Assembly (NCBI RefSeq): GCF_030623445.1
Contig: NZ_CP130613.1
Span: 992,001-1,056,000, forward strand
Length of the DNA stretch: 64,000 nt
Direction: 5' to 3'
DNA from: Pseudogemmatithrix spongiicola
Lineage (GTDB): Bacteria > Gemmatimonadota > Gemmatimonadetes > Gemmatimonadales > Gemmatimonadaceae
The notes under the pieces are model-generated. The model ran no database searches. It saw nothing but the letters and a program-made list of their open reading frames with translations, and had not been told where the DNA came from. Below are positions 1 through 64,000 of this stretch, one piece after another (the first letter of the stretch is position 1; every line of letters starts with the position of its first letter). Made by a program: the position numbers and the translations under genes.

Positions 1-1
1 A

Positions 2-757
2 GCGCATCGCCTCTGGGCGACGGTCGATCGCCCGAACGTCATGATCAAGGTGCCCGGCACGCCCGAGGGCTGCATCGCGCTGGAGCAGCTGATTGCCGAC
101 GGGCTGAACGTGAACGTGACGCTGCTGTTCGCCGTCGAGGCACATGCCCGAGTCATCGAAGCCTACCTCAAGGGCCTCGAGCGCCGCGCCGCCGCCCGCC
201 GCCCGCTGGACCACGTCGCCAGCGTCGCCTCGTTCTTCGTGAGCCGCGTGGACTCGGCCATCGACGCCGCCCTCGCGGCGCAGGTGAAGGCCGGGACGCT
301 CGGCGCGGACCGCGCCGGCGCGCTGCAGGGCAAGGCCGCCATCGCCAACGCCAAGCGTGCCTACCGCTTGTTCCGCGAGAAGTTCAGCGGACCGCGCTGG
401 GCCGCCCTTGCCGCCAAGGGCGCGCAGCTGCAGCGCCCGCTCTGGGCCAGCACGAGCACGAAGAATCCGGCGTACCGCGACACGATCTACGTCGAGGAGC
501 TCATCGGCCCGGATACGGTCAACACCATGCCGCCGAACACCCTCGAGGCTTTCCGCGACCACGGCGTCACGCGCCGCACGGTCGATGTCGACCTCGCCGC
601 CGCGGATGCGCTGCTCGCGGAGCTCGAGACCGTCGGGATCCGGCTGGACGCCGTCACCGACACGCTGCTCGCCGAAGGGCTGGCGTCGTTCCAGAAGTCG
701 TTCGACACGTTGATCGCCGGCATCGAGCAGAAGACCGCCGCCCTCGCCGCGCGCTGA
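2..757 (+). CDS. tal: Transaldolase, 3' part
   Basis: C-terminal 251 residues of a transaldolase, which transfers a dihydroxyacetone unit between sugar phosphates in the non-oxidative pentose phosphate pathway. The frame is open from base 2, and the residues before the first ATG (position 41) already fit the family ([18 protein letters not shown]), so the gene starts outside the window. The lysine in MIKVPGT is in the Schiff-base strand typical of the family. The later block [13 protein letters not shown] resembles the longer actinobacterial-type enzymes. The pyruvate kinase start follows after 4 bases, and the next genes are also sugar-phosphate enzymes, so this is probably one operon. Confidence 0.9.
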
Positions 758-761
758 CGCC

Positions 762-2189
762 GTGACGACGCCCCCCACCCAATCGCACGACGGCGACGTC
801 ACGAAGATCGTCGCCACCATCGGGCCGGCCTCGACCTCGCCCGACGTCATCCGGGCGCTCATTCGCGCCGGCATGAACGTCGCACGGCTCAACTTCTCGC
901 ACGGGACGCACGAGCAGCACGCGCGGACCGTCGCCAACATCCGCGGCATCGCCGAGGACATGCGGCGGCCCATCGCCATCCTCGGGGACCTGCAGGGGCC
1001 GCGCATCCGCATCGGCACCCTCCCGCAGGCCATCCAGCTCACCGAAGGCGAGCTGGTCACCCTCGTGCCCGAGGACCATCACGCCCACGGCGAGATTCCC
1101 GTCACCTACGACGAACTCGCCTCCGACGTGCGCGTCGGCGGGACGATTCTCGTCGACGACGGCCTGCTCGCCCTCGAGGTGACGAAGGTCGCGGCGCCGA
1201 AGGTCGAGGCCCGCGTGAGGTTCGGCGGCCTGCTCAAGAGCAACAAGGGCATGAACCTGCCCGGCATCGATGTGTCCGCGCCCTCCATCACCGAGAAGGA
1301 CCGCGAGGACATCCAGTTCGCCATCGACCAGGACCTCGACTACCTCGCCCTCAGCTTCGTGCGCCGCGCCGAGGACATCACGCTGCTCAAGGGCATGCTG
1401 CCCAAAGGCATGCTGGTCGTGGCGAAGATCGAGAAGGACTCCGCGCTCGAGCGCATCGAGGCCATCCTCAAGGAAACCGACGCGGTGATGGTCGCCCGCG
1501 GCGACCTCGGCGTGGAGTTGCCGTTCGAGGAAGTCCCGCTGCAGCAGAAGCGCATCATCGGCCTCGCCAATCGCTACGGGCGGCCCGTCATCACGGCCAC
1601 GCAGATGCTGGAGTCGATGATCCAGAACCCGCGCCCCACGCGCGCCGAGGCCAGCGACGTCGCAAACGCGATCCTCGACGGTACGGACGCCGTGATGCTC
1701 AGCGCCGAGACGGCCGCCGGCCTCCATCCGGTGCGCGCCGTCGAGGCGATGCGCCGCATCGCCACCGCCGCCGAGCAGGCGCCCGTGGCCCGCGGGCAGG
1801 GCATCGACCGCCTGCAGCCGGGCCAGGCGACGGTCGAGGAGACCATCGCGTCGGCCAGCGTCACGGCGGTGCGCCTGCTCGGGGCGCACACCATCGTGGT
1901 GTTCACCAAGAGCGGCTTCAGCGCCCGCATCGTCGCGGCACGGCGGCCGAAGGTGCGCATCGTCGTGCTGACCGACAACGTGCGGACGTACCGGCAGCTC
2001 GCGCTCACCTGGGGCGTCACGCCGTTCCTCGTGCCGCACTGCGAGACGTACGAGCAGATGTCGGCGCTGGCCCGCGAGTTGTTGCTGCAGCACGGCATCG
2101 CCGCGGCCGGCGAGCGCATCGTCATCACGGCGGGCGTGCCGTTCGACGTGCCGGGCACCACGAACCAGCTGAAGGTGGAGACGGTGTGA
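762..2189 (+). CDS. pyk: Pyruvate kinase
   Basis: Converts phosphoenolpyruvate and ADP to pyruvate and ATP, the last step of glycolysis, in the cytoplasm. The 475-residue product has the expected N-terminal KIVATIGPAS, then GMNVARLNFSHG, the active-site region VVAKIEK followed by VARGDLGVELP, and ATQMLESM with PTRAEASDVANAILDGTDAVML. Length is normal for bacterial enzymes. The start is a GTG five bases after the transaldolase stop; the first conserved residues lie about 14 codons in. The stop overlaps the next start (GTGA), so translation of the MBL gene is probably coupled. Confidence 0.96.
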   Translation: MTTPPTQSHDGDVTKIVATIGPASTSPDVIRALIRAGMNVARLNFSHGTHEQHARTVANIRGIAEDMRRPIAILGDLQGPRIRIGTLPQAIQLTEGELVTLVPEDHHAHGEIPVTYDELASDVRVGGTILVDDGLLALEVTKVAAPKVEARVRFGGLLKSNKGMNLPGIDVSAPSITEKDREDIQFAIDQDLDYLALSFVRRAEDITLLKGMLPKGMLVVAKIEKDSALERIEAILKETDAVMVARGDLGVELPFEEVPLQQKRIIGLANRYGRPVITATQMLESMIQNPRPTRAEASDVANAILDGTDAVMLSAETAAGLHPVRAVEAMRRIATAAEQAPVARGQGIDRLQPGQATVEETIASASVTAVRLLGAHTIVVFTKSGFSARIVAARRPKVRIVVLTDNVRTYRQLALTWGVTPFLVPHCETYEQMSALARELLLQHGIAAAGERIVITAGVPFDVPGTTNQLKVETV

Positions 2190-2959
2190 AGCTGACCTTC
2201 CTCGGGACCGGCACGAGCTTCGGCGTGCCGCAGATTGGCTGCGGCTGCGCCGTCTGCCGTTCCGAGGACCCGCGCGACCGCCGCACCCGCGTCGGTGCCA
2301 TCGTCGAGGACGCCGGCCTGCGCCTGCTGCTCGACACGCCGCCCGAGCTGCGCCTGCAGCTCATCGCCGCGCAGGTCGATCGCGTCGATGCGGTGCTGTT
2401 CACGCATGAGCACGCCGACCACACGCACGGCATCGACGACATCCGCGCCATCTCCGTGCGCCGCGACGGCGCGCTGCCGATGTACGGCCCCGACGAGACC
2501 CTGCGCAGCCTGGCCCAGCGCTTTCCGTACATCTTCGACGCGGCCATGAAGCCGCTGCCCGGCACGAGCAAGCCCGAAGGCTTCGCCCACGCGCTCGAGC
2601 CGGGTGAGACCGTGCGCATCGGACACCTCGACGTCACGCCTGTCGCGTTGCCGCATGGGCGGATCCGCGTCTTCGGGTACCGGATCGGTCCGCTCGCCTA
2701 CGTGACGGACGCCAAGGAGCTCCCGGAGGGGGCGCTGGCCGTGCTGCGTGGCGCCGACGTGCTGGTGCTCAACGCCCTCTTCCGCACGTCGCACCCGACG
2801 CACCTCTCAATCGGCGAGGCCGTCGACGCCGCGCGTCGCGTCGGCGCGCGGCAGACCTATCTCACGCATCTCACGCACGAGACCGCGCACGCCGCGCTCG
2901 AGTCCGCGCTGCCTGCGGACATCCGGCCGGCCTACGACGGGCTCTCGGTGGAGTTCTAG
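2186..2959 (+). CDS. MBL-fold metallohydrolase, PhnP-like
   Basis: Predicted zinc-dependent hydrolase of the metallo-beta-lactamase fold, 257 residues. It opens with MKLTFLGTGTSFGVPQ and a CGCAVC cluster, typical of the PhnP/lipoate-associated subgroup, which cleaves cyclic phosphodiesters or related substrates. The metal motif HEHADH is at about residues 74-79, with further ligands suggested by LPHGR, VTDAKE and the C-terminal TYLTHLTHE. No signal peptide, so cytoplasmic. It overlaps pyk by four bases and is followed after three bases by pgi, placing it inside a glycolytic operon; the substrate is not evident from sequence. Confidence 0.85.
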   Translation: MKLTFLGTGTSFGVPQIGCGCAVCRSEDPRDRRTRVGAIVEDAGLRLLLDTPPELRLQLIAAQVDRVDAVLFTHEHADHTHGIDDIRAISVRRDGALPMYGPDETLRSLAQRFPYIFDAAMKPLPGTSKPEGFAHALEPGETVRIGHLDVTPVALPHGRIRVFGYRIGPLAYVTDAKELPEGALAVLRGADVLVLNALFRTSHPTHLSIGEAVDAARRVGARQTYLTHLTHETAHAALESALPADIRPAYDGLSVEF

Positions 2960-2962
2960 TCG

Positions 2963-4345
2963 ATGGCCATTCGCCTTGATGTCAGCGGCATGCTGCGCCG
3001 CGCCGTGCCCACGGGTCCCGATGCGGCGGCGCTCGATGCGCTCGGGCCGAGGCTCGCCGCGGCGGTGCAGGCCTTCGAGGCGCGCGTGCGGGAGGGCGTG
3101 CTCGGATTCCGGGACCTCGAGGCCCAGGCGGGCGAGCGTGCCCGCGTGCTCGACTGGGCCGCCACCGCGAGGCGTGGACTCGACGACGTCGTCGTGCTCG
3201 GCATCGGCGGCTCGGCGCTCGGCGCCGTCTGCCTGCGCACGGCGCTGCTGCCGCGCGATTGGAACGCGCGCAGCGCCGACCAGCGCGACGGCCGCCCGCG
3301 GCTGCATGTGCTCGACAACGTCGACCCACGGAGCGTGGCTGGCTTGCTCGAACTGCTCGACCTCGCGCGCACGCGCGTGCTGGTCGTCTCCAAGTCCGGC
3401 AGCACCGCCGAGACGATGGCGCAGTACCTCTTGCTGCGCGATCGGCTGGCCGCGCAGGGCCTGAGCGCGCGCGAGCACCTCGCGTTCATCACCGATCCGG
3501 ACAAGGGGGCCCTGCGCAAGGTCGCGGCGGCGGAGGGTATTCCCGCGTTCGAAGTGCCGCCGAACGTCGGCGGGCGGTTCAGCGTGCTCAGCCCGGTCGG
3601 CACCGTGCCGGCCGCCCTGTTCGGGCTCGACGTGCAGGCGCTGATCGACGGGGCCATTGCGATGCGCGACCGCTGTACGTCGGCGCAGCTGCGCGAGAAT
3701 CCCGCCTTGGCCTTCGCCGCGCTGCAATGGCACGCGCATGAGACGGCCGGGCAGGGGGCGCACGTCCTGATGCCGTACAGCGACGCGCTGCGCGACCTCG
3801 GGCCGTGGTTCGTGCAGCTCTGGGCCGAGTCGCTCGGCAAGCGCACCGCCGACGGTCGCCATGTCGGCCCGACGCCGATCGCCGCGGTCGGCGCCACCGA
3901 TCAGCACGCGCAGGTCCAGCTCTTCATGGAGGGTCCCCGCGACAAGACGGTGACCTTCGTGGACGTGGAATCGCACCCGGACGACCTCGGCATCCCGCAC
4001 GGCGACGGGGCGCCCGCCGACCTCGCGTACCTGCGCGGCCACACCTTCGGCGAGCTGCTCCGCACCGAGTGCCGCGCGACGGCTGGCGCCCTCGCACGCG
4101 GGGGACGGCCCACCATGACGCTGCGCGTGTCGCAGGTCGATGCCTGGCACCTGGGCGGGCTGTTCATGTTCTTCGAGCTCGCGACCATCTACGCCGCCGG
4201 GCTCTACGGTATCGATCCCCTCGACCAGCCCGGTGTCGAGCTCGGGAAGCAGCTCACGTACTATCAGTTCGGGCATCCGCAGTGGCAGGGGATGCGCGAG
4301 ATCTGGGAGTCGTTGCCGGCATCGGATCCGCACTGGGTGCTGTAA
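2963..4345 (+). CDS. pgi: Glucose-6-phosphate isomerase
   Basis: Interconverts glucose 6-phosphate and fructose 6-phosphate. The 460-residue protein has the two SIS domains: VVLGIGGSALG at about 75-85, the phosphate-binding SKSGSTAETM at about 138-147, and the family signature block GGRFSVLSPVG near 205. Later blocks MPYSD..W..QLWAESLGK and QHAQVQLFMEGP carry active-site residues. The size fits the shorter Bacillus/Thermus-like class rather than the 550-residue enterobacterial class. It starts with ATG three bases after the MBL gene and closes the tal-pyk-MBL-pgi run. Confidence 0.95.
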   Translation: MAIRLDVSGMLRRAVPTGPDAAALDALGPRLAAAVQAFEARVREGVLGFRDLEAQAGERARVLDWAATARRGLDDVVVLGIGGSALGAVCLRTALLPRDWNARSADQRDGRPRLHVLDNVDPRSVAGLLELLDLARTRVLVVSKSGSTAETMAQYLLLRDRLAAQGLSAREHLAFITDPDKGALRKVAAAEGIPAFEVPPNVGGRFSVLSPVGTVPAALFGLDVQALIDGAIAMRDRCTSAQLRENPALAFAALQWHAHETAGQGAHVLMPYSDALRDLGPWFVQLWAESLGKRTADGRHVGPTPIAAVGATDQHAQVQLFMEGPRDKTVTFVDVESHPDDLGIPHGDGAPADLAYLRGHTFGELLRTECRATAGALARGGRPTMTLRVSQVDAWHLGGLFMFFELATIYAAGLYGIDPLDQPGVELGKQLTYYQFGHPQWQGMREIWESLPASDPHWVL

Positions 4346-4474
4346 GGCGGCGGACGCGACCTAGCCGCGTTGCCTGAACCCCGGAATCGGGCCAGATTTG
4401 AGGGCTGGGTTGCCATTCCTGCCCGCGTCGCGCGCGATCGACTGCCGCGCCTCCACATCCTGACTCCGATTCCG

Positions 4475-5893
4475 ATGTCCCAGGTACCCGCCACCGTCGC
4501 CCAGACCCTCGGCGCCGCCGCGTCTATCGCCAACGGCAAGCTGACCCTCAAGGACGAGGCCGCCCTCGCCGGCCCGATGATGGATGCCCTCGTGCGCCTC
4601 GCCGTGTTCGGCCAGGCGGAGGAACAGGACTGGGCCCGCTGGGCCATCTGGGAGTGCGGCCGCGCCGTCGGCACCTTCTCGGCGTCGATCCACGATTTCT
4701 ACATGGCCCGCGGCCGCGGGGACGTCCCGCCGGTGACGGTGCCGGCCATCAACGTGCGCGGCGCCTCGTACGACACGGCGCGAGCCATCTTCCGCACCGC
4801 CCGGAAGCTCAAGGGTGGCGCGTTCATCCTCGAGATCGCCCGTTCGGAGATTGCCTACACCGAGCAGCGGCCGTCGGAGTACGTCGCGGTGATGCTCGCC
4901 GCGGCGCTGCGCGAGGGCCATCGCGGGCCGGTGTTCATCCAGGGCGACCACTTCCAGGTGAACGCCAAGAAGTACAAGGTCGACGCCACGGCCGAGGTCG
5001 GCGCGGTCAAACAGCTCGCGCTCGAAGCCATCACGGCCGGGTTCTACAACATCGACATCGACACGTCGACGCTCGTGGACCTCGCGCACCCCACGCTGGA
5101 CGCGCAGCAGCGCCTCAACTTCGAGACGGCCGTCGAGCTCACGCGCTACGTGCGCTCGCTGGAGCCGAAGGGCGTGACCATCTCGCTCGGCGGCGAGATC
5201 GGCGAAGTGGGCACCGAGAACTCGACGGTGCCGGAGCTCGAGGCGTTCATGGATGGCTACAACCGCACGCTCGAGGCGCAGGCCAAGGGCATGGTGGGCC
5301 TGAGCAAGATCTCGGTGCAGTCGGGCACGTCGCACGGCGGCGTGGTGCTGGCCGACGGCTCGATCGCCGACGTCGCGCTGGACTTCAAGACGCTCGAGGA
5401 TCTCTCGCGCGTGTCGCGCAAGAAGTACGGACTCTCGGGCGCGGTGCAGCATGGCGCCTCGACGCTGCCGGATAGCGCGTTCTATCACTTCCCGCGGACC
5501 GAAACGGCTGAGATCCACCTCGCCACCGGCTTCCAGAACATGCTGTACGATCACCTGCCGCCGGCGCTGCGTGAGGAGATCTACGCGTGGCTGCGCACCA
5601 ACGCCGCCGAGGAGCGCAAGGCGGGCGACACGGACGAGCAGTTCTTCTACAAGACCCGCAAGAAGGCCCTCGGGCCGTTCAAGCGGCAGCTGTGGGACCT
5701 GCCGGCCGACGTGAAGGCGAAGCTTGCATTAGCGTACGATGAAAAGTTCACCTTCCTGTTCGAGAACCTCGCCGTGGGCGGAACAGCGGAGGGGGTGCGA
5801 CGGTACGTGAATGGACCGGCCATCGAGCGGCCTGCCCCCGGGGCAGGCCCCGCCGTGGAAGCGGCGCCGGACGATCCGGACGCGGGCGAATAG
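4475..5893 (+). CDS. Class II fructose-bisphosphate aldolase family protein
   Basis: Zinc-dependent aldolase-like TIM barrel of 472 residues, probably splitting fructose 1,6-bisphosphate to triose phosphates. The family metal and substrate motifs are recognisable: VTVPAINVRG near the N terminus, VFIQGDHFQVN (Asp-His pair), ISLGGEIGEVG (acidic ligand), SGTSHGG and AVQHGAST (His ligands). The protein is longer than the 340-residue E. coli enzyme and has a basic and acidic C-terminal tail. The frame is open back to 4370, but ATG 4475 (MSQVPATV) is preferred because upstream codons look non-coding. Tagatose-bisphosphate specificity cannot be excluded. The glycolytic neighbours support the fructose assignment. 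Confidence 0.82.
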   Translation: MSQVPATVAQTLGAAASIANGKLTLKDEAALAGPMMDALVRLAVFGQAEEQDWARWAIWECGRAVGTFSASIHDFYMARGRGDVPPVTVPAINVRGASYDTARAIFRTARKLKGGAFILEIARSEIAYTEQRPSEYVAVMLAAALREGHRGPVFIQGDHFQVNAKKYKVDATAEVGAVKQLALEAITAGFYNIDIDTSTLVDLAHPTLDAQQRLNFETAVELTRYVRSLEPKGVTISLGGEIGEVGTENSTVPELEAFMDGYNRTLEAQAKGMVGLSKISVQSGTSHGGVVLADGSIADVALDFKTLEDLSRVSRKKYGLSGAVQHGASTLPDSAFYHFPRTETAEIHLATGFQNMLYDHLPPALREEIYAWLRTNAAEERKAGDTDEQFFYKTRKKALGPFKRQLWDLPADVKAKLALAYDEKFTFLFENLAVGGTAEGVRRYVNGPAIERPAPGAGPAVEAAPDDPDAGE

Positions 5894-5931
5894 TCCGCGC
5901 CCGCGGCAGTTCCCCCACTGAGGTGATTCCC

Positions 5932-6810
5932 ATGCGCAAGATTCTCCTGCTGTCCGCCGTGGCGTTGTTGGCCACGGGCTGTGTCTCCAAGAAGGAATAC
6001 GACCGCCAGCTGGCCCAGGCGGCCGCGTTGTCGGCTGAGAAGGACTCGCTGCTCTCCGAGGTCGTTGCGACGTCCTCGTTCATCTCCGAGGTGAACGGCG
6101 AGATCGATAAGGTGCGCAGCGGGCAGCCGGTGCAGTCGCGTGAAGGCGAGATGGAAACCCTCTCGCCGACCGAGGCGCGCGCGCAGCTCGTCGGCCGCGT
6201 GCAGGAGCTGACCAACCGCGTGCGCCAGGCGGAGGAGCGCATGGCGCAGAGCCGGCGCCGCATCGCGGCGCTGACCGCCGGCAACGAGGACCTGACGCGT
6301 CGCTTCGATTCGACCGTCGCGGCGTTCCAGACGCTGGTCGACCAGCAGAAGCAGGAGATCGCCGGCCTCGTCGAGCAGGTGACGGCGTTGACCGCGCAGA
6401 ACGCCCAGCTCCGCGAGCAGAACACGCAGCTCGCGGCCGAAGGCGCCTCGCTGCGCTCCGATCGCGACGCCCTCGTGGTCGAGCAGAACACGGTGTACTG
6501 GGTGGCCGGCACGCAGGCGGACTTGTTGTCGCGCGGCATCATCGAGCGCCGGGGCGGCATGCTCGGCATCGGCCGCACGACGGTCATCTCGCGCACGCTC
6601 GACGCCGAGGACTTCACCTCCGCCGACCGGCGGGAGTTGCGGGAGCTGACGCTTCCCGATCCTGCCAAGACCTATCGCATCGTGTCCCCGAATGACCTCG
6701 CGGGCTTGGAAGCGGCGCCCGCCGATGGCAAGTTCAAGGGGACGATTCGCATTGCCGACCCGACCGCCTTCTGGCGCACGTCGCGCTTCTTGGTGCTGGT
6801 CGAGAGCTGA
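5932..6810 (+). CDS. Coiled-coil lipoprotein
   Basis: A 292-residue predicted lipoprotein: hydrophobic signal LLLSAVALLATGC with the lipidated cysteine at residue 17, then a long heptad-rich coiled coil (about residues 25-175, many Gln/Glu/Ala repeats such as VEQVTALTAQNAQLREQN), and a C-terminal globular part ending PTAFWRTSRFLVLVES. ATG 5932 is chosen over the in-frame GTG 5923 because GAGGTG at 5920-5925 gives a ribosome site at proper spacing and the signal peptide begins there. No enzymatic motif is seen; it may be an envelope spacer or scaffold. Confidence 0.85.
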   Translation: MRKILLLSAVALLATGCVSKKEYDRQLAQAAALSAEKDSLLSEVVATSSFISEVNGEIDKVRSGQPVQSREGEMETLSPTEARAQLVGRVQELTNRVRQAEERMAQSRRRIAALTAGNEDLTRRFDSTVAAFQTLVDQQKQEIAGLVEQVTALTAQNAQLREQNTQLAAEGASLRSDRDALVVEQNTVYWVAGTQADLLSRGIIERRGGMLGIGRTTVISRTLDAEDFTSADRRELRELTLPDPAKTYRIVSPNDLAGLEAAPADGKFKGTIRIADPTAFWRTSRFLVLVES

Positions 6811-6836
6811 GTCAAACCCCCGTCCGGGGAGGAACG

Positions 6837-7166
6837 ATGGCCGAACGTGATGAACCCGCAGTGGTAATCGAACGGCGTGGCGGCGGTGCCGGCAGCGGCA
6901 TCGCCCTCTTCCTCCTCGGGGCGGCGGTCGGCGCCGGCTTGGCGCTCCTCTGGGCGCCCCAGTCCGGCGACGAGACCCGCGCGCAGATCCGGCGCGGGGC
7001 GCGGCGCCTGAAGCGCAAGGCGCGTGACCTCGCCGACTCGGGCCGCGACCTCGTCGATGACTTGCAGCGGCAGGGCAAGTCGGCGGCGCGTGATGCCCGC
7101 TCGGCGCTCGAGGAACGGCTCGCCCGCCACCGCGAGGCGGTCGACGGAGAGGACGACGGCGTCTGA
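6837..7166 (+). CDS. YtxH-domain membrane protein
   Basis: Small 109-residue protein with one transmembrane segment at about residues 19-40 (GSGIALFLLGAAVGAGLALL), followed by the YtxH hallmark WAPQSGDETRAQIR and a basic, helical, charged tail. YtxH proteins are general-stress-associated membrane proteins of unknown activity. A clear GGGAGG-type ribosome site precedes the ATG by a few bases. The stop overlaps the probable start region of the next membrane protein, suggesting co-translation. Confidence 0.88.
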   Translation: MAERDEPAVVIERRGGGAGSGIALFLLGAAVGAGLALLWAPQSGDETRAQIRRGARRLKRKARDLADSGRDLVDDLQRQGKSAARDARSALEERLARHREAVDGEDDGV

Positions 7167-7222
7167 TCGGGCTCGCCGTTGGCGTCGTCCGCCGGGTCTG
7201 GCGTGACGTCCTGCACGACAAC

Positions 7223-8035
7223 GTGAGTTTCCTCGCCGGCGGGGTGGCCTTCAACATCCTCCTCGCCGGCGTGCCGTTCCTGCTCATGCTGGCGGCCGGA
7301 CTCGGCTACCTGCTTGGCGAATCGCCGGACGGCGCGGCGCACATCGTCGAGGGGGTGCTGCTGCGCGTGCTCCCGGCGCAGGCCGGCGTCAGCGGGTCGA
7401 TGCTCGATCCCGTCCTCGCCGACGTGACGCGCACGCGCGCCGTGTTCGGCATCTCCGGCGCCGTCGGTTTCCTGTGGTTCTCGACGCGCCTCTTCGGCTC
7501 GCTGCGCAACGTCATCACGACGGTCTTCGAGCACGGGCGCGACCGCCCGGTGCTGCGCGGCATCGCGTGGGATCTGGCGCTCTCCGTGCTGACGCTCGCG
7601 CTGCTCTGCACCTGGATCGCGCTCACGTCGTTCCTCGCCATCTCCACGGGCCGCGTCGGGTCGGCGCTCATCGAGCTCGGCGTGCGCGAGGATGTGCTCG
7701 GCGGCGTCGAGGTGTTGCTCGCGCGGCTCCTCGCCGTGGCGGTCGTTGCGGCGCTGTTCGGCATGCTCTACCGCTGGCTCCCGAAGCGGAAGACCCCGTG
7801 GGTCCCCACGATTGCCGGCGGCATCACCGCCGCGCTGCTCTTCGAGTTCGCGCGCTGGCTCTTCGGCCTCGTCGTCAGCAACTTCCCGCCGGCCTCGATC
7901 TACTCCGGCACGCTCGGCGCGCTCGTCGTGGTAGTGTTCTGGACCTACTACGCCGCGCTGGTGTTCGTGCTCGGCGCCGAAGTCGCATGCGCGGTGCACG
8001 AAGAACTCGGCACCGACCCGACGGCCCTCGAATAG
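7223..8035 (+). CDS. YihY/BrkB-family membrane protein (start uncertain)
   Basis: Polytopic inner-membrane protein of the YihY/BrkB family, function unsettled. Family marks: VSFLAGGVAFNILLAGVPFLLML near the start, WFSTRLFGSLRNVITTVF, YRWLPKRKTPWVPTIAGG and a last helix VVVFWTYYAALVFVLGAEV; about six hydrophobic segments. The first usable GTG is 7223, but the conserved pre-helix RRVWRDVLHDN is encoded upstream in the same frame, and no ATG, GTG or TTG occurs between the frame's stop at 7091 and 7223. Only CTG 7163, overlapping the YtxH stop, could include it. The coordinates are therefore a minimum. Confidence 0.85.
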   Translation: MSFLAGGVAFNILLAGVPFLLMLAAGLGYLLGESPDGAAHIVEGVLLRVLPAQAGVSGSMLDPVLADVTRTRAVFGISGAVGFLWFSTRLFGSLRNVITTVFEHGRDRPVLRGIAWDLALSVLTLALLCTWIALTSFLAISTGRVGSALIELGVREDVLGGVEVLLARLLAVAVVAALFGMLYRWLPKRKTPWVPTIAGGITAALLFEFARWLFGLVVSNFPPASIYSGTLGALVVVVFWTYYAALVFVLGAEVACAVHEELGTDPTALE

Positions 8036-8040
8036 CCGCG

Positions 8041-8069
8041 CTCCCGTCTCATGTCTCACATCTCACGTC
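8041..8069 (+). repeat. Degenerate GTCTCAC-type short tandem repeat
   Basis: The 43-base gap before the threonine aldolase gene is filled by an imperfect 7-8-base periodic sequence: GTCTCAT, GTCTCAC, ATCTCAC, GTCTGTA. It is purely intergenic and resembles in style the CACGAAG and GTTGGGA periodic repeats elsewhere in the window. No function can be assigned. Confidence 0.45.
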
Positions 8070-8078
8070 TGTAGTCAC

Positions 8079-9092
8079 ATGATCGACCTCCGCTCCGATA
8101 CCGTCACCAAGCCCTCGGCCGCCATGCGCCAAGCCATGGCCAATGCCGAGGTGGGCGATGACGTCCTCGACGGCGATCCGACGGTGCTGCGGCTGGAACG
8201 GCGCGTCGCGGAGCTGCTCGGGAAGGAGCGCGGCCTGTTCTTCCCGACCGGCACGATGGCCAACCAAGCCGCGCTGTGGCTGCTCGGCGAGCGCGGCACG
8301 GAAGTGTACTGCCACGAAGACTCCCACATCGTGAACTGGGAGATCGCCGGCACGGCGGGCCTGATCGGCTTGCAGCCGCGGTTGGTGGGTGGCGCGCCGG
8401 TGCTCGAGCCGGAGGCCCTGCGGGAGAAGCTGCGCCCCGCATCGCCGCATGCGCCGCGCGCCTCACTGGTGTGCGCCGAGAACACGCACAACGGGGCGGG
8501 CGGCATGGTGACGCCGCTGGCGAAGCTGCAGGCCATTCGCGCGGTCGCCGACGCGGCGGGCTTGCCGCTGCATCTCGACGGCGCGCGCCTTTGGAACGCC
8601 GCCGTGGCGACCGGCACGTCGCTGGCCGCCTTCGCCGCCTGCGCGGAGACCGTGATGGTCAGCTTCAGCAAGGGCCTCGGGGCGCCCGTCGGCGCCGTGC
8701 TCGTCGGCAGCGCGACGGTGATGGCCAAGGCCTGGGAGACGCGCAAGCGCTTCGGTGGGGGCATGCGGCAGTCGGGCATCCTCGCGGCCGCGGCGCTCCA
8801 TGGCCTGGAGCACAACCTGCCGCGCTTGCACGAGGATCACCGCCGGGCGGCGGCGCTGGCCGCCGTGCTGGCGACGATCGCCGACCTCCGGGTGGTGCCG
8901 CCGGACACGAACATCGTGATGGTCGACCTGCCCGAGCGCCATCGCGCGGCGGACGTCGTCGCGCGCGCCAAGGCGGCCGGCGTGGCCATCAGTGCCTGGA
9001 ACGCGTCCCGGATCCGCGTGGTGCTGCACGGCGACATCGATGACCGGGCGGCGGCCGACGCCACGGCGCGCCTCCAAGAGGTGCTGCGATGA
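8079..9092 (+). CDS. ltaE: Low-specificity L-threonine aldolase
   Basis: PLP-dependent fold-type I enzyme splitting L-threonine or allo-threonine to glycine and acetaldehyde. The 337-residue protein starts MIDLRSDTVTKPS, the diagnostic opening of the family, followed by GDDVLDGDPTV, FFPTGTMANQAAL, HLDGARLWNA (cofactor Asp) and VMVSFSKGLGAPVG, in which the lysine forms the Schiff base. Length is typical. The stop overlaps the ATG of the histidine kinase (ATGA), giving a three-gene unit with the two-component pair. Confidence 0.95.
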   Translation: MIDLRSDTVTKPSAAMRQAMANAEVGDDVLDGDPTVLRLERRVAELLGKERGLFFPTGTMANQAALWLLGERGTEVYCHEDSHIVNWEIAGTAGLIGLQPRLVGGAPVLEPEALREKLRPASPHAPRASLVCAENTHNGAGGMVTPLAKLQAIRAVADAAGLPLHLDGARLWNAAVATGTSLAAFAACAETVMVSFSKGLGAPVGAVLVGSATVMAKAWETRKRFGGGMRQSGILAAAALHGLEHNLPRLHEDHRRAAALAAVLATIADLRVVPPDTNIVMVDLPERHRAADVVARAKAAGVAISAWNASRIRVVLHGDIDDRAAADATARLQEVLR

Positions 9093-9775
9093 CCGAGCAG
9101 ACGCAGGCGGCCGGGGAAGCCTCACGGCGCCTGCTCGCGGCGGGCGAGCGCGAGCTGCAGCGCATCGTGCTCGACATGCATGATGGTCCGGTGCAGGACA
9201 TCTTCGCCGCCGTGTCGCACCTGCAGCTGCTGCAGCGCGACCTCACGTACGAGCCGGAGGCGGCGCGCCGCGCGGGGCAGGCGGCCGCGCTGCTCGAGCG
9301 CGCGCTCGGCGAGATCCGCACGCTCATTGGCGTGTTCCGTCCGCCGGGCTTCGAGCGCCGCGACCTCGGGGCCATCCTCGAGGGCCTCACCGTGCAGCAC
9401 GAGGCGATGACGGACCAGCCCGTCGAGTGCTCACTCGACGAGTCGCTCGGCGACTGTTCGCTGCCGGTGAAGATCGCGCTCTACCGCATCCTGCAGGAGG
9501 CGCTGGCCAATGGCCATCGCCATGCCGGCGCGACGCGCCAGACCGTCTCGGTCGAGCGCCGCGACGGCGAGCTGCGCATGGTCGTCACCGACAACGGCCG
9601 CGGCTTCGATTCTCCCAAGGTGCTCGCGCGCGAGGCCGACGTCGGCGTCGAGGGCGGACACTTCGGACTGCGGGGCATCCAGGACCGCGTCGCGATGCTT
9701 GGCGGGCGCTTCGCGATCGATTCGGCGCCCGGCGCCGGCACCGTGCTCACCATCACAGTCCCGGCGGACGCGTGA
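9089..9775 (+). CDS. Soluble NarL-type sensor histidine kinase
   Basis: A 228-residue cytoplasmic kinase of the HisKA_3 class with no membrane or obvious sensor domain. The dimerisation/phosphoacceptor helix is at residues 20-90 with His31 in LDMHDGPVQDIF. The HATPase domain follows, with an N box QEALANGHRHA, a G1 box DNGRGFD and HFGLRGIQDRVAMLGG. It overlaps ltaE by four bases and the LuxR-type regulator by four bases (GTGA), so kinase and regulator are a cognate pair. The signal could be delivered by another protein, since only about 20 residues precede the kinase core. Confidence 0.92.
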   Translation: MTEQTQAAGEASRRLLAAGERELQRIVLDMHDGPVQDIFAAVSHLQLLQRDLTYEPEAARRAGQAAALLERALGEIRTLIGVFRPPGFERRDLGAILEGLTVQHEAMTDQPVECSLDESLGDCSLPVKIALYRILQEALANGHRHAGATRQTVSVERRDGELRMVVTDNGRGFDSPKVLAREADVGVEGGHFGLRGIQDRVAMLGGRFAIDSAPGAGTVLTITVPADA

Positions 9776-10422
9776 CCAACGACCGGAAGATCCGCATCGT
9801 CCTCGCGGACGACCATGGCATCGTGCTGGAGGGGCTGCGCGCCCTGCTCGACAGCGAGGGCGACATGGAAGTCATCGCCGCGACGACGGATGGCGCGCAG
9901 GTGCTGCCGCTGGTGCGCAAGCACACGCCGGAGGTCGTCGTCCTCGACTACGAGTTGGGCGGCATGCGCGCGACAGACATCATCGGCGATCTTCGGGCGA
10001 TGCCCGATGCGCCGCGCGTGCTCGTGCTCACGGCCTACCACGACGGCGAGACGATTCGCTCGGTGCTGGAATCGGGCGCCGAGGGGCTCGCGCTCAAGAC
10101 GGCGTCGCCGCAGCAGACGCTGAGCGCGATCCGTCAGGTGGTCGACGGCCAGCTGGTGTTTCCGCAGGCGGCGCGGCGCTGGCTAGAAGCGCGTGGCACG
10201 CGCGGCGGCATCATGGATCTGACGGCGCGCGAGCGTGAGGTCTGGGCGCTGCTCGCCGAAGGGCTCACCAACGTGCAGATCGCGGCGCGGCTCTCGTTGT
10301 CCGAGAACACCGTGAAGTTCCACGTCCAGCATCTGTACCAGAAGCTGGGCGTGAAGAACCGGACCGAGGCCGCGCTCAGGCACCAGGGGCCGGGCGGGCG
10401 GAGCGGACCTCCGCGGGGATAG
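9772..10422 (+). CDS. NarL/LuxR-type response regulator
   Basis: DNA-binding response regulator of 216 residues. The receiver domain (about residues 7-122) has the acidic pair LADDHG, phosphoacceptor Asp59 in VVVLDYELGG and LVLTAYHDG. The C-terminal LuxR-type helix-turn-helix (about 145-205) reads LTAREREVWALLAEGLTN..IAARLSLSENTVKFHV. GTG 9772 overlaps the kinase stop; longer in-frame extensions upstream run inside the kinase gene and are rejected. Its last 47 bases overlap the convergent P-loop kinase gene. Confidence 0.93.
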   Translation: MTNDRKIRIVLADDHGIVLEGLRALLDSEGDMEVIAATTDGAQVLPLVRKHTPEVVVLDYELGGMRATDIIGDLRAMPDAPRVLVLTAYHDGETIRSVLESGAEGLALKTASPQQTLSAIRQVVDGQLVFPQAARRWLEARGTRGGIMDLTAREREVWALLAEGLTNVQIAARLSLSENTVKFHVQHLYQKLGVKNRTEAALRHQGPGGRSGPPRG

Positions 10423-11125
10423 CGGCTGTGCGCGGCGCCGCGCGCCGTACGACGTACTCGGCGACCAAGCGTTCGACGACGGCGCGCCCCTGCTGCTCGT
10501 CGCCATCCACGGCGATGACGTCGGGACCGGCGGCACCGCTGCTGACCTGGAGGACGGTAGCGTCGGCGTCGGCGCGCAGCGCGTCGAGGTTCGGCATCGG
10601 CACGGGGCGCGCGACACGGAGCTCATAGCGCACGGCCCGTCCCGGCACGGCGCGGCGCAGCACGACGAGGTCGGCGCGGTCGCGCTGGGGGAGAATGAAA
10701 CGCTGCGCCTCGGCGTCGGCCGTCCCGCTGTCGAGAAACACCGAGACGTCCCAGAGCGCACGCAGTTCCGGCGAGGCGAGGCCGTGCAGGCCGTGCGCCA
10801 CGATCAGCGCGGTCGGATGCACGAACTCCGGCGCCGAGAAGTCGCCGCTGGTGCGGTCGACCACGGGCTTGAAGACCGTCTCGCCTTGGCGCAGGAGGCG
10901 CAGGTGCTGCGCCATGAGCGCGAGGCTGGCATCATGCGGCGTGCGCGCCGCCCGGGCGGGCGGCGGGGCATCGGGCCCGCGCGGCACGGCGTAGTCGTCG
11001 AGGGCGAGGGCGGCGCAGTGCGCCGCGCCGAGCTGCGCGACGATCGACTGCGCGAGGCGGCGCTTACCGCTGCCGTGGTCGCCGATGATGGCGCAGAGCG
11101 TTGGGCGTGGGGAGCGGCTCGTCAC
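10376..11125 (-). CDS. Phosphoribulokinase/uridine kinase-like P-loop protein
   Basis: A 249-residue P-loop protein related to the phosphoribulokinase/uridine kinase family. The N-terminal loop GDHGSGKR lacks the usual Ser/Thr after the lysine. The family-like substrate region is ALDDYAVPRG and, later, FKPVVDRTSGDFSAPEF. The block LIVAHGLHGL..ELRALWDVSVFLDS matches the phosphoribulokinase motif with HGLHGL in place of the common EGLHGL. The C-terminal part is Arg/Ala rich. It is convergent to the response regulator and overlaps it by 47 bases. Its substrate is unknown; a Calvin-cycle role is not supported by neighbours. Confidence 0.75.
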   Translation of the reverse strand: MTSRSPRPTLCAIIGDHGSGKRRLAQSIVAQLGAAHCAALALDDYAVPRGPDAPPPARAARTPHDASLALMAQHLRLLRQGETVFKPVVDRTSGDFSAPEFVHPTALIVAHGLHGLASPELRALWDVSVFLDSGTADAEAQRFILPQRDRADLVVLRRAVPGRAVRYELRVARPVPMPNLDALRADADATVLQVSSGAAGPDVIAVDGDEQQGRAVVERLVAEYVVRRAAPRTAAIPAEVRSARPAPGA

Positions 11126-11336
11126 TGGGTGGGATCCCCCGAGGGTGGGGCGCGGGCGGACGGACGCCCCCCGCGTCCGCCGCCGCGCAGCCGTGCCGGA
11201 TCCGGCGAACCATCGCCGTCACGGATGCGGAGAATCTCTCGGTCTGCGCCATCGGCGAGAACGCCTGTAGGGGCGGGGGGGAGTGGGTGGCGGGCACTAC
11301 CCGAGCGGGTGGTTTCGCCGGACGGCTTCCGATGCG

Positions 11337-11365
11337 TTGTCGGGGGCGGTGCGCAGGCGTATATT
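11337..11365 (+). promoter_or_regulatory. Promoter of the SRP RNA gene
   Basis: TTGTCG (11337-11342) and TATATT (11360-11365) are separated by 17 bases and end six bases before the first paired base of the SRP RNA at 11372. This is a good housekeeping sigma-factor promoter with a start at the RNA 5' end. It calibrates the -10 to start distance used for the leaderless promoters elsewhere in the window. The 246 bases between the upstream P-loop kinase gene and the RNA otherwise show nothing recognisable. Confidence 0.75.
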
Positions 11366-11371
11366 TCACGT

Positions 11372-11467
11372 GTTCCAGGTCCCGGGGGGCTTCGGCCCGC
11401 CAACCCCGCCAGGGCCGAAAGGCAGCAACGGTACGTGACGTCGTCGTCGCCTCGTCAGACCTGGAAC
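11372..11467 (+). ncRNA. ffs: Small bacterial SRP RNA (4.5S RNA)
   Basis: RNA component of the signal recognition particle, which binds Ffh and targets nascent membrane proteins. The ends pair perfectly (GTTCCAGGTC with GACCTGGAAC). The conserved helix 8 region is present: AACCCCGCCAGGGCCGAAAGGCAGCAACGGTA read as segments CCCGCCAGG, the GAAA-type loop in GGCCGAAAGGC, and the asymmetric loop AGCAACGG. Length of 96 bases fits the small type without an Alu domain. The usual neighbours dnaX-ybaB-recR follow, with a mobile element between. Confidence 0.93.
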
Positions 11468-11469
11468 AC

Positions 11470-12795
<1,326 letters not shown>

Positions 12796-12872
12796 CTCCT
12801 CACCTTCGAGACACGGTTGCTTCGTGGTGAACGCAGTTCGCATCGCAACCTGCGGAACCGCGCCACGCGGGG

Positions 12873-12878
12873 TAAATT
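12873..12878 (+). promoter_or_regulatory. Candidate -10 box of leaderless dnaX
   Basis: TAAATT ends seven bases before the dnaX ATG at 12886. No ribosome site is evident. By analogy with the ffs promoter, transcription should start at or within a base of the ATG. It lies about 50 bases beyond the IS110 right end, so the insertion leaves it intact. Confidence 0.5.
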
Positions 12879-12885
12879 CCCGCTC

Positions 12886-14655
12886 ATGTCGCTCGCCCTC
12901 GCGCGGAAGTATCGCCCCCGGAAGTTCGCCGACGTGGCCGTGCAGTCGCACGTGGCAAACACGCTGCGCAACGCGATCCTGACCGACCGTGTGGCCCACG
13001 CGTACCTGTTCTGTGGCCCGCGCGGCACGGGCAAGACCACGTTGGCCCGCGTGCTCGCCATGGCCCTCAACTGCGAGCGGCGCCGGGAGGATCGCGAACC
13101 CTGCGGGGACTGCCCGTCCTGCCAGCGCGTGTGGGGCGGCGGGGCCTCGCTCGACGTCGTCGAGATCGACGCCGCCTCGAACCGCGGCGTCGATGACGCC
13201 CGGGACCTCCGCGAACGCGCGATGTATGCGCCGTCGGGGGAAGACCGCTACAAGGTCTACATCATCGACGAGGCGCACATGCTCACGCGCGAGGCGTGGA
13301 ACGCCCTCCTCAAGATCCTCGAGGAGCCGCCGCCGCGCGTCGTGTTCGTGTTCGCCACGACCGAGCCGCAGAAGATCCAGCAGGCCGCGGCGCCCGTGCT
13401 GTCGCGCGTGCAGCGCTTTGACCTGCGCCGCATCGGGCCCGCCGATGTCAAGCTGCGCCTGGCCACCGTGCTCACGCAGGAAGGCATCGCGGCGGACGAC
13501 GATGCCCTGGGCATGCTCGCCCGCGCCGCCGACGGCTCGATGCGCGATGCGCTCTCGCTCACCGACCAGGTCCTGTCGCTTGGCGAAGGCGCCGTCACCG
13601 CGCCCCGCGTGCGCGATGCCCTCGGCCTTGTGCCCGAGGACGAGCACCTCGCCCTGCTCGACCTGGTCATCGAGCGACGCGCCGGCGACGTGTTCGCCGC
13701 CGTGCAGCGCCTCGCCGACCACGGTGTCGATTTTCCCGTGCTGTTGAGCGAGTTCGCCGAGATCCTGCGCGCCCAGCTGGCGGTGGTGCTCGGGGGGCAG
13801 CTGCCCGATGTCTCGGAGCGGCTGGCCGAGGAACTGCCGAAGCGCGCGACGCACTTCGCCGCGGGCGACCTGCTGCGCATGCTCTCCCTGCTCGTCGAGA
13901 CGGAGCCGCAACTCAAGCGCTCGGGGCAGCAGCAGCTGCTCTTCGAGACCCTGTTGGTGCGCTGCGCACTGCTCGACCGCACGGTGCAGATCGAAGAACT
14001 GCTGCGCGGCGGCGGGGCAGGAGGCGCGCCCTCCGGCGGATCGCCGCGCAGCGCATCGGGCCCATCGGCGGGCGCGTCGGCGGGCGCCGCCACGGCCCGT
14101 GCCCCGATGCGTGCCGCGCCGCCCGTCGCGCGCGACGCTGCCGCGCCGAGCCGCGCGGAACCTGCGAGCGTGGCCGCGCCGCCGCCGCGCCCGGCCGCGC
14201 TGCGCGAACGCCCCGTCGCCGCGGCCCCGACCGTCGCCGACGTCGCCGACGTCGCCACGCAGGTTGCGGCGCCGACGGCACTCGAGATCAATCGCGTGGT
14301 CGAGCACTGGGACGCGATCGTCGACGGCATCGTCCGCGACGGTCGCGCGCTGCTGGGTGCGGCGCTCGGACATGCGACGCCGACCGCCGTCACGGCGGCG
14401 GGCGTCGTCACGCTCATGGTCGACGCCGAGGCGCAAGCCGACCTCATCGTGCAGCAAGAGGCGGCCATCCTCGCCGCGCTGCGCAAGCGCTTCGATCCCG
14501 TGACGCGGCTCAACGTGCAGGCCGCGGCCGCCGATGCCGCGCCGCGCCGGCTCAATGAGCGGGCCGTGAAGGCCGACCGCATGGCCATGCTGCGCAAGCA
14601 GAGCCCGCTGCTCGACGCCGCCGTCGATGCGCTCGACCTCGAACTGCTGGACTGA
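12886..14655 (+). CDS. dnaX: DNA polymerase III subunit gamma/tau
   Basis: Clamp-loader ATPase that loads the beta sliding clamp and links polymerase cores, 589 residues. It opens MSLALARKYRP, then has Walker A GPRGTGKTT at residues 44-52, a four-cysteine zinc module (C..REPCGDCPSC), the Walker B region YIIDEAHML, FATTEPQKI and a sensor-type LSRVQRFDL. Residues about 375-480 are Pro/Ala/Arg rich linker, and a C-terminal tau-like domain follows. ATG 12886 is selected because the family N terminus starts here; the frame extends back to 12817 without homology. It is followed after three bases by ybaB. Confidence 0.96.
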   Translation: MSLALARKYRPRKFADVAVQSHVANTLRNAILTDRVAHAYLFCGPRGTGKTTLARVLAMALNCERRREDREPCGDCPSCQRVWGGGASLDVVEIDAASNRGVDDARDLRERAMYAPSGEDRYKVYIIDEAHMLTREAWNALLKILEEPPPRVVFVFATTEPQKIQQAAAPVLSRVQRFDLRRIGPADVKLRLATVLTQEGIAADDDALGMLARAADGSMRDALSLTDQVLSLGEGAVTAPRVRDALGLVPEDEHLALLDLVIERRAGDVFAAVQRLADHGVDFPVLLSEFAEILRAQLAVVLGGQLPDVSERLAEELPKRATHFAAGDLLRMLSLLVETEPQLKRSGQQQLLFETLLVRCALLDRTVQIEELLRGGGAGGAPSGGSPRSASGPSAGASAGAATARAPMRAAPPVARDAAAPSRAEPASVAAPPPRPAALRERPVAAAPTVADVADVATQVAAPTALEINRVVEHWDAIVDGIVRDGRALLGAALGHATPTAVTAAGVVTLMVDAEAQADLIVQQEAAILAALRKRFDPVTRLNVQAAAADAAPRRLNERAVKADRMAMLRKQSPLLDAAVDALDLELLD

Positions 14656-14658
14656 CCG

Positions 14659-14994
14659 ATGACCGACTTCATGAAGATGCTGCAGCAGGCCCAGCAGATG
14701 ACGGGCAAGCTGCAAGAGGTGCAGGACAAGCTCGCCAAGGCCACGGTCACGGGCAGCGCCGGCGGCGGCATGGTGAAGGTCGAGGCCGACGGAAAGGGCA
14801 TGGTGAAGCGCGTGTCCATCGATCCGTCCGTCGTGAATCCCGCCGATGTCGAGATGCTCGAGGACCTGCTGGCCGTCGCGCTGCAGGAAGCGCAGCGCAA
14901 GGCACGCGAACTCGGTGAGGAAGAGATGAAAGCCGTCGCGGGCGGCCTCGGGTTGCCCGGACTTGGCGGACTGCCCTTCAAGCTCCCGTTCTGA
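14659..14994 (+). CDS. YbaB/EbfC nucleoid-associated protein
   Basis: Small DNA-binding protein of 111 residues, homologous to YbaB/EbfC, which forms a tweezer-like dimer and affects nucleoid organisation. It starts MTDFMKMLQQAQQM, followed by the conserved Val-Lys and Lys-Arg-Val strands (GMVKVEADGKG..VKRVSIDPS) and a C-terminal helix with AVALQEAQRKA. The Gly/Leu/Pro-rich tail is typical. It sits in the common dnaX-ybaB-recR order, three bases after dnaX. Confidence 0.93.
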   Translation: MTDFMKMLQQAQQMTGKLQEVQDKLAKATVTGSAGGGMVKVEADGKGMVKRVSIDPSVVNPADVEMLEDLLAVALQEAQRKARELGEEEMKAVAGGLGLPGLGGLPFKLPF

Positions 14995-15001
14995 GCGACG
15001 C

Positions 15002-15589
15002 GTGTCGGCCATCGACGATCTCGTCTCGGAGCTCTCGCGCCTGCCGACCATCGGGCGCAAGTCGGCGCTGCGCCTGACGTACCACCTGCTGCGCCAGCCT
15101 GGCGAGCAGAGCCGCCGCCTCGCCGCCGCGCTGATCGCCATCGTCGAGAAGGTGAAGCCCTGCGCGGAATGCGGGAACCTCACGGAGGCCAGCCCCTGCG
15201 CGCTCTGTGCGGACCCGCGGCGGGATCGCAGCATCATCTGCGTGGTCGAGGAGGCCTCGGACATCCCGGCCATCGAGCGTACGGGCGAGTACCGCGGGCT
15301 CTATCACGTGCTCGGCGGGCGTCTCGCGCCGCTGGACGGCGTCGGGCCCGAGGATCTCGCGGTGGCGCAGTTGGTGCGCCGCGTGACGGCCGGCGGCGTT
15401 CGCGAGGTCATCCTCGCGACGAACCCCAAGCTCGAGGGCGAGGCCACCGCGCTCTATGTGCAGGAGCAGCTGCGGGACGCCGGTGTCACCGTGAGCCGCT
15501 TGGCCCGCGGGCTGCCGATCGGCGGGGACCTCGAGTACGCCGATGGCGTGACCATCGTGCAGGCCCTCGCGGCGCGGCGGGCCATGTGA
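15002..15589 (+). CDS. recR: Recombination mediator RecR
   Basis: RecR works with RecO/RecF to load RecA on gapped DNA. The 195-residue protein has an N-terminal helix-hairpin region (SRLPTIGRKSALRLTYHLL), a C4 zinc finger (CAECGNLTEASPCALC, about 57-72), a Toprim domain with ICVVEEASDI, and the C-terminal LARGLPIGGDLEYADG (Walker-like motif). GTG 15002 is chosen because homology begins at SAIDDLVSELSRLP; the frame extends upstream inside ybaB. The stop overlaps the GTG of the next small gene. Confidence 0.95.
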   Translation: MSAIDDLVSELSRLPTIGRKSALRLTYHLLRQPGEQSRRLAAALIAIVEKVKPCAECGNLTEASPCALCADPRRDRSIICVVEEASDIPAIERTGEYRGLYHVLGGRLAPLDGVGPEDLAVAQLVRRVTAGGVREVILATNPKLEGEATALYVQEQLRDAGVTVSRLARGLPIGGDLEYADGVTIVQALAARRAM

Positions 15590-15855
15590 GGGCGCGGCAC
15601 GCCTTCGCGCTCGGCCTCGCGCTCGGCGCCGTCGGGGGCTACGTCTGGTGGACGCGCGAACAGGCGCGCCATCGCCAGGCCCTCTATCACCGCACGCCCC
15701 TGCGGCGGCTCGCCGCGCTCGGCTGGCTCAGCGGCCAGGCCGGATCCGCAGATGCAGTGCTGCTGTTGCGTGAGTACCTTGAGTGGGAGCAAAATCCGGT
15801 ATTGCAGCGCCGCGCCCGGCGCCTCCTCGCACGCTTCGAACACGCCCTCGCATAG
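15586..15855 (+). CDS. Small membrane-anchored protein
   Basis: Predicted 89-residue protein starting at a GTG that overlaps the recR stop (GTGA). Residues 5-22 form one hydrophobic segment (AFALGLALGAVGGYVWW). The rest is a basic helical region with RRLAALGWLSGQAG..AVLLLREYLEWEQNP and RRARRLLARFEHALA, reminiscent of a HEAT-like helical pair. I do not recognise the family. The tight junctions with recR and the roadblock gene support that it is translated. Confidence 0.65.
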   Translation: MRARHAFALGLALGAVGGYVWWTREQARHRQALYHRTPLRRLAALGWLSGQAGSADAVLLLREYLEWEQNPVLQRRARRLLARFEHALA

Positions 15856-15864
15856 GACGGGACG

Positions 15865-16350
15865 ATGGCCGTAGGCTCCGCTAGCTGGTCCTTCACGGAA
15901 GAAGACTTCGGCGCCATCACGCGCGCGCTGCAGAAGTTCCTGGGCGAGACCAACGCCCGCTGCGCGCTGCTCGTGGACCGCTCGGGCCAGCTCGTGGCCA
16001 CGGTGGGCGAACAGCCGACCTTCGACCCGACGGCCTTCGCGACGCTCACGGCCGCCGACTTCTCCGCCAACGACCAGCTCGCCCAGCTGATCGGCGAGAC
16101 GGACTTCAATTCGCTGTTCCACCAGGGCGAGAAGGAATCGATGTACCTCGCCGACGTGGCCCGCCGCGTCATCCTCGTGGCGCTCTTCGACAACCGCACG
16201 ACGCTTGGCCTCGTGCGCCTCAAGATCAAGGACACGGTGAGCGAACTGACCAAGCTGTTCCACGAAGTCTTCCAGCGCGGCAAGTCGGCCACGCAGCAGC
16301 CCGGGCTCCTCGCCGGCGCCGACGACGAAATCGACCAGCTGTTCGGATAA
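15865..16350 (+). CDS. Roadblock/LC7-domain protein, MglB-like
   Basis: Cytoplasmic roadblock/LC7 protein of 161 residues, the class that acts as GTPase-activating partner of MglA-type small GTPases. The core is at about residues 10-125: [31 protein letters not shown], and the later strand [22 protein letters not shown] flexible C-terminal stretch ends DDEIDQLFG. The GTPase gene starts 11 bases downstream behind a GGAG ribosome site, so the two are very likely partners. Confidence 0.88.
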
Positions 16351-16361
16351 GGAGAACAGCC

Positions 16362-17039
<678 letters not shown>

Positions 17040-17051
17040 GCGAGGGCCGCG

Positions 17052-17735
17052 GTGAACCTCCCGAACCTCATCTCTGCGGGGCGCATCGTCGCCGCGCCGT
17101 TCATCGCGGCGCTGCCGTTCGTCGACTCCGTCGGCGTGCGCTTCTTCGCCTTCGCGCTGTACCTGATCACCGCGATCAGCGACCACATCGACGGCAAGAT
17201 CGCCCGGGCCCGCGGGCTCATCACCGATCTCGGCAAGATCCTCGATCCGCTCGCCGACAAGCTGCTGCTCCTCGGCTGCTTCGTCCCGATGTTCCTGCTG
17301 CAGGCGCCGGCCAACGACCCCCTGCGCCTGCTCTTGCCCGACACCGCCGAGGGTTCGGAACACTTCTTCGTGACCTTCGGACTCGGCCCCGTGTACTTCC
17401 CTTGGTGGGTCCTGGTCCCGATCGTCGGCCGCGAAGCGTTCATGACGTGGTTCCGCGGATTCGCGCAGGCCCGCGGTATCGTCATCGCGGCGCAGTCGCT
17501 GGGCAAGTGGAAGGCGGGGTTCCAGTACACGTGGATGGGTGCGGCGTTCGCGTGGTTCGCCCTGCGCCTGCTCTATGAGCGCAAGGGGTGGTGGGGCCTG
17601 CCGGCGGCCGACATCGGCGCGCGCGTGCTGGGTACGATCGGCGCGGTCACCATGATCGTCGCGCTGCTGCTCACGCTGATCTCGCTCGCCGACTATCTCG
17701 TCCGCCACCGCCGCGTCTTCACGACGCGCGCCTGA
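17052..17735 (+). CDS. pgsA: CDP-diacylglycerol-glycerol-3-phosphate phosphatidyltransferase
   Basis: Integral membrane enzyme making phosphatidylglycerol phosphate, the committed step to phosphatidylglycerol. The CDP-alcohol phosphotransferase signature is complete: D-H-I-D-G-K-I-A-R, then G eight residues on and DPLAD (about residues 36-61). It has 227 residues and several hydrophobic helices, with an internal loop richer than in E. coli PgsA. GTG start 12 bases after the GTPase. cinA follows after seven bases, a common pgsA-cinA arrangement. Confidence 0.88.
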   Translation: MNLPNLISAGRIVAAPFIAALPFVDSVGVRFFAFALYLITAISDHIDGKIARARGLITDLGKILDPLADKLLLLGCFVPMFLLQAPANDPLRLLLPDTAEGSEHFFVTFGLGPVYFPWWVLVPIVGREAFMTWFRGFAQARGIVIAAQSLGKWKAGFQYTWMGAAFAWFALRLLYERKGWWGLPAADIGARVLGTIGAVTMIVALLLTLISLADYLVRHRRVFTTRA

Positions 17736-17742
17736 GCGCTCG

Positions 17743-19407
17743 ATGGACGTCGAACTCGTCAGCATCGGCACCGAGCTGCTCCTCGGCTACACCATCGACA
17801 CCAACAGCGCGTTCTTCGCGCGTGAGGCCGCCGCGCAAGGCATTCGCGTCGTGCACCGCGCCACGGTCGGCGATGGACCGGAGGAGATTGCCGCAGCCGT
17901 CCGCGATGCGCTCGCGCGCACTGGCGCCGTGATCACCAGCGGGGGGCTCGGGCCCACGGCCGACGACCTCACGAAGCCGAGCATCGCCGAGCTCTTCGGG
18001 CGTGGCATGACGCTCGACGAATCGATCCTCGAGGACCTCAAGCAACGCTGGGCGAAGCGCGGCTGGCCGGGGGAGTTGCCGGCCGCCAACCGCAATCAGG
18101 CGCTGATTCCCGCCGGCGCCGAGATCATCCGCAACGATCACGGCTCGGCCCCGGGCATCTGGCTCGAGGATGAGCAGGGGCGTTGGTGCGCGATGTTGCC
18201 CGGCGTGCCGCGCGAGTTCCGCGGCATGGCCCGTGAGCAGCTGATTCCGCGCCTCGTGGCGCGGCGCGGCGGTGCCGTCGGGCTCGTGGTGCGCTCGCGA
18301 ACCCTGCGCACCACCGGCATCGCCGAGAGCAAGCTCGCCGACGAGATGGGCGAGCTCGCCAAGGATCCGCTGGGCACGCGGCTCGCGTACCTGCCCGGCT
18401 GGGAAGGCGTGGACCTGCGCGTGAGCGTCTGGAACGAGCCCGCCGACCGAGCGGCGCAGTTGTTGGACGACGCCGAACGCGCGATCCGTGCAAAGGTCGG
18501 CACCTGGATCTACGGCGTGGATGACGACGACCTCGCGGCGCTGGTCCTGCAGCTGCTGCGCGAGCGCTCGCACCGGATTGCCGTCGCCGAGAGCTGCACG
18601 GGCGGTATGCTCGGCATGCGGTTGACGGCGGTGCCGGGGTCCAGCGACGTTGTGGACGGCGGCACGATTGCGTATGCGAACCACGTGAAGGTCCGCGAGC
18701 TCGGAGTCCGGGAGGCGACCTTGCAGGCACACGGTGCGGTGAGCGAAGAGACGGCGCGCGAGATGGCCAGCGGCGTTCGCACGCGCTTCGGCGTGGAGGT
18801 CGGGGTGGGCATCACCGGGGTCGCCGGGCCGGGCGGAGGCACGCCGGACAAGCCGGTGGGCACGGTGTGCATCGCGGCGGATGTCGGCGGGCAGCTGCGT
18901 TCTGCGCGCACCACGATGGTCGGGGACCGCCATGAGGTGCGGCAGCGCTCCACGCAGGCGGCGCTCAATCTCGTGCGGCGCATGTTGCTGGTGCTGGCGC
19001 TGTGCGTCGCACCGGCCGCCTGCGCCTCGTCCGGTCGCGCATCGGCCGGGAGTGCCGCAAGCCCCGCTGTGGAGGCGAACCGTGTCTACACCGTCGCGGA
19101 GGTCACGCGGCAGGCGGAGGCGCGCTTTGGGCAGAATGCCTTGCGGTACCCGCCGGAGCTACGCATCCAAGGGCTGATCGGGCGCGTCGAGGCCGAGTTC
19201 ATCGTCAACGCGCGTGGGCGCATTGAGCCGGAGTCCTTCGTGGTACTCTCGAGCACGCATGCCGATTTCACGCAGGAAGTGAAAGACGCGATTCCCACGC
19301 TGGAGTTCTTGCCGGCGCGCGTCGGTCGCACACCGGTGCGGGTGAGGATGCGGCTGGGCTTCGATTTCAAGCTCAGTGAGTTCGAGGGGGCGCGGCGCCC
19401 GGAGTGA
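17743..19407 (+). CDS. cinA: CinA fused in frame to a TonB-C lipoprotein-like domain
   Basis: The first 413 residues are a standard CinA: an MoaB-like domain (VSIGTELLLGYTIDTN, TSGGLGPTADDLT), then a C-terminal PncC-type nicotinamide-nucleotide amidase domain (VAESCTGGMLGMRL, GITGVAGPGGGTPDKPVGTV). CinA normally stops near QAALNLVRRML. Here the frame continues with a lipoprotein-signal-like stretch (MLLVLALCVAPAACASS, starting at Met414, ATG 18982) and a TonB C-terminal domain (YPPELRIQGLIGRVEAEF). No stop lies between. Either one fusion protein or internal initiation at 18982 giving a 141-residue lipoprotein; no ribosome site is evident there. Confidence 0.85.
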   Translation: MDVELVSIGTELLLGYTIDTNSAFFAREAAAQGIRVVHRATVGDGPEEIAAAVRDALARTGAVITSGGLGPTADDLTKPSIAELFGRGMTLDESILEDLKQRWAKRGWPGELPAANRNQALIPAGAEIIRNDHGSAPGIWLEDEQGRWCAMLPGVPREFRGMAREQLIPRLVARRGGAVGLVVRSRTLRTTGIAESKLADEMGELAKDPLGTRLAYLPGWEGVDLRVSVWNEPADRAAQLLDDAERAIRAKVGTWIYGVDDDDLAALVLQLLRERSHRIAVAESCTGGMLGMRLTAVPGSSDVVDGGTIAYANHVKVRELGVREATLQAHGAVSEETAREMASGVRTRFGVEVGVGITGVAGPGGGTPDKPVGTVCIAADVGGQLRSARTTMVGDRHEVRQRSTQAALNLVRRMLLVLALCVAPAACASSGRASAGSAASPAVEANRVYTVAEVTRQAEARFGQNALRYPPELRIQGLIGRVEAEFIVNARGRIEPESFVVLSSTHADFTQEVKDAIPTLEFLPARVGRTPVRVRMRLGFDFKLSEFEGARRPE

Positions 19408-19505
19408 CGGCGCCCGTACGCTCGGGGGCCCGCCGAAACGTCCGTCCGCGCCTGCCGTAGGGAGGCCATGCGCCGCCGGTATCTGCCGATGCGGCAAGCA
19501 TTTGC

Positions 19506-19520
19506 TGGCACGGCGGTTGC
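19506..19520 (+). promoter_or_regulatory. Sigma-54-type promoter upstream of grpE
   Basis: TGGCACG-GCGG-TTGC matches the sigma-54 (RpoN) consensus, with GG at 19507-19508 and GC at 19519-19520 separated by exactly ten bases. It lies 34 bases before the grpE ATG in an otherwise empty 146-base gap, correctly oriented. No CIRCE or heat-shock sigma element was recognised. An activator binding site was not identified. Confidence 0.6.
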
Positions 19521-19553
19521 CCCCATGTCGGGCAAACGGCGAACTTTCCTCCC

Positions 19554-20123
19554 ATGACTGACCACAGCACTTCCGATTTCGAGCAGTCGGCGCCCGCGCC
19601 TGATGCAGCGGCGCCAGGTGAAGCGACGGCAGAGGCCACTGCAGCTTCCGACGCCCCGACGAGCGATCCGCTCGCCGAAGCCGAGCGCGTCCTGGCGGAG
19701 CAGAAGGACAAGTATCTGCGGCTCTACGCGGAGTACGACAACTTCCGCAAGCGCGCCGTCCGCGACCGTCAGGACGCCGAGAAGATGGGCATGGGCGCGG
19801 TCATGAAGGGCCTGCTCGAGACGCTCGACGACCTTGGCCGCGTGGCGCACATGACGCCGGAGGGCGCGGATGCCAAGAGCGTGCTCGAGGGCATCGCGAT
19901 GGTCGAGAAGAAGCTGCTCAAGTCGCTGGCCGGGCACGGGCTCGAGGTCGTGGATCCCCTGAATGCGCCGTTCGATCCCGCGCTGCACGAGGCCATCACG
20001 ACCGCTCCCGCGGCGAGTGCCGACGAAGACCACACGGTCGCCGTCGTCTACCAGGTGGGCTACGTCCTCAACGGCACCCTGCTGCGTCCGGCGCGCGTCG
20101 TCGTGCGGCAGTGGAACGGGTGA
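19554..20123 (+). CDS. grpE: Nucleotide exchange factor GrpE
   Basis: Exchange factor of the DnaK chaperone, 189 residues. An acidic Ala/Glu-rich N-terminal tail of about 40 residues is followed by the long dimer helix (AEQKDKYLRLYAEYDNFRKR) and the C-terminal beta domain with the signature HGLEVVDPLNAPFDPALHEAI and LLRPARVVV. Length is normal. The stop overlaps the dnaJ start (TGATG). A sigma-54-like promoter sits just upstream. Confidence 0.95.
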   Translation: MTDHSTSDFEQSAPAPDAAAPGEATAEATAASDAPTSDPLAEAERVLAEQKDKYLRLYAEYDNFRKRAVRDRQDAEKMGMGAVMKGLLETLDDLGRVAHMTPEGADAKSVLEGIAMVEKKLLKSLAGHGLEVVDPLNAPFDPALHEAITTAPAASADEDHTVAVVYQVGYVLNGTLLRPARVVVRQWNG

Positions 20124-21262
20124 TGGCGCAGAAAGACTTCTACGCCGTCATCGGCGTCTCCAGCAGCGCCACCGCCGACGAGATCAAGAAGCAGTATCGC
20201 CGGCTCGCCAAGCAGTATCACCCGGACACCAACAAGGGTGATGCGAAGGCGGCCGAACGCTTCAAGGAGATCTCGGAGGCGTACAACGTCTTGGGGGACG
20301 CCGAGAAACGGAAGCAGTACGACGAGATGCGCCGGCTGGGGGCCTTCGATCCGTTCGCATCGCGCGGCCCGCGGCCTGGTGGCGCGCGCGCAGGCGGCGC
20401 TGCCGGCGGCGCGGCTGGCGGCGCCTACAGCCAGAGCGGTCCGCGGATGGAGGAGTTCGACATCGGCGGGCTCGGCGGATTGGGCGATCTGTTCGGCTCG
20501 ATCTTCGGGGGCGGTCGCCAACAGCGGCCCAGCGGGCCGGAGCAGGGACAGAGCGTCGAGACCACGCTCGAGGTGCCGTTCAAGGTGGCGGCGCTGGGTG
20601 GCAAGGTGCCCATCACGCTCGATCTCAACGAGGAGTGCGGCACCTGCAACGGCAGCGGCGCGGCGAAGGGCGCGTCGCTGAGCGTCTGCACCGAGTGCGG
20701 CGGGCGCGGCCAGATCTCGTTCGGTCAGGGCGGCTTTGCCGTGAACCGGCCGTGCCCCGCCTGCCTCGGCAAGGGTCGCATCCCCAGCGAGAAGTGCGCG
20801 GCCTGCCAGGGCGCGGGCGCGAACCGCACCACGAAGAAGGTGCTCATCAATGTCCCGGGCGGCACCGAGAGCGGCTCGAAGATCCGGCTGAAGGGGCAGG
20901 GCGGCCGCGGCGTGCGCGGCGGCCCCAACGGCGACATCCTCATCACCTTCCAGGTGAAGCCGGATCCCGACTACGAGCGCGATGGGCTCGACGTGATCCT
21001 GCGCCAGCGCATCAACCTCGCGCAGGCGACGCTGGGCTCGAAGGTCAGCGTGCTCACGCTCGACGACAAGACGATCACCATCACGCTGCCAGCCGGCACG
21101 CCGAGCGGGAAGCGCTTCCGCGTGCGCGGGCAGGGCATCGAGAAGGACGGGCAGCGCGGTGACTTGCTCGTCGAGATCCAGCTCGCCGTGCCGGAGTCGC
21201 TTACGGCGGAACAGCGCAAGTTGATGGAGCAATTCGCGAAGGCCGCGGGCCTCGAGTACTGA
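20123..21262 (+). CDS. dnaJ: Chaperone DnaJ (type I)
   Basis: Hsp40 co-chaperone stimulating DnaK ATPase, 379 residues. The J domain (1-70) carries HPD at 33-35, followed by a Gly/Ala-rich linker (about 75-110). The zinc domain has all four CxxCxGxG-type repeats (CGTCNGSG, CTECGGRG, CPACLGKG, CAACQGAG), and a C-terminal substrate-binding domain follows. All type I features are present. ATG 20123 overlaps the grpE stop; an upstream in-frame GTG/ATG inside grpE is not needed. dnaK is not in the window. Confidence 0.95.
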   Translation: MAQKDFYAVIGVSSSATADEIKKQYRRLAKQYHPDTNKGDAKAAERFKEISEAYNVLGDAEKRKQYDEMRRLGAFDPFASRGPRPGGARAGGAAGGAAGGAYSQSGPRMEEFDIGGLGGLGDLFGSIFGGGRQQRPSGPEQGQSVETTLEVPFKVAALGGKVPITLDLNEECGTCNGSGAAKGASLSVCTECGGRGQISFGQGGFAVNRPCPACLGKGRIPSEKCAACQGAGANRTTKKVLINVPGGTESGSKIRLKGQGGRGVRGGPNGDILITFQVKPDPDYERDGLDVILRQRINLAQATLGSKVSVLTLDDKTITITLPAGTPSGKRFRVRGQGIEKDGQRGDLLVEIQLAVPESLTAEQRKLMEQFAKAAGLEY

Positions 21263-21281
21263 GCGGTCGGCCGGGCGCTCG

Positions 21282-21701
21282 TCAGTACTCCCACCGGAAG
21301 CGCCAGCCTCGTGTCGGTGGCGGCGGTTCGCACACGGGCTCGCCATCGCCCCTGCCGCCCGCGAAGGCGGCGCCGTCGAGGCTGACGGAGATGCGGCAGC
21401 TGGCGGTGACGGACGCGTGCGTCGCAACCGCACTCCAGGCGCTGTCGCCATGCAGCGCGATGCTGACGCTCACTCCTGACGACGTCGCGTACTCCGTGCG
21501 GTCGAAGGCCGCAGCGAAGCGCTGGCTGTCCGCGAAGAACGTCTCCTGTGCCGCGACGAGATTGCGCAGGTCCGCCCGCATGGTGGCGTAGTAGACCTTA
21601 CTTCTCGGCGCGGGCGGATAGGGGTCGATGATGAGCGCGAGGATGGTCAGCAAGCCGACGAGCGCCGCAAAGGCTTTGGCTACACGCACGGGTCGCTCCA
21701 C
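21282..21701 (-). CDS. Pilin-like membrane-anchored protein
   Basis: A 139-residue protein with one N-terminal hydrophobic helix (about 8-26, AFAALVGLLTILALIID) followed by MRADLRNLVAAQETFFADS, a pattern typical of the start of the globular domain in type IV pilin-like proteins. No clear prepilin cleavage motif (G-F-T-L-I-E) is present, so pilin identity is tentative. Two cysteines (CRIS and PVCEPP) could form a disulfide. It overlaps the preceding minus-strand gene by 22 bases, forming a small two-gene unit. Confidence 0.6.
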   Translation of the reverse strand: MERPVRVAKAFAALVGLLTILALIIDPYPPAPRSKVYYATMRADLRNLVAAQETFFADSQRFAAAFDRTEYATSSGVSVSIALHGDSAWSAVATHASVTASCRISVSLDGAAFAGGRGDGEPVCEPPPPTRGWRFRWEY

Positions 21702-22255
21702 AGGGGCGGGGTACTGTCGGTCCTCACGACGAGCGACACCAAGCTGTCGGGCGGCATCTCGCAGAAGCGTGCAAAGGCGACGCGCTGGCCATCCGCGAGG
21801 TCGTGGTATTCGAACGGCACGACGCGTCCGTTGCCCAACTGCAGGACGCGCTGCTGTGGCGGCCGGAGGCGTGCGACGAAGAAGGCATCGCGCGTGACGA
21901 GCAGGTAGTCGCGGCGTCCGTGGTGTTCGACCCAGGCATTGCGCGTGCGGAGCACCGGCGAACCCGCGACGTCAACGAACAGTCGTCGGGACTCCGGCAT
22001 GGCGATGCCGCGTTCTCGCGCGGCGTCACGGCCGAGCGGGCGCGTGCGCGGGGCTGTCGGCAGCGTCGTGGGCCGCACATGGTCGGTGCCGGCGTTCGGT
22101 GTCGCGGCAGCACTCGGCCTGCGCCCGGGGTCTGGTTGAGTCCACGACCGATACACGCCCGTCGCGTAGTTGCCGCCGACGGCGAGCGCGATGAAGATCA
22201 GCACGACCGTGCCGAGCACGGCCAGCATGTCGTAGAGCCAGCGGAGGAAGGCCAT
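21680..22255 (-). CDS. Membrane-anchored hypothetical protein
   Basis: A 191-residue protein with one N-terminal transmembrane helix (about 10-30, MLAVLGTVVLIFIALAVGGNYATG), a Pro/Arg-rich linker, and a C-terminal beta-rich domain (SRRLFVDVAGSPVLRTRNAWVEHHG, RRDYLLVTRDAFFVARL). Two cysteines near the end may pair. I do not recognise the family. It is translated with the downstream pilin-like gene (22-base overlap) and preceded by a strong hairpin that ends the baeRF gene. Confidence 0.65.
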   Translation of the reverse strand: MAFLRWLYDMLAVLGTVVLIFIALAVGGNYATGVYRSWTQPDPGRRPSAAATPNAGTDHVRPTTLPTAPRTRPLGRDAARERGIAMPESRRLFVDVAGSPVLRTRNAWVEHHGRRDYLLVTRDAFFVARLRPPQQRVLQLGNGRVVPFEYHDLADGQRVAFARFCEMPPDSLVSLVVRTDSTPPLWSDPCV

Positions 22256-22272
22256 CGCCGCCTACGTTCGGA

Positions 22273-22308
22273 GCGGGAGCGGGGACTGTCAACCGCCCCC
22301 GCTCCCGC
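22273..22308 (-). terminator. Strong GC hairpin after the baeRF gene
   Basis: GCGGGAGCGGGG (22273-22284) pairs perfectly with CCCCGCTCCCGC (22297-22308) across a 12-base loop, between the stop of the baeRF-like gene and the start of the next minus-strand gene. There is no U-tract on either strand, so it is at best a weak intrinsic terminator or an mRNA-stabilising hairpin. Confidence 0.5.
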
Positions 22309-22328
22309 GCGGCCTGCCGCGCCTGCTG

Positions 22329-23408
22329 CTACAGCGAGAAGCGCAGGCCGGCCACGACGCCGTCGGCCTGCGGTGCATCGCCGTCGTCGAGCGGCGTCCA
22401 CTCTACCGAGGCGCCGCTCGTGAGCGCGCGGTGCACCAGTGCCTCGATCTCGGCCGGGTGCGCGCGCCAGGCCGTATCCGAGAAGATCAGCTCGGCGATC
22501 GCCCCGACCTCCGCCGCGCGCTGCGCCCGTTCGAATCCCAGTGCTGCCCGCCCGCGCGCGGCCGCGGCGTCGCGCAGGTCGGCGAGATGCGCCGCCTGCT
22601 CGCGCTGGCGCATCGCCCGCAGTGCCTCGCCGATCTCCGGGATCGCGGCGTCCGCTGGGCCCATGCGCAAGGTCGCGACGACCGCCGTGCGGTCGGCGAG
22701 GGCGCGTGGCAGCGCCGCCACGAAGCGTTTCACGGTCTCGACGGCGCCGCCCACCACGACGGGCAGCGCGTCCTCGGCGAGTGCCGTCACGCGGCGTACG
22801 GTGGTCACCAGGAGTCGCTCGCTGGCGTCGCGCCGCTGGCGTTCCGCCTCGTCCGCACCCGCACGACCATGCGTGCCGCGGTGGAATCCTGGCGCCGGGC
22901 CCGCGCTCATGTGCGGCCCCACGTCACTCACGCGGTCCGCCTCCAGCTCCACGATCGCGTCGACCACGCCGTCGTGGTACAAGCCGAGCCGCGCGCGCGC
23001 GCGATCGATTTGCACGAGCAACGCCGACTCCGGCTCCGCCGCCCGCAGGAAGGGCACCACGCGCGGCCCGATGTCCCATGCGGCCGATGTCTCCACGCGC
23101 GGTGGTGTCTCGATGACCAGTTGTGCGCCGGCGGCCGTCCGGAAGAACGCCCAACCCTGACGCCGCGAGCGGTGCTCCGCCGACGGCATCGCTTCGATCA
23201 GCTCCGCCAAACAGCCTTCGAGGGCCTCGCGTTCCGCGACCGGCCGCTCGGTCGATGGCTCGCGGAGCCGCTCGATGGCCTCCCGCAACCGGAGCGCCAC
23301 CGCGCGGCCTTCCGCCGGGTCGGCGGGCGCCGCCTCGAGATAGACGCTGAGCGTGGGCGCGTGACGGTTCGCGGCGAGGAACTGCGCCAGACTTGGCCAG
23401 GCCGACAT
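22329..23408 (-). CDS. Bacterial eRF1-like (baeRF family) protein
   Basis: A 359-residue cytoplasmic protein resembling the bacterial archaeo-eukaryotic release-factor-like group. It begins FLAANRHAPTLSVYLEAAP. The middle strand ALLVQIDRARARLGLYHDGVVD and the charged loop HMSAGPAPGFHRGTHGRAGADEAERQRRDASERLLVTTVRR resemble the baeRF domain 2. The C-terminal VVATLRMGP..GEALRAMRQREQAAHLADL and the final LDDGDAPQADGVVAGLRFSL match an L7Ae-like third domain. A GGAGC ribosome site precedes the ATG. Release activity is unlikely to be canonical. The assignment rests on architecture, so moderate confidence. Confidence 0.65.
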   Translation of the reverse strand: MSAWPSLAQFLAANRHAPTLSVYLEAAPADPAEGRAVALRLREAIERLREPSTERPVAEREALEGCLAELIEAMPSAEHRSRRQGWAFFRTAAGAQLVIETPPRVETSAAWDIGPRVVPFLRAAEPESALLVQIDRARARLGLYHDGVVDAIVELEADRVSDVGPHMSAGPAPGFHRGTHGRAGADEAERQRRDASERLLVTTVRRVTALAEDALPVVVGGAVETVKRFVAALPRALADRTAVVATLRMGPADAAIPEIGEALRAMRQREQAAHLADLRDAAAARGRAALGFERAQRAAEVGAIAELIFSDTAWRAHPAEIEALVHRALTSGASVEWTPLDDGDAPQADGVVAGLRFSL

Positions 23409-23636
23409 CGTGTGCTCCTGTCAGAAGGGCTACTCGCCAATCTGCGGCGCCGGCGCGCGCATGCTATCGGATGTTTCCCCCTATCGCGGTGCGGGATTGT
23501 GCGTCAGGGAGCTCCTCATGCCGCAGCTGCTGGCGCGGCCCGGAGGTCCGTCGCACATTCCGCAAATGCGACGTCTACGCGTGGGGCGCTGCGCGCCGCT
23601 GCGGCATCGAAGCTGGCGATTCTTCACGTCGCATGC

Positions 23637-24149
23637 ATGGCGTGCAGCAGTTTCCAGCTCGCGGTCGACGCGCCGTCCCCCGCGGACAAGGTGCAGCTCT
23701 CGGTCCCCGGCGGCTTCGTGACACTGCGCGGGCAGCCGCACAGCGACCGCAGTCAAGCGGTGACCTGTCACGGCTCGAGTGTTGTTGGCCGGTTCGTCGG
23801 TCAGCGCGGCGACACGATTCTCCTGCGCGATGCCTACCTCGTGACGCCCGCGGGGGAGTCACCCAGTCTCTGCCGGTTCCGGATCAGCGGCGCGGTGTAC
23901 GGCGCCGACGGCGCCACGCCCGCACTCGCCACGCGCCAGTTCAGTCCGCTGCGGACGATGCTGGTGGTGGCGGTCGTCGGGGTGGTGGCGGTGACCATCG
24001 CCAACGCCGAGTGGGAGTACGCCCCGTCCTCGGGCAGCGGGAGCGGATGTACAGGCGTCCTCTGCCAACGCCTCGCGCCCGCCGCGCTGTCGCCTACGTC
24101 TCGAGCGTCGCGTCCACCGACATCGGTACGCGCAGCGCCTTGGAGATGA
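23637..24149 (+). CDS. Possible membrane or lipoprotein of unknown function
   Basis: An open frame with plausible protein character from about ATG 23637: MACSSFQLAVDAPSPADKVQ, a beta-rich region (VVGRFVGQRGDTILLRDAYLV), and a hydrophobic segment TMLVVAVVGVVAVTIA at about residues 102-118. Upstream in-frame codons encode KLAILHVAC, which could complete a lipoprotein signal, but no start codon is clear there. The last 56 bases overlap the convergent OsmC gene. The 228 bases before it, back to the baeRF gene, show nothing else. Confidence 0.45.
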   Translation: MACSSFQLAVDAPSPADKVQLSVPGGFVTLRGQPHSDRSQAVTCHGSSVVGRFVGQRGDTILLRDAYLVTPAGESPSLCRFRISGAVYGADGATPALATRQFSPLRTMLVVAVVGVVAVTIANAEWEYAPSSGSGSGCTGVLCQRLAPAALSPTSRASRPPTSVRAAPWR

Positions 24150-24519
24150 TGCAGTTGACCTTGGTCGCCTCGGCGAGCTCGTGGAACTTCGCGCTGCTCA
24201 ATCCCGGCACCTTGGCCTTCGTCGTGAGCTTGATGTGCACGATGGCCATGCCGCCGTCGACCTTGTCCATCTGCACTTCGGCGGTCGTGTCGACATACGC
24301 GGCGGCGAATCCCGCCTGCGAGATGCCGAGATTGAGTGCCATCGAGAAGCAGCCGGCGTGCGCGGCGCCGAGGAGCTCTTCCGGATTGGTGCCGGGTGCG
24401 CCCTCGAAGCGCGTGCCGAAGGAGTACTTGCCTTCGTAGGCGCCGCTGCCGAGGCGGAGGTGCCCGGTGCCGACCTTGAGTTCGCCTTCCCACTTGGCGT
24501 GTGCCTTGCGCGTGATCAT
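24094..24519 (-). CDS. OsmC-family peroxiredoxin
   Basis: Thiol peroxidase of the OsmC/Ohr fold, 141 residues, reducing organic hydroperoxides in the cytoplasm. It has both redox cysteines: Cys57 in AAHAGCFSMAL and Cys123 in KVNCIISKAL, plus the GTNPEELL loop. The wording TRKAHAKWEGELK at the start fits the OsmC rather than Ohr subgroup. It is a single gene, overlapping a convergent weak ORF at its 3' end. Confidence 0.93.
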   Translation of the reverse strand: MITRKAHAKWEGELKVGTGHLRLGSGAYEGKYSFGTRFEGAPGTNPEELLGAAHAGCFSMALNLGISQAGFAAAYVDTTAEVQMDKVDGGMAIVHIKLTTKAKVPGLSSAKFHELAEATKVNCIISKALRVPMSVDATLET

Positions 24520-24636
24520 TGGACTTGCTCCGCTGGGGGTGCTGGGGACTGCGGGGATGCAGAAAGATACGGCCTGGGCCGTCGCTTGCGTCCCCTTCTC
24601 GCGGGCGCGAGGAATAGCGCAGCCACGAACGCGTCC

Positions 24637-24804
24637 GTGCTCTACGCGACGATCGGGACGCGGGAAGGGTCGTACCTCGTCATCTCGGGCCCGCAGTTCG
24701 ATAAAGCGAATACTGTCGTGCTGTTCGGAAGCCTCGGCCTGATGTACCTCCTGCTCAGCTCCGCGATAGGGGGCGTAGCTGCGGGCATCGCGCTTGGCGG
24801 CTGA
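24637..24804 (+). CDS. Possible small membrane peptide
   Basis: A 55-residue frame from GTG 24637 (MLYATIGTREGSYLVISG) with one hydrophobic helix near the C terminus (SLGLMYLLLSSAIGGVAAGI). It occupies part of the 311-base gap between the OsmC gene and mnmA; nothing else is seen there. There is no homology I recognise and no convincing ribosome site, so it may be spurious. Confidence 0.3.
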   Translation: MLYATIGTREGSYLVISGPQFDKANTVVLFGSLGLMYLLLSSAIGGVAAGIALGG

Positions 24805-24830
24805 CGCGCCTCGGCGGCAGGCGCTACGCG

Positions 24831-25940
24831 CTACGCCGCCTGAATGGGCAGCACGCGCTTGCTGGCCGCGATGATCCCGCCGCCGAGCACGAGGCCGGCG
24901 GCATCGTAGAGCACGACGCTCTGCCCCGGGGAAATCGCATACGCGGGTTCGTGCAGCAACACCTCGAAGCGATCGCGTGTGGCCACGACAAGTGTGGCGG
25001 GCACCGGTGTCGCACGGTGCCGGATGCGCACGAGCACCTCGCTGCCGTCTGCGGGTACGCGCGCTGCGAGCCAGTTGACATCGGTGGCGCTCAGCCCGCG
25101 ACCGAGCAAGGCCTCGCGTGGGCCGACGACCACGGCGCGATCCTCCGGCCGCAGCGCCACGACGAACAGCGGCTCGCTTGAGCCGCCCGGCAATCCGCGC
25201 CGCTGCCCGATGGTGTATCGCGCAAAGCCCTTGTGCTCGCCGACGACGCGTCCGTCCAGTGTCAGGATCGGGCCCGGCGTGAGTGACGGGGCGTCGGCGG
25301 GCAATTCGCGCTCGAGGACCTTCACGTAATCACCGTCGGGCACGAAGCAGATTTCGTGGCTCTCCGGCTTTTCGGCCGTGAGCAGGCCCAGCTCGCGCGC
25401 GATCGCACGCGTCTCGGGCTTGGTGAGGTGCCCCACGGGGAGCAGCATCCGCGCCACGACCTCGCGCTCGATGCCCCACAGGAAGTACGTCTGGTCCTTG
25501 TTGTCGTCCACGCCGCGGGCAAGCTGCCCGTCGATGATGCGGGCGTAGTGCCCCGTCGCGATGAACGGCGCCTCGATCGCGTCGGCCTTGGCGAGTAGGT
25601 CGCGGAACTTGGTGAACGTGTTGCAGCGCACGCAGGGAATCGGCGTGCGGCCGGCGGCGTACTCGGCCACGAAGTCGCTCACGACGTCGCGGCCGAAGGC
25701 GTCCTGCAGGTTGAGCACGTAGTGCGGGATGCCCAGCGATTCGCAGACACGACGCGCATCGTTCACGCTGTCGAGCGAGCAGCAGGGGCGGTCGGGGAGG
25801 TCGCCGCCGTCGTTGAACAGCTTCATCGTCACGCCCACGACGTCGTAGCCCTGGCGCACGAGCAGCGCGGCGGCGACGGAGGAGTCGACGCCGCCGCTCA
25901 TGGCGGCGAGGACGCGGGGGCGGGGCGATGACGCGGACAT
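24831..25940 (-). CDS. mnmA: tRNA-specific 2-thiouridylase
   Basis: Makes 2-thiouridine at the wobble base of tRNA for Lys, Glu and Gln. The 369-residue protein has the PP-loop SGGVDSS (residues 15-21), the catalytic cysteine region IPCVRCNT (C103, C106) and the second cysteine C198 in HEICFVPDGDY, followed by the GFARYTIGQRRGL module. All features for activity are present. Sulfur is normally delivered from a cysteine desulfurase, and one is encoded 4 kb away. The start codon directly follows a TATATT -10 box. Confidence 0.96.
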   Translation of the reverse strand: MSASSPRPRVLAAMSGGVDSSVAAALLVRQGYDVVGVTMKLFNDGGDLPDRPCCSLDSVNDARRVCESLGIPHYVLNLQDAFGRDVVSDFVAEYAAGRTPIPCVRCNTFTKFRDLLAKADAIEAPFIATGHYARIIDGQLARGVDDNKDQTYFLWGIEREVVARMLLPVGHLTKPETRAIARELGLLTAEKPESHEICFVPDGDYVKVLERELPADAPSLTPGPILTLDGRVVGEHKGFARYTIGQRRGLPGGSSEPLFVVALRPEDRAVVVGPREALLGRGLSATDVNWLAARVPADGSEVLVRIRHRATPVPATLVVATRDRFEVLLHEPAYAISPGQSVVLYDAAGLVLGGGIIAASKRVLPIQAA

Positions 25941-25948
25941 AGACTAGG

Positions 25949-25954
25949 AATATA
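25949..25954 (-). promoter_or_regulatory. Candidate -10 box of mnmA
   Basis: On the minus strand TATATT ends eight bases before the mnmA ATG, and no ribosome-binding sequence fits in between. The predicted transcript starts within one or two bases of the ATG. The -35 region is not convincing. Confidence 0.45.
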
Positions 25955-26078
25955 CCCGGGTCGGGGAGCGGGTTCCGGAGCGGATCGCAAGGCAACGGCG
26001 GTCGCGCGCCCGCGCGTCCCCTAACGGCGCTCCCACGGGCGTGGCACATTATCGCAGACTCCTCCAAGGCCCTCTTGC

Positions 26079-27176
26079 ATGCGCCGCGCCAGCAGCAGCC
26101 GTCACGCCGGGGATATCTGGCTCGGATCGGGCGCCGATGCGTCCCTCACCGAGCTGCTCGACCGCGCCCGAGCCCTCCGGGCGAGTGACGTGCACATCGC
26201 ACCGGGCTTCCCGGTGTTCGCGCGCATCGACGGCAAGCTGCAGGCGATCACCGACCAGCCGCTGACGCTCTCGACGGCTCGGCACTTGGCCACGGCGCCG
26301 CTCAGCGAACGCCAACGCGCCTCGCTGCAGGACGACCTCGACGTCGATCTCATGTGCATCGACGACCAACAGCAGCGCTACCGCGTGAACATCGCGCACG
26401 CGAACGGTGCGGTCGGCGCCGTCATCCGCCTGCTGCCGCTGGCGCCAATGCCGCTCGCCGACCTCAAGCTGCCGCTGGCCGTCGAGATCGCGACGCAGCG
26501 TGGCAAAGGCTTGGTCCTCATCACCGGCAGCACCAGCCAGGGGAAGACTACCACGATGGCGAGCATGATCGACGCCATCAACAGGCGCGACCGCCGGCAT
26601 ATCGTCACGATCGAGGATCCGGTGGAGTACGTGCATCCGCCCGGCCAATCCCTCGTGCGCCAGCGCGAAGTCGGCCGCGACACGCAGTCCTTCGCCACCG
26701 GCCTCCGTGCCGCGCTGCGCCAAGACCCCGACGTCCTACTCATCGGCGAGCTGCGGGACTTCGAGACCATCGAGATCGCGCTCCGCGCCGCCGCCTCCGG
26801 CATGCTCGTCATCTCCACCCTGCACATCGTGTCCATCGAGCGCATGATGGACCGCCTGGTCGCCTACGCGCCGCCGGGGCGCGAGAACCTCGTGCGCTCG
26901 ATGACTTCCGAAGTCCTGCACCTCGTCGTGCATCAGGAGCTGCTGCCCACGCTCGACGGCGGCAAGCGCGTCGCGGCCGAGGTGATGGTCGGCACGCGCG
27001 CCATCCGCAACCTGCTGCGCGGTGGCTCCGAGACGCAGTTGCGCTCGGCGCTCATGTCCGGAAGCGCCGCCGGCATGGTGACGATGCAGGCCTCGCTCGA
27101 TGCGTTGGTCAACGAGGGCGCGATCGCGGAGTCGATCCGCGACGACGTGCTGAAGAACTATGCGGCCATCAACTGA
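26079..27176 (+). CDS. PilT-like type IV pilus retraction ATPase
   Basis: Hexameric secretion-type ATPase of the PilT/PilU group, 365 residues. The N-terminal PAS-like domain has ASDVHIAPGFPVFARIDG. Walker A is GSTSQGKTT (150-158), in place of the usual GPTGSGKST. The Asp box is TIEDPVEYVH, Walker B DVLLIGELRD, and the His box LHIVS. Cytoplasmic, at the base of type IV pili; powers retraction and twitching. Transcribed away from mnmA. Its 3' end overlaps a Ser/Thr kinase gene by 17 bases. No other pilus gene is adjacent. Confidence 0.88.
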   Translation: MRRASSSRHAGDIWLGSGADASLTELLDRARALRASDVHIAPGFPVFARIDGKLQAITDQPLTLSTARHLATAPLSERQRASLQDDLDVDLMCIDDQQQRYRVNIAHANGAVGAVIRLLPLAPMPLADLKLPLAVEIATQRGKGLVLITGSTSQGKTTTMASMIDAINRRDRRHIVTIEDPVEYVHPPGQSLVRQREVGRDTQSFATGLRAALRQDPDVLLIGELRDFETIEIALRAAASGMLVISTLHIVSIERMMDRLVAYAPPGRENLVRSMTSEVLHLVVHQELLPTLDGGKRVAAEVMVGTRAIRNLLRGGSETQLRSALMSGSAAGMVTMQASLDALVNEGAIAESIRDDVLKNYAAIN

Positions 27177-28293
27177 ACGGCGGCTCGTCGACGATCCCGG
27201 CCACCGCGCGATGCTGGCCGAGGCGCTGGGACCAGATTATGAGCTGGGGCCGATGGTGGGGCAGGGAGGCTTCGGCTGCGTGTACGAAGCGAAGGACCTC
27301 CGGCTCGGGCGGCGGCTGGCGGTGAAGGTGATCCGCCCCGACCTCGCGGGCGCGTCGGCCTTCGTGAAGCGCTTCCGGCAGGAAGGCGTGGCAATGGCGC
27401 GTCTGCGGCATCCGTCCATCGTGCCCATCTACGACATCAAGGAAGCGGGCGCGCTGATCTTCTACACGATGCCGTACATCGACGGACCGACGCTGGCGGC
27501 CAAGCTCGAGCGGCGCGGCGCACTGCCGCCGAAGGTCGCACAACGCGTGCTCATGGAGCTCTGCGATGCCGTTGCCGCCACGCATCGCGCCGGCATCCTG
27601 CACCGCGACATCAAGCCATCGAACGTGATCCTCGAGGGCGCACTGGAGAAGGTGTTGCTCATGGACTTCGGTGTCGCGCAGGTGACCGGGGCCGGCTACG
27701 ACACCGAGAGCGGTCAGGTCCTCGGCACACCGACGTACATGTCGCCCGAACACGCGGGCGGCGGACACGTCGTCGACCAGCGATCGGACATCTATTCGCT
27801 CGGCGTCGTGGGCTACCACTTGCTGACGGGCCGGCCGCCCTTCAGCGGCGACACCCCGATGGCGATCGTCGTGCAGCACATGTCGAACGATCCCGTTCCC
27901 ATCCGGCGCATCAATCCCTCGGTGCCCTTCGAGATTGCCGATGCCGTCGAACGTGCGCTGCGGAAGTCACCCGACGACCGGCATCAATCGGTGATGGAAA
28001 TGTGGGAGCAGCTGAGCCGTGCGACGTTCTTTCGCGAGGTGGACGAGCCGCTGCCGCCGGAGCCGCCGCGTGCGGTGGGGCGCCTCAGCGTGCTCGCGAC
28101 GTTCGTCAGCCTGATGCTGCTCGGCATCGCTTGGGCTTCCGCCCAGCGCTTGGCGATGGACGCGAGCGCGTTGGCCCCGTGGCAGTGGCTCGTCGCGGCG
28201 ACCGGCTGCGCCCTGCTCGCCGTCGTGCTGTCGCCCGTAGTGCGTGCATCACTGCGCGACTACCGACCGCGCTGGGCGTTCTGGAAGCGCTAA
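27160..28293 (+). CDS. Membrane-anchored Ser/Thr protein kinase
   Basis: Hanks-type kinase of 377 residues. The glycine loop is VGQGGFGCVYEA, with catalytic Lys56 (LAVKV), HRDIKPSN with Asp150, DFG at 169-171 and MSPEH in the activation segment; an RD-type kinase expected to be active. Residues 305-355 contain two hydrophobic helices (LSVLATFVSLMLLGIAW and WLVAATGCALLAVVLS), so both termini face the cytoplasm and there is no PASTA sensor. The start overlaps the pilT-like gene by 17 bases, indicating co-translation. The 3' end overlaps the convergent membrane gene by 45 bases. Confidence 0.93.
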   Translation: MRPSTERRLVDDPGHRAMLAEALGPDYELGPMVGQGGFGCVYEAKDLRLGRRLAVKVIRPDLAGASAFVKRFRQEGVAMARLRHPSIVPIYDIKEAGALIFYTMPYIDGPTLAAKLERRGALPPKVAQRVLMELCDAVAATHRAGILHRDIKPSNVILEGALEKVLLMDFGVAQVTGAGYDTESGQVLGTPTYMSPEHAGGGHVVDQRSDIYSLGVVGYHLLTGRPPFSGDTPMAIVVQHMSNDPVPIRRINPSVPFEIADAVERALRKSPDDRHQSVMEMWEQLSRATFFREVDEPLPPEPPRAVGRLSVLATFVSLMLLGIAWASAQRLAMDASALAPWQWLVAATGCALLAVVLSPVVRASLRDYRPRWAFWKR

Positions 28294-29325
28294 CACCACC
28301 GCCCACCACAGCACGACTCCGCTGCCCCCGACGGCTGCCGCGATGCCAAGTCCGCGGCTGTCGAGCAACGGCCATTCGACGCCCGCACCTCGAGCGATCA
28401 GCGCTCCGGACATCGTGGCCGCCGCGGCGTGATGCAGCCACCACGCCGCTGATGGAACCGCGGCGAGCAGCTGCCGCTGCGCCAAGGCGCTGAGGAACGG
28501 ACCGAGAATCAAGAAGTGAATTGCGCCCATTGCGACGTCGTGCGTGAGCGGCACGATGCCCGTCGCGACCACGACGAGACCGCCCGCCGCCGCGTACCAG
28601 GGCAGTGCAAAGACCGGGCGGTCGACGCGACGCGCGACGGCGAGCCAGTAGAGCGAGTGCAGCGCGAGCCCCACACGCGCGACGGCGGTCGGCCAGAGTC
28701 CGAGGGCCAGCGCCGAGAGCGTACCGGTGAGGAGGCTGCCCCACGCCAGCCGCTGCCGGAGGCCGAACGCCGTGACGGCGCCCGGTGCGACCACCAGAAA
28801 GAGCAACGCCGTGAGAAAGCTCTGCACGGCAGCCGCTGCGAACGCAGGATCGCTGCGCAGCGTCCGCGCGATCAACGGAATGCAGGCCAGCGCCAGCAGC
28901 GTCCCCGGCAGTACGGCGACCATGGGATCGTCGTGCTGCCGCGCCGCACGCGCGATGCGCCACGCGGCGACGATCCACAGCCCGCCGACGATCGTCGATC
29001 CTACGATTCCGAGCAGCCCGTAGCCACGCTGGATGAACCCAAGCGTCGCGATGACGGTCGCGATCGCATACAGCACGCGTTCCCAGCCACGGAGCGGAGC
29101 CGTCTTACTCGACGATTCCCATGCGAGCCACGCCAGCGGCACCAACACGGCGTAGTAGCCGAGGTGCGAGTGCGCATGGCGGAGGTTCGGAAATGTGAGC
29201 GCCGCAGGGAGGGCGAAACCGACGCCGGCGAGGAACCACCGCAGCCAGAATCCCAGCGCGATCGTGCCGAGCAGCGCCGCCAGCACGATCGCGCGCCGCC
29301 GGTCGCGCGGGCGGCCGTCCGCCAT
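28249..29325 (-). CDS. Polytopic membrane protein, possibly heme-copper-oxidase related
   Basis: A 358-residue protein with about ten hydrophobic helices and a His-rich segment near the N terminus (LRHAHSHLGYYAVLVPLAWLAW) plus later His (HSLYWLAVARR, PLTHDVAMGAIHFLILGP, WWLHHAAAATMSG). The His placement recalls subunit I-like proteins of the heme-copper oxidase family, but the canonical copper triad is not clear. It starts directly after the stop of the small membrane gene (TGA-ATG), so it belongs to the cysteine desulfurase operon. Function unknown. Confidence 0.6.
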   Translation of the reverse strand: MADGRPRDRRRAIVLAALLGTIALGFWLRWFLAGVGFALPAALTFPNLRHAHSHLGYYAVLVPLAWLAWESSSKTAPLRGWERVLYAIATVIATLGFIQRGYGLLGIVGSTIVGGLWIVAAWRIARAARQHDDPMVAVLPGTLLALACIPLIARTLRSDPAFAAAAVQSFLTALLFLVVAPGAVTAFGLRQRLAWGSLLTGTLSALALGLWPTAVARVGLALHSLYWLAVARRVDRPVFALPWYAAAGGLVVVATGIVPLTHDVAMGAIHFLILGPFLSALAQRQLLAAVPSAAWWLHHAAAATMSGALIARGAGVEWPLLDSRGLGIAAAVGGSGVVLWWAVVLALPERPARSVVAQ

Positions 29326-29763
29326 TCAGCGACCGTCGGGGTTGGCGCCCGAGCTCCGGATGCGCGGCCACATCCCGAGGAAGAACACCGCGAGCCCGAG
29401 GACTTGCAGCGCCGCCGCGCCAACGATCGCGGCGCGCCAGGCGCTGCCCGTCGTGTCACCGAGCCACGATTCCAGCACGACGCGCGTCGCCGTGCCGCCC
29501 GCGATGCCCCACCACGCGATCTCCGCGAGCACAGGCTTGTAGCGGGCATCGCCACTGCGCGCGCGCGGGAACATCCACAGCGCCACGCCGGCAATCATCA
29601 TCAACACGAAGCCCACCAGCAGCGCGTGCGTGTGGGCGCTGCGCAGGCGCCAGGCCGTCGGGATCCCGAACTCGCGGCCGAGCAGCATCCAGAATCCCAG
29701 CGCCAGCCCCACGAGGAGGAAGGCGATCGCCGTCTTCAGGTAACGGCGAACCAGCGGGTTCAC
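29326..29763 (-). CDS. Small cbb3/NorB-like membrane protein
   Basis: A 145-residue membrane protein with four predicted helices. The first (LKTAIAFLLVGLALGFWML) and the following SAHTHALLVGFVLMMIAGVALWMFPR resemble the N-terminal part of cytochrome oxidase subunit I-like proteins that carry a heme-ligand His. GTG 29763 overlaps the cysteine desulfurase stop (GTGA). The longer open frame upstream lies inside the desulfurase gene and is rejected. With the next gene it may form a two-subunit membrane unit. Confidence 0.65.
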   Translation of the reverse strand: MNPLVRRYLKTAIAFLLVGLALGFWMLLGREFGIPTAWRLRSAHTHALLVGFVLMMIAGVALWMFPRARSGDARYKPVLAEIAWWGIAGGTATRVVLESWLGDTTGSAWRAAIVGAAALQVLGLAVFFLGMWPRIRSSGANPDGR

Positions 29764-30926
29764 GCGACTCCGCTCAAGCCTCGCGCCTTCGCAATCAGCG
29801 CCGGGAACAGCTCGGCCACCCGCTCCACGTCGGCCGCCGTGTTCAACGCGCCGAACGAGATGCGGATCGCCGCGTTGGCGAGGTCGGCGCGCACGCCCAT
29901 CGCGCTCAACACGTGCGACGGCGTGATGCTCCCGCTCTGGCAGGCGGAGCCGCTGGAACAGGCCACGCCCTGCAGGTCCAGCGCCATGAGCAGCGATTCG
30001 GAGTCCGTGCCGGGTACCGAGATGCTCAAGATATGCGGCGCCCGCGGTGCCCCGCGGCCGTGCACCAGCGCGTCCGGGATGCGCTCCAGCAAGCGCGCTT
30101 CCAGGCGGTCGCGCATCTCCGCGTTCGCCTTCCAATGCGCCTCGCGCTCCTCGAGCGCGAGCTCCATCGCCCGCGCGAGGCCGACGGCGGCGGCCACGTT
30201 CTCGGTGCCAGGGCGGCGCCCGCGATCCTGCGACCCACCGAAGAACAGCGGCTCCAGCGGCGTGCCGCGACGGATGAAGAACGCACCGATGCCCTTCGGG
30301 GCGCCGAGCTTGTGGCCGCTCACGCACACGAAATCGAAGGGAATCGTCTTGGCGTTCACGTCCACCTTGCCGAAGGCTTGCACGGCATCCGTGTGGAACA
30401 CCGCACCCGCGGCCTTCGCCTGCTGCGCCAGCTCGGCGATCGGCTGGATCACGCCGGTCTCGTTGTTGATCCACATCACCGAGACGAGGGCGGTGTCGCC
30501 CGCGGTGATCTTGCGCGCCGCATCGGCGAGGTCCACCGTGCCGTCCGCCTGGACGTTCAGCAGGCGCTCCTCGGCCCCTTCCTTCGCCGCCTGATGCACG
30601 GCCTGCAGGACCGCCTTGTGTTCGATCGGGCTCGAGACGACGGCCTTCTTGCCCTGCGCCTTGAGGATGCGCCAGCCGCCCAGCACGGCGAGGTTGTCGC
30701 CCTCCGTCCCGCCGGAGGTGAAGCAGATCTCGTCAGCGGCGGCGCCCAGGCATCGGGCGACGCGCTCGCGGGCTTCATCGAGCGCGGCGCGGGCCTCGCG
30801 GCCCCAGCGATGCGTGGACGAGGGGTTCCCGAAGCGAGGGCCATAGAACGGCGTCATCGCCTCCAACACCTCCGGTCGGACCGGGGTGGTGGCGGCGTGG
30901 TCGAGGTAGATGGGCTGGGGGGCCAT
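29760..30926 (-). CDS. Cysteine desulfurase (IscS/NifS family)
   Basis: PLP enzyme converting cysteine to alanine and a protein-bound persulfide, 388 residues. It opens PIYLDHAATTPVRPEVLEAM, with TSGGTEGDNLAVLG, HTDAVQAFGKV, the cofactor lysine in VSGHKLGAPKG, RPGTENVAAAVG and the catalytic cysteine loop GVACSSGSACQSG. The Cys loop length fits the IscS-like class I group. ATG 30926 is used; the frame runs open to 31022, but upstream codons fall in a repeat. It probably feeds MnmA and Fe-S assembly. The start follows a TATATT box by six bases. Confidence 0.94.
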   Translation of the reverse strand: MAPQPIYLDHAATTPVRPEVLEAMTPFYGPRFGNPSSTHRWGREARAALDEARERVARCLGAAADEICFTSGGTEGDNLAVLGGWRILKAQGKKAVVSSPIEHKAVLQAVHQAAKEGAEERLLNVQADGTVDLADAARKITAGDTALVSVMWINNETGVIQPIAELAQQAKAAGAVFHTDAVQAFGKVDVNAKTIPFDFVCVSGHKLGAPKGIGAFFIRRGTPLEPLFFGGSQDRGRRPGTENVAAAVGLARAMELALEEREAHWKANAEMRDRLEARLLERIPDALVHGRGAPRAPHILSISVPGTDSESLLMALDLQGVACSSGSACQSGSITPSHVLSAMGVRADLANAAIRISFGALNTAADVERVAELFPALIAKARGLSGVA

Positions 30927-30932
30927 TCCGGA

Positions 30933-30938
30933 AATATA
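30933..30938 (-). promoter_or_regulatory. Candidate -10 box of the cysteine desulfurase gene
   Basis: TATATT on the minus strand ends six bases before the ATG (30926), the same spacing seen between the ffs -10 and its RNA end. No ribosome site intervenes, so a leaderless mRNA is likely. Confidence 0.5.
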
Positions 30939-30960
30939 GACCGGTCCTAGGGCAACTGCA

Positions 30961-31020
30961 GTTGGGAGTTGGGAGTGGGGAGTTGGAAGCCGTTGACTCA
31001 CAACTCCCGGCTTCCAACTC
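30961..31020 (-). repeat. GTTGGGA periodic repeat and 13-bp hairpin
   Basis: GTTGGGAGTTGGGAGTGGGGAG (as 7-base units) leads into an inverted repeat, GAGTTGGAAGCCG (30980-30992) with CGGCTTCCAACTC (31008-31020), loop 15 bases. It follows the stop of the nuclease-like gene on the minus strand, so it may act as its terminator, though no U-tract is present. The combination of short periodic units and a palindromic arm resembles the CACGAAG repeat near 11.5 kb. Confidence 0.6.
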
Positions 31021-31028
31021 ACTACCTC

Positions 31029-31463
31029 TCATTCCAAGAACTGGACTTCGTGCAGCCGCATACTGGTCGCGTCGAATAGGAAAATGCGGTCCACACCGAA
31101 GATTGCGCAGTACTCCCGCAACTGCCGACGCGTGGGCGGGAATCGGGGGTCGGCGGCCTCGCCAGTCTTTACCTCCACCAGCAAGAGCTCATCGTCCCGC
31201 CGCACGAGCAGGTCGGCCCGCACGTCGAACTCCGCGACGCGGCCGTTGATATGCATGGTGCAGCGGCGCTGCGCTTGGCGCTCCACGATGACGTAGCCGC
31301 GGGCCGCCAACCAGCGCTCGGCATCCTCCTCTCCCTCGGACGCGATACCCATCCGCGTGTGGAGCAAACGCGCCTTCCACCAGCGGCGGACCTGCAGGGT
31401 CAGCAACACCGCCAGGCCGGCGGCGAGAACGGCGACCAGGGCGAGCAGGAGGGACGTCCGCAT
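31029..31463 (-). CDS. Membrane-anchored PD-(D/E)XK nuclease-like protein
   Basis: A 144-residue protein: one N-terminal transmembrane helix (about 4-24, LLLALVAVLAAGLAVLL), then a domain like the YraN/archaeal resolvase fold. The region GEEDAERWLAARGYVIVER is followed by the nuclease core VAEFDVRADLLV..LLLVEVKTGE, supplying the D and E-x-K residues of PD-(D/E)XK enzymes. The catalytic residues appear intact. Anchoring a nuclease fold to the membrane is unusual; the substrate is unknown. Confidence 0.7.
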   Translation of the reverse strand: MRTSLLLALVAVLAAGLAVLLTLQVRRWWKARLLHTRMGIASEGEEDAERWLAARGYVIVERQAQRRCTMHINGRVAEFDVRADLLVRRDDELLLVEVKTGEAADPRFPPTRRQLREYCAIFGVDRIFLFDATSMRLHEVQFLE

Positions 31464-31519
31464 GGGTGGAGGCTAGATATTCGACACCGGAAGCGCCATT
31501 GTGCGTAGGGAGTCCAGCA

Positions 31520-32218
31520 ATGCGCCGTCCCCTCATCCGCCCCCTGATCGCTCCACCGTCCGGCAGTCCGGTCGGGGCGCTCGTGAGCGCCCTCACGCAT
31601 GTGCTGGTTGGCGTCGCGATCGTGGGGGGGCCGATCGCCGGCAAGGCGGTCCTCGACTCCTGGGACGAGCTGCCCGAGGGCCTGCGCTTTCTCGTGCCGC
31701 CGCCCAAGGCCCCTCCCACGATGGAACCCGCCCTGAACTACGCGCCTGGGGCGGGTGACGGTGGCACCTCGACAGCGACCGTGGAGCGCGACGACGGACA
31801 GCGCCGCGCCGGTGCCCGAGCGGCGCCGGCCAACGCGGGCGTCGACGCACCGGTCCCGACGCTCGACGCGGCGAGCGAGGCGGCCGCGATGAGCGCGATG
31901 CTCGCGACCTCCTATCAGCTACTCGAAGTCGACTCGGCCGCCACGCGCGATCCATCGAGCGCGGCGCCATTGTATCCGCCGGACCTCGAGACCCGCGGCA
32001 TCGAAGGCCACGTCATCATCCGCTTCGTGGTGGATTCGACCGGGGTCGTCGACATGCGCACGATCCTCACCGTCGAGGCCACGCACGCGGCCTTTGACCG
32101 TGCCGTCCGCGACGCGCTTCCGCTCATGCGCTTCCGTCCCGCCAAGGTCGGGAACAAACCGGTGCGCCAGCTCGCTGAACAACTGTTCCGCTTCGAGATC
32201 CCGCGCACCGTCCCGTAG
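31520..32218 (+). CDS. TonB-C-domain protein
   Basis: A 232-residue protein with an N-terminal membrane helix (about 18-38), a Pro/Ala-rich linker and a C-terminal TonB-like domain (APLYPPDLETRGIEGHVIIRFVVDSTG, RFRPAKVGNKPVR). The linker lacks long X-Pro repeats. TonB proteins transmit energy to outer-membrane receptors, but ExbB/ExbD are not nearby, so it may be a stand-alone member. ATG 31520 follows AGGGAG; the frame extends to 31466 without support. The DinB-like gene follows after eight bases. Confidence 0.78.
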   Translation: MRRPLIRPLIAPPSGSPVGALVSALTHVLVGVAIVGGPIAGKAVLDSWDELPEGLRFLVPPPKAPPTMEPALNYAPGAGDGGTSTATVERDDGQRRAGARAAPANAGVDAPVPTLDAASEAAAMSAMLATSYQLLEVDSAATRDPSSAAPLYPPDLETRGIEGHVIIRFVVDSTGVVDMRTILTVEATHAAFDRAVRDALPLMRFRPAKVGNKPVRQLAEQLFRFEIPRTVP

Positions 32219-32226
32219 GTCCCCGT

Positions 32227-32817
32227 ATGCATCGAGAATCATCCCGCTGGCAGTCCGCCGAACGCGGCCACGCCGAGGCGGTGGCCGCGCTGCTCGTCGC
32301 GGCGTCGCTGGTTCCAGACCACAAGTGGACTGAGCCGCTCGGCCCCGGCCGCTGGTCGCCCGCACAGGTGCTGCTGCACATCGAGCAGAGCTATCGGCTC
32401 GGCGACGCGGCGCTGCGTGGCGGGCCGGGCATGCGGGTGCTGGCGCCGAGCCTCATCGCGTGGTTCGGGCGCAATGTCATGCTGCCGCTGATGACGCTTA
32501 CCGGCCGATTCCCGCGCAACGCCCCGGCGCCGCGCGAAGTACGCCCTGACGCGGCCACCGCGCACGCCATCCCGCGGCTCGAGCTCACGACGCGCGTGCA
32601 GGCCGCCGCCACCCAAGCGCTCGGTACGCTGCGCGAGGTGCTCGCGTCGGGCGCCCGAGCGCGCGTGACGCATGCCTACTTCGGCGCGCTCACGCCGTAT
32701 CAGACGTTGCGCATCCTCAACGCGCACACGCGGCATCACGCCAAGCTGCTCGCCCCGCCGAAGATCGTCGGGAAGTCGCAGCCCTGCGTGCCGGAGCTGG
32801 AGCAGATCGGGGTCTAG
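32227..32817 (+). CDS. DinB-superfamily protein
   Basis: A 196-residue four-helix-bundle protein of the DinB/YfiT type. The metal-binding His pattern is present: WSPAQVLLHIEQSY (first His) and LNAHTRHHAKLL (last pair). Such proteins include thiol-dependent transferases using bacillithiol or mycothiol; the bshB1 gene 8 kb away makes a bacillithiol partner possible, but this is inference. Start ATG eight bases after the TonB-C gene. Confidence 0.75.
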   Translation: MHRESSRWQSAERGHAEAVAALLVAASLVPDHKWTEPLGPGRWSPAQVLLHIEQSYRLGDAALRGGPGMRVLAPSLIAWFGRNVMLPLMTLTGRFPRNAPAPREVRPDAATAHAIPRLELTTRVQAAATQALGTLREVLASGARARVTHAYFGALTPYQTLRILNAHTRHHAKLLAPPKIVGKSQPCVPELEQIGV

Positions 32818-32829
32818 GCCCCGGTCGCG

Positions 32830-33384
32830 CTACTTCTTCTTCGCGGCGCGCGGGGCGGCGCGTTTCGCGGCGGGCTTCGCCGCTCTGGTGGCGGCCTTCT
32901 TCGCAGCGGTCTTGGCCGTGGGCTTCGCGCGTTGCCGCGGATCCAACGCCGAGTACCAGGCGAGGTGCGCATCCAAGGGCACGCGCCGGATCGCCTCGGC
33001 CACGACATCCAGCGCGAGGTCGTCCGTGGACTTGAAGCGAATGCAGCTCTTGCCCATGTCGAGCTTCTTGCCCTTGGGCCAGGCCTTCTTGATCCAGGCC
33101 TCGCCGGCGCTGCCTTCCGCGTACGCGGTCATGAGGTACAGCGAGCAGTGGTTCTTCTGCGACGCGAGGCAGATGTAGGGCAGGGGTTGCTTCGGGTCGC
33201 AGTGGTAGCCGAGCGGGAAGACGCGGTGCGGCACGTACCAGCCGATCATGCCGTACTGCATGCCTTCCTCGACGCGCGCGTCCACGTTTGCGCGGATCAC
33301 GTCCGCGACCGCTTGGATCGTCGCGCGACGATCGGCCGGGAGTTCCTGGAGATACTGCGCGACCTTCTTCGCCTTGCTCTGCAT
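32830..33384 (-). CDS. DUF1801/YdhG-like protein with basic tail
   Basis: A 184-residue cytoplasmic protein of the DUF1801 (YdhG, frataxin-like) group. It has VEEGMQYGMIGWYVPHRVFPLGYHC, ICLASQKNHCSLYL and GKSCIRFKSTDDLALDVVAEAIRR. The last 40 residues are an Ala/Lys/Pro repeat tail (AAKKAATRAAKPAAKRAA), histone-H1-like and potentially nucleic-acid binding, not part of the usual domain. Convergent to the DinB-like gene. Confidence 0.8.
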   Translation of the reverse strand: MQSKAKKVAQYLQELPADRRATIQAVADVIRANVDARVEEGMQYGMIGWYVPHRVFPLGYHCDPKQPLPYICLASQKNHCSLYLMTAYAEGSAGEAWIKKAWPKGKKLDMGKSCIRFKSTDDLALDVVAEAIRRVPLDAHLAWYSALDPRQRAKPTAKTAAKKAATRAAKPAAKRAAPRAAKKK

Positions 33385-33400
33385 GCTGCGCTCCGGTTGG

Positions 33401-34507
33401 CTACCTGCGCCAGAACCTCGCCAATTCGAGGCCGCCGCGCGAGAGCACCAGTTCGCCGCCCTCCAACCGCCACCAACCTCCGCCGCCCATCACCTCGGCG
33501 TAGCGCTTCTCGCGGGCCATCACGGTCGAGTCGGCGCACATCTTCATGGTGAGCGCTGCCGGCTGCGGCGCCAGCGTGAGCCCGCGGAGCACCGCGCGGC
33601 CGGTCCAGCGATTGCAGCCCGCGTGGCCGAACATCGTCGGCTCGCTGAGCACGAAGCGCAGGGTCGGTTGCTGCTCGCGCGCGAGGTCGCCGATGCGGAC
33701 GCCGTCGAGTGCGCCGAGCTGCCAGTCGCCAATCGCGATGTACGCCGTGACGGTCGTCGCCTCACAGGCCTCGCGGCGGTTCACGACGGCGAAGGAATCC
33801 ACCACGAAGGTCTCGACCTGCGTGCCTTCCTCGGCGCCGGCGCGGACCTGGAGCCGTCCCACCGCATCCACGAGGATCGCGGCGCCCGTGCCGAGGTTCT
33901 GCTCGCGATGCGCGCGCTGCAGGCGGATGAAGGCCGAGTCCCCGGCGACGGGGAACTGGATGCCGCCCTCGCAGGAGACCAGGGTCGCGGCGTCCGCCAT
34001 GTAGCGGAACTCGCCGCGGATGCGCGCCGGGGCTTGGAGATCGGACGGCATCGAAACGCGCACGAGCTCGAGCGGTTGCTCGCTCTCGATCGGCGAGCCG
34101 TCGCGGGCCAGCGTACGCAGCGTGAGCGCGCCGGTCATGGCGAAGCGGCGGGGCACGCTGTCCGTTCCGTAGAGCGCGACCACGGGCACTGAGTCTCGCG
34201 AGAGCGACCAGCGGCCCACGCGGACGCTCGCCGTGGCGTTGCCCTCGAGATAACGCTCGCGCAGGCGGTACGAGCCGTCGGGGTGCAGCACGAGCCAGGT
34301 CTCGATGCCCGCGCAGTCTGCGCAGGGCAGGGTGCCGGCGAAGCCGGCGGGGCGCGTGAGGCTGGGCAGCGAGTCGCCCGCTTCGAGGCGACGGACGCGC
34401 TCGCCGGGTAGCTCGGCGCTGGAGACGTCGGCGCCGCAGGCTACGCTCGTCAGGAGAACGAGGAAGCCTAGGGCAAGGCGGCTCGAGAAGAGGCGGGATG
34501 TGCGCAT
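33401..34507 (-). CDS. Lipoprotein with NlpE-like and META domains
   Basis: A 368-residue predicted lipoprotein: the signal LGFLVLLTSVAC places the lipidated Cys at about residue 24. Residues about 55-110 resemble NlpE, including the CxxC strand LPCADCAGIETWLVLHPDG. The middle part is beta-rich, and the C terminus is a META/HslJ domain (GDWQLGALDGVRI, AGCNRWTG, MKMCADSTVMAREKRY). Such envelope proteins sense or buffer surface and copper stress. ATG 34507 is chosen; the frame extends upstream inside other genes. Divergent from the TonB-plug gene. Confidence 0.82.
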   Translation of the reverse strand: MRTSRLFSSRLALGFLVLLTSVACGADVSSAELPGERVRRLEAGDSLPSLTRPAGFAGTLPCADCAGIETWLVLHPDGSYRLRERYLEGNATASVRVGRWSLSRDSVPVVALYGTDSVPRRFAMTGALTLRTLARDGSPIESEQPLELVRVSMPSDLQAPARIRGEFRYMADAATLVSCEGGIQFPVAGDSAFIRLQRAHREQNLGTGAAILVDAVGRLQVRAGAEEGTQVETFVVDSFAVVNRREACEATTVTAYIAIGDWQLGALDGVRIGDLAREQQPTLRFVLSEPTMFGHAGCNRWTGRAVLRGLTLAPQPAALTMKMCADSTVMAREKRYAEVMGGGGWWRLEGGELVLSRGGLELARFWRR

Positions 34508-34606
34508 TGAGGGTACAATCTCACGGGTTGCCGGCTCGGCGGGAAGCGTGGGGCCTATCCGTTCGGTCTCGGCGAGCGCCGTATCCTGCGTTCGGGGAGT
34601 GTGTAG

Positions 34607-35407
34607 ATGCAGCGACTCATGCTCGCACTGGTGCTCGGTGGTGCGCCTGCGATCGCGTCGGCGCAGGCTGCGTCGTCCGCATGGCGCGTCGTCGTCAGCG
34701 ACACGGCGGGCTTCACGGTTCCGTACGCAATCGTCGAGGCCAGCCCGGGCGGTCGCCGCGTCGCCGACGCCGAGGGGATCGCCATGTTTCCCCGGCCATC
34801 CCACGACTCCGTGTTGGTGCACGTACGCCGCATCGGATTCGCGGTCAGCTCCGGGTGGCTGCGCACGGATACCCCCGCGACCGTGCGGCTCACGCCACTG
34901 CCCCGCGCCCTGGAGGCGGTGAACGTCACTGAGCGGCAGAACACCCTCCTCGCGCAGCGCGGGTTCTACGACCGCATGGATCGCGTGCAGCGTGGAGCCA
35001 TTGTCGGCGAGTTCATCACGCCGGAAGACTTGGACCGGCTGAGTCCGATGACGCTCAGCCGTGCGCTCGTGGAGTCGCGCTATGTGCGCGTGGCGCGGAT
35101 GGGCGGGCCGAATCCCTCCAACGTGGTGTTCCTCGGGCGGGCCGACTGTGGTTTCACCGTGCTCGTCGATGGATTCCGCGTCGAGTCGCTGCAAGACGAC
35201 CTGCCGGGCCTGACGTCCATCAACCCTGGCGGTACCCGCCGCGGAGGAAGTCGCCCCAGCGTCGAGGAGCTGGTGAACGGCTCGGCCGTCGCGGCCATCG
35301 AGGTCTACCCGAGTGCCGCGAACGCACCGTCCGAGCTTCAGGCCCGCGCCATGGGCGGCCGCGGCAGCTGCGGGATCATCGCGGTCTGGACGGGCGGACG
35401 ACACTGA
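34607..35407 (+). CDS. Secreted carboxypeptidase-regulatory/TonB-plug protein without barrel
   Basis: A 266-residue exported protein: signal peptide 1-20 (LMLALVLGGAPAIASAQA), a small beta-sandwich like carboxypeptidase regulatory domains (VVVSDTAGFTVPYAIVEASPGG), and a plug-like region with ALEAVNVTERQ and a C-terminal VEELVNGSAVAAIEVYPS. TonB-dependent receptors have this order before a barrel, but here no barrel follows. Similar stand-alone proteins are frequent in Gemmatimonadota and Bacteroidota (family impression). It starts after a GGGGAG site; its end overlaps the DUF2231 gene. Confidence 0.72.
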   Translation: MQRLMLALVLGGAPAIASAQAASSAWRVVVSDTAGFTVPYAIVEASPGGRRVADAEGIAMFPRPSHDSVLVHVRRIGFAVSSGWLRTDTPATVRLTPLPRALEAVNVTERQNTLLAQRGFYDRMDRVQRGAIVGEFITPEDLDRLSPMTLSRALVESRYVRVARMGGPNPSNVVFLGRADCGFTVLVDGFRVESLQDDLPGLTSINPGGTRRGGSRPSVEELVNGSAVAAIEVYPSAANAPSELQARAMGGRGSCGIIAVWTGGRH

Positions 35408-35876
35408 CGTCGCCGCCCGGCGCGGCATAGGCCGCACCCGCATTGTGTTCGTAGACCAACGCGCCGCCGCTGTGCCCGACGCGATACCCCATCCCCATCA
35501 GGACCACGGCGCCCACGACCGTCAGCGCGCGGCCAGCGGTGCCCACGCCGCGCGGCGCGAACCCGACCAGCGTGATGGCCAGTAGGGCGATCGACGCCGC
35601 CAAGAAGGCCTCGGCGGACTCCTCGTGCGCTTCGAACGCGGGCTCGGGCACCACCGCCTCAACGCGATCTTCCTGCTGCTCGCCGGTCTCCAAGGCCAAC
35701 CACGAACTGCCCGCGAGGCCTGCGACGAGCACGGTGGTCATGCCCCACGCCACCAAGGGCCGGCTGCCGCGCCTGATGGCAATCAGCGCGCCAATCGCGA
35801 AGATTGGAGCCAGCACCGCGAACACGATCGGGAAGTGGACGACAGCGGGGTGCAGCGGGGTAGGCAGGAACGACAT
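35376..35876 (-). CDS. DUF2231-type membrane protein
   Basis: A 166-residue protein with four hydrophobic helices and a His-containing opening PLHPAVVHFPIVFAVLAPIF, typical of DUF2231 and related predicted heme-linked membrane proteins. A charged extramembrane stretch (EQQEDRVEAVVPEPAFEAHEES) lies after helix 2. Function not known. The 3' end overlaps the plug-domain gene by 32 bases; it is divergent from the LuxR-type gene. Confidence 0.75.
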   Translation of the reverse strand: MSFLPTPLHPAVVHFPIVFAVLAPIFAIGALIAIRRGSRPLVAWGMTTVLVAGLAGSSWLALETGEQQEDRVEAVVPEPAFEAHEESAEAFLAASIALLAITLVGFAPRGVGTAGRALTVVGAVVLMGMGYRVGHSGGALVYEHNAGAAYAAPGGDVSVVRPSRPR

Positions 35877-35951
35877 CTGGACCTCCGGGTGGTGCGACGG
35901 CCCGGTGCCATCGCGTGGAGGCAGAGTCGCGGATTCGCGCGGCGCGCACCA

Positions 35952-35994
35952 TCCGACAAGTGTCGGATGTGATGCTGCTGCGACACTTGTCGGA
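35952..35994 (+). promoter_or_regulatory. 14-bp inverted repeat at the start of the LuxR-type gene
   Basis: TCCGACAAGTGTCG (35952-35965) and CGACACTTGTCGGA (35981-35994) are perfect reverse complements separated by 15 bases. Each arm is itself near-palindromic (CGACAAGTGTCG). The spacer contains ATG 35972. This could be an autoregulatory operator or an RNA hairpin presenting or hiding the start codon. Confidence 0.55.
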
Positions 35995-36547
35995 GAGTTT
36001 CGGAGGTCTGGTGGACCTGGATGAGGAGTCGGGTGACGACCTGAGGCGCGTGCGCCTGATAGTGATTCCCATTCTCAGCGCGGTCGCCGTGCTGGGAACG
36101 CTCGACCTCATCTCTGACGCCCCGACGACGTGGAAGTCGATGCACGTGCTGCTCGAGCTCTCGCTGATCGCCGTCAGCGCAGGCGGCGCGATTGCCCTCG
36201 CTGCCGGCTGGGGCCGCGCGGCCGACTCGCTGGCCCAGAGCCGCCGCGAGCTGCGCGCCGAACGCGCCGAGGCGGCGGAGTGGCGCGCCAAGGCGGAGTC
36301 GGCCCTGCACGGCTTCCGCGCGGCCATCCAGGAGCAGTTCGGCCGCTGGGGGCTCACGCCGGTCGAGCAGGAAGTCGCGATGCTGATCCTGCAGGGGCTG
36401 GGCCACAAACAGATTGCGTTCGCCACGAATCGCAGCGAACGCACGGTACGCCAACATGCAGTGGCGGTGTACCAGAAATCTGGACTTGCGGGCCGCGCGG
36501 AACTCGCGGCGTTCTTCCTTGAAGGACTGCGGGGCGGCGCCGACTAG
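35972..36547 (+). CDS. Membrane-bound LuxR-type HTH protein
   Basis: A protein of 191 residues from ATG 35972 (210 from GTG 35915). Two hydrophobic helices near the N terminus (VIPILSAVAVLGTLDLI and LLELSLIAVSAGGAIALAA), a coiled coil (RRELRAERAEAAEWRAKAE), and a C-terminal LuxR-type helix-turn-helix with LTPVEQEVAMLILQGLGHK and ERTVRQHAVAVYQKSG. There is no receiver domain, so it may act as a membrane-tethered regulator, possibly of the divergent DUF2231 gene. The start is ambiguous because a 14-bp inverted repeat overlaps the first codons. The stop is close to the convergent peptidase end. Confidence 0.78.
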   Translation: MLLRHLSESFGGLVDLDEESGDDLRRVRLIVIPILSAVAVLGTLDLISDAPTTWKSMHVLLELSLIAVSAGGAIALAAGWGRAADSLAQSRRELRAERAEAAEWRAKAESALHGFRAAIQEQFGRWGLTPVEQEVAMLILQGLGHKQIAFATNRSERTVRQHAVAVYQKSGLAGRAELAAFFLEGLRGGAD

Positions 36548-39081
36548 CGGCGCGCGCCCATGCCCTTCACGTACACGTCAAACCACGCTGTCCAGCGCGC
36601 CCACAAGTCGAGATCGCTCTCGAACGTCGCGACGCTGTGGTCCTCGTACGGGTACATGTAGAGCGCCGAGGTCTTGCCGTGGCCCTGGAGCGCCTGCTGC
36701 ATCTTGATGGACGACATCGGATGCGTGCCGGCGTTCTGGTCCTCGGTGGCGTGGTAGAGGAGCAGCGCCCCCGAGAGCTGGTCGGCGCGGAGCAATGCCG
36801 AGAGGTCGAGGTACATCTCCTGCTCTTCCCAGAAGTTGCGGCGCTCGCTCTGGAAGCCGAAGGGCGTCAGCGTGCGGTTGTACATGCCGTCGCCGGCGAT
36901 GCCCGCCTTGAAGATGTCCATGCGCGTCATCGCGTTGACGGTGCTGAACGCCCCGTAGCTGTGGCCGCCGAGGCCCACGAGGTCGCGCGCGACGAACCCG
37001 GAGTCGACCATCGCATTGACGACGGCGTGCAGGCCCTCGGTGAGGTCGCGGACGTAGTTGTCGTTCATGCGGCCGCTGTCGCCGAAGATCGGGATGTCCG
37101 GCGTGATCAGCGCGTAGCCCGCGGCGACCCAGAGTTCCGTCGAGCTCGCCGGCCGCAGCTGCGGCACGGCGGGGAACTGATTGATGTTGACGTTCCACTT
37201 CGAGCGCTGGTAGGCGGTCTCGGTAGCGTACTCGCGCGGGTAGAACCAGACGACGCCGGCCTGGCGCGTGCCCGGGCGCCAGTCGCGCGGGAGCACGACG
37301 TCCACCCAGATCTTGATGCCGTCGCGCGGGCGCGTGACCTGCACGCGCTTGCGGATGGCGCCCGTGACTTCCGGGCCCACGTCCACGGCCTGCGTGAGCT
37401 GCCGCGGGGCACTGCTGCCGTCGCGGAAGAAGGCGTTCTCGATCTGCGTGCGCGACTGCCGCGTGGTGATGAGCTGCGTGTAGTCCGCGTCGAGTGCGGC
37501 GACGAAGGTCTCATACACGTCCGCCGGCGAGTCGAGCAGTCGCGTGCGCGCGGCGTCGGCGATGGTGGTGCGGTCGAGCCACGGACGTGGCGCGCGTGTG
37601 TGCCAGTCGTTGCCGTAGCGGCGCGTGCCGGAGACGAACACGGCGTTGCCGTCGCGGCTCATCTTCACGCGCAAACCGCCGTCCGCCGTGCGCAGCGTCT
37701 CGAGCGCGCCGCCCGTCCCGACGGTGTCCATCTGCGCGCCGCCGCCGAAGCCGCCACCGCCACCGAAGCCACCGCCGCCGCCGGGCAGCGTGACGCCGCG
37801 GCCCAGCGGGTACTTCTTGGTGATGTCCGCCAAGCGCACCGCGGCGACTGCAGCGCTGTCATTCACGAAGATCGTATTCGGCTGCGTGCCGAAGGCGGCG
37901 TTGGAGAACCGCGCCGAGCCCGCGAAGACCAGCGCCGTATCACTGGCGCCGAAGGGCGCCTTCCAGTGCATCCAGCGCACGCCATTCGCGCGGTTGTCGG
38001 CGACCGTGGTGCGGAAGTAGGTGAGGCCGCCATCGGGATGCCACGCGAAGTTGCGACGCGTGGTGTCCGGCGGCTGCGGTCCGCGCGGGGCGTCGTCGTC
38101 GATCTCACCCTCGCGCAGCGGCTGCGAGGCCAGCGTGTCGAGCACACGGCCGCTGGCGTCCCACAGTTCCGTCACGGTGCCGAACTGGTTGTGCGGGACG
38201 ATATACGAGAACGGTTCGACGACGCGCGTCACCCGGAAGTAGCGCGCGTCAGGCGAGGCATCCGCGCTGCGGATCATGCCCGGCGTGCCGATCGTGCGCG
38301 TGTTGCCGGTGGCCGCGTCCACGAGGGCGAGCTGGCCCGTCGTGTAGTACTTGTAGAGCGCCTTGTCGTGCGGATCTTCCATGAGCGAGAAGTGCACGCG
38401 CTGCGGCTTCTTGGCCGATTCCGTGAAGCGCACCTGCGGGCCATCGGCCACGCCGTTGTGGCCGCGCACCGGCGCCGCGCCGCGATTGGCGGGAAGCTGC
38501 ACGACGAGCAGCGAGCGTCCGTCCGCGGTCCACGCCGCGCTCGTGACCAGCGTCGCGAGGAGCGCCGTGCGCGTCACGCGCGTCGAGCGGCCCGTGCGCA
38601 CATCGGCGACGTACACATGCGTCGCGGTCGCCGTGTGGCCCAAGTACGCCAGCTTGCTGCCGTCGGGCGACCACACGGGCTCGCTGACCTTCACGTCCGC
38701 CGGCACCTGCAGCGCGCGGGTCTCGCCCGTTCGCGGGTCGGCTAGCGTGAGGCCCGTGTGCTGCGCCGTCTGTAGGGAACGGTTGCGGTTGGCCTGGTGG
38801 TCCACCTGCAGGCCGCCGATCCACAGATGCGGCGCGCCGTACTGCGCGATGGCGCCGCGGCCGGGGCCGGTGAGGCGCACGGCATGGCGGCCGTCGGGGC
38901 TCAGGGCGTCGAAGCTGATGTCGGTGCGCGGCGCGAGCACCATGCGCTCGATGTTCGCAGCGGGGCGCTGCCAGGTCTCGGCGCGGAGGATGGTCCACGG
39001 GTCGCGGTCCTGCGCAACGGCGAGTGCTGGAAGCGCGAGCATCGCAAGCGTTGCGCGACGCAAGGCAGTGTAGGGGCTCAT
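36544..39081 (-). CDS. Secreted S9-family prolyl oligopeptidase-like peptidase
   Basis: An 845-residue exported peptidase: signal peptide 1-23 (LAMLALPALAVAQD), an N-terminal beta-propeller with repeats such as LSPDGRHAVRLTGPG and WSPDGSKLAYLG, then an alpha/beta-hydrolase domain. The nucleophile is in GLGGHSYGAFST, the Asp follows in LLYHATEDQNAG, and the His is in YPYEDHSVATF. A Gly-rich loop (GGGGFGGGGGFGGG) interrupts the propeller. ATG 39081 gives the signal peptide; the frame extends to 39516 but antisense-like. Probably degrades peptides in the periplasm or outside. Confidence 0.88.
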   Translation of the reverse strand: MSPYTALRRATLAMLALPALAVAQDRDPWTILRAETWQRPAANIERMVLAPRTDISFDALSPDGRHAVRLTGPGRGAIAQYGAPHLWIGGLQVDHQANRNRSLQTAQHTGLTLADPRTGETRALQVPADVKVSEPVWSPDGSKLAYLGHTATATHVYVADVRTGRSTRVTRTALLATLVTSAAWTADGRSLLVVQLPANRGAAPVRGHNGVADGPQVRFTESAKKPQRVHFSLMEDPHDKALYKYYTTGQLALVDAATGNTRTIGTPGMIRSADASPDARYFRVTRVVEPFSYIVPHNQFGTVTELWDASGRVLDTLASQPLREGEIDDDAPRGPQPPDTTRRNFAWHPDGGLTYFRTTVADNRANGVRWMHWKAPFGASDTALVFAGSARFSNAAFGTQPNTIFVNDSAAVAAVRLADITKKYPLGRGVTLPGGGGGFGGGGGFGGGAQMDTVGTGGALETLRTADGGLRVKMSRDGNAVFVSGTRRYGNDWHTRAPRPWLDRTTIADAARTRLLDSPADVYETFVAALDADYTQLITTRQSRTQIENAFFRDGSSAPRQLTQAVDVGPEVTGAIRKRVQVTRPRDGIKIWVDVVLPRDWRPGTRQAGVVWFYPREYATETAYQRSKWNVNINQFPAVPQLRPASSTELWVAAGYALITPDIPIFGDSGRMNDNYVRDLTEGLHAVVNAMVDSGFVARDLVGLGGHSYGAFSTVNAMTRMDIFKAGIAGDGMYNRTLTPFGFQSERRNFWEEQEMYLDLSALLRADQLSGALLLYHATEDQNAGTHPMSSIKMQQALQGHGKTSALYMYPYEDHSVATFESDLDLWARWTAWFDVYVKGMGARR

Positions 39082-39130
39082 CGGTGTGATGGGGTCGGGT
39101 GGAGAGGCAGGACTGCCGCCAACCAAGTGT

Positions 39131-39784
39131 CTACGCGCGCTCGCCGGTGAGCGCTGGGGCGAGGAATGCCCGCACCGGCGCCGCATCGCAGGCGCCCACC
39201 TTGAGCGGTGGGGCGAACAGCCGGTACTCGCCGGCGTGCACGGCCTCGAGATCGAGATTCTCGAGCACGTAGCAGTGCCCACTGAACAGCACATGGTGCA
39301 CGTCGAGGGTCTTGCTCTCGCGATCGTCCACGCTGGGGCAGTCCACACCCAGCAGTTGCAGGCCATCGGCGACGAGCGCGGCGGCTGTCTCGGGGGCCAG
39401 CGCCGGCCACTGCGCAGGGAAGCGCCCAACGGCCGTGCTTCTCCCGGTGCGCAGCAGCAGGCGAGTGGTGCCGGCCTTCCAGCCGCCCTCCTTGAGCTGT
39501 GCGAGCGTGATCGCACCCGTCAGGTGCCGCACATCGGCCACCCGCACAGGCCCAATGAATGGCGCGAGCGGCAGGGCGTCGGCGCCGACTCCGCCGCGCA
39601 GCACATGCAGCGGCGCATCGGCGTGCGTGCCGACGTGCGGGCTGGTCTCCCACTTCGAGACGTTCACGCTCGCTCCGTCCGCCATCGCCCAGGCCCAGCC
39701 GCAGGAAAACGGCGTGTCCCCGGGCCAGGGCGGGGTGCGCGCATCGAACGCGACGGAGATGTCGATCAGCTCCCGCGCGTCCAT
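39131..39784 (-). CDS. kynB: Kynurenine formamidase (cyclase family)
   Basis: Hydrolyses N-formylkynurenine to kynurenine and formate, step two of tryptophan breakdown. The 217-residue protein has the cyclase-family metal motif SPHVGTHADAP, the opening LIDISVAFDARTPPWPGDTP and the closing segment FSGHCYVLENLDLEAVHAGEY. No signal peptide. ATG 39784 is six bases after the kynA stop. It forms an operon with kynA and bshB1. Kynureninase is not in the window. Confidence 0.9.
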   Translation of the reverse strand: MDARELIDISVAFDARTPPWPGDTPFSCGWAWAMADGASVNVSKWETSPHVGTHADAPLHVLRGGVGADALPLAPFIGPVRVADVRHLTGAITLAQLKEGGWKAGTTRLLLRTGRSTAVGRFPAQWPALAPETAAALVADGLQLLGVDCPSVDDRESKTLDVHHVLFSGHCYVLENLDLEAVHAGEYRLFAPPLKVGACDAAPVRAFLAPALTGERA

Positions 39785-39789
39785 CGCGA

Positions 39790-40533
39790 TCAGCCGCGCT
39801 TGTACAGCCGCGCCCGCACCGCCCACAACTCCGGGAAGAACCGCTGGCCGACCGTCTTCATCAAATACTTGGACCCCAGCGTGCCACCCGTGCCGCCCGT
39901 GTCCGGCCCGATGATGCGCTCCACCATCTGCACATGCAGGAAGCGCCAACGTCCGAAGCCCTGCTCGTACGCCAGGAAGGACTCGGCCAGCATGTGCAGC
40001 AGCGCGTGCTGCGGCTCGTTGTACACCTGGTCCAACGTGACGCCCTCGCGCTCCAGCAGCTTGAGGTACAGCTCCTGCAGCGTCGGCCGCGCCAAGGCGC
40101 GCTGCACCACCGCCGGAATCTCGCCGTGCTCCTTGAGCGCCGCCATGAAATGCGCCTCGCGGAGGCCACTCGTGGCTTCGATCGCGCGGAACTGCGCGCT
40201 CTGCGAGCCGCTGGAGCTGCCCAGGTAGCCGCGGAACTGCGCGAAGCGCTGCGGGGGCAGCGTGTCCAGCGCGCTGAGCTCGGTCGAGACGAGTTCGACC
40301 AACACGTTCACGCGCTGCATCGACGTCAGCGCGCCGACCGCATCGAAGGCCTCGAGCCGCGCAATCAACTGATCGAACTCGTGCAGGATGACCTTGAACC
40401 AGAGCTCGCTGGCTTGGTGCACCACGATGAAGATCAGCTCGTCGGGATGCTCCGGCTGGCTCTGCGGTTTCTGCAGCGCAAGCAGGGACTCGAGCTCGAG
40501 GTACGTCGGGTACGAAATCTCGCGGTCGCTCAA
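39790..40533 (-). CDS. kynA: Tryptophan 2,3-dioxygenase
   Basis: Heme dioxygenase converting tryptophan to N-formylkynurenine, cytoplasmic tetramer. The 247-residue protein has the proximal His region ELIFIVVHQASELWFK, the EFDQLIARLEAFDAV helix, and the distal RFLHVQMVERIIGPDTGGTGGT heme and substrate block. It is slightly shorter than the common 270-280 residues. It overlaps bshB1 by four bases (ATGA) and precedes kynB. The enzyme pair supplies kynurenine, possibly for NAD or catabolism. Confidence 0.95.
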   Translation of the reverse strand: MSDREISYPTYLELESLLALQKPQSQPEHPDELIFIVVHQASELWFKVILHEFDQLIARLEAFDAVGALTSMQRVNVLVELVSTELSALDTLPPQRFAQFRGYLGSSSGSQSAQFRAIEATSGLREAHFMAALKEHGEIPAVVQRALARPTLQELYLKLLEREGVTLDQVYNEPQHALLHMLAESFLAYEQGFGRWRFLHVQMVERIIGPDTGGTGGTLGSKYLMKTVGQRFFPELWAVRARLYKRG

Positions 40534-41252
40534 AATGTGCTCACGTCGAGCGCGAGGAGGTCGTCCGCGCGCATCGTCTCGTAGGTGAAGAACGGCTCGC
40601 CGTACTGTGTGCGGATCAGCGAGCCATAGTGCGCGGCCTGGTGCCGCACGATGTCGTACAGCGGCTCGCCGTTCGGGTAGACCTCACCCGCCCAAGTCGT
40701 GCCGTCGAACTGCGAGGCGTAACACTTGATGGCCTCGAGCTTGGTCTCGAACTCCTTCGTGATGTCCACCACGAAGGTCGGCTTCACGTGATCTTCGCGG
40801 TACGTGATCGCGTGCAGCACCTTCTTCGGGCGATGCGGCGCCGTGGCGGAGTCGAGCTTGGTGAGACCCGCCAGGAAGCACGCGTCGCGAATCAACTGCG
40901 CGGCGACGCGATGGTCGGGGTGCCGGCCCCGCGGCGCCGGTGCGATCACCACCCGCGGCTGCAGCTCGCGGATGCGGATCGCCAATGCGCGGCGAGTCTC
41001 CGGCGTGTTCGTGATGCCGGCGTCGGGCAACCCAAGGTTTTCGCGCACGGCAACCCCAAGCACCTCGGCGGCCGCGGCGGCCTCCTGCCCACGCAGTTCA
41101 GCCGAGCCACGCGTGCCCATCTCGCCAGCGGTCAGGTCGATGATGCCCGTGCGTTGCCCGCGCCACGCATGCTTCACGAGCACGCCCCCGCAGGTGAGTT
41201 CCACATCGTCGCGGTGCGCGGCGATCGCGAGGATGTCGACGGGGGCGCTCAT
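40530..41252 (-). CDS. bshB1: BshB1-type GlcNAc-malate deacetylase
   Basis: PIG-L family zinc deacetylase of 240 residues, the second step of bacillithiol synthesis. It has LAIAAHRDDVELTCGG (usual AHPDD read as AHRDD), DLTAGEMGTRGSAELR, PAPRGRHPDHRVAAQL and a C-terminal KPTFVVDITKEFETKLEAI. The metal ligands D, H and H are conserved. ATG 41252 is chosen; the frame extends to 41297. It is the first gene of the kynAB operon and is divergent from a GNAT gene. BshA and BshC are not seen. Confidence 0.88.
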   Translation of the reverse strand: MSAPVDILAIAAHRDDVELTCGGVLVKHAWRGQRTGIIDLTAGEMGTRGSAELRGQEAAAAAEVLGVAVRENLGLPDAGITNTPETRRALAIRIRELQPRVVIAPAPRGRHPDHRVAAQLIRDACFLAGLTKLDSATAPHRPKKVLHAITYREDHVKPTFVVDITKEFETKLEAIKCYASQFDGTTWAGEVYPNGEPLYDIVRHQAAHYGSLIRTQYGEPFFTYETMRADDLLALDVSTF

Positions 41253-41322
41253 ACGTGCAATCTGCCCCCGCCCGATGAGGGGCGAAAGGCCAACCACGCC
41301 TTGGCCGTCACCGCCGGGTGCA

Positions 41323-41328
41323 TACTAT
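41323..41328 (+). promoter_or_regulatory. Candidate -10 box of the GNAT gene
   Basis: TACTAT ends four bases before ATG 41333, with TTGGCC 16 bases upstream (41301-41306). No ribosome site precedes the ATG, so the transcript is probably leaderless or nearly so. Confidence 0.45.
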
Positions 41329-41332
41329 ATGA

Positions 41333-41878
41333 ATGCTCCCGCAACCCTCGCTGCTCACGGCGCGGCTGCAGCTCCGCCCGTTTGTGCCCGCCGACGTCTC
41401 GTGGCTGGTCCCGCTCCTCGGCGTGCGCGAAGTCGCGATGCAGACGCTGACCGTTCCGCACCCATACCGCGCCGAAGACGCCGAGCAATTCATCGCACGT
41501 CAGGCGGAGCGCTGGGAGGCCGGCAAGGGCGTGACCTGGGCGATTGTCCTCCGTGACGGCGACGAGCCGGCGGGCGCCGTGGGCCTGCAGCTCGTGCCTG
41601 CGCATCGTCGGGCCGAGTTGGGCTACTGGGTCAGCCAGCCGCGCTGGGGGCAGGGGATCGCGACGGAGGCCGCGCGCGCCGTCATCGCGCACGGGTTCAC
41701 CGCGATGGGATGCCACCGCATTGAGGCGTATCACTATCCGGAGAACCCGGCGTCGGGTGCCGTGATGCGCAAGCTCGGCATGCAACACGAGGGACGCGTG
41801 CGCGCCATGGTGTGGCGCGACGGCGTCCCTCGGGACAACGAGCGATACGCGATCCTCGCGACAGACCCGCGCCCCTGA
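41333..41878 (+). CDS. GNAT-family N-acetyltransferase, RimJ/RimL-like
   Basis: A 181-residue acetyl-CoA-dependent acetyltransferase. It has LTARLQLRPFVPADVSWLV at the N terminus, then AGAVGLQLVPAHRRAELGYWVSQPRWGQGIATEAARAV, the typical acetyl-CoA binding strand-loop-helix (residues about 85-120), and NPASGAVMRKLGMQHEGRVR. The RimJ/RimL type acetylates protein N termini or small amines. Divergent from bshB1; a hairpin at the stop terminates it. Confidence 0.9.
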   Translation: MLPQPSLLTARLQLRPFVPADVSWLVPLLGVREVAMQTLTVPHPYRAEDAEQFIARQAERWEAGKGVTWAIVLRDGDEPAGAVGLQLVPAHRRAELGYWVSQPRWGQGIATEAARAVIAHGFTAMGCHRIEAYHYPENPASGAVMRKLGMQHEGRVRAMVWRDGVPRDNERYAILATDPRP

Positions 41879-41887
41879 GCGCGGGTC
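41864..41887. terminator. Bidirectional hairpin between convergent genes
   Basis: GACCCGCGC (41864-41872) pairs with GCGCGGGTC (41879-41887) around the stop codon of the GNAT gene. It sits between two convergent genes, so it may terminate both, although no U-tract follows on either side. Confidence 0.5.
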
Positions 41888-41901
41888 CGTCGGCGTTCGG
41901 C

Positions 41902-42339
41902 TTAGCGCGGCGGACGACTACCCTGCGGCGGACGGCCACCAGCCTGCGCGGCGGGCATCGACGCGAGGTTCTCGTCGAACTTGGTCTGCTGGTCGGCGGT
42001 CAGGACGTTCCGGATCGCGGCCATCGTCGCCTGCCGCTGCTGCATCATGGCTTGGCGCGTCTCGGGGTTGCGCATGCCGCCGCCCTGCATCATCTCCTGC
42101 TGACGGGTGCGCGCCGCCGCCTGGATGGAATCAACCCGCGCCTTCTGCGTGGCCGACAACGTGATGCCCTGGAACAGCATCTCGTTCTGCCGTGCCTGCA
42201 TCGCGGCCGGATCGCCGCGTCCCTGACCCATCCCGCCCGGCGCGCCTCCCGGCGGACCGCCCGGCGCGCCCTGCTGCGCCGACAAGGGAGCCGCCACGAC
42301 CAGCGCCGCCACGACCAGGGCCTTCCGCAACGCGAACAT
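41902..42339 (-). CDS. Spy/CpxP-like LTxxQ protein
   Basis: Predicted periplasmic chaperone-like protein of 145 residues: signal peptide 1-21 (ALVVAALVVAAPLSAQQ), a Gly/Pro-rich stretch (GAPGGPPGGAPGG), then two LTxxQ-type motifs, LSATQKARVDSIQ and LTADQQTKFDENL, the mark of Spy/CpxP helical proteins. The rest is Met/Gln-rich, consistent with a cradle-like fold. ATG 42339 follows GGAGG by seven bases; the longer open frame to 42579 is an artefact. Convergent with the GNAT gene. Confidence 0.83.
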   Translation of the reverse strand: MFALRKALVVAALVVAAPLSAQQGAPGGPPGGAPGGMGQGRGDPAAMQARQNEMLFQGITLSATQKARVDSIQAAARTRQQEMMQGGGMRNPETRQAMMQQRQATMAAIRNVLTADQQTKFDENLASMPAAQAGGRPPQGSRPPR

Positions 42340-42383
42340 CAGTGCCTCCGCATGAGTGTTGGGGTCGATTCTCTCGCCCGGGG

Positions 42384-42389
42384 TATAAA
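42384..42389 (+). promoter_or_regulatory. Candidate promoter of the M28 peptidase gene
   Basis: TATAAA at 42384-42389, with a weak TTGGGG-like element 19 bases upstream (42359-42364). It lies 62 bases before the ATG in the divergent 112-base gap. The -35 spacing is not ideal. Confidence 0.35.
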
Positions 42390-42451
42390 CGTACGGACGC
42401 CGGCCCGCGTTAGCTTTGGAGAGCCGGACCCGACCCCACCCGGAGATCCCG

Positions 42452-44116
42452 ATGTCCCGATTCACCCGCGTGCCGCGCCTCATCGGCGCGGCGCTCGTTG
42501 CCGTGCCTGCCCTGCTGTCCGCCCAGAACGGCGCCCTTCCCATGAAGCTCGCGCCGCGCCCCACGACGGGGCCCATCACGGTCGCCGACCTGATGACGCG
42601 GCTCTATCGCGTCGCCGACGACTCCATGGGTGGCCGCCCCACGGGCTCGGAAGGGCACGTGAAGGTCACGCAGTACATCGCCGACGAACTCCGCCGCTTG
42701 GGCCTCCGCCCGGCGGGTGACAACGGCACGTACTTCCAGGACATCGGCATGGAGCGCCGCGGGTTCTCCGCGACGTCCGCGGTGAGCGTCGGCAGTCGCA
42801 GCTTCCAGATTGGCGATGACTTCGTGCCGATCCTTGCGCGCGGCGGACGCGCGCGCGCCAGCACTGCGGCCGACATCGTGATCGGTGGTACCCACGGGGA
42901 TTCCACGACGTGGATCTCCGCCGAGGCCGCGCGCGGAAAGCTCGTCGTGATGCGTCCGAATCCGCGGCGCCTGCAGCTCGACCAGCGCTTCATGGCGTTC
43001 GGCCCCGGCTCGCGCTTCGCCGATGCCGCCGCCGTCGTATTGCCCGTCTTGCCGCAGCTCGCCGCGCCGGCACGTCGCCAGCTCGCGCAGCCCTCGCTCG
43101 TGATGGGCGGCGGCGCGCGGATGGGGGCCGAGGTGCCGCCCACGCTGTTGGCCTCGCCGGAGATGGCGCAGGCACTGATGGGCGCCGCAGGACAGTCCGC
43201 GACGCTCGCCCTGCGCTTCGAGGTCACGCCAGCTCCTGGACGCAACGTCATCGCCGTGCTTTCCGGGCGCGACCCCGCGCTCCGCGGCCAGTACGTCGCG
43301 CTTGGCGCGCACACCGACCACGACCCGCTCGTGCCGTACGGCGTCGACCACGACTCCCTGCGCGCGTTCAACCTCGCGCGCGAGCGCATGCTGCGGGAGC
43401 TCGGGGAGCGGCGCGCCACGCCGCAGCAGCTCGCGAACATCCGCGTGGACGTCGTGGCGGCGCGGGGCGGGCGACCGGCGCGCACCGATTCCATCAAGAA
43501 CGGCGCCGATGACGACGGCTCGGGCACGGTGACGCTGCTCGAACTCGCGGAGGCCTTCGCCACCGCGCCGCAGAAGCCGCGGCGCTCGCTGCTCTTCGTG
43601 TTCCACGTCGCCGAGGAGATCGGCCTGCTCGGCGCGGACTATTTCACCGAGCATCCGACGGTGCCGCTCGACTCCGTCGTCGCGCAGCTCAACATGGACA
43701 TGGTCGGCCGCGGTGGCGTGGATGACATCGCCGGCGGCGGGCCCGGGTACCTGCAGCTCGTCGGGTCACGCCGCCTGTCCCGCGAACTCGGTGACCTCGT
43801 CGAGGAGGTCAACCGCCGGCAGCCGCAGCCGTTCACGTTCGACTACGGCTTCGACGCCGACGGCCATCCGGAGCGCATCTACTGCCGCTCGGACCACGCG
43901 ATGTACGCGCGCTACGGCGTTCCCGTGACGTTCTTCCACACCGGCCTGCACCACGACTATCACCAAGTCACGGACGAGCCGCAGTACATCGACTACGAAA
44001 AGATGGCGCGCATCGCGACGCTCATCCACGACGTCACGCTGGAACTCGGCAACCGTGCGGAACGCCCGAAGCTGGATGGGCCGAAGCCGGATCCGAACGC
44101 CGCGTGCAAGCAGTGA
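42452..44116 (+). CDS. Secreted M28-family zinc aminopeptidase
   Basis: A 554-residue exported peptidase: signal peptide 1-25 (LIGAALVAVPALLSAQN), an N-terminal PA-like insert, and an M28 catalytic domain with the bizinc ligands LGAHTDHD, NGADDDGSGTVTLLELA, HVAEEIGLLGADYF, LNMDMVGRG and the late VTFFHTGLHHDYHQVTDE. All metal and catalytic Glu positions appear present. ATG 42452 follows a GGAG site; the frame extends to 42416. Its end is five bases from the convergent helicase stop. Confidence 0.9.
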   Translation: MSRFTRVPRLIGAALVAVPALLSAQNGALPMKLAPRPTTGPITVADLMTRLYRVADDSMGGRPTGSEGHVKVTQYIADELRRLGLRPAGDNGTYFQDIGMERRGFSATSAVSVGSRSFQIGDDFVPILARGGRARASTAADIVIGGTHGDSTTWISAEAARGKLVVMRPNPRRLQLDQRFMAFGPGSRFADAAAVVLPVLPQLAAPARRQLAQPSLVMGGGARMGAEVPPTLLASPEMAQALMGAAGQSATLALRFEVTPAPGRNVIAVLSGRDPALRGQYVALGAHTDHDPLVPYGVDHDSLRAFNLARERMLRELGERRATPQQLANIRVDVVAARGGRPARTDSIKNGADDDGSGTVTLLELAEAFATAPQKPRRSLLFVFHVAEEIGLLGADYFTEHPTVPLDSVVAQLNMDMVGRGGVDDIAGGGPGYLQLVGSRRLSRELGDLVEEVNRRQPQPFTFDYGFDADGHPERIYCRSDHAMYARYGVPVTFFHTGLHHDYHQVTDEPQYIDYEKMARIATLIHDVTLELGNRAERPKLDGPKPDPNAACKQ

Positions 44117-44120
44117 TGCG

Positions 44121-45548
44121 TTAGTCGCGGTAGGGACCGCCGCCCGGTGAGCCGCCGCCCGGTGAGCCGCCGCCCGGGCCGCGGCCCGATCCGCCGCGCC
44201 GCCGCCGGCGCTTGCCGGACCCGCTGCGCGCACTGCCCGCGGCGGATGTAGACGACCGACCGTCCCCACCGCTGCGGCCGGAGTCGCCGCGCGGCTGCCC
44301 CGCCTGCGCCTTGCGCTCGAGCTTCGCCTTGGCCCGCTCGCGCTCTTCCTTCTTGCGCGCGCGGATCGCCGCGATGCGCTCGGCCAGCGGCACCTCGAAG
44401 CGCTCGACCGGCACGTGACCGTAGTCGAAGCCTTCCAGCGTGCGCCGCGGCAACTTCTTGTGGATGGCCTTCTCGATCTGCTTGAGGTCCGCTTCCTCTT
44501 CCGGCGAGACGAGCGTGAACGCCTCACCCGTCGCCTCGGCACGCGCCGTGCGGCCCACGCGGTGGATGTAATCCTCCGGCATGTGCGGCACGTCGAAGTT
44601 CAGCACGTGCTCGAGCGCCTCGACGTCGATGCCGCGCGCGACGATGTCGGTCGCCACGAGCACGCGGATCTTGCCGTCCTTGAAGTTCGCCAGGGCCTCG
44701 GTGCGCTGCGCCTGCGAGCGGTTGCCGTGGATGCGCGCGTTCGGCACGCCGGCCTTGGTCAGGATCTCGGCCAAGCGGTTGGTGCGGTGCTTGGTGCGCG
44801 TGAAGCAGATCACGTTGCCGATGACGTTCGCCTTGAGCAGCGCGAGGAAGAGATCGGGCTTGAGCGCCTCCTTCACGGGCCACACGGCCTGCTCGATGCC
44901 GGCGGCGGGCTTGGCCACGCGCTCGACGTTGAGGCGCGCCGGATCCTTCAGCATCTGCTTGGAGAGCTCGACGATCGGAGCCGGTAGCGTGGCGCTGAAG
45001 AACAGCGTCTGCCGCTGCGACGGGATCTGCCGCAGCACCTGCTTGATCGCGGGCAGGAAGCCCATGTCGAGCATGCGATCGGCCTCGTCGAGGACGAGGA
45101 TCTCGAGCGCCGAGAAGTCCACGTACTTGCCGGGCTGCCCGAGATGGTCGAGCAAGCGGCCGGGCGTGGCGATGATGACGTCGACCTTGTGGCGGAACGC
45201 CGATTCCTGCGGGCCCATGCCGACACCGCCGAAGATGGCGGCGCCACGGAGCGTGGTGTGCTTGGCGAGCTCGGTGAAGTCCGCGTGCACCTGCGCGGCG
45301 AGTTCACGCGTGGGGGTGAGGATCAGCGCCCGCGTGGCTTTCTTGTGCGAGGCCAGCAACCGATGCATCAGCGGCAGCAGGAAGCCGCCGGTCTTGCCGG
45401 AGCCGGTCTGCGCGCAGGCCAGCACGTCCCGGCCGTCGCGGGCGGGAGGGATGGCGTCGAGTTGGATGGGGGTCGGCTTGATCCAGCCGAGGTCAGCGGT
45501 CGCGCGGACGAGCGCCGGCGCGAGATGTAGCGATTCAAACGAGCTCAA
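44121..45548 (-). CDS. rhlE: DEAD-box RNA helicase, RhlE-like
   Basis: ATP-dependent RNA helicase of 475 residues. Domain 1: PTPIQLDAIPPARDGRDVL (Q motif), AQTGSGKT, PTRELA, TPGRLLDHL, DEADRMLDMGF, FFSATLP. Domain 2: IHGNRSQAQRTEAL, VLVATDIVARGID and HRVGRTARAEATG. The basic tail ends in a Gly/Pro/Ser repeat (GGGSPGGGSPGGG). The start is TTG 45548, giving MSSFESLHL. A short upstream ORF overlaps it. Likely acts in ribosome assembly or RNA decay; convergent with the M28 gene. Confidence 0.92.
   Translation of the reverse strand: MSSFESLHLAPALVRATADLGWIKPTPIQLDAIPPARDGRDVLACAQTGSGKTGGFLLPLMHRLLASHKKATRALILTPTRELAAQVHADFTELAKHTTLRGAAIFGGVGMGPQESAFRHKVDVIIATPGRLLDHLGQPGKYVDFSALEILVLDEADRMLDMGFLPAIKQVLRQIPSQRQTLFFSATLPAPIVELSKQMLKDPARLNVERVAKPAAGIEQAVWPVKEALKPDLFLALLKANVIGNVICFTRTKHRTNRLAEILTKAGVPNARIHGNRSQAQRTEALANFKDGKIRVLVATDIVARGIDVEALEHVLNFDVPHMPEDYIHRVGRTARAEATGEAFTLVSPEEEADLKQIEKAIHKKLPRRTLEGFDYGHVPVERFEVPLAERIAAIRARKKEERERAKAKLERKAQAGQPRGDSGRSGGDGRSSTSAAGSARSGSGKRRRRRGGSGRGPGGGSPGGGSPGGGPYRD
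44136..44178 (+). repeat. 15-bp tandem repeat in the helicase 3' end
   Basis: The unit GCCGCCGCCCGGTGA is present about 2.8 times, coding on the minus strand for a GGGSP motif in the helicase tail. Copy number probably varies between strains by slippage. Confidence 0.75.
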
Positions 45549-45580
45549 ACAGTCCAGCCAGCGAAAAGAGAAACGTGCAT
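45545..45580 (-). CDS. Possible 11-residue leader peptide upstream of rhlE
   Basis: On the minus strand an ATG at 45580-45578 opens MHVSLFAGWTV, and its TGA overlaps the rhlE TTG start (TTGA). The surrounding 75 bases are unusually A/T-rich for this genome. Such overlap could couple translation and control helicase levels. The ORF is very short, so it may be chance. Confidence 0.3.
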   Translation of the reverse strand: MHVSLFAGWTV

Positions 45581-45622
45581 TTGTGAGTCAGAAAGATAAC
45601 CCCAATGACCTTGCCACGGAGC

Positions 45623-46885
45623 TCACTCGTAGCGCAGCGCCTCGATCGGATCCAACCGCGCCGCACGCCGCGCGGGGAGCACGCCGAACACGATCCCGAT
45701 TGCCACCGAGACGAGCACTGCGACCAGCGTATACGCGAACGGCGGCGACGCATCGATGCCGAGCAGCTTCGTCACCAGCTGCCCGGCACCGAGACCCACC
45801 GCGATGCCCACGATGCCACCGATGCCCGTGAGGGTCGCGGCCTCGATGAGGAACTGCACCGCGATGTCGCCGCGCGTCGCGCCCAGCGCCTTGCGGATGC
45901 CGATCTCCCGCGTGCGGTCGGTGACGGACACCATCATGATCGCCATGACGCCGATGCCACCCACGAGCAGCGCCACGCTCGCCAGCACGAGCATCACCAC
46001 GAAGAACACGCCCGTGAGTTGGTTGAAGATCTCCAGGATTTGGTCCTGCGTCACGAGGTCGAACGAGTTCCGTTGCGCCGGCCGCAGCCGCCGGAGCTCA
46101 CGCAGCGCGATCGTCACGGCCTCCTGCGCGTCGGCCACCGTCACGCCGGCACGCGGCTTCACCGGAATCCAGAGCGCGTTGGTGCGGTCGATCTCGAATT
46201 GCGCGTCGAGCAGGCGGAAGGGGATGATCGCCCCGGTCTCCGACCCCTGCGGCGCGAAGATGTTCTCTGGCGGTTGGTAGAGCCCGATCACCTCCATCGG
46301 GCGGCTGCCGGCGCGAATCGTCTTGCCGATCGGATTGACGCGGCCGAACAGTTGCCGCGCTTTGGCGTCATCCACCACGACGACGCTCGCGCCGCCCGTC
46401 ACTTCGGCGCGCGTGAACCAGCGCCCGGCCGTGAGCTCGCCACCCTGGATCATCGTATAGCCCGCGTCGGCGCCGAAGATCGCCGTCGGCTGCGTGCGCT
46501 CGCTGCCCACCGACAGCCGCTGCAGCGTCTGGCCCCACAGCGACGCATAGGCCACCTCCGGCAATCGCGCGATGACGGTCGCCTCCTCGAGCGCGAGATC
46601 CGGGCGGATGCGCACGTACGCCGGCGGGTTCTGCGGATTGATCGGCGTGCTCGAGTACACCTTGAGCACGTAGAACGTCGTCGGGCCGGCGATCTCCACC
46701 GTACGGATGATCTGGCTGCGCAGGCCTTCCACCAGCGACGCCATCGTCATCACCGTCGCCACGCCGATCACCACGCCGAGGATCGTGAGGGCCGAGCGCA
46801 GCTTGGCCACGCGGAGGGTGTCCATCGCGATCGCGAGGTTCTCCTTGTACTGCTCGAGCAGCATCCAGAGCCGGCGGAACATCAT
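45623..46885 (-). CDS. MacB/FtsX-type permease, pair 3, type Y
   Basis: ABC-exporter permease of 420 residues with an N-terminal transmembrane helix in LRVAKLRSALTILGVVIG, a periplasmic MacB-like domain, and three C-terminal helices with the FtsX motif TDRTREIGIRKALGATRG. It ends LPARRAARLDPIEALRYE. It belongs to type Y by its N terminus, but lacks the cysteine pair present in the other two Y proteins. Start ATG 46885 overlaps the stop of the type X gene. No ATPase domain; it must use the ATPase at 57168-57968 or another. Confidence 0.9.
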   Translation of the reverse strand: MMFRRLWMLLEQYKENLAIAMDTLRVAKLRSALTILGVVIGVATVMTMASLVEGLRSQIIRTVEIAGPTTFYVLKVYSSTPINPQNPPAYVRIRPDLALEEATVIARLPEVAYASLWGQTLQRLSVGSERTQPTAIFGADAGYTMIQGGELTAGRWFTRAEVTGGASVVVVDDAKARQLFGRVNPIGKTIRAGSRPMEVIGLYQPPENIFAPQGSETGAIIPFRLLDAQFEIDRTNALWIPVKPRAGVTVADAQEAVTIALRELRRLRPAQRNSFDLVTQDQILEIFNQLTGVFFVVMLVLASVALLVGGIGVMAIMMVSVTDRTREIGIRKALGATRGDIAVQFLIEAATLTGIGGIVGIAVGLGAGQLVTKLLGIDASPPFAYTLVAVLVSVAIGIVFGVLPARRAARLDPIEALRYE

Positions 46886-48123
46886 TCCGCCCGCATCGCG
46901 GTGACGGGATCGAGCCGCGCCGCGCGCCGCGCCGGATACACGCCGAAGATCACCCCGATGCCTGCACCGAGACCGAGCGCCACCGCCACCGACCACCACG
47001 TGATGCGCGCCGGCAACGGCGACACGGCGGAGACCAAGAACGCGAAGGTCCAGCCCGCCAGCACGCCGATCACGCCTCCCAGCGCCGAGAGCATGACCGT
47101 CTCGACCAAGAACTGCCGTTCGATATCCCGCGCCCGCGCGCCCACCGCCTTGCGGATGCCGATCTCCCGCGTCCGCTCGTTCACGGCCATCAGCATGATG
47201 TTCATGATCACGATGCCGCCGACGACGATGCCGATCGCCACGACCGCCGGGATCACCGCGAACAGGATGCGCGTGAGATTCTTCCAGAAACTCACCAACG
47301 CGTCTGACGTCTCGATCGAGAAGTCGTTCTCCTCGCCGGGCCGCAGGCGGTGCGCGAGCCGCATCGCCTCCTCGGCGCGCGCCATCATCGCGCCCACGTC
47401 CGCGGTGTCCGACACCTTGACGGAGATCGTCGTCGTCAGCCGCCGCCCGTACTGCATCTCGAAGCGCGTGATCGGCAGCAGGACATAGGCATCGAAGCTC
47501 TGGCCGAGCACGCGGCCCTTCGGCGCGTTCACGCCGACCACCGTGTAGCGCTGGCCAGCGATGCGCACCTCCTGGCCGATCGGATCCACCGTCTCGAACA
47601 GCTTCTCCGCCAGTTCCGTGCCGAGCACCGTCACGGCCATGCGCTGCGACACGTCGACGTCGGAGATGGGTCGGCCCTTCTGGACCGAGTAGTCCTGCAC
47701 GACCTGGTACTCTGACGTGATGCCGAACACGAAGATCCCGCCCACGCTGCGGCCCCGCCAGAGCACTTCGGTGATCGGCGTCGGCCAGCCGGACTGGCGT
47801 GACACCGCGATGGCATCGGGCAGCGCCGCGCGCACGACCTCGGCGTCCTGCGGCGACACGCGCGGGCGCTTGCGGATGCGCGACATCAACTCGTCGTCGA
47901 TCAAGCCGACTTGGATCGGCGTACGGCGCACCTGGAACGCGTTCGTGCCGACCATCGCGTCGGCGATGTTCTCCTTCACGTAGGCGTTCATGCCTTGGAT
48001 GATCGCGACCACGGCGATCAGGAACGCCACGGATACGATGATGCCGAGCAGCGTGAAGAATGTCCGCAGGGGATTGCCGCGGATCTGCGCGAAGGCGATG
48101 CCGATGACGTCGCGGTACTGCAC
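46882..48123 (-). CDS. MacB/FtsX-type permease, pair 3, type X
   Basis: Permease of 413 residues. The N-terminal region RGNPLRTFFTLLGIIVSVAF corresponds to the type X helix, followed by a periplasmic domain and the C-terminal NERTREIGIRKAVGARARD and YPARRAARLDPVTAMRAE. It is the most divergent type X member. GTG start 10 bases after the hybrid kinase stop; the stop overlaps the type Y partner, so the two are probably a heterodimer. Transcribed as the tail of the tolC-macA-macB operon. Confidence 0.9.
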   Translation of the reverse strand: MQYRDVIGIAFAQIRGNPLRTFFTLLGIIVSVAFLIAVVAIIQGMNAYVKENIADAMVGTNAFQVRRTPIQVGLIDDELMSRIRKRPRVSPQDAEVVRAALPDAIAVSRQSGWPTPITEVLWRGRSVGGIFVFGITSEYQVVQDYSVQKGRPISDVDVSQRMAVTVLGTELAEKLFETVDPIGQEVRIAGQRYTVVGVNAPKGRVLGQSFDAYVLLPITRFEMQYGRRLTTTISVKVSDTADVGAMMARAEEAMRLAHRLRPGEENDFSIETSDALVSFWKNLTRILFAVIPAVVAIGIVVGGIVIMNIMLMAVNERTREIGIRKAVGARARDIERQFLVETVMLSALGGVIGVLAGWTFAFLVSAVSPLPARITWWSVAVALGLGAGIGVIFGVYPARRAARLDPVTAMRAE

Positions 48124-48133
48124 GACCGGAAAC

Positions 48134-50874
<2,741 letters not shown>

Positions 50875-50878
<4 letters not shown>

Positions 50879-52029
50879 GGCCCGCGCAGCAGCGTCGAGC
50901 CGTCGGCGGTGACCCGCGTCATGTACAGCGGGCGCGCCGCCCCCGCCGCGAAGCTCACCGGCCCGATGATGCCCTCGAACGCCGGCCGCCCCGATCCGAT
51001 GTCCCGCACGTAGGCCATCACCTCCGTACGGGTGCGCGCGCCACTCCGGATCGCTGCCGCGGCGATCCGCGCTGCGTCGACGAACACGGCATCGCCGTGC
51101 CGCGGCAGGCGGCCGGTGGTGGCGCGGAAGGCCGTCACGAAGTCCTGCGATGCACGGCCCGGCAGCGACGGGTGCCAGAACGCCACGAGATACGTGCCGT
51201 TCGCGGCGTCGCCGGCGATCGCGCGGAACGCACGGTCGAGATACACGCCGTCGCCGGCGATGATCACGAGGTCTGGCCAACGGCTGCGCAAGGCGCGCGT
51301 GAAGCAGGCCGCCTCTTCCGTGCGTTGGGCCAGCGCCACGGCATCCGGCTTGCCGCTGCGCGCCAGGCCGGCGACCAAGTCGTCGTAGTACGCCCGGCCC
51401 GCCGCATCGCCACAGGATTGCAGCAGGCGCACCGGCGTCCGTTCAAGCAGCGCGAGACCGCGTCGCGTCGCTGCAGCCACGATGCCCGCCGCGAGGCCAA
51501 TGCCGTACTCGTCGGGCACGTGGTAGACGGCAATCGATCGAGCCCCGAGCGCCGAGTCCGCGAACGTGGCGATGAACGCCCCCTGCACGGAGTCGTTCGC
51601 CGCCATCCGGAACAGATGGTCCCCGGAGTAGTCGAGCAACTGGCTCGTCGCCGTCGGGATCACCACGGGCATCCCCGCCTCGGCGTAGATCGGCGCGACC
51701 TGCAGCACCTCACGGCTGCCGCCCGGCCCCACGACGACCAGCACGTCGGGATTGTCCGAGAGCACCTGTGCGCGGCGCACTTCGGCCGCCATCGGCGAGG
51801 CACCGAACGCCTGCCAGCCGCCGTCGCGCGACGCGAGGACGCGGATCCGCGGCGTTCGGCCGGCGCCCGCCTCTGCATCGACCTGCTGCTGGACGAACGT
51901 CTCGAGGACGTCGTCGCCCCAGTTGTACGTGAAGCCGATGGCGGGCGCCTCGGGCCCGCGCGCGCAGGCCGCGAGGCTTCCGATGGTTCCGAGGGCAAAG
52001 AAAGCGAGAACCGCGCGCGAGACCCGCAT
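50875..52029 (-). CDS. Periplasmic-binding-protein-like lipoprotein
   Basis: A 384-residue type I periplasmic binding fold lipoprotein. The signal ends LGTIGSLAAC with the lipid Cys near residue 22. The two-domain Leu/Ile/Val-binding pattern follows: NPDVLVVVGPGGSREVLQVAPIYAEAGMPVVIPTA, IAVYHVPDEYGIGLAAGI and PDLVIIAGDGVYLD. The family binds amino acids or amides. There are no matching branched-chain permeases here, and the gene overlaps the hybrid kinase, so it more likely serves as the kinase's ligand receptor (LuxP- or TorT-like). ATG 52029 is chosen over 52044 by signal position. Confidence 0.85.
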
Positions 52030-52080
52030 GGCTGAACAATGCACCGCTGCGCGCCGCCCCGTGAGGGGCGGGGGACCGCC

Positions 52081-53343
52081 TTACTCGTGCCGCAGGGCCT
52101 CGACCGGGTCGAGCTTGGACGCGCGCGTCGCCGGCAACATGCCGAACGCGACGCCCGTCAGCGCCGCGCCGAGCAGTGAGGCGACGATCGCCCCAAGCGG
52201 AATCGACGCCGGGATGGTCGAGTTGGCGCGGATTACCCAGGCCAGCATGCCGCCGAGCACCAAGCCGATCGACGCACCCAACGTGGTGAGCGTGGCGGCT
52301 TCGACGAGGAACTGCCAGAGGATGATGCCCCGCGTCGCCCCCAGCGCCTTGCGCACGCCGATCTCGCGCGTGCGCTCGGTGACGGAGATCATCATGATGG
52401 CGACCACGCCCACGCCGCCGACCAGCAGGCCCACGGCCGAGAGACCGAGGCCGACCATGAAGATCGCGCCGAAGAGCTGGTTGAAGGTCTCCATCATCTT
52501 GTCCTGCCCGACCAAGTAGAAGGAGTTCGGTTGGCTCGGGCGCAGGCCGCGCATGCCGCGTAGCGTGGCGGTCACCGCGTCCATCGCGTCGTCGCGCGAG
52601 ACCGAGGCCTGCGGCTTCACCATCACGAGCATGCCGCGGCGCCAGACGTCCAGGCGGCGCCACGCGGTCATCATCGGCAGCACCATGCGCGGCGTGTCGG
52701 GGCCTCGGCCGTCCAGGGACTTGAGGAAGCCCGCCTTCGTGTGGTACACGCCGATCACCTGGAAGCGCGTTCCGTCGAGGTCGATCTCCTTGCCGATCGG
52801 ATCGGAGTCGCCGAACAGTTCCGTCGCGAGCTTTGCATTGACCAGCGTGACCAGCGCCGCACCGTCGTGCTCGCTCTGCGTGAAGGTGCGGCCGGGGAAG
52901 ATGTCCGCCTGGTCCGTGCGGATCCACTCGGTGCTCTGCGCGTCGTAGCCGACGTTCTTCACGATGCGGTCGCGGTAGGTGACCGTGCCCTGGCCGAACA
53001 GCCACGCCATCGCGCTCTCGACTTCCGGCAACTGCTGCACCGCCCGCCACTCCGCCAACGACACGCCGGGATTGCGGCGGTCCGGGCAGTCGACGGTGGG
53101 GTTGCAGTTGTTGAAGCCCGGGTTGCGGCGACGGATCTGGAAGGTCGCCGTGCCGAACTCGTCCATGTCGGACTGGAACGACTGCTGGATGCCGTTGACG
53201 GTGGCGCCCATCGCGACGACCACGAAGACGCCGACGGCCACGCCGGAGATCGTCAGCGCGGCGCGGACCTTGTTGGCCTTCAGCGACTCGAGGGCCATCT
53301 TCACGCCCTCGAAGGTCATCGCCAAGCGGTCAATGAATCGCAT
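52081..53343 (-). CDS. MacB/FtsX-type permease, pair 2, type Y
   Basis: Permease of 420 residues: N-terminal helix in KANKVRAALTISGVAVGVFV, a periplasmic domain with a Cys pair (NNCNPTVDCPDRRN), and three C-terminal helices with VTERTREIGVRKALGATRG and ATRASKLDPVEALRHE. It is closely similar to the type Y gene at 54650-55903, including the periplasmic Cys pair, and is preceded by three bases by its type X partner. No ATPase. It probably moves substrate from the inner membrane to MacA-TolC. Confidence 0.92.
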   Translation of the reverse strand: MRFIDRLAMTFEGVKMALESLKANKVRAALTISGVAVGVFVVVAMGATVNGIQQSFQSDMDEFGTATFQIRRRNPGFNNCNPTVDCPDRRNPGVSLAEWRAVQQLPEVESAMAWLFGQGTVTYRDRIVKNVGYDAQSTEWIRTDQADIFPGRTFTQSEHDGAALVTLVNAKLATELFGDSDPIGKEIDLDGTRFQVIGVYHTKAGFLKSLDGRGPDTPRMVLPMMTAWRRLDVWRRGMLVMVKPQASVSRDDAMDAVTATLRGMRGLRPSQPNSFYLVGQDKMMETFNQLFGAIFMVGLGLSAVGLLVGGVGVVAIMMISVTERTREIGVRKALGATRGIILWQFLVEAATLTTLGASIGLVLGGMLAWVIRANSTIPASIPLGAIVASLLGAALTGVAFGMLPATRASKLDPVEALRHE

Positions 53344-53346
53344 GGA

Positions 53347-54585
<1,239 letters not shown>

Positions 54586-54649
54586 CGGGGAAGGAGAGCG
54601 GGGAAGGCGGTCCGTCGTGCGGACCCCCGAGAGGAACGTCGGCGCCGGT

Positions 54650-55903
54650 CTATTCGTGCCGCAGCGCCTCGACGGGATCGAGCTTGGCGGCGCGCGCCGC
54701 GGGGATCATGCCGAACATGATGCCGGTGACGGCGCTCGCGACCAGCGCCGCGATCACGGCCCCCGGCGGGATGCTGGCTTCGATGCTCGTCCCGCTGCGG
54801 ATCAGGAACGCCACCAGCCAGCCCATGACGAGGCCAGCGACTGCGCCGATGCCCGTGAGCGTCACGGCTTCGATGAGGAACTGCCAGAGGATGGTCAGGC
54901 GGGTCGCGCCCAGCGCCTTGCGTACGCCGATCTCGCGCGTGCGCTCCGTGACGGAAATCATCATGATCGCCACCACGCCCACGCCGCCGACGATCAACCC
55001 CACCGCGGACAGCGCGATCATCACGAGGAAGAACATCCCGAAGATGCTGTCGTAGGTCTCCAGCAGCTTGTCCTGCGTAAGGATGGCGAAGTTGGACTCC
55101 TCGCTCGGCCGCAGGCCGCGCATGCCGCGCAGCGTCGCCGTCACCTGGTCCACCATCACGTCGCGCTCCACGCCCGTGCGCGGCTTGACGACCAAGCCCA
55201 TGTCGCTGCGCCGCACGTTGAGCGCCCGCTGCAGCGTCGTCACCGGCATCACGCCCTTGGCGCGGTCGCCGCCGGCGAGGAAGCTCGCCGTCTCCTTGTA
55301 CACGCCGATCACCGTGAACTGGTTGCCGTTCACCGTGATGACCTTGTCGAGTGGGTCGCTGTCGCCGAACAGCCGCTCGGCCATCGTCGTGTTGAGGACG
55401 ATCACGCGGGCCGCCGAGCGGAACTCCTGCTCGGTGAAGATGCGGCCGCCGGGCAGCATGTCGGGCGCGCCGAACTGCGCCCAGTTCGCCGTGTAGGCCT
55501 CGATGGGAGCCGCCGGCAGCAGCTGGTCGCGGTACTTGAAGGCACCGCTCCAGTCCATCCGCACGCCCACGGCCGCGGCGTCCTCGAGCTGCGACAGCCG
55601 CTCGACCTCGCCCCAGGTGATCGGCGGGTTGCGCAGCCAGGTGCAGGTGTCGCCCGTGCCGTCGCAGGCCTCGAAGCTGATGGGGTAGCGCGACACGAAG
55701 AATGTCGTCGGCCCCGTGGACTCGAAGTCCTTGGCGACGCTGGTGTTGATGCCGTGAACGGCCGCCGAGATGACGACGACGACGAAGACGCCCACGGCGA
55801 CGCCGAGGATCGTGAGGCCGGCGCGCACCTTGTTGCCGACGATGCTCTCGACGGCGATGCGCACGCCTTCCTGCAGGTTGTAGAGCTTGGACGACAGGCT
55901 CAC
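54650..55903 (-). CDS. MacB/FtsX-type permease, pair 1, type Y
   Basis: Permease of 417 residues: N-terminal VGNKVRAGLTILGVAVGVFV, a periplasmic domain with a Cys pair (EACDGTGDTCTWLRNP), C-terminal VTERTREIGVRKALGATRL and AARAAKLDPVEALRHE. It is the type Y partner of the gene just upstream, with four bases between them. 64 bases without a gene separate it from pair 2; no promoter is evident there. Confidence 0.92.
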   Translation of the reverse strand: MSLSSKLYNLQEGVRIAVESIVGNKVRAGLTILGVAVGVFVVVVISAAVHGINTSVAKDFESTGPTTFFVSRYPISFEACDGTGDTCTWLRNPPITWGEVERLSQLEDAAAVGVRMDWSGAFKYRDQLLPAAPIEAYTANWAQFGAPDMLPGGRIFTEQEFRSAARVIVLNTTMAERLFGDSDPLDKVITVNGNQFTVIGVYKETASFLAGGDRAKGVMPVTTLQRALNVRRSDMGLVVKPRTGVERDVMVDQVTATLRGMRGLRPSEESNFAILTQDKLLETYDSIFGMFFLVMIALSAVGLIVGGVGVVAIMMISVTERTREIGVRKALGATRLTILWQFLIEAVTLTGIGAVAGLVMGWLVAFLIRSGTSIEASIPPGAVIAALVASAVTGIMFGMIPAARAAKLDPVEALRHE

Positions 55904-55907
55904 GGCA

Positions 55908-57155
55908 TCACTCCTGGCGCAGCGCGACCACCGGGTCGAGCCGCGAGGCGCGGCTGGCCGGATACACGCCCGAGATGATGCCGACGCCCATGCCGACCGC
56001 GACGCCGACGACGATGCTCCACGGGGCGACGCTGGCCGGCAGCGGCGTCACGGCGGAGATGGCCTGCGCCAGCCCGATGCCCAGCGCGATGCCCAGCATC
56101 GCACCGACGGTGCTCAGCGTGGCCGACTCCACGAGGAACTGCGCGAGGATGTCGCGCCGCTTGGCGCCCAGCGCCTTGCGGATGCCGATCTCGCGCGTGC
56201 GCTCGGCCACGGCCACCAGCATGATGTTCATGATGACGATCGCGCCGACGACGAGGCCAATGGCCGGCAGCGCCACGCCGGCGATCACCAGGTAGCCCTC
56301 GATCTTGTTCCAGAACTCGAGCGCCGAGTCCGAGGTCTGCATCGCGAAGTTGTCCTTCTGGTTCGGCCGCAGCTTGCGCGTGGTGCGCATGACGCTGCGC
56401 ACGCGCTCCTGCGCTTCCATCATCACCGCTTGGTTCTCGGCCTGCACGATCACCGCGTCGATCATCTGCGGCGAGGGGTTCAGCAGCTTGCGGATGGGCG
56501 AGCGCCAGGGCGCGATGACGAAGTTGTCGAACGACACGCCGAACGCGGAGCCACGCGATTCGGTCACGCCGATGACGCGGTACGGCGTGGTGCCGATGCG
56601 GACCTCGCGGCCGATGGGGTCGACGCCGGGGAAGGCGCGCTCGACTACGTCCGGCCCGATGATGAGCACGTTCTCGCCCTGCGAGAGCTCCTGCTGCGTG
56701 AACTCGCGGCCGTCCTTCAGCGCGAGGTTCTTGATGGCGAACCAGTCGCCGTCGATGCCGATGGCGGTGGTGTTGCGCGGCCGGCCGGCATAGCGGCTGA
56801 CCAACTGGACGTTGGCTTCCGATTCCTGCGCCCAGCGCGTGCCTTCGGGCAGCGCCTCGACGACGGGCAGGAGGTCCGAGATGTAGAGGCGGGGCCGCCG
56901 ACGGTACTCGTCCCAGGTCGCCGGCGACGTCTCGCCCATGTTGATATTCGGTGCCCGGCGCAGCTCGAAGGAGTTCACGGCGATGAGCTTGCCGACGAGG
57001 TCCTCCTTCATGTACCGACCCATGCCCTCGATGATGCTCACCACCGTGATGAGAAACATCACGCCGATGCACACGCCGGCCAGCGTGAAGAAGCTCTTGA
57101 GCTTCTGCACGCGGATCGTCGAGAGGGCGAGGCGGACGGCCTCGAAGATGGGCAC
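55908..57155 (-). CDS. MacB/FtsX-type permease, pair 1, type X
   Basis: Permease of 415 residues: N-terminal IRVQKLKSFFTLAGVCIGVM, a periplasmic MacB-like domain, three C-terminal helices with AERTREIGIRKALGAKRRDI and YPASRASRLDPVVALRQE. GTG start 12 bases after the ATPase gene. As the first permease after the ATPase it is the best candidate for a direct partner of the nucleotide-binding subunit. Canonical MacB fuses ATPase and permease; here they are separate. Confidence 0.93.
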   Translation of the reverse strand: MPIFEAVRLALSTIRVQKLKSFFTLAGVCIGVMFLITVVSIIEGMGRYMKEDLVGKLIAVNSFELRRAPNINMGETSPATWDEYRRRPRLYISDLLPVVEALPEGTRWAQESEANVQLVSRYAGRPRNTTAIGIDGDWFAIKNLALKDGREFTQQELSQGENVLIIGPDVVERAFPGVDPIGREVRIGTTPYRVIGVTESRGSAFGVSFDNFVIAPWRSPIRKLLNPSPQMIDAVIVQAENQAVMMEAQERVRSVMRTTRKLRPNQKDNFAMQTSDSALEFWNKIEGYLVIAGVALPAIGLVVGAIVIMNIMLVAVAERTREIGIRKALGAKRRDILAQFLVESATLSTVGAMLGIALGIGLAQAISAVTPLPASVAPWSIVVGVAVGMGVGIISGVYPASRASRLDPVVALRQE

Positions 57156-57167
57156 GGGGCGGCCGGC

Positions 57168-57968
57168 TTAGAGGGAGATGCCGAGCTTTTCCGTGAACTG
57201 CGCGCGACGCTCGTCGCTGGCGATCGTGCCGTCGCGCAGCACCACGACGCGACGCGCATGCGCGGCGATGTCGGGCTCGTGCGTCACCATGATCACGGTC
57301 TGGCCGGTGTCCGCGAGGTTCTCGAACACGCGCATGATCTCTTCCGACGTGGTCGAGTCGAGGTTACCGGTCGGTTCGTCGGCGAGCAGGATGGACGGAC
57401 GGTTCACCAGCGCACGGGCGATGGCCACGCGCTGACGCTGGCCGCCGGAGAGCTCGTTCGGCCGGTGATGCACACGCTGGCCCAGCTGCACCTTCTCGAG
57501 GGCTTCCATCGCGCGCTCCTTGCGCTCGCTGGCCGACACGCCGGCGTACACCAGCGGCAGCTCGACGTTGTGCAGGGCCGAGGCGCGGGGCAGGAGGTTG
57601 AACGTCTGGAAGACGAAGCCGATCTCCTTGTTGCGCACGCGGGCGAGTTCGTCGTCCTTCATCGTCGAGACGAGCTGGCCGTTGAGCCAGTACTCGCCGG
57701 CGTTCGGCGTGTCGAGGCAGCCCACGATGTTCATGAACGTCGACTTGCCCGAGCCCGACGGCCCCATGATGGCGACGTACTCGTTGCGCTTCACGGCGAG
57801 GTCGACGCCGCGCAGGGCGCGGACGATCTCGCCGCCCATGTCGTACTCGCGCTTCAGGCCGCGGGTGACGATCACCCATTCCTTGCCCGGGGCGTTGCCG
57901 GCGGTGGCGACGACGGCCTGGCGTTCGGCCGTCGTGCTGAGGGGGATCTCGTCGTGCTCGGTGGTCAC
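57168..57968 (-). CDS. MacB-type ABC exporter ATPase
   Basis: Cytoplasmic ATPase of 266 residues, LolD/MacB class. Walker [10 protein letters not shown] (69-77), Q-loop [10 protein letters not shown], signature [15 protein letters not shown], Walker [14 protein letters not shown], and H-loop MVTHEPD. About 30 residues precede the core. It is the only ATPase in the 15-kb transport operon, so it probably serves all six permeases. It lies between macA and the first permease, ten bases from macA. Confidence 0.95.
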
Positions 57969-57977
57969 GGCTGCTCC

Positions 57978-59252
57978 TTACGGCGTCTTGGTTTCGGTGG
58001 GGGCGGCCGGCTGCTCACGGATGAGCTGGCCGTCCTTCAGTTCGCGGATCGCCTGGTACGTCCCGGCGACGATGCGCGTCCCGGCCTCGAGGCCCTCGAG
58101 CACCTCGAAATGCTTCTCGCCGGCGATCCCGACTCTTACGGGCTTGAACGTGACTTTGTTGTCGGCGCCGACGACGAACACGCCCTCGACGTCGCGCTTG
58201 CCCACCTGCGGCGTGGTGGACTGCGCCGCGTTGGGCGGGCCGTCGTTCGTGTTCAGCTGCTCGTTCTCGCGGACCGTCAGCGCGATGATCGGGATCGACA
58301 GCACCTGGCTGCGCGCGTCCGTGACGATCTTCGCCGTGGACGAGAAGTCGGGGCGCGTCTCGGACGGCGCATTCAGGATGCGCACCGTCACTTCGTAGTC
58401 GATGGCCTGGTCGGTCGCCGCCGCACCGGTGGCGCCGCGGACGGAGCTGTTGGAGATCTCCACGACGCGGCCGATGAAGGTCGTGTCGGGGAAGGCGTCG
58501 ATCTGCACCACGGCGGAGTCCCCGACGTGGATGCGCGACACGTCGGTCTCGTCGACCTTCACCTTGGTCTCGAGCATGGACATGTCGGAGATCGTCATGA
58601 GGATCGCCGCGTCGCGGTTGAGCGTGCCCATGATGGCCGTTTCACCGACTTCGACGTTGAGGCGGGTCACCTTGCCGGTCATCGGGGCGTAGATCATGGT
58701 GCGCGAGAGCTGCCAGCGCGAATCGGTGAGCGAGGCCTCGGCCTGCTTCACGTTCTCCTGCGCGGCCACGACGAGCGCTTCGTTCACCTCGTGCTGGGTC
58801 TGCAGCTGCTCGAGCTCGGCCTCCGACACCAGCTGCGGGTTCGTCTTGCGGATTTCCGCCTGGCGCTCGTAGTTGCGGCGCGCCTGCAGCTCGTTGGCGC
58901 GCGCCTGCGCGAGCCCCGCGCGCGCGTTCGCGAGCGCCGCCTCGGCGCGCAGCACCTGCGCCTCGAACTGCTGCGGGTCGATCTGCAGCAGGAACTGGCC
59001 CTCGCGGACGTTGTCGCCTTCCTTCACGGCGATGCGGGTGATGCGACCCGTGATGTCGGCCGAGAGGTCGGCCTTGCGGGTCGGCAGCACCTGGCCCGAG
59101 GCCGTCACGGACGACACGAGGTCGCGGGCTTCCACGGCCTCGATGCGCACCAGCGTGCCCTTGTCGCTGCCCTTGGCGATGGCGGATCCGACGACCGCGC
59201 CCACGAGCACGACGACGCCGATGGCGATTCCGATCTTGGTCTTCTTGGTCAT
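57978..59252 (-). CDS. macA: MacA-like periplasmic adaptor
   Basis: Membrane-fusion protein of 424 residues that bridges inner-membrane permease and TolC. N-terminal membrane anchor about 7-27, a lipoyl-like half (ADITGRITRIAVKEGDNVREGQFLLQID), a long coiled-coil hairpin (about 90-160), the second lipoyl half (APMTGKVTRLNVEVGE), and beta-barrel and membrane-proximal domains. The length of the coiled coil suits MacA-type ABC exporters. It is preceded by tolC after 12 bases and followed by the ATPase. Confidence 0.92.
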   Translation of the reverse strand: MTKKTKIGIAIGVVVLVGAVVGSAIAKGSDKGTLVRIEAVEARDLVSSVTASGQVLPTRKADLSADITGRITRIAVKEGDNVREGQFLLQIDPQQFEAQVLRAEAALANARAGLAQARANELQARRNYERQAEIRKTNPQLVSEAELEQLQTQHEVNEALVVAAQENVKQAEASLTDSRWQLSRTMIYAPMTGKVTRLNVEVGETAIMGTLNRDAAILMTISDMSMLETKVKVDETDVSRIHVGDSAVVQIDAFPDTTFIGRVVEISNSSVRGATGAAATDQAIDYEVTVRILNAPSETRPDFSSTAKIVTDARSQVLSIPIIALTVRENEQLNTNDGPPNAAQSTTPQVGKRDVEGVFVVGADNKVTFKPVRVGIAGEKHFEVLEGLEAGTRIVAGTYQAIRELKDGQLIREQPAAPTETKTP

Positions 59253-59264
59253 TGCGTCCTCAGC

Positions 59265-60608
59265 TCAGCGAAGGGTGCGGCCGACGGCGTTTTCCAACGC
59301 CGCGTACGCCCGGTGGTATTCATAGACTGCGTCGATGCGATCCGTCTCCGCGCGCTCGTACTCGGCGCGCGCCGTCGTCAGGTCCACGAAGGTGCTGGCC
59401 CCGACCCGATACCGCTCCTCGGCCAACTGCAGCGCTTCGCGCGCCGTGGTCGCATTGCGCGCCTGGAGCTCGGCGGCCTGGAAGGCCGCCTGTAGCGAGA
59501 CAAACGCCGAGGTCACGTCCGCCGTTAGCTGCAGCTCCTGCCGGCGCACGCTGTAGACGGCCTCTTCGCGCGCGGCGTTGGCCTCCTGCAGGCGCGACTC
59601 GCGGCCGAGCCCGTCGAAGATCGGCAGCGACAGCCCCATCGAGAGGCTGTACGGGTTCCGCGTGAAGTCGAACGGATAGCGGCGGTTCTCGGCGATCTGG
59701 CCGGGCGTCGCCGTCGGCGGCAGGTCCACGACCTTCTGCGTGAACGCCGAGACGTTGGCACTGAAGTTGAGGGTCGGCGTGTACTCGCCGCGGGCACTGC
59801 GCAGTCCCGCGACCGCCACGCGCTCGCGGGCCTGGACGGCCTTGAGCGTCGGGTTGGCGGCACGCGCCTGCGTCATGAGGTCCTCGGCCGTGAAGGTCGG
59901 GGCCGACATCGGCAGGTCCGCGAGCAGCGTCAGGCCGGCCGGCATGGCCACGCCGAGCTGCTGGAACAACTGGAGCTTCGCGACCTCCGCGGTGTTGCGG
60001 GCGCGGAGCGCCGCCACTTCCTGCTGGCCGAGGCCGACTTCGGCGCGCTTGACGTCGAGGGACGTGAGGGTACCGACGCCGGCGCGCGCCTGCGCCAGCT
60101 CCAGCTGGAGCCGCTGCTGCGATACGAGCGTGTCCTGGAACGCGGCACGCGCCTGCGTCTGCAGCGCAAGCAGGAACTGCTGCGTCACCTGGGCGCGGAG
60201 ATTGAAGCGCGCGGCGGCCACGTCGGCGTCTGCCGCGTCGAGGCCGGCGTTGGCCCGCTTGATCTGGTTGAACGTATTCCACGACAGCCCGCTGCGGGCC
60301 GACAGGTTCCACGAGGACGAGAGGATGTCCGAGGTGGCGCCGATGTTGATGCCGCCGAAGTTCTGCGGGCGGCCCTCGCGGAATCCGAGGCTGAACGACC
60401 CGTCGGCACTCGGCAGGAAGTTGCCGTACGCCGAACGGACCTGCGCCTGGGCGCGGGTCCGCCCCAGCACCGCTTGCTGATAGGCAGGGTTGTTCCTGGA
60501 GGCGATGTCGAGAGCCTGTTCGAGCGTCAGGGTGCCGCCGGCCGCCACTTGGGCGTGGGCGGCCGCGCTGACCGACGCGGCGAGCAGGAAGGACAGGAGC
60601 AGGCGCAT
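59265..60608 (-). CDS. tolC: TolC-family outer membrane efflux protein
   Basis: Outer-membrane channel of 447 residues. Signal peptide about 1-20 (LLLSFLLAASVSAAAHAQ), then two repeats of helical hairpins: GTLTLEQALDIASRNNPAYQQA at the N terminus and FTAEDLMTQARAANPTLKAVQ for the second repeat. It ends with YEYHRAYAALENAVG. ATG 60608 is supported by the signal. It heads the minus-strand export operon and would form the tripartite pump with MacA and the permeases. Confidence 0.93.
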   Translation of the reverse strand: MRLLLSFLLAASVSAAAHAQVAAGGTLTLEQALDIASRNNPAYQQAVLGRTRAQAQVRSAYGNFLPSADGSFSLGFREGRPQNFGGINIGATSDILSSSWNLSARSGLSWNTFNQIKRANAGLDAADADVAAARFNLRAQVTQQFLLALQTQARAAFQDTLVSQQRLQLELAQARAGVGTLTSLDVKRAEVGLGQQEVAALRARNTAEVAKLQLFQQLGVAMPAGLTLLADLPMSAPTFTAEDLMTQARAANPTLKAVQARERVAVAGLRSARGEYTPTLNFSANVSAFTQKVVDLPPTATPGQIAENRRYPFDFTRNPYSLSMGLSLPIFDGLGRESRLQEANAAREEAVYSVRRQELQLTADVTSAFVSLQAAFQAAELQARNATTAREALQLAEERYRVGASTFVDLTTARAEYERAETDRIDAVYEYHRAYAALENAVGRTLR

Positions 60609-60661
60609 CACGGCGATCCGGATGGGGAAGGAAGGACGGGGAATCGTCACCAGTACGTGAC

Positions 60662-61357
60662 TTAACGCCCCGGGGTTTCGCCGGGCGGATCGTCGCGCAT
60701 CGCGTCGAGGCCGCTCCGCGGGTCCCGGGCGCGCAGGAGCCGCCCGGCCGCATCGGCCCAGAACTCCCAGAGAAGTGAGCCATCTTGGGCGTCGCGAAGT
60801 TCCCATCGACGGGCGGCGATGCGGCGGGCGCCGACGGTGACGGTGTCCGCGGCCCCCTCGACGAGTTGGACCGTGTCCTGGGCGTTCGCGCTCGGCGTGA
60901 GCAGCACGACCGGTCGCCCCTGGCCGAATCGCAGGACGAACCACAGGTGGTGGGCCACCGAGGGCTCGGCGATGAACGTGCGGTCGGCGAGTCGGAACTC
61001 GCGGCCGCTTTCGCGGGCACCGGCCACCACGCGGCCCAGCCACGTGGAGCGCTCCCGCTCCCCGACGACCGTGCTGACGATGGTCGTGGCCTCGCGGGCC
61101 TCGAGCTGGAAGCGGAGCGGGGCACCTGCCGAATCCGCGGTGAGGGCGATCGTGCGCCGGTTCTCGCCGGCGAGCACGTTGGCTTGCGCGATGTAGACCG
61201 CACCGCCGCCGCGCACCGTGCGCACGCTGAAGTCTTCGCGGCCGACGCGCGTGCCGCTCACACTATGGGTAAACGTGCCCTCGTCGAGGATCAGGACCTG
61301 CGCGGACGCCGAGCGGGCGGCAGCGAGCACGAGAAGCGCGACGGCAATGCGGAACAT
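60662..61357 (-). CDS. Secreted protein of unknown function
   Basis: A 231-residue exported protein: signal peptide 1-19 (VALLVLAAARSASAQV), then a beta-rich domain with EGTFTHSVSGTRVGREDFSVR and VLLTPSANAQDTVQLVEGAADTV. The C-terminal RRWELRDAQDGSLLWEFWADAAGRLLRAR looks like periplasmic substrate-carrier-like proteins, but no family is certain. It lies just upstream of tolC (53 bases) and may belong to the same transcript. A TAGATT box abuts its ATG. Confidence 0.72.
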   Translation of the reverse strand: MFRIAVALLVLAAARSASAQVLILDEGTFTHSVSGTRVGREDFSVRTVRGGGAVYIAQANVLAGENRRTIALTADSAGAPLRFQLEAREATTIVSTVVGERERSTWLGRVVAGARESGREFRLADRTFIAEPSVAHHLWFVLRFGQGRPVVLLTPSANAQDTVQLVEGAADTVTVGARRIAARRWELRDAQDGSLLWEFWADAAGRLLRARDPRSGLDAMRDDPPGETPGR

Positions 61358-61364
61358 CCCGGGA

Positions 61365-61370
61365 AATCTA
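61365..61370 (-). promoter_or_regulatory. Candidate -10 box for the leftward operon
   Basis: TAGATT on the minus strand ends seven bases before the ATG at 61357. With the TATAAT facing right at 61402-61407 it forms a compact divergent promoter pair. The -35 is poor. Confidence 0.4.
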
Positions 61371-61378
61371 GCGGCAGG

Positions 61379-61407
61379 CTGACCACGGCCCGGCGGGCGG
61401 GTATAAT
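61379..61407 (+). promoter_or_regulatory. Promoter of the membrane sensor gene
   Basis: CTGACC (61379-61384) and a perfect TATAAT (61402-61407) with 17 bases between. The GTG at 61414 is seven bases beyond the -10, so the transcript would begin at the start codon (leaderless). Confidence 0.65.
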
Positions 61408-61413
61408 CCCCGC

Positions 61414-64000
61414 GTGACCGTCATGACTGCCGCTTCGCTGGGGGCGCTGCGGCCGCGCGCCCGCGCGGCGGGCGAGCTGTGGCTGCTGGGCGCCTGCGTG
61501 GTGACGATCGGCGCGGCGTGGTGGATCCGCTCGCCGTCGCCTGAACTGCTGCTCGGGCTCACGGCGGCGGTCGTGGGCCTCGCGGTGCTGCTGCTGCGGG
61601 GGCGCCGCGTTGCGGTGGGCCGTCGCCTGGCGTTCGCGCTCGCGGCGCTGAGCTTCGTTGTGGCTGCCGGATGGGAGGAGTGGCAGCAGGCGACCCTGCG
61701 TCGCAACGGCGAAGCGGTACGCGCGGTGGCTGGCCAGGCGGCCGCCGAAGCGCTGGCGGCCGCCGTGCGCGCGGAAGGCGCGCAGTTGGATCGGCTGGCG
61801 GACGCGGCGCTGGACGTGCCGGAGAACTCGCAGGCCGCGTTCCTCGCCCTGTCGGGTCTGGTCCCGAGCGCTGGGGGGCGCGCGCTCGTGCTGGCGCGCA
61901 ACGGCGTGCCGGTGGCGTGGAGCGGTCGCCTGCTGCTCAACCTCGACTCGCTGCCGGCGCGCAAAGGGCTGATCGCAACGCCCTTCTATTTGGTGGCGTA
62001 CGCGGTGCAGGAGCGCGGCGCGCGCACGGCGGTCGCGACGAGCGTCATCCACGCGGAGCCGCCGGCGGACGCGCTAGTCGACGCCTTGGCGGAGCGAATC
62101 GCGGCGGATGCCAAGGCCGCGGGCTTCGTCTACGCGGCGCCGGAGGCCGCCGGTCGAGTGGCCGACGCGGCCCTGCTGCGCGTCGACTCGTTGCCGCTGC
62201 TGGCGGTGCGTGCGGTGATGCCGTCGGTCGAGGCACTGCAGGCGGCGCGCTGGGAACGCGCGCTTCCTTGGGTCGGCGCCTCGCTCGCGGCGATGCTGCT
62301 TTGCCTTTTGGCAATGGCGTGGCGGCGAGATCTCGGCTTGCGCCCGCGGTTCTTCGCGCTGGCCGCCGCGCTTGCGGTGCCGACGCTGTTGCCGCTCAGC
62401 GTGTTCTCGAACCTCAGCACTTGGTTCGATCCGACGTTCTACCTCGTGCGCTCCGGCGGCCCCTACACGGCGAACGCCGCCGCGCTGGCGCTCACGGCAG
62501 CGCTGCTGCTGCTCGCGCTCCTGACGCTGCGTCGCGCGCGGGGGCGGCTCATGACGCGCGGGCAAGGCATCCTCGCGGTCATCGTCGTGGCGGGCCTCGG
62601 CCCCTTCCTGCTGCGGGAGCTCGCGAGCGGCGTGCAGATGCCGGTGGTCGGTGCGTCGGTAGGGCTGTGGTTGAGCTGGCAGATCACGGTGTTCCTCGCG
62701 TCGGTGACGGTGCTGCTGCTCGGCGTGAGCGCCGGCCAGAGCGCGCTGGGGCGCGATCGCGGGCTGCCGCTGTGGAGCGCGCCGGCGCTGGCGGTGGTCG
62801 CGTCGGTGCTGGCGCCATTGCTGCTGGAGGCCCCCGGCCGATTCCCGCAGGCCTACACGGCGCTGTGGGCAGCGGCCATCGTGGCCTTGGCCGTGACCCG
62901 ACGCGGGCGTGCCATCGTGATTTCCGTGGCGCTCGTCGCCGCGTCGGGCGCCACGACGCTCACGTGGTTCTCGGCGGTGCGCGAGCGCGTGTCGCTGGCG
63001 GTGCGCGACGTGCAAGGCTTGGACCGTCCGGATACCGATCGGGCCGTGCTGCTCGATCGCTTCACCGAGGCGCTCGATCCGATGCGCGCCGCGCGAACGC
63101 GCGTCGAGCTGCTGGCACAGTTGGCGGCGACGGAGCTGGCCCGCGCCGAGTATCCGACGGAGATCGCGACCTGGGGCCGCGACGGCAACCTGTTGGCCGA
63201 ACTGACCGTGGGTCGCGCGGCGGGCGTGACGCCGGGCGTGAATCTCGTCGCCGCGGAAGCGCAGCAGCGCCAGACGCCCATCCTATCGGAGGTGCAGGGA
63301 AATCCCGGGCTGCACCTGATCCTCGCGTTGCCGCACGCCGACGGGTCGGCGACGACGGTGGTCGTGGCCCCGCGCTCGCGGCTCGTGGCGCAGGATCCGT
63401 TCGGTGCATTCCTCGGATTCTCGCCGCCGCCGACGCCCGAGCCGCCGTACGTGCTGCGCATCGGCGAGGGCTCGGCCGCGGACGTGGGCGCGCCCATGGG
63501 CACGCGCGGCGCGTGGGCGCGGTTCGGCAACGAACTGCACGGCGACTGGCAGCTGCCCTCGGCGGGCGACATGCCGCGGCGCCTGCACGCCGTCGTCGAG
63601 CTGCGCGGCGTCGGTGCGCTCGTGACGCGTGGCGTCCTGCTCGTGCTCGTCGACCTCGCGGTGCTCGGGGCCATCTGGCTGCTCATCGTGATGGCGGAAG
63701 GCGTGTTGCAGCGCTGGTGGCGGCAACGGCGGCGCGAACTGCTGGGCAGCTACCGCGTGCGCCTTTCGGCGGCGCTGTTCGCGTGCTTCCTGGTGCCGTC
63801 GCTGCTGTTCGGCCTCTGGTCGTGGCGGCGCATCCAAGCCGATGACGTACAGGCGCGTGACTTGCTCGTGCGTGAGACGCTGCGCGCCGTCGGCGCGTCG
63901 ACGGAGTCGGTGGACTTGGTGGAGGCGGCGGCGCGATTCGAGACGCCGCTGCTGCTGTACGCGCGCGGTACGCTGATCGGCACCAGCGATCCGTTGCTCG
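61414..64000 (+). CDS. Large polytopic membrane sensor, N-terminal part
   Basis: Frame open from GTG 61414 (or ATG 61423) to the window end, 862 codons without a stop. It starts MTVMTAASLGALRPRARAA, has several hydrophobic helices (for example LWLLGACVVTIGAAWWI, PWVGASLAAMLLCLLAMAW, FFALAAALAVPTLLPLSVF), a periplasmic-type middle domain, and near the end VRLSAALFACFLVPSLLFGLWSWRR, then a new extracytoplasmic part. This resembles multi-helix sensor kinases; HAMP and kinase domains should follow outside the window. It is absent from a stop-bounded ORF list only because no stop occurs. Confidence 0.75.
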   Translation, partial: MTVMTAASLGALRPRARAAGELWLLGACVVTIGAAWWIRSPSPELLLGLTAAVVGLAVLLLRGRRVAVGRRLAFALAALSFVVAAGWEEWQQATLRRNGEAVRAVAGQAAAEALAAAVRAEGAQLDRLADAALDVPENSQAAFLALSGLVPSAGGRALVLARNGVPVAWSGRLLLNLDSLPARKGLIATPFYLVAYAVQERGARTAVATSVIHAEPPADALVDALAERIAADAKAAGFVYAAPEAAGRVADAALLRVDSLPLLAVRAVMPSVEALQAARWERALPWVGASLAAMLLCLLAMAWRRDLGLRPRFFALAAALAVPTLLPLSVFSNLSTWFDPTFYLVRSGGPYTANAAALALTAALLLLALLTLRRARGRLMTRGQGILAVIVVAGLGPFLLRELASGVQMPVVGASVGLWLSWQITVFLASVTVLLLGVSAGQSALGRDRGLPLWSAPALAVVASVLAPLLLEAPGRFPQAYTALWAAAIVALAVTRRGRAIVISVALVAASGATTLTWFSAVRERVSLAVRDVQGLDRPDTDRAVLLDRFTEALDPMRAARTRVELLAQLAATELARAEYPTEIATWGRDGNLLAELTVGRAAGVTPGVNLVAAEAQQRQTPILSEVQGNPGLHLILALPHADGSATTVVVAPRSRLVAQDPFGAFLGFSPPPTPEPPYVLRIGEGSAADVGAPMGTRGAWARFGNELHGDWQLPSAGDMPRRLHAVVELRGVGALVTRGVLLVLVDLAVLGAIWLLIVMAEGVLQRWWRQRRRELLGSYRVRLSAALFACFLVPSLLFGLWSWRRIQADDVQARDLLVRETLRAVGASTESVDLVEAAARFETPLLLYARGTLIGTSDPLL

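Follow-up and report, generated by a model that had tools for sequence, protein, structure and literature searches.

We identified an uninterrupted open reading frame (17743-19407, + strand) in Pseudogemmatithrix spongiicola that encodes a 554-residue protein, in which no stop codon separates an N-terminal CinA part from a C-terminal TonB_C part. Judging from the sequences of this genome and its relatives, this looks like a real in-frame gene fusion, recent and specific to one lineage (one genome). We give an even chance to the reading that this recent, lineage-specific fusion yields one membrane-tethered protein, composed of cytoplasmic CinA, an internal signal-anchor and a periplasmic TonB_C domain. 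Among the readings offered by a preliminary description of this DNA, a true membrane-anchored CinA was the best fit; the single product, the membrane topology, the periplasmic TonB_C and any benefit are what we infer.

The fused reading frame and its layout

Coordinates refer to the window, the whole 64,000-nucleotide stretch of DNA analysed, and its features at this locus are listed in Table 1. The source genome consists of one contig of 3,257,781 bp, and the frame is known from one assembly. P. spongiicola 318T is a cultured type strain of Gemmatimonadota isolated from a freshwater sponge (PMC11271474), and strain 138 (CP130612), another isolate with a sequenced genome, shares more than 99.8% ANI with it. 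Translation of the frame reproduced the coordinates, the frame and the position of Met414 (ATG 18982) given in the preliminary description. Its claim that CinA reads without a stop into TonB_C was likewise borne out, with both domains full by profile.

After the CinA end (...AALNLVRR), the sequence continues directly as MLLVLALCVAPAACASSGRASAG... and then enters TonB_C. The junction-spanning stretch reads ...NLVRRMLLVLALCVAP..., and the anchor-like segment immediately after CinA residue 413 is MLLVLALCVAPAAC. Chance alone does not account for the open frame, as indicated by the coding-type GC3, the curated domain match and the TonB-like modelled fold of the extension.

Table 1. Features of the fused cinA locus and its surroundings (window coordinates)
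Feature	Position	Strand	Basis
cinA proper, residues 1-413	17743..18981	+	Pfam/NCBIfam profiles
MoCF/COG1058 domain (residues 5-171), KH domain (185-258), NMN deamidase PncC domain (262-413)		+	Pfam profiles
In-frame GTG (Val411), candidate internal start giving MRRMLLVLALCVAPAAC	18973..18975	+	Sequence, anti-SD energy
Internal signal-like segment VRRMLLVLALCVAPAACA, residues 411-428	18973..19026	+	Sequence, hydropathy scan, model
Left breakpoint, CGGCGC/ATG	18981..18982	+	blastn against the G002 locus stops at that base
In-frame ATG (Met414), candidate internal start without Shine-Dalgarno sequence	18982..18984	+	Anti-SD energy
Linker, residues 429-465	19027..19137	+	Sequence, model
TonB_C domain, residues 466-544	19138..19374	+	PF03544 and TIGR01352 above cut-off, Foldseek
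C-terminal tail and TGA stop, common to both parts	19375..19407	+	Sequence
Conserved non-coding block 5' of grpE, where homology to relatives restarts	19426..19553	+	blastn, 84% identity to the G002 locus
grpE, next gene; cinA-grpE order retained in most relatives	19554..20123	+	ORF, relatives' loci

The CinA part is complete and conserved

CinA is an enzyme of NAD recycling that is widespread and resides in the cytoplasm. The N-terminal part of the 554-residue protein is CinA by every feature tested, and its enzyme activity is predicted. It matched the NCBIfam PRK00549 equivalog over residues 1-416 (model positions 1-412 of 414) with 415.8 bits against a cut-off of 379, and the Pfam MoCF, KH and CinA domains each passed their cut-offs. 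Lys316 and Thr358 align with Lys301 and Thr340 of Thermus thermophilus CinA, the catalytic residues of NMN deamidase (PMC4246079), and Lys316 is invariant across 17 sequences.

No second CinA copy was found in the genome, leaving the fused CinA as the sole copy; this ruled out a spare copy that would have freed the fused one. The dN/dS of CinA against the nearest relative (G002) was about 0.07, a whole-branch value that does not date selection relative to the fusion. Unique changes numbered 13 versus 11 with G005 as the outgroup, indicating no rate acceleration. These substitution values show purifying selection on CinA and, because of them, we see no sign of its relaxation. In the AlphaFold model of all 554 residues, CinA is folded and its last helix (396-421) extends into the hydrophobic segment, followed by a low-confidence linker and by TonB_C as a separate domain.

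The extension carries a TonB_C domain without a close relative

The PF03544 profile was matched over its full length and scored 30.1 bits in the fusion; the extension by itself scored 33.2 bits (cut-off 24.6), and TIGR01352 was also above its cut-off. The GC3 of the extension is 0.837, compared with 0.86-0.94 in the neighbouring genes. A single-sequence AlphaFold model of the extension was modest (pLDDT 58), and its top 16 Foldseek matches in the PDB were TonB-type C-terminal domains (E 2.4e-3 to 8e-2).

In the energy transducer TonB, the N-terminal anchor contains a conserved His that works with ExbB/ExbD, and the spacer is rich in Pro. Here, MLLVLALCVAPAAC contains no His and the linker (~37 residues), which is Ala/Ser/Gly-rich at its start, has one proline. 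Thus, the 554-residue protein is not an energy-transducing TonB.

No orthologue of the extension was found in 288 genomes of the order or 395 genomes of the phylum Gemmatimonadota, where the best TonB-type proteins were about 40% identical, and a pattern scan of GTDB r220 for an extension-like lipoprotein found none. A tree built from 51 TonB_C domains put the extension on a long branch, with a weak link (0.83) to two distant TonB proteins. Derivation from an M56 peptidase-TonB_C protein was considered and rejected: the layout agrees, but the domain tree places the extension elsewhere.

Other TonB_C proteins were also observed in this genome. A second one is encoded in the window (31466-32218, 250 aa) and has an N-terminal hydrophobic segment. 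In two further proteins (L114 and L116), TonB_C ends stand behind unrelated N-terminal parts, one with a regulatory or plug-like region. In the P. spongiicola genome, TonB_C seems to be a C-terminal module that moves between proteins.

Relatives lack the extension and reveal both breakpoints

The same-genus comparison covered 16 other genomes, and the CinA end was readable in 15. In all 15, the CinA stop lies 1-12 residues beyond the junction point, as in a relative with 91% CinA identity that ends in ...NLLRRALAG before the stop. A genome search found CinA matches in 259 of the 288 genomes of the order. Read-through from CinA into TonB_C was absent from the approximately 150 order-level matches listed, and those among them that aligned well past the usual CinA end contain a stop. 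All 31 named GTDB CinA loci end in a stop, and no TonB_C gene adjoins cinA either in these loci or in the 15 same-genus genomes. Since CinA stops in the relatives and no TonB_C gene lies beside it, the fusion is derived and unique in this sample, and CinA-TonB_C is a new combination of known parts among the genomes examined. The preliminary description had proposed that a stop in every close relative would speak against a fusion. Stops were indeed found in all of them, but because these relatives lack the extension, they do not refute the fusion and instead mark it as derived.

In the nearest relatives (G002 and G005) and in G015, G014 and G016, a spacer and then a gene of ~190-220 aa separate cinA from grpE. 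The G015 gene was the only one tested with Pfam and is Uma2 (PF05685), and three named congeners match this protein at the same site. The cinA-grpE spacer is thus variable: five congeners have the ~190-220 aa gene (loci L002, L003, L004, L005 and L006, with the Uma2 assignment made for L004 only), others have 28-271 bp without a gene, and in the window the site is taken up by the TonB_C extension.

DNA homology to G002 stops exactly between 18981 and 18982 and restarts at about 19426 (blastn), which places the right breakpoint between 19407 and ~19426. A 426-base coding segment occupies the place of the relatives' last cinA codons and stop, the spacer and the Uma2-type gene. Because homology ends and resumes at these points, we propose that a foreign segment coding for the hydrophobic signal or anchor and TonB_C replaced the last 3-4 cinA codons, the stop and the cinA-grpE spacer. 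The swap may have happened in one step, or a deletion may have followed an insertion. Repeats marking an insertion were found at chance level only, and the coincidence of the break with an in-frame ATG could be due to chance or could mark where a captured gene began. The lost stop codon suggested in the preliminary description was not supported: no TonB_C gene lies downstream of cinA in relatives, and homology breaks at the junction. Since a coding segment stands in place of the relatives' cinA end, spacer and Uma2-type gene, point mutation of the stop cannot explain the join.

The non-coding block where homology resumes contains the near-palindrome CTGCCGATGCGGCA as well as GTTGCCCC, a possible heat-shock promoter or regulatory site common to the genus.

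A proposed membrane-tethered CinA

The hydropathy scan revealed residues 414-428 as the sole strong hydrophobic segment of the protein, a run of about 15 residues with RR just before it and Cys427 at its end. In the arrangement that we propose, the 554-residue protein would keep a folded and active CinA in the cytoplasm (activity predicted as NMN deamidase / ADP-ribose pyrophosphatase), and residues 411-428 would serve as an internal signal-anchor of N-in/C-out orientation, comparable to that of ToxR/CadC-type bitopic proteins. TonB_C would then lie in the periplasm, and CinA would be tethered to the inner membrane. According to the positive-inside rule, basic residues favour the cytoplasmic side. 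Because RR precedes the hydrophobic stretch, cytoplasmic CinA and periplasmic TonB_C are favoured. It is doubtful, in our estimate, that the protein goes further and works as a functional membrane-spanning CinA, whose periplasmic TonB_C contacts (e.g. with TonB-dependent receptors or the cell envelope) would position NAD-nucleotide recycling at the inner membrane or regulate it there.

Alternative explanations

The preliminary description also raised nested in-frame genes. In this case, the fused frame would give an extended CinA, and most of the TonB_C product would be an independent protein, secreted or lipidated, that starts at GTG 18973 or ATG 18982; we regard this as possible and rather unlikely. 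The product of the GTG start, MRRMLLVLALCVAPAAC, has a good signal-peptide layout (charged n-region, h-region, Cys or AxA), and a free-standing small secreted TonB_C protein of 133 aa (L067) exists in the family. Based on the 47 putative genes of the 64-kb window, the anti-SD energy at GTG 18973 (-5.8) is near the median, but it is also reached by about one quarter of random sites, and the SD-like stretch lies inside CinA-conserved coding sequence. ATG 18982 has no SD, its energy (-1.8) being weaker than that of ~89% of the window genes. This absence does not exclude internal initiation, because the cinA start itself has no SD. A consensus scan detected no promoter-like site at the junction, and the read-through CinA would still carry the extension. 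With a middling SD at GTG 18973 and none at ATG 18982, support for the nested arrangement is weak. Cleavage of the fused protein at the internal signal, either by LspA after lipidation of Cys427 or by signal peptidase I at an A-x-A site, would produce a membrane-tailed CinA and a periplasmic TonB_C. For a transmembrane helix the hydrophobic run is rather short, and it has more the look of a signal that is cleaved off; therefore, signal-peptide cleavage is a real alternative, which we nevertheless consider unlikely. Cys427 is followed by Ala-Ser-Ser, and two A-x-A sites (APA and ACA) overlap the end of the run. The usual lipobox has the consensus [LVI][ASTVI][GAS]C. Here it reads PAAC, with a Pro at -3 that breaks this pattern, and only a translation start at 18973 or 18982 would make the segment N-terminal. 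Of the 'lipoprotein-like' signal described previously, the Cys after a hydrophobic stretch with RR stands, and the Pro at -3 and the overlapping A-x-A sites count against it. The segment is thus an imperfect lipoprotein signal, and lipidation of Cys427 is putative. Cleavage behind a 413-residue cytoplasmic domain would also be unusual. A literature search on internal lipoprotein signals found nothing with the terms tried.

The extension might also be a neutral accident, with a non-functional tail that is tolerated or degraded and with only CinA of importance. The join is seen in one species only, the extension is a long branch without an orthologue and CinA evolves at a normal rate, all of which would agree with such an accident. 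However, the TonB_C domain is intact, has a coding-type base composition and extends the frame by 141 codons without a stop, and we consider this explanation improbable. An assembly or sequencing error is the origin that we find hardest to credit, since the genome is a single contig and the breakpoint structure requires a segment swap, not a base error. We carried out an exhaustive single-base test of substitutions (18930-19029), deletions (18930-18984) and insertions around the junction. Within CinA, the only codons that a single substitution turned into a stop were 398, 401 and 405; all other stops, from codon 415 onwards, fell in the extension, and there were none in the eight codons preceding the junction. 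After each deletion tested, the CinA frame ran on as far as codon 478. With insertions, it stayed open to codon 495 or ended at codon 398, with one exception: a T inserted before 18967 gave a stop at codon 409 and would remove the conserved NLVRR, five CinA residues. No tested change restored a normal CinA end, which rules out a single-base error and makes a simple sequencing error unlikely.

We therefore return to the single membrane-tethered protein as the preferred reading. The fusion appears to have been caught soon after it arose: relatives still show how the locus looked before the join, which neighbour gene was replaced and where the two breakpoints lie. If there is one product, a soluble metabolic enzyme would have been made into an inner-membrane protein by means of an internal export signal, which suggests a route to new bitopic proteins. 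For the function of CinA in P. spongiicola, a purely cytoplasmic location should not be assumed.

Comparison with known systems

The bifunctional CinA of T. thermophilus (PDB 4CT8/4UOC; PMC4246079) and the CinA of PDB 6MR3 have the same COG1058-KH-PncC order over the full length, including the catalytic Lys and Thr. These structures (chains of 394 and 418 aa) contain no membrane or TonB_C module and end about where the fused CinA runs 141 residues further.

The C-terminal domain of the fusion resembles that of the energy transducer TonB (PF03544) by profile and fold. In contrast to TonB, the fusion lacks the N-terminal TonB anchor, has an anchor without His and no Pro-rich periplasm-spanning linker, and carries a cytoplasmic enzyme. 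The small secreted TonB_C protein L067 consists of a signal peptide followed by TonB_C and is close to the extension in length, but it is encoded by a separate gene, is 32% identical, and has a signal of the signal peptidase I type without the Cys.

Bitopic inner-membrane proteins of the ToxR/CadC type combine a large N-terminal cytoplasmic domain, a single anchor and a periplasmic C-terminal domain. Their likeness to the fusion would be an analogy of topology only, and the fusion has an enzyme where they have a DNA-binding domain.

The M56 (BlaR1-type) peptidase-TonB_C proteins of Gemmatimonadaceae (L033, L037, L041, L064 and L073) have, behind the peptidase domain, the same order of basic residues, a hydrophobic segment that ends near a Cys, and TonB_C. 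Their anchor segments include VRRKALLIGSALLAVVTVVAACAATLDS in L033 and SRRRIALTSAAAVALVATLYACASEP in L041, and M56-TonB_C proteins also occur in same-genus genomes. The internal basic-TM-Cys segment of these five proteins itself resembles a lipoprotein signal (VVAACAATL, LYACTSG, LYACASEP, LALACSLQ, VAFACSVQ). They differ from the fusion in being polytopic peptidases with a longer TM segment, and the TonB_C of the extension groups apart from theirs in the tree. Because the M56 peptidase-TonB_C proteins share this order, it is nothing unusual in the family to find TonB_C behind an internal anchor.
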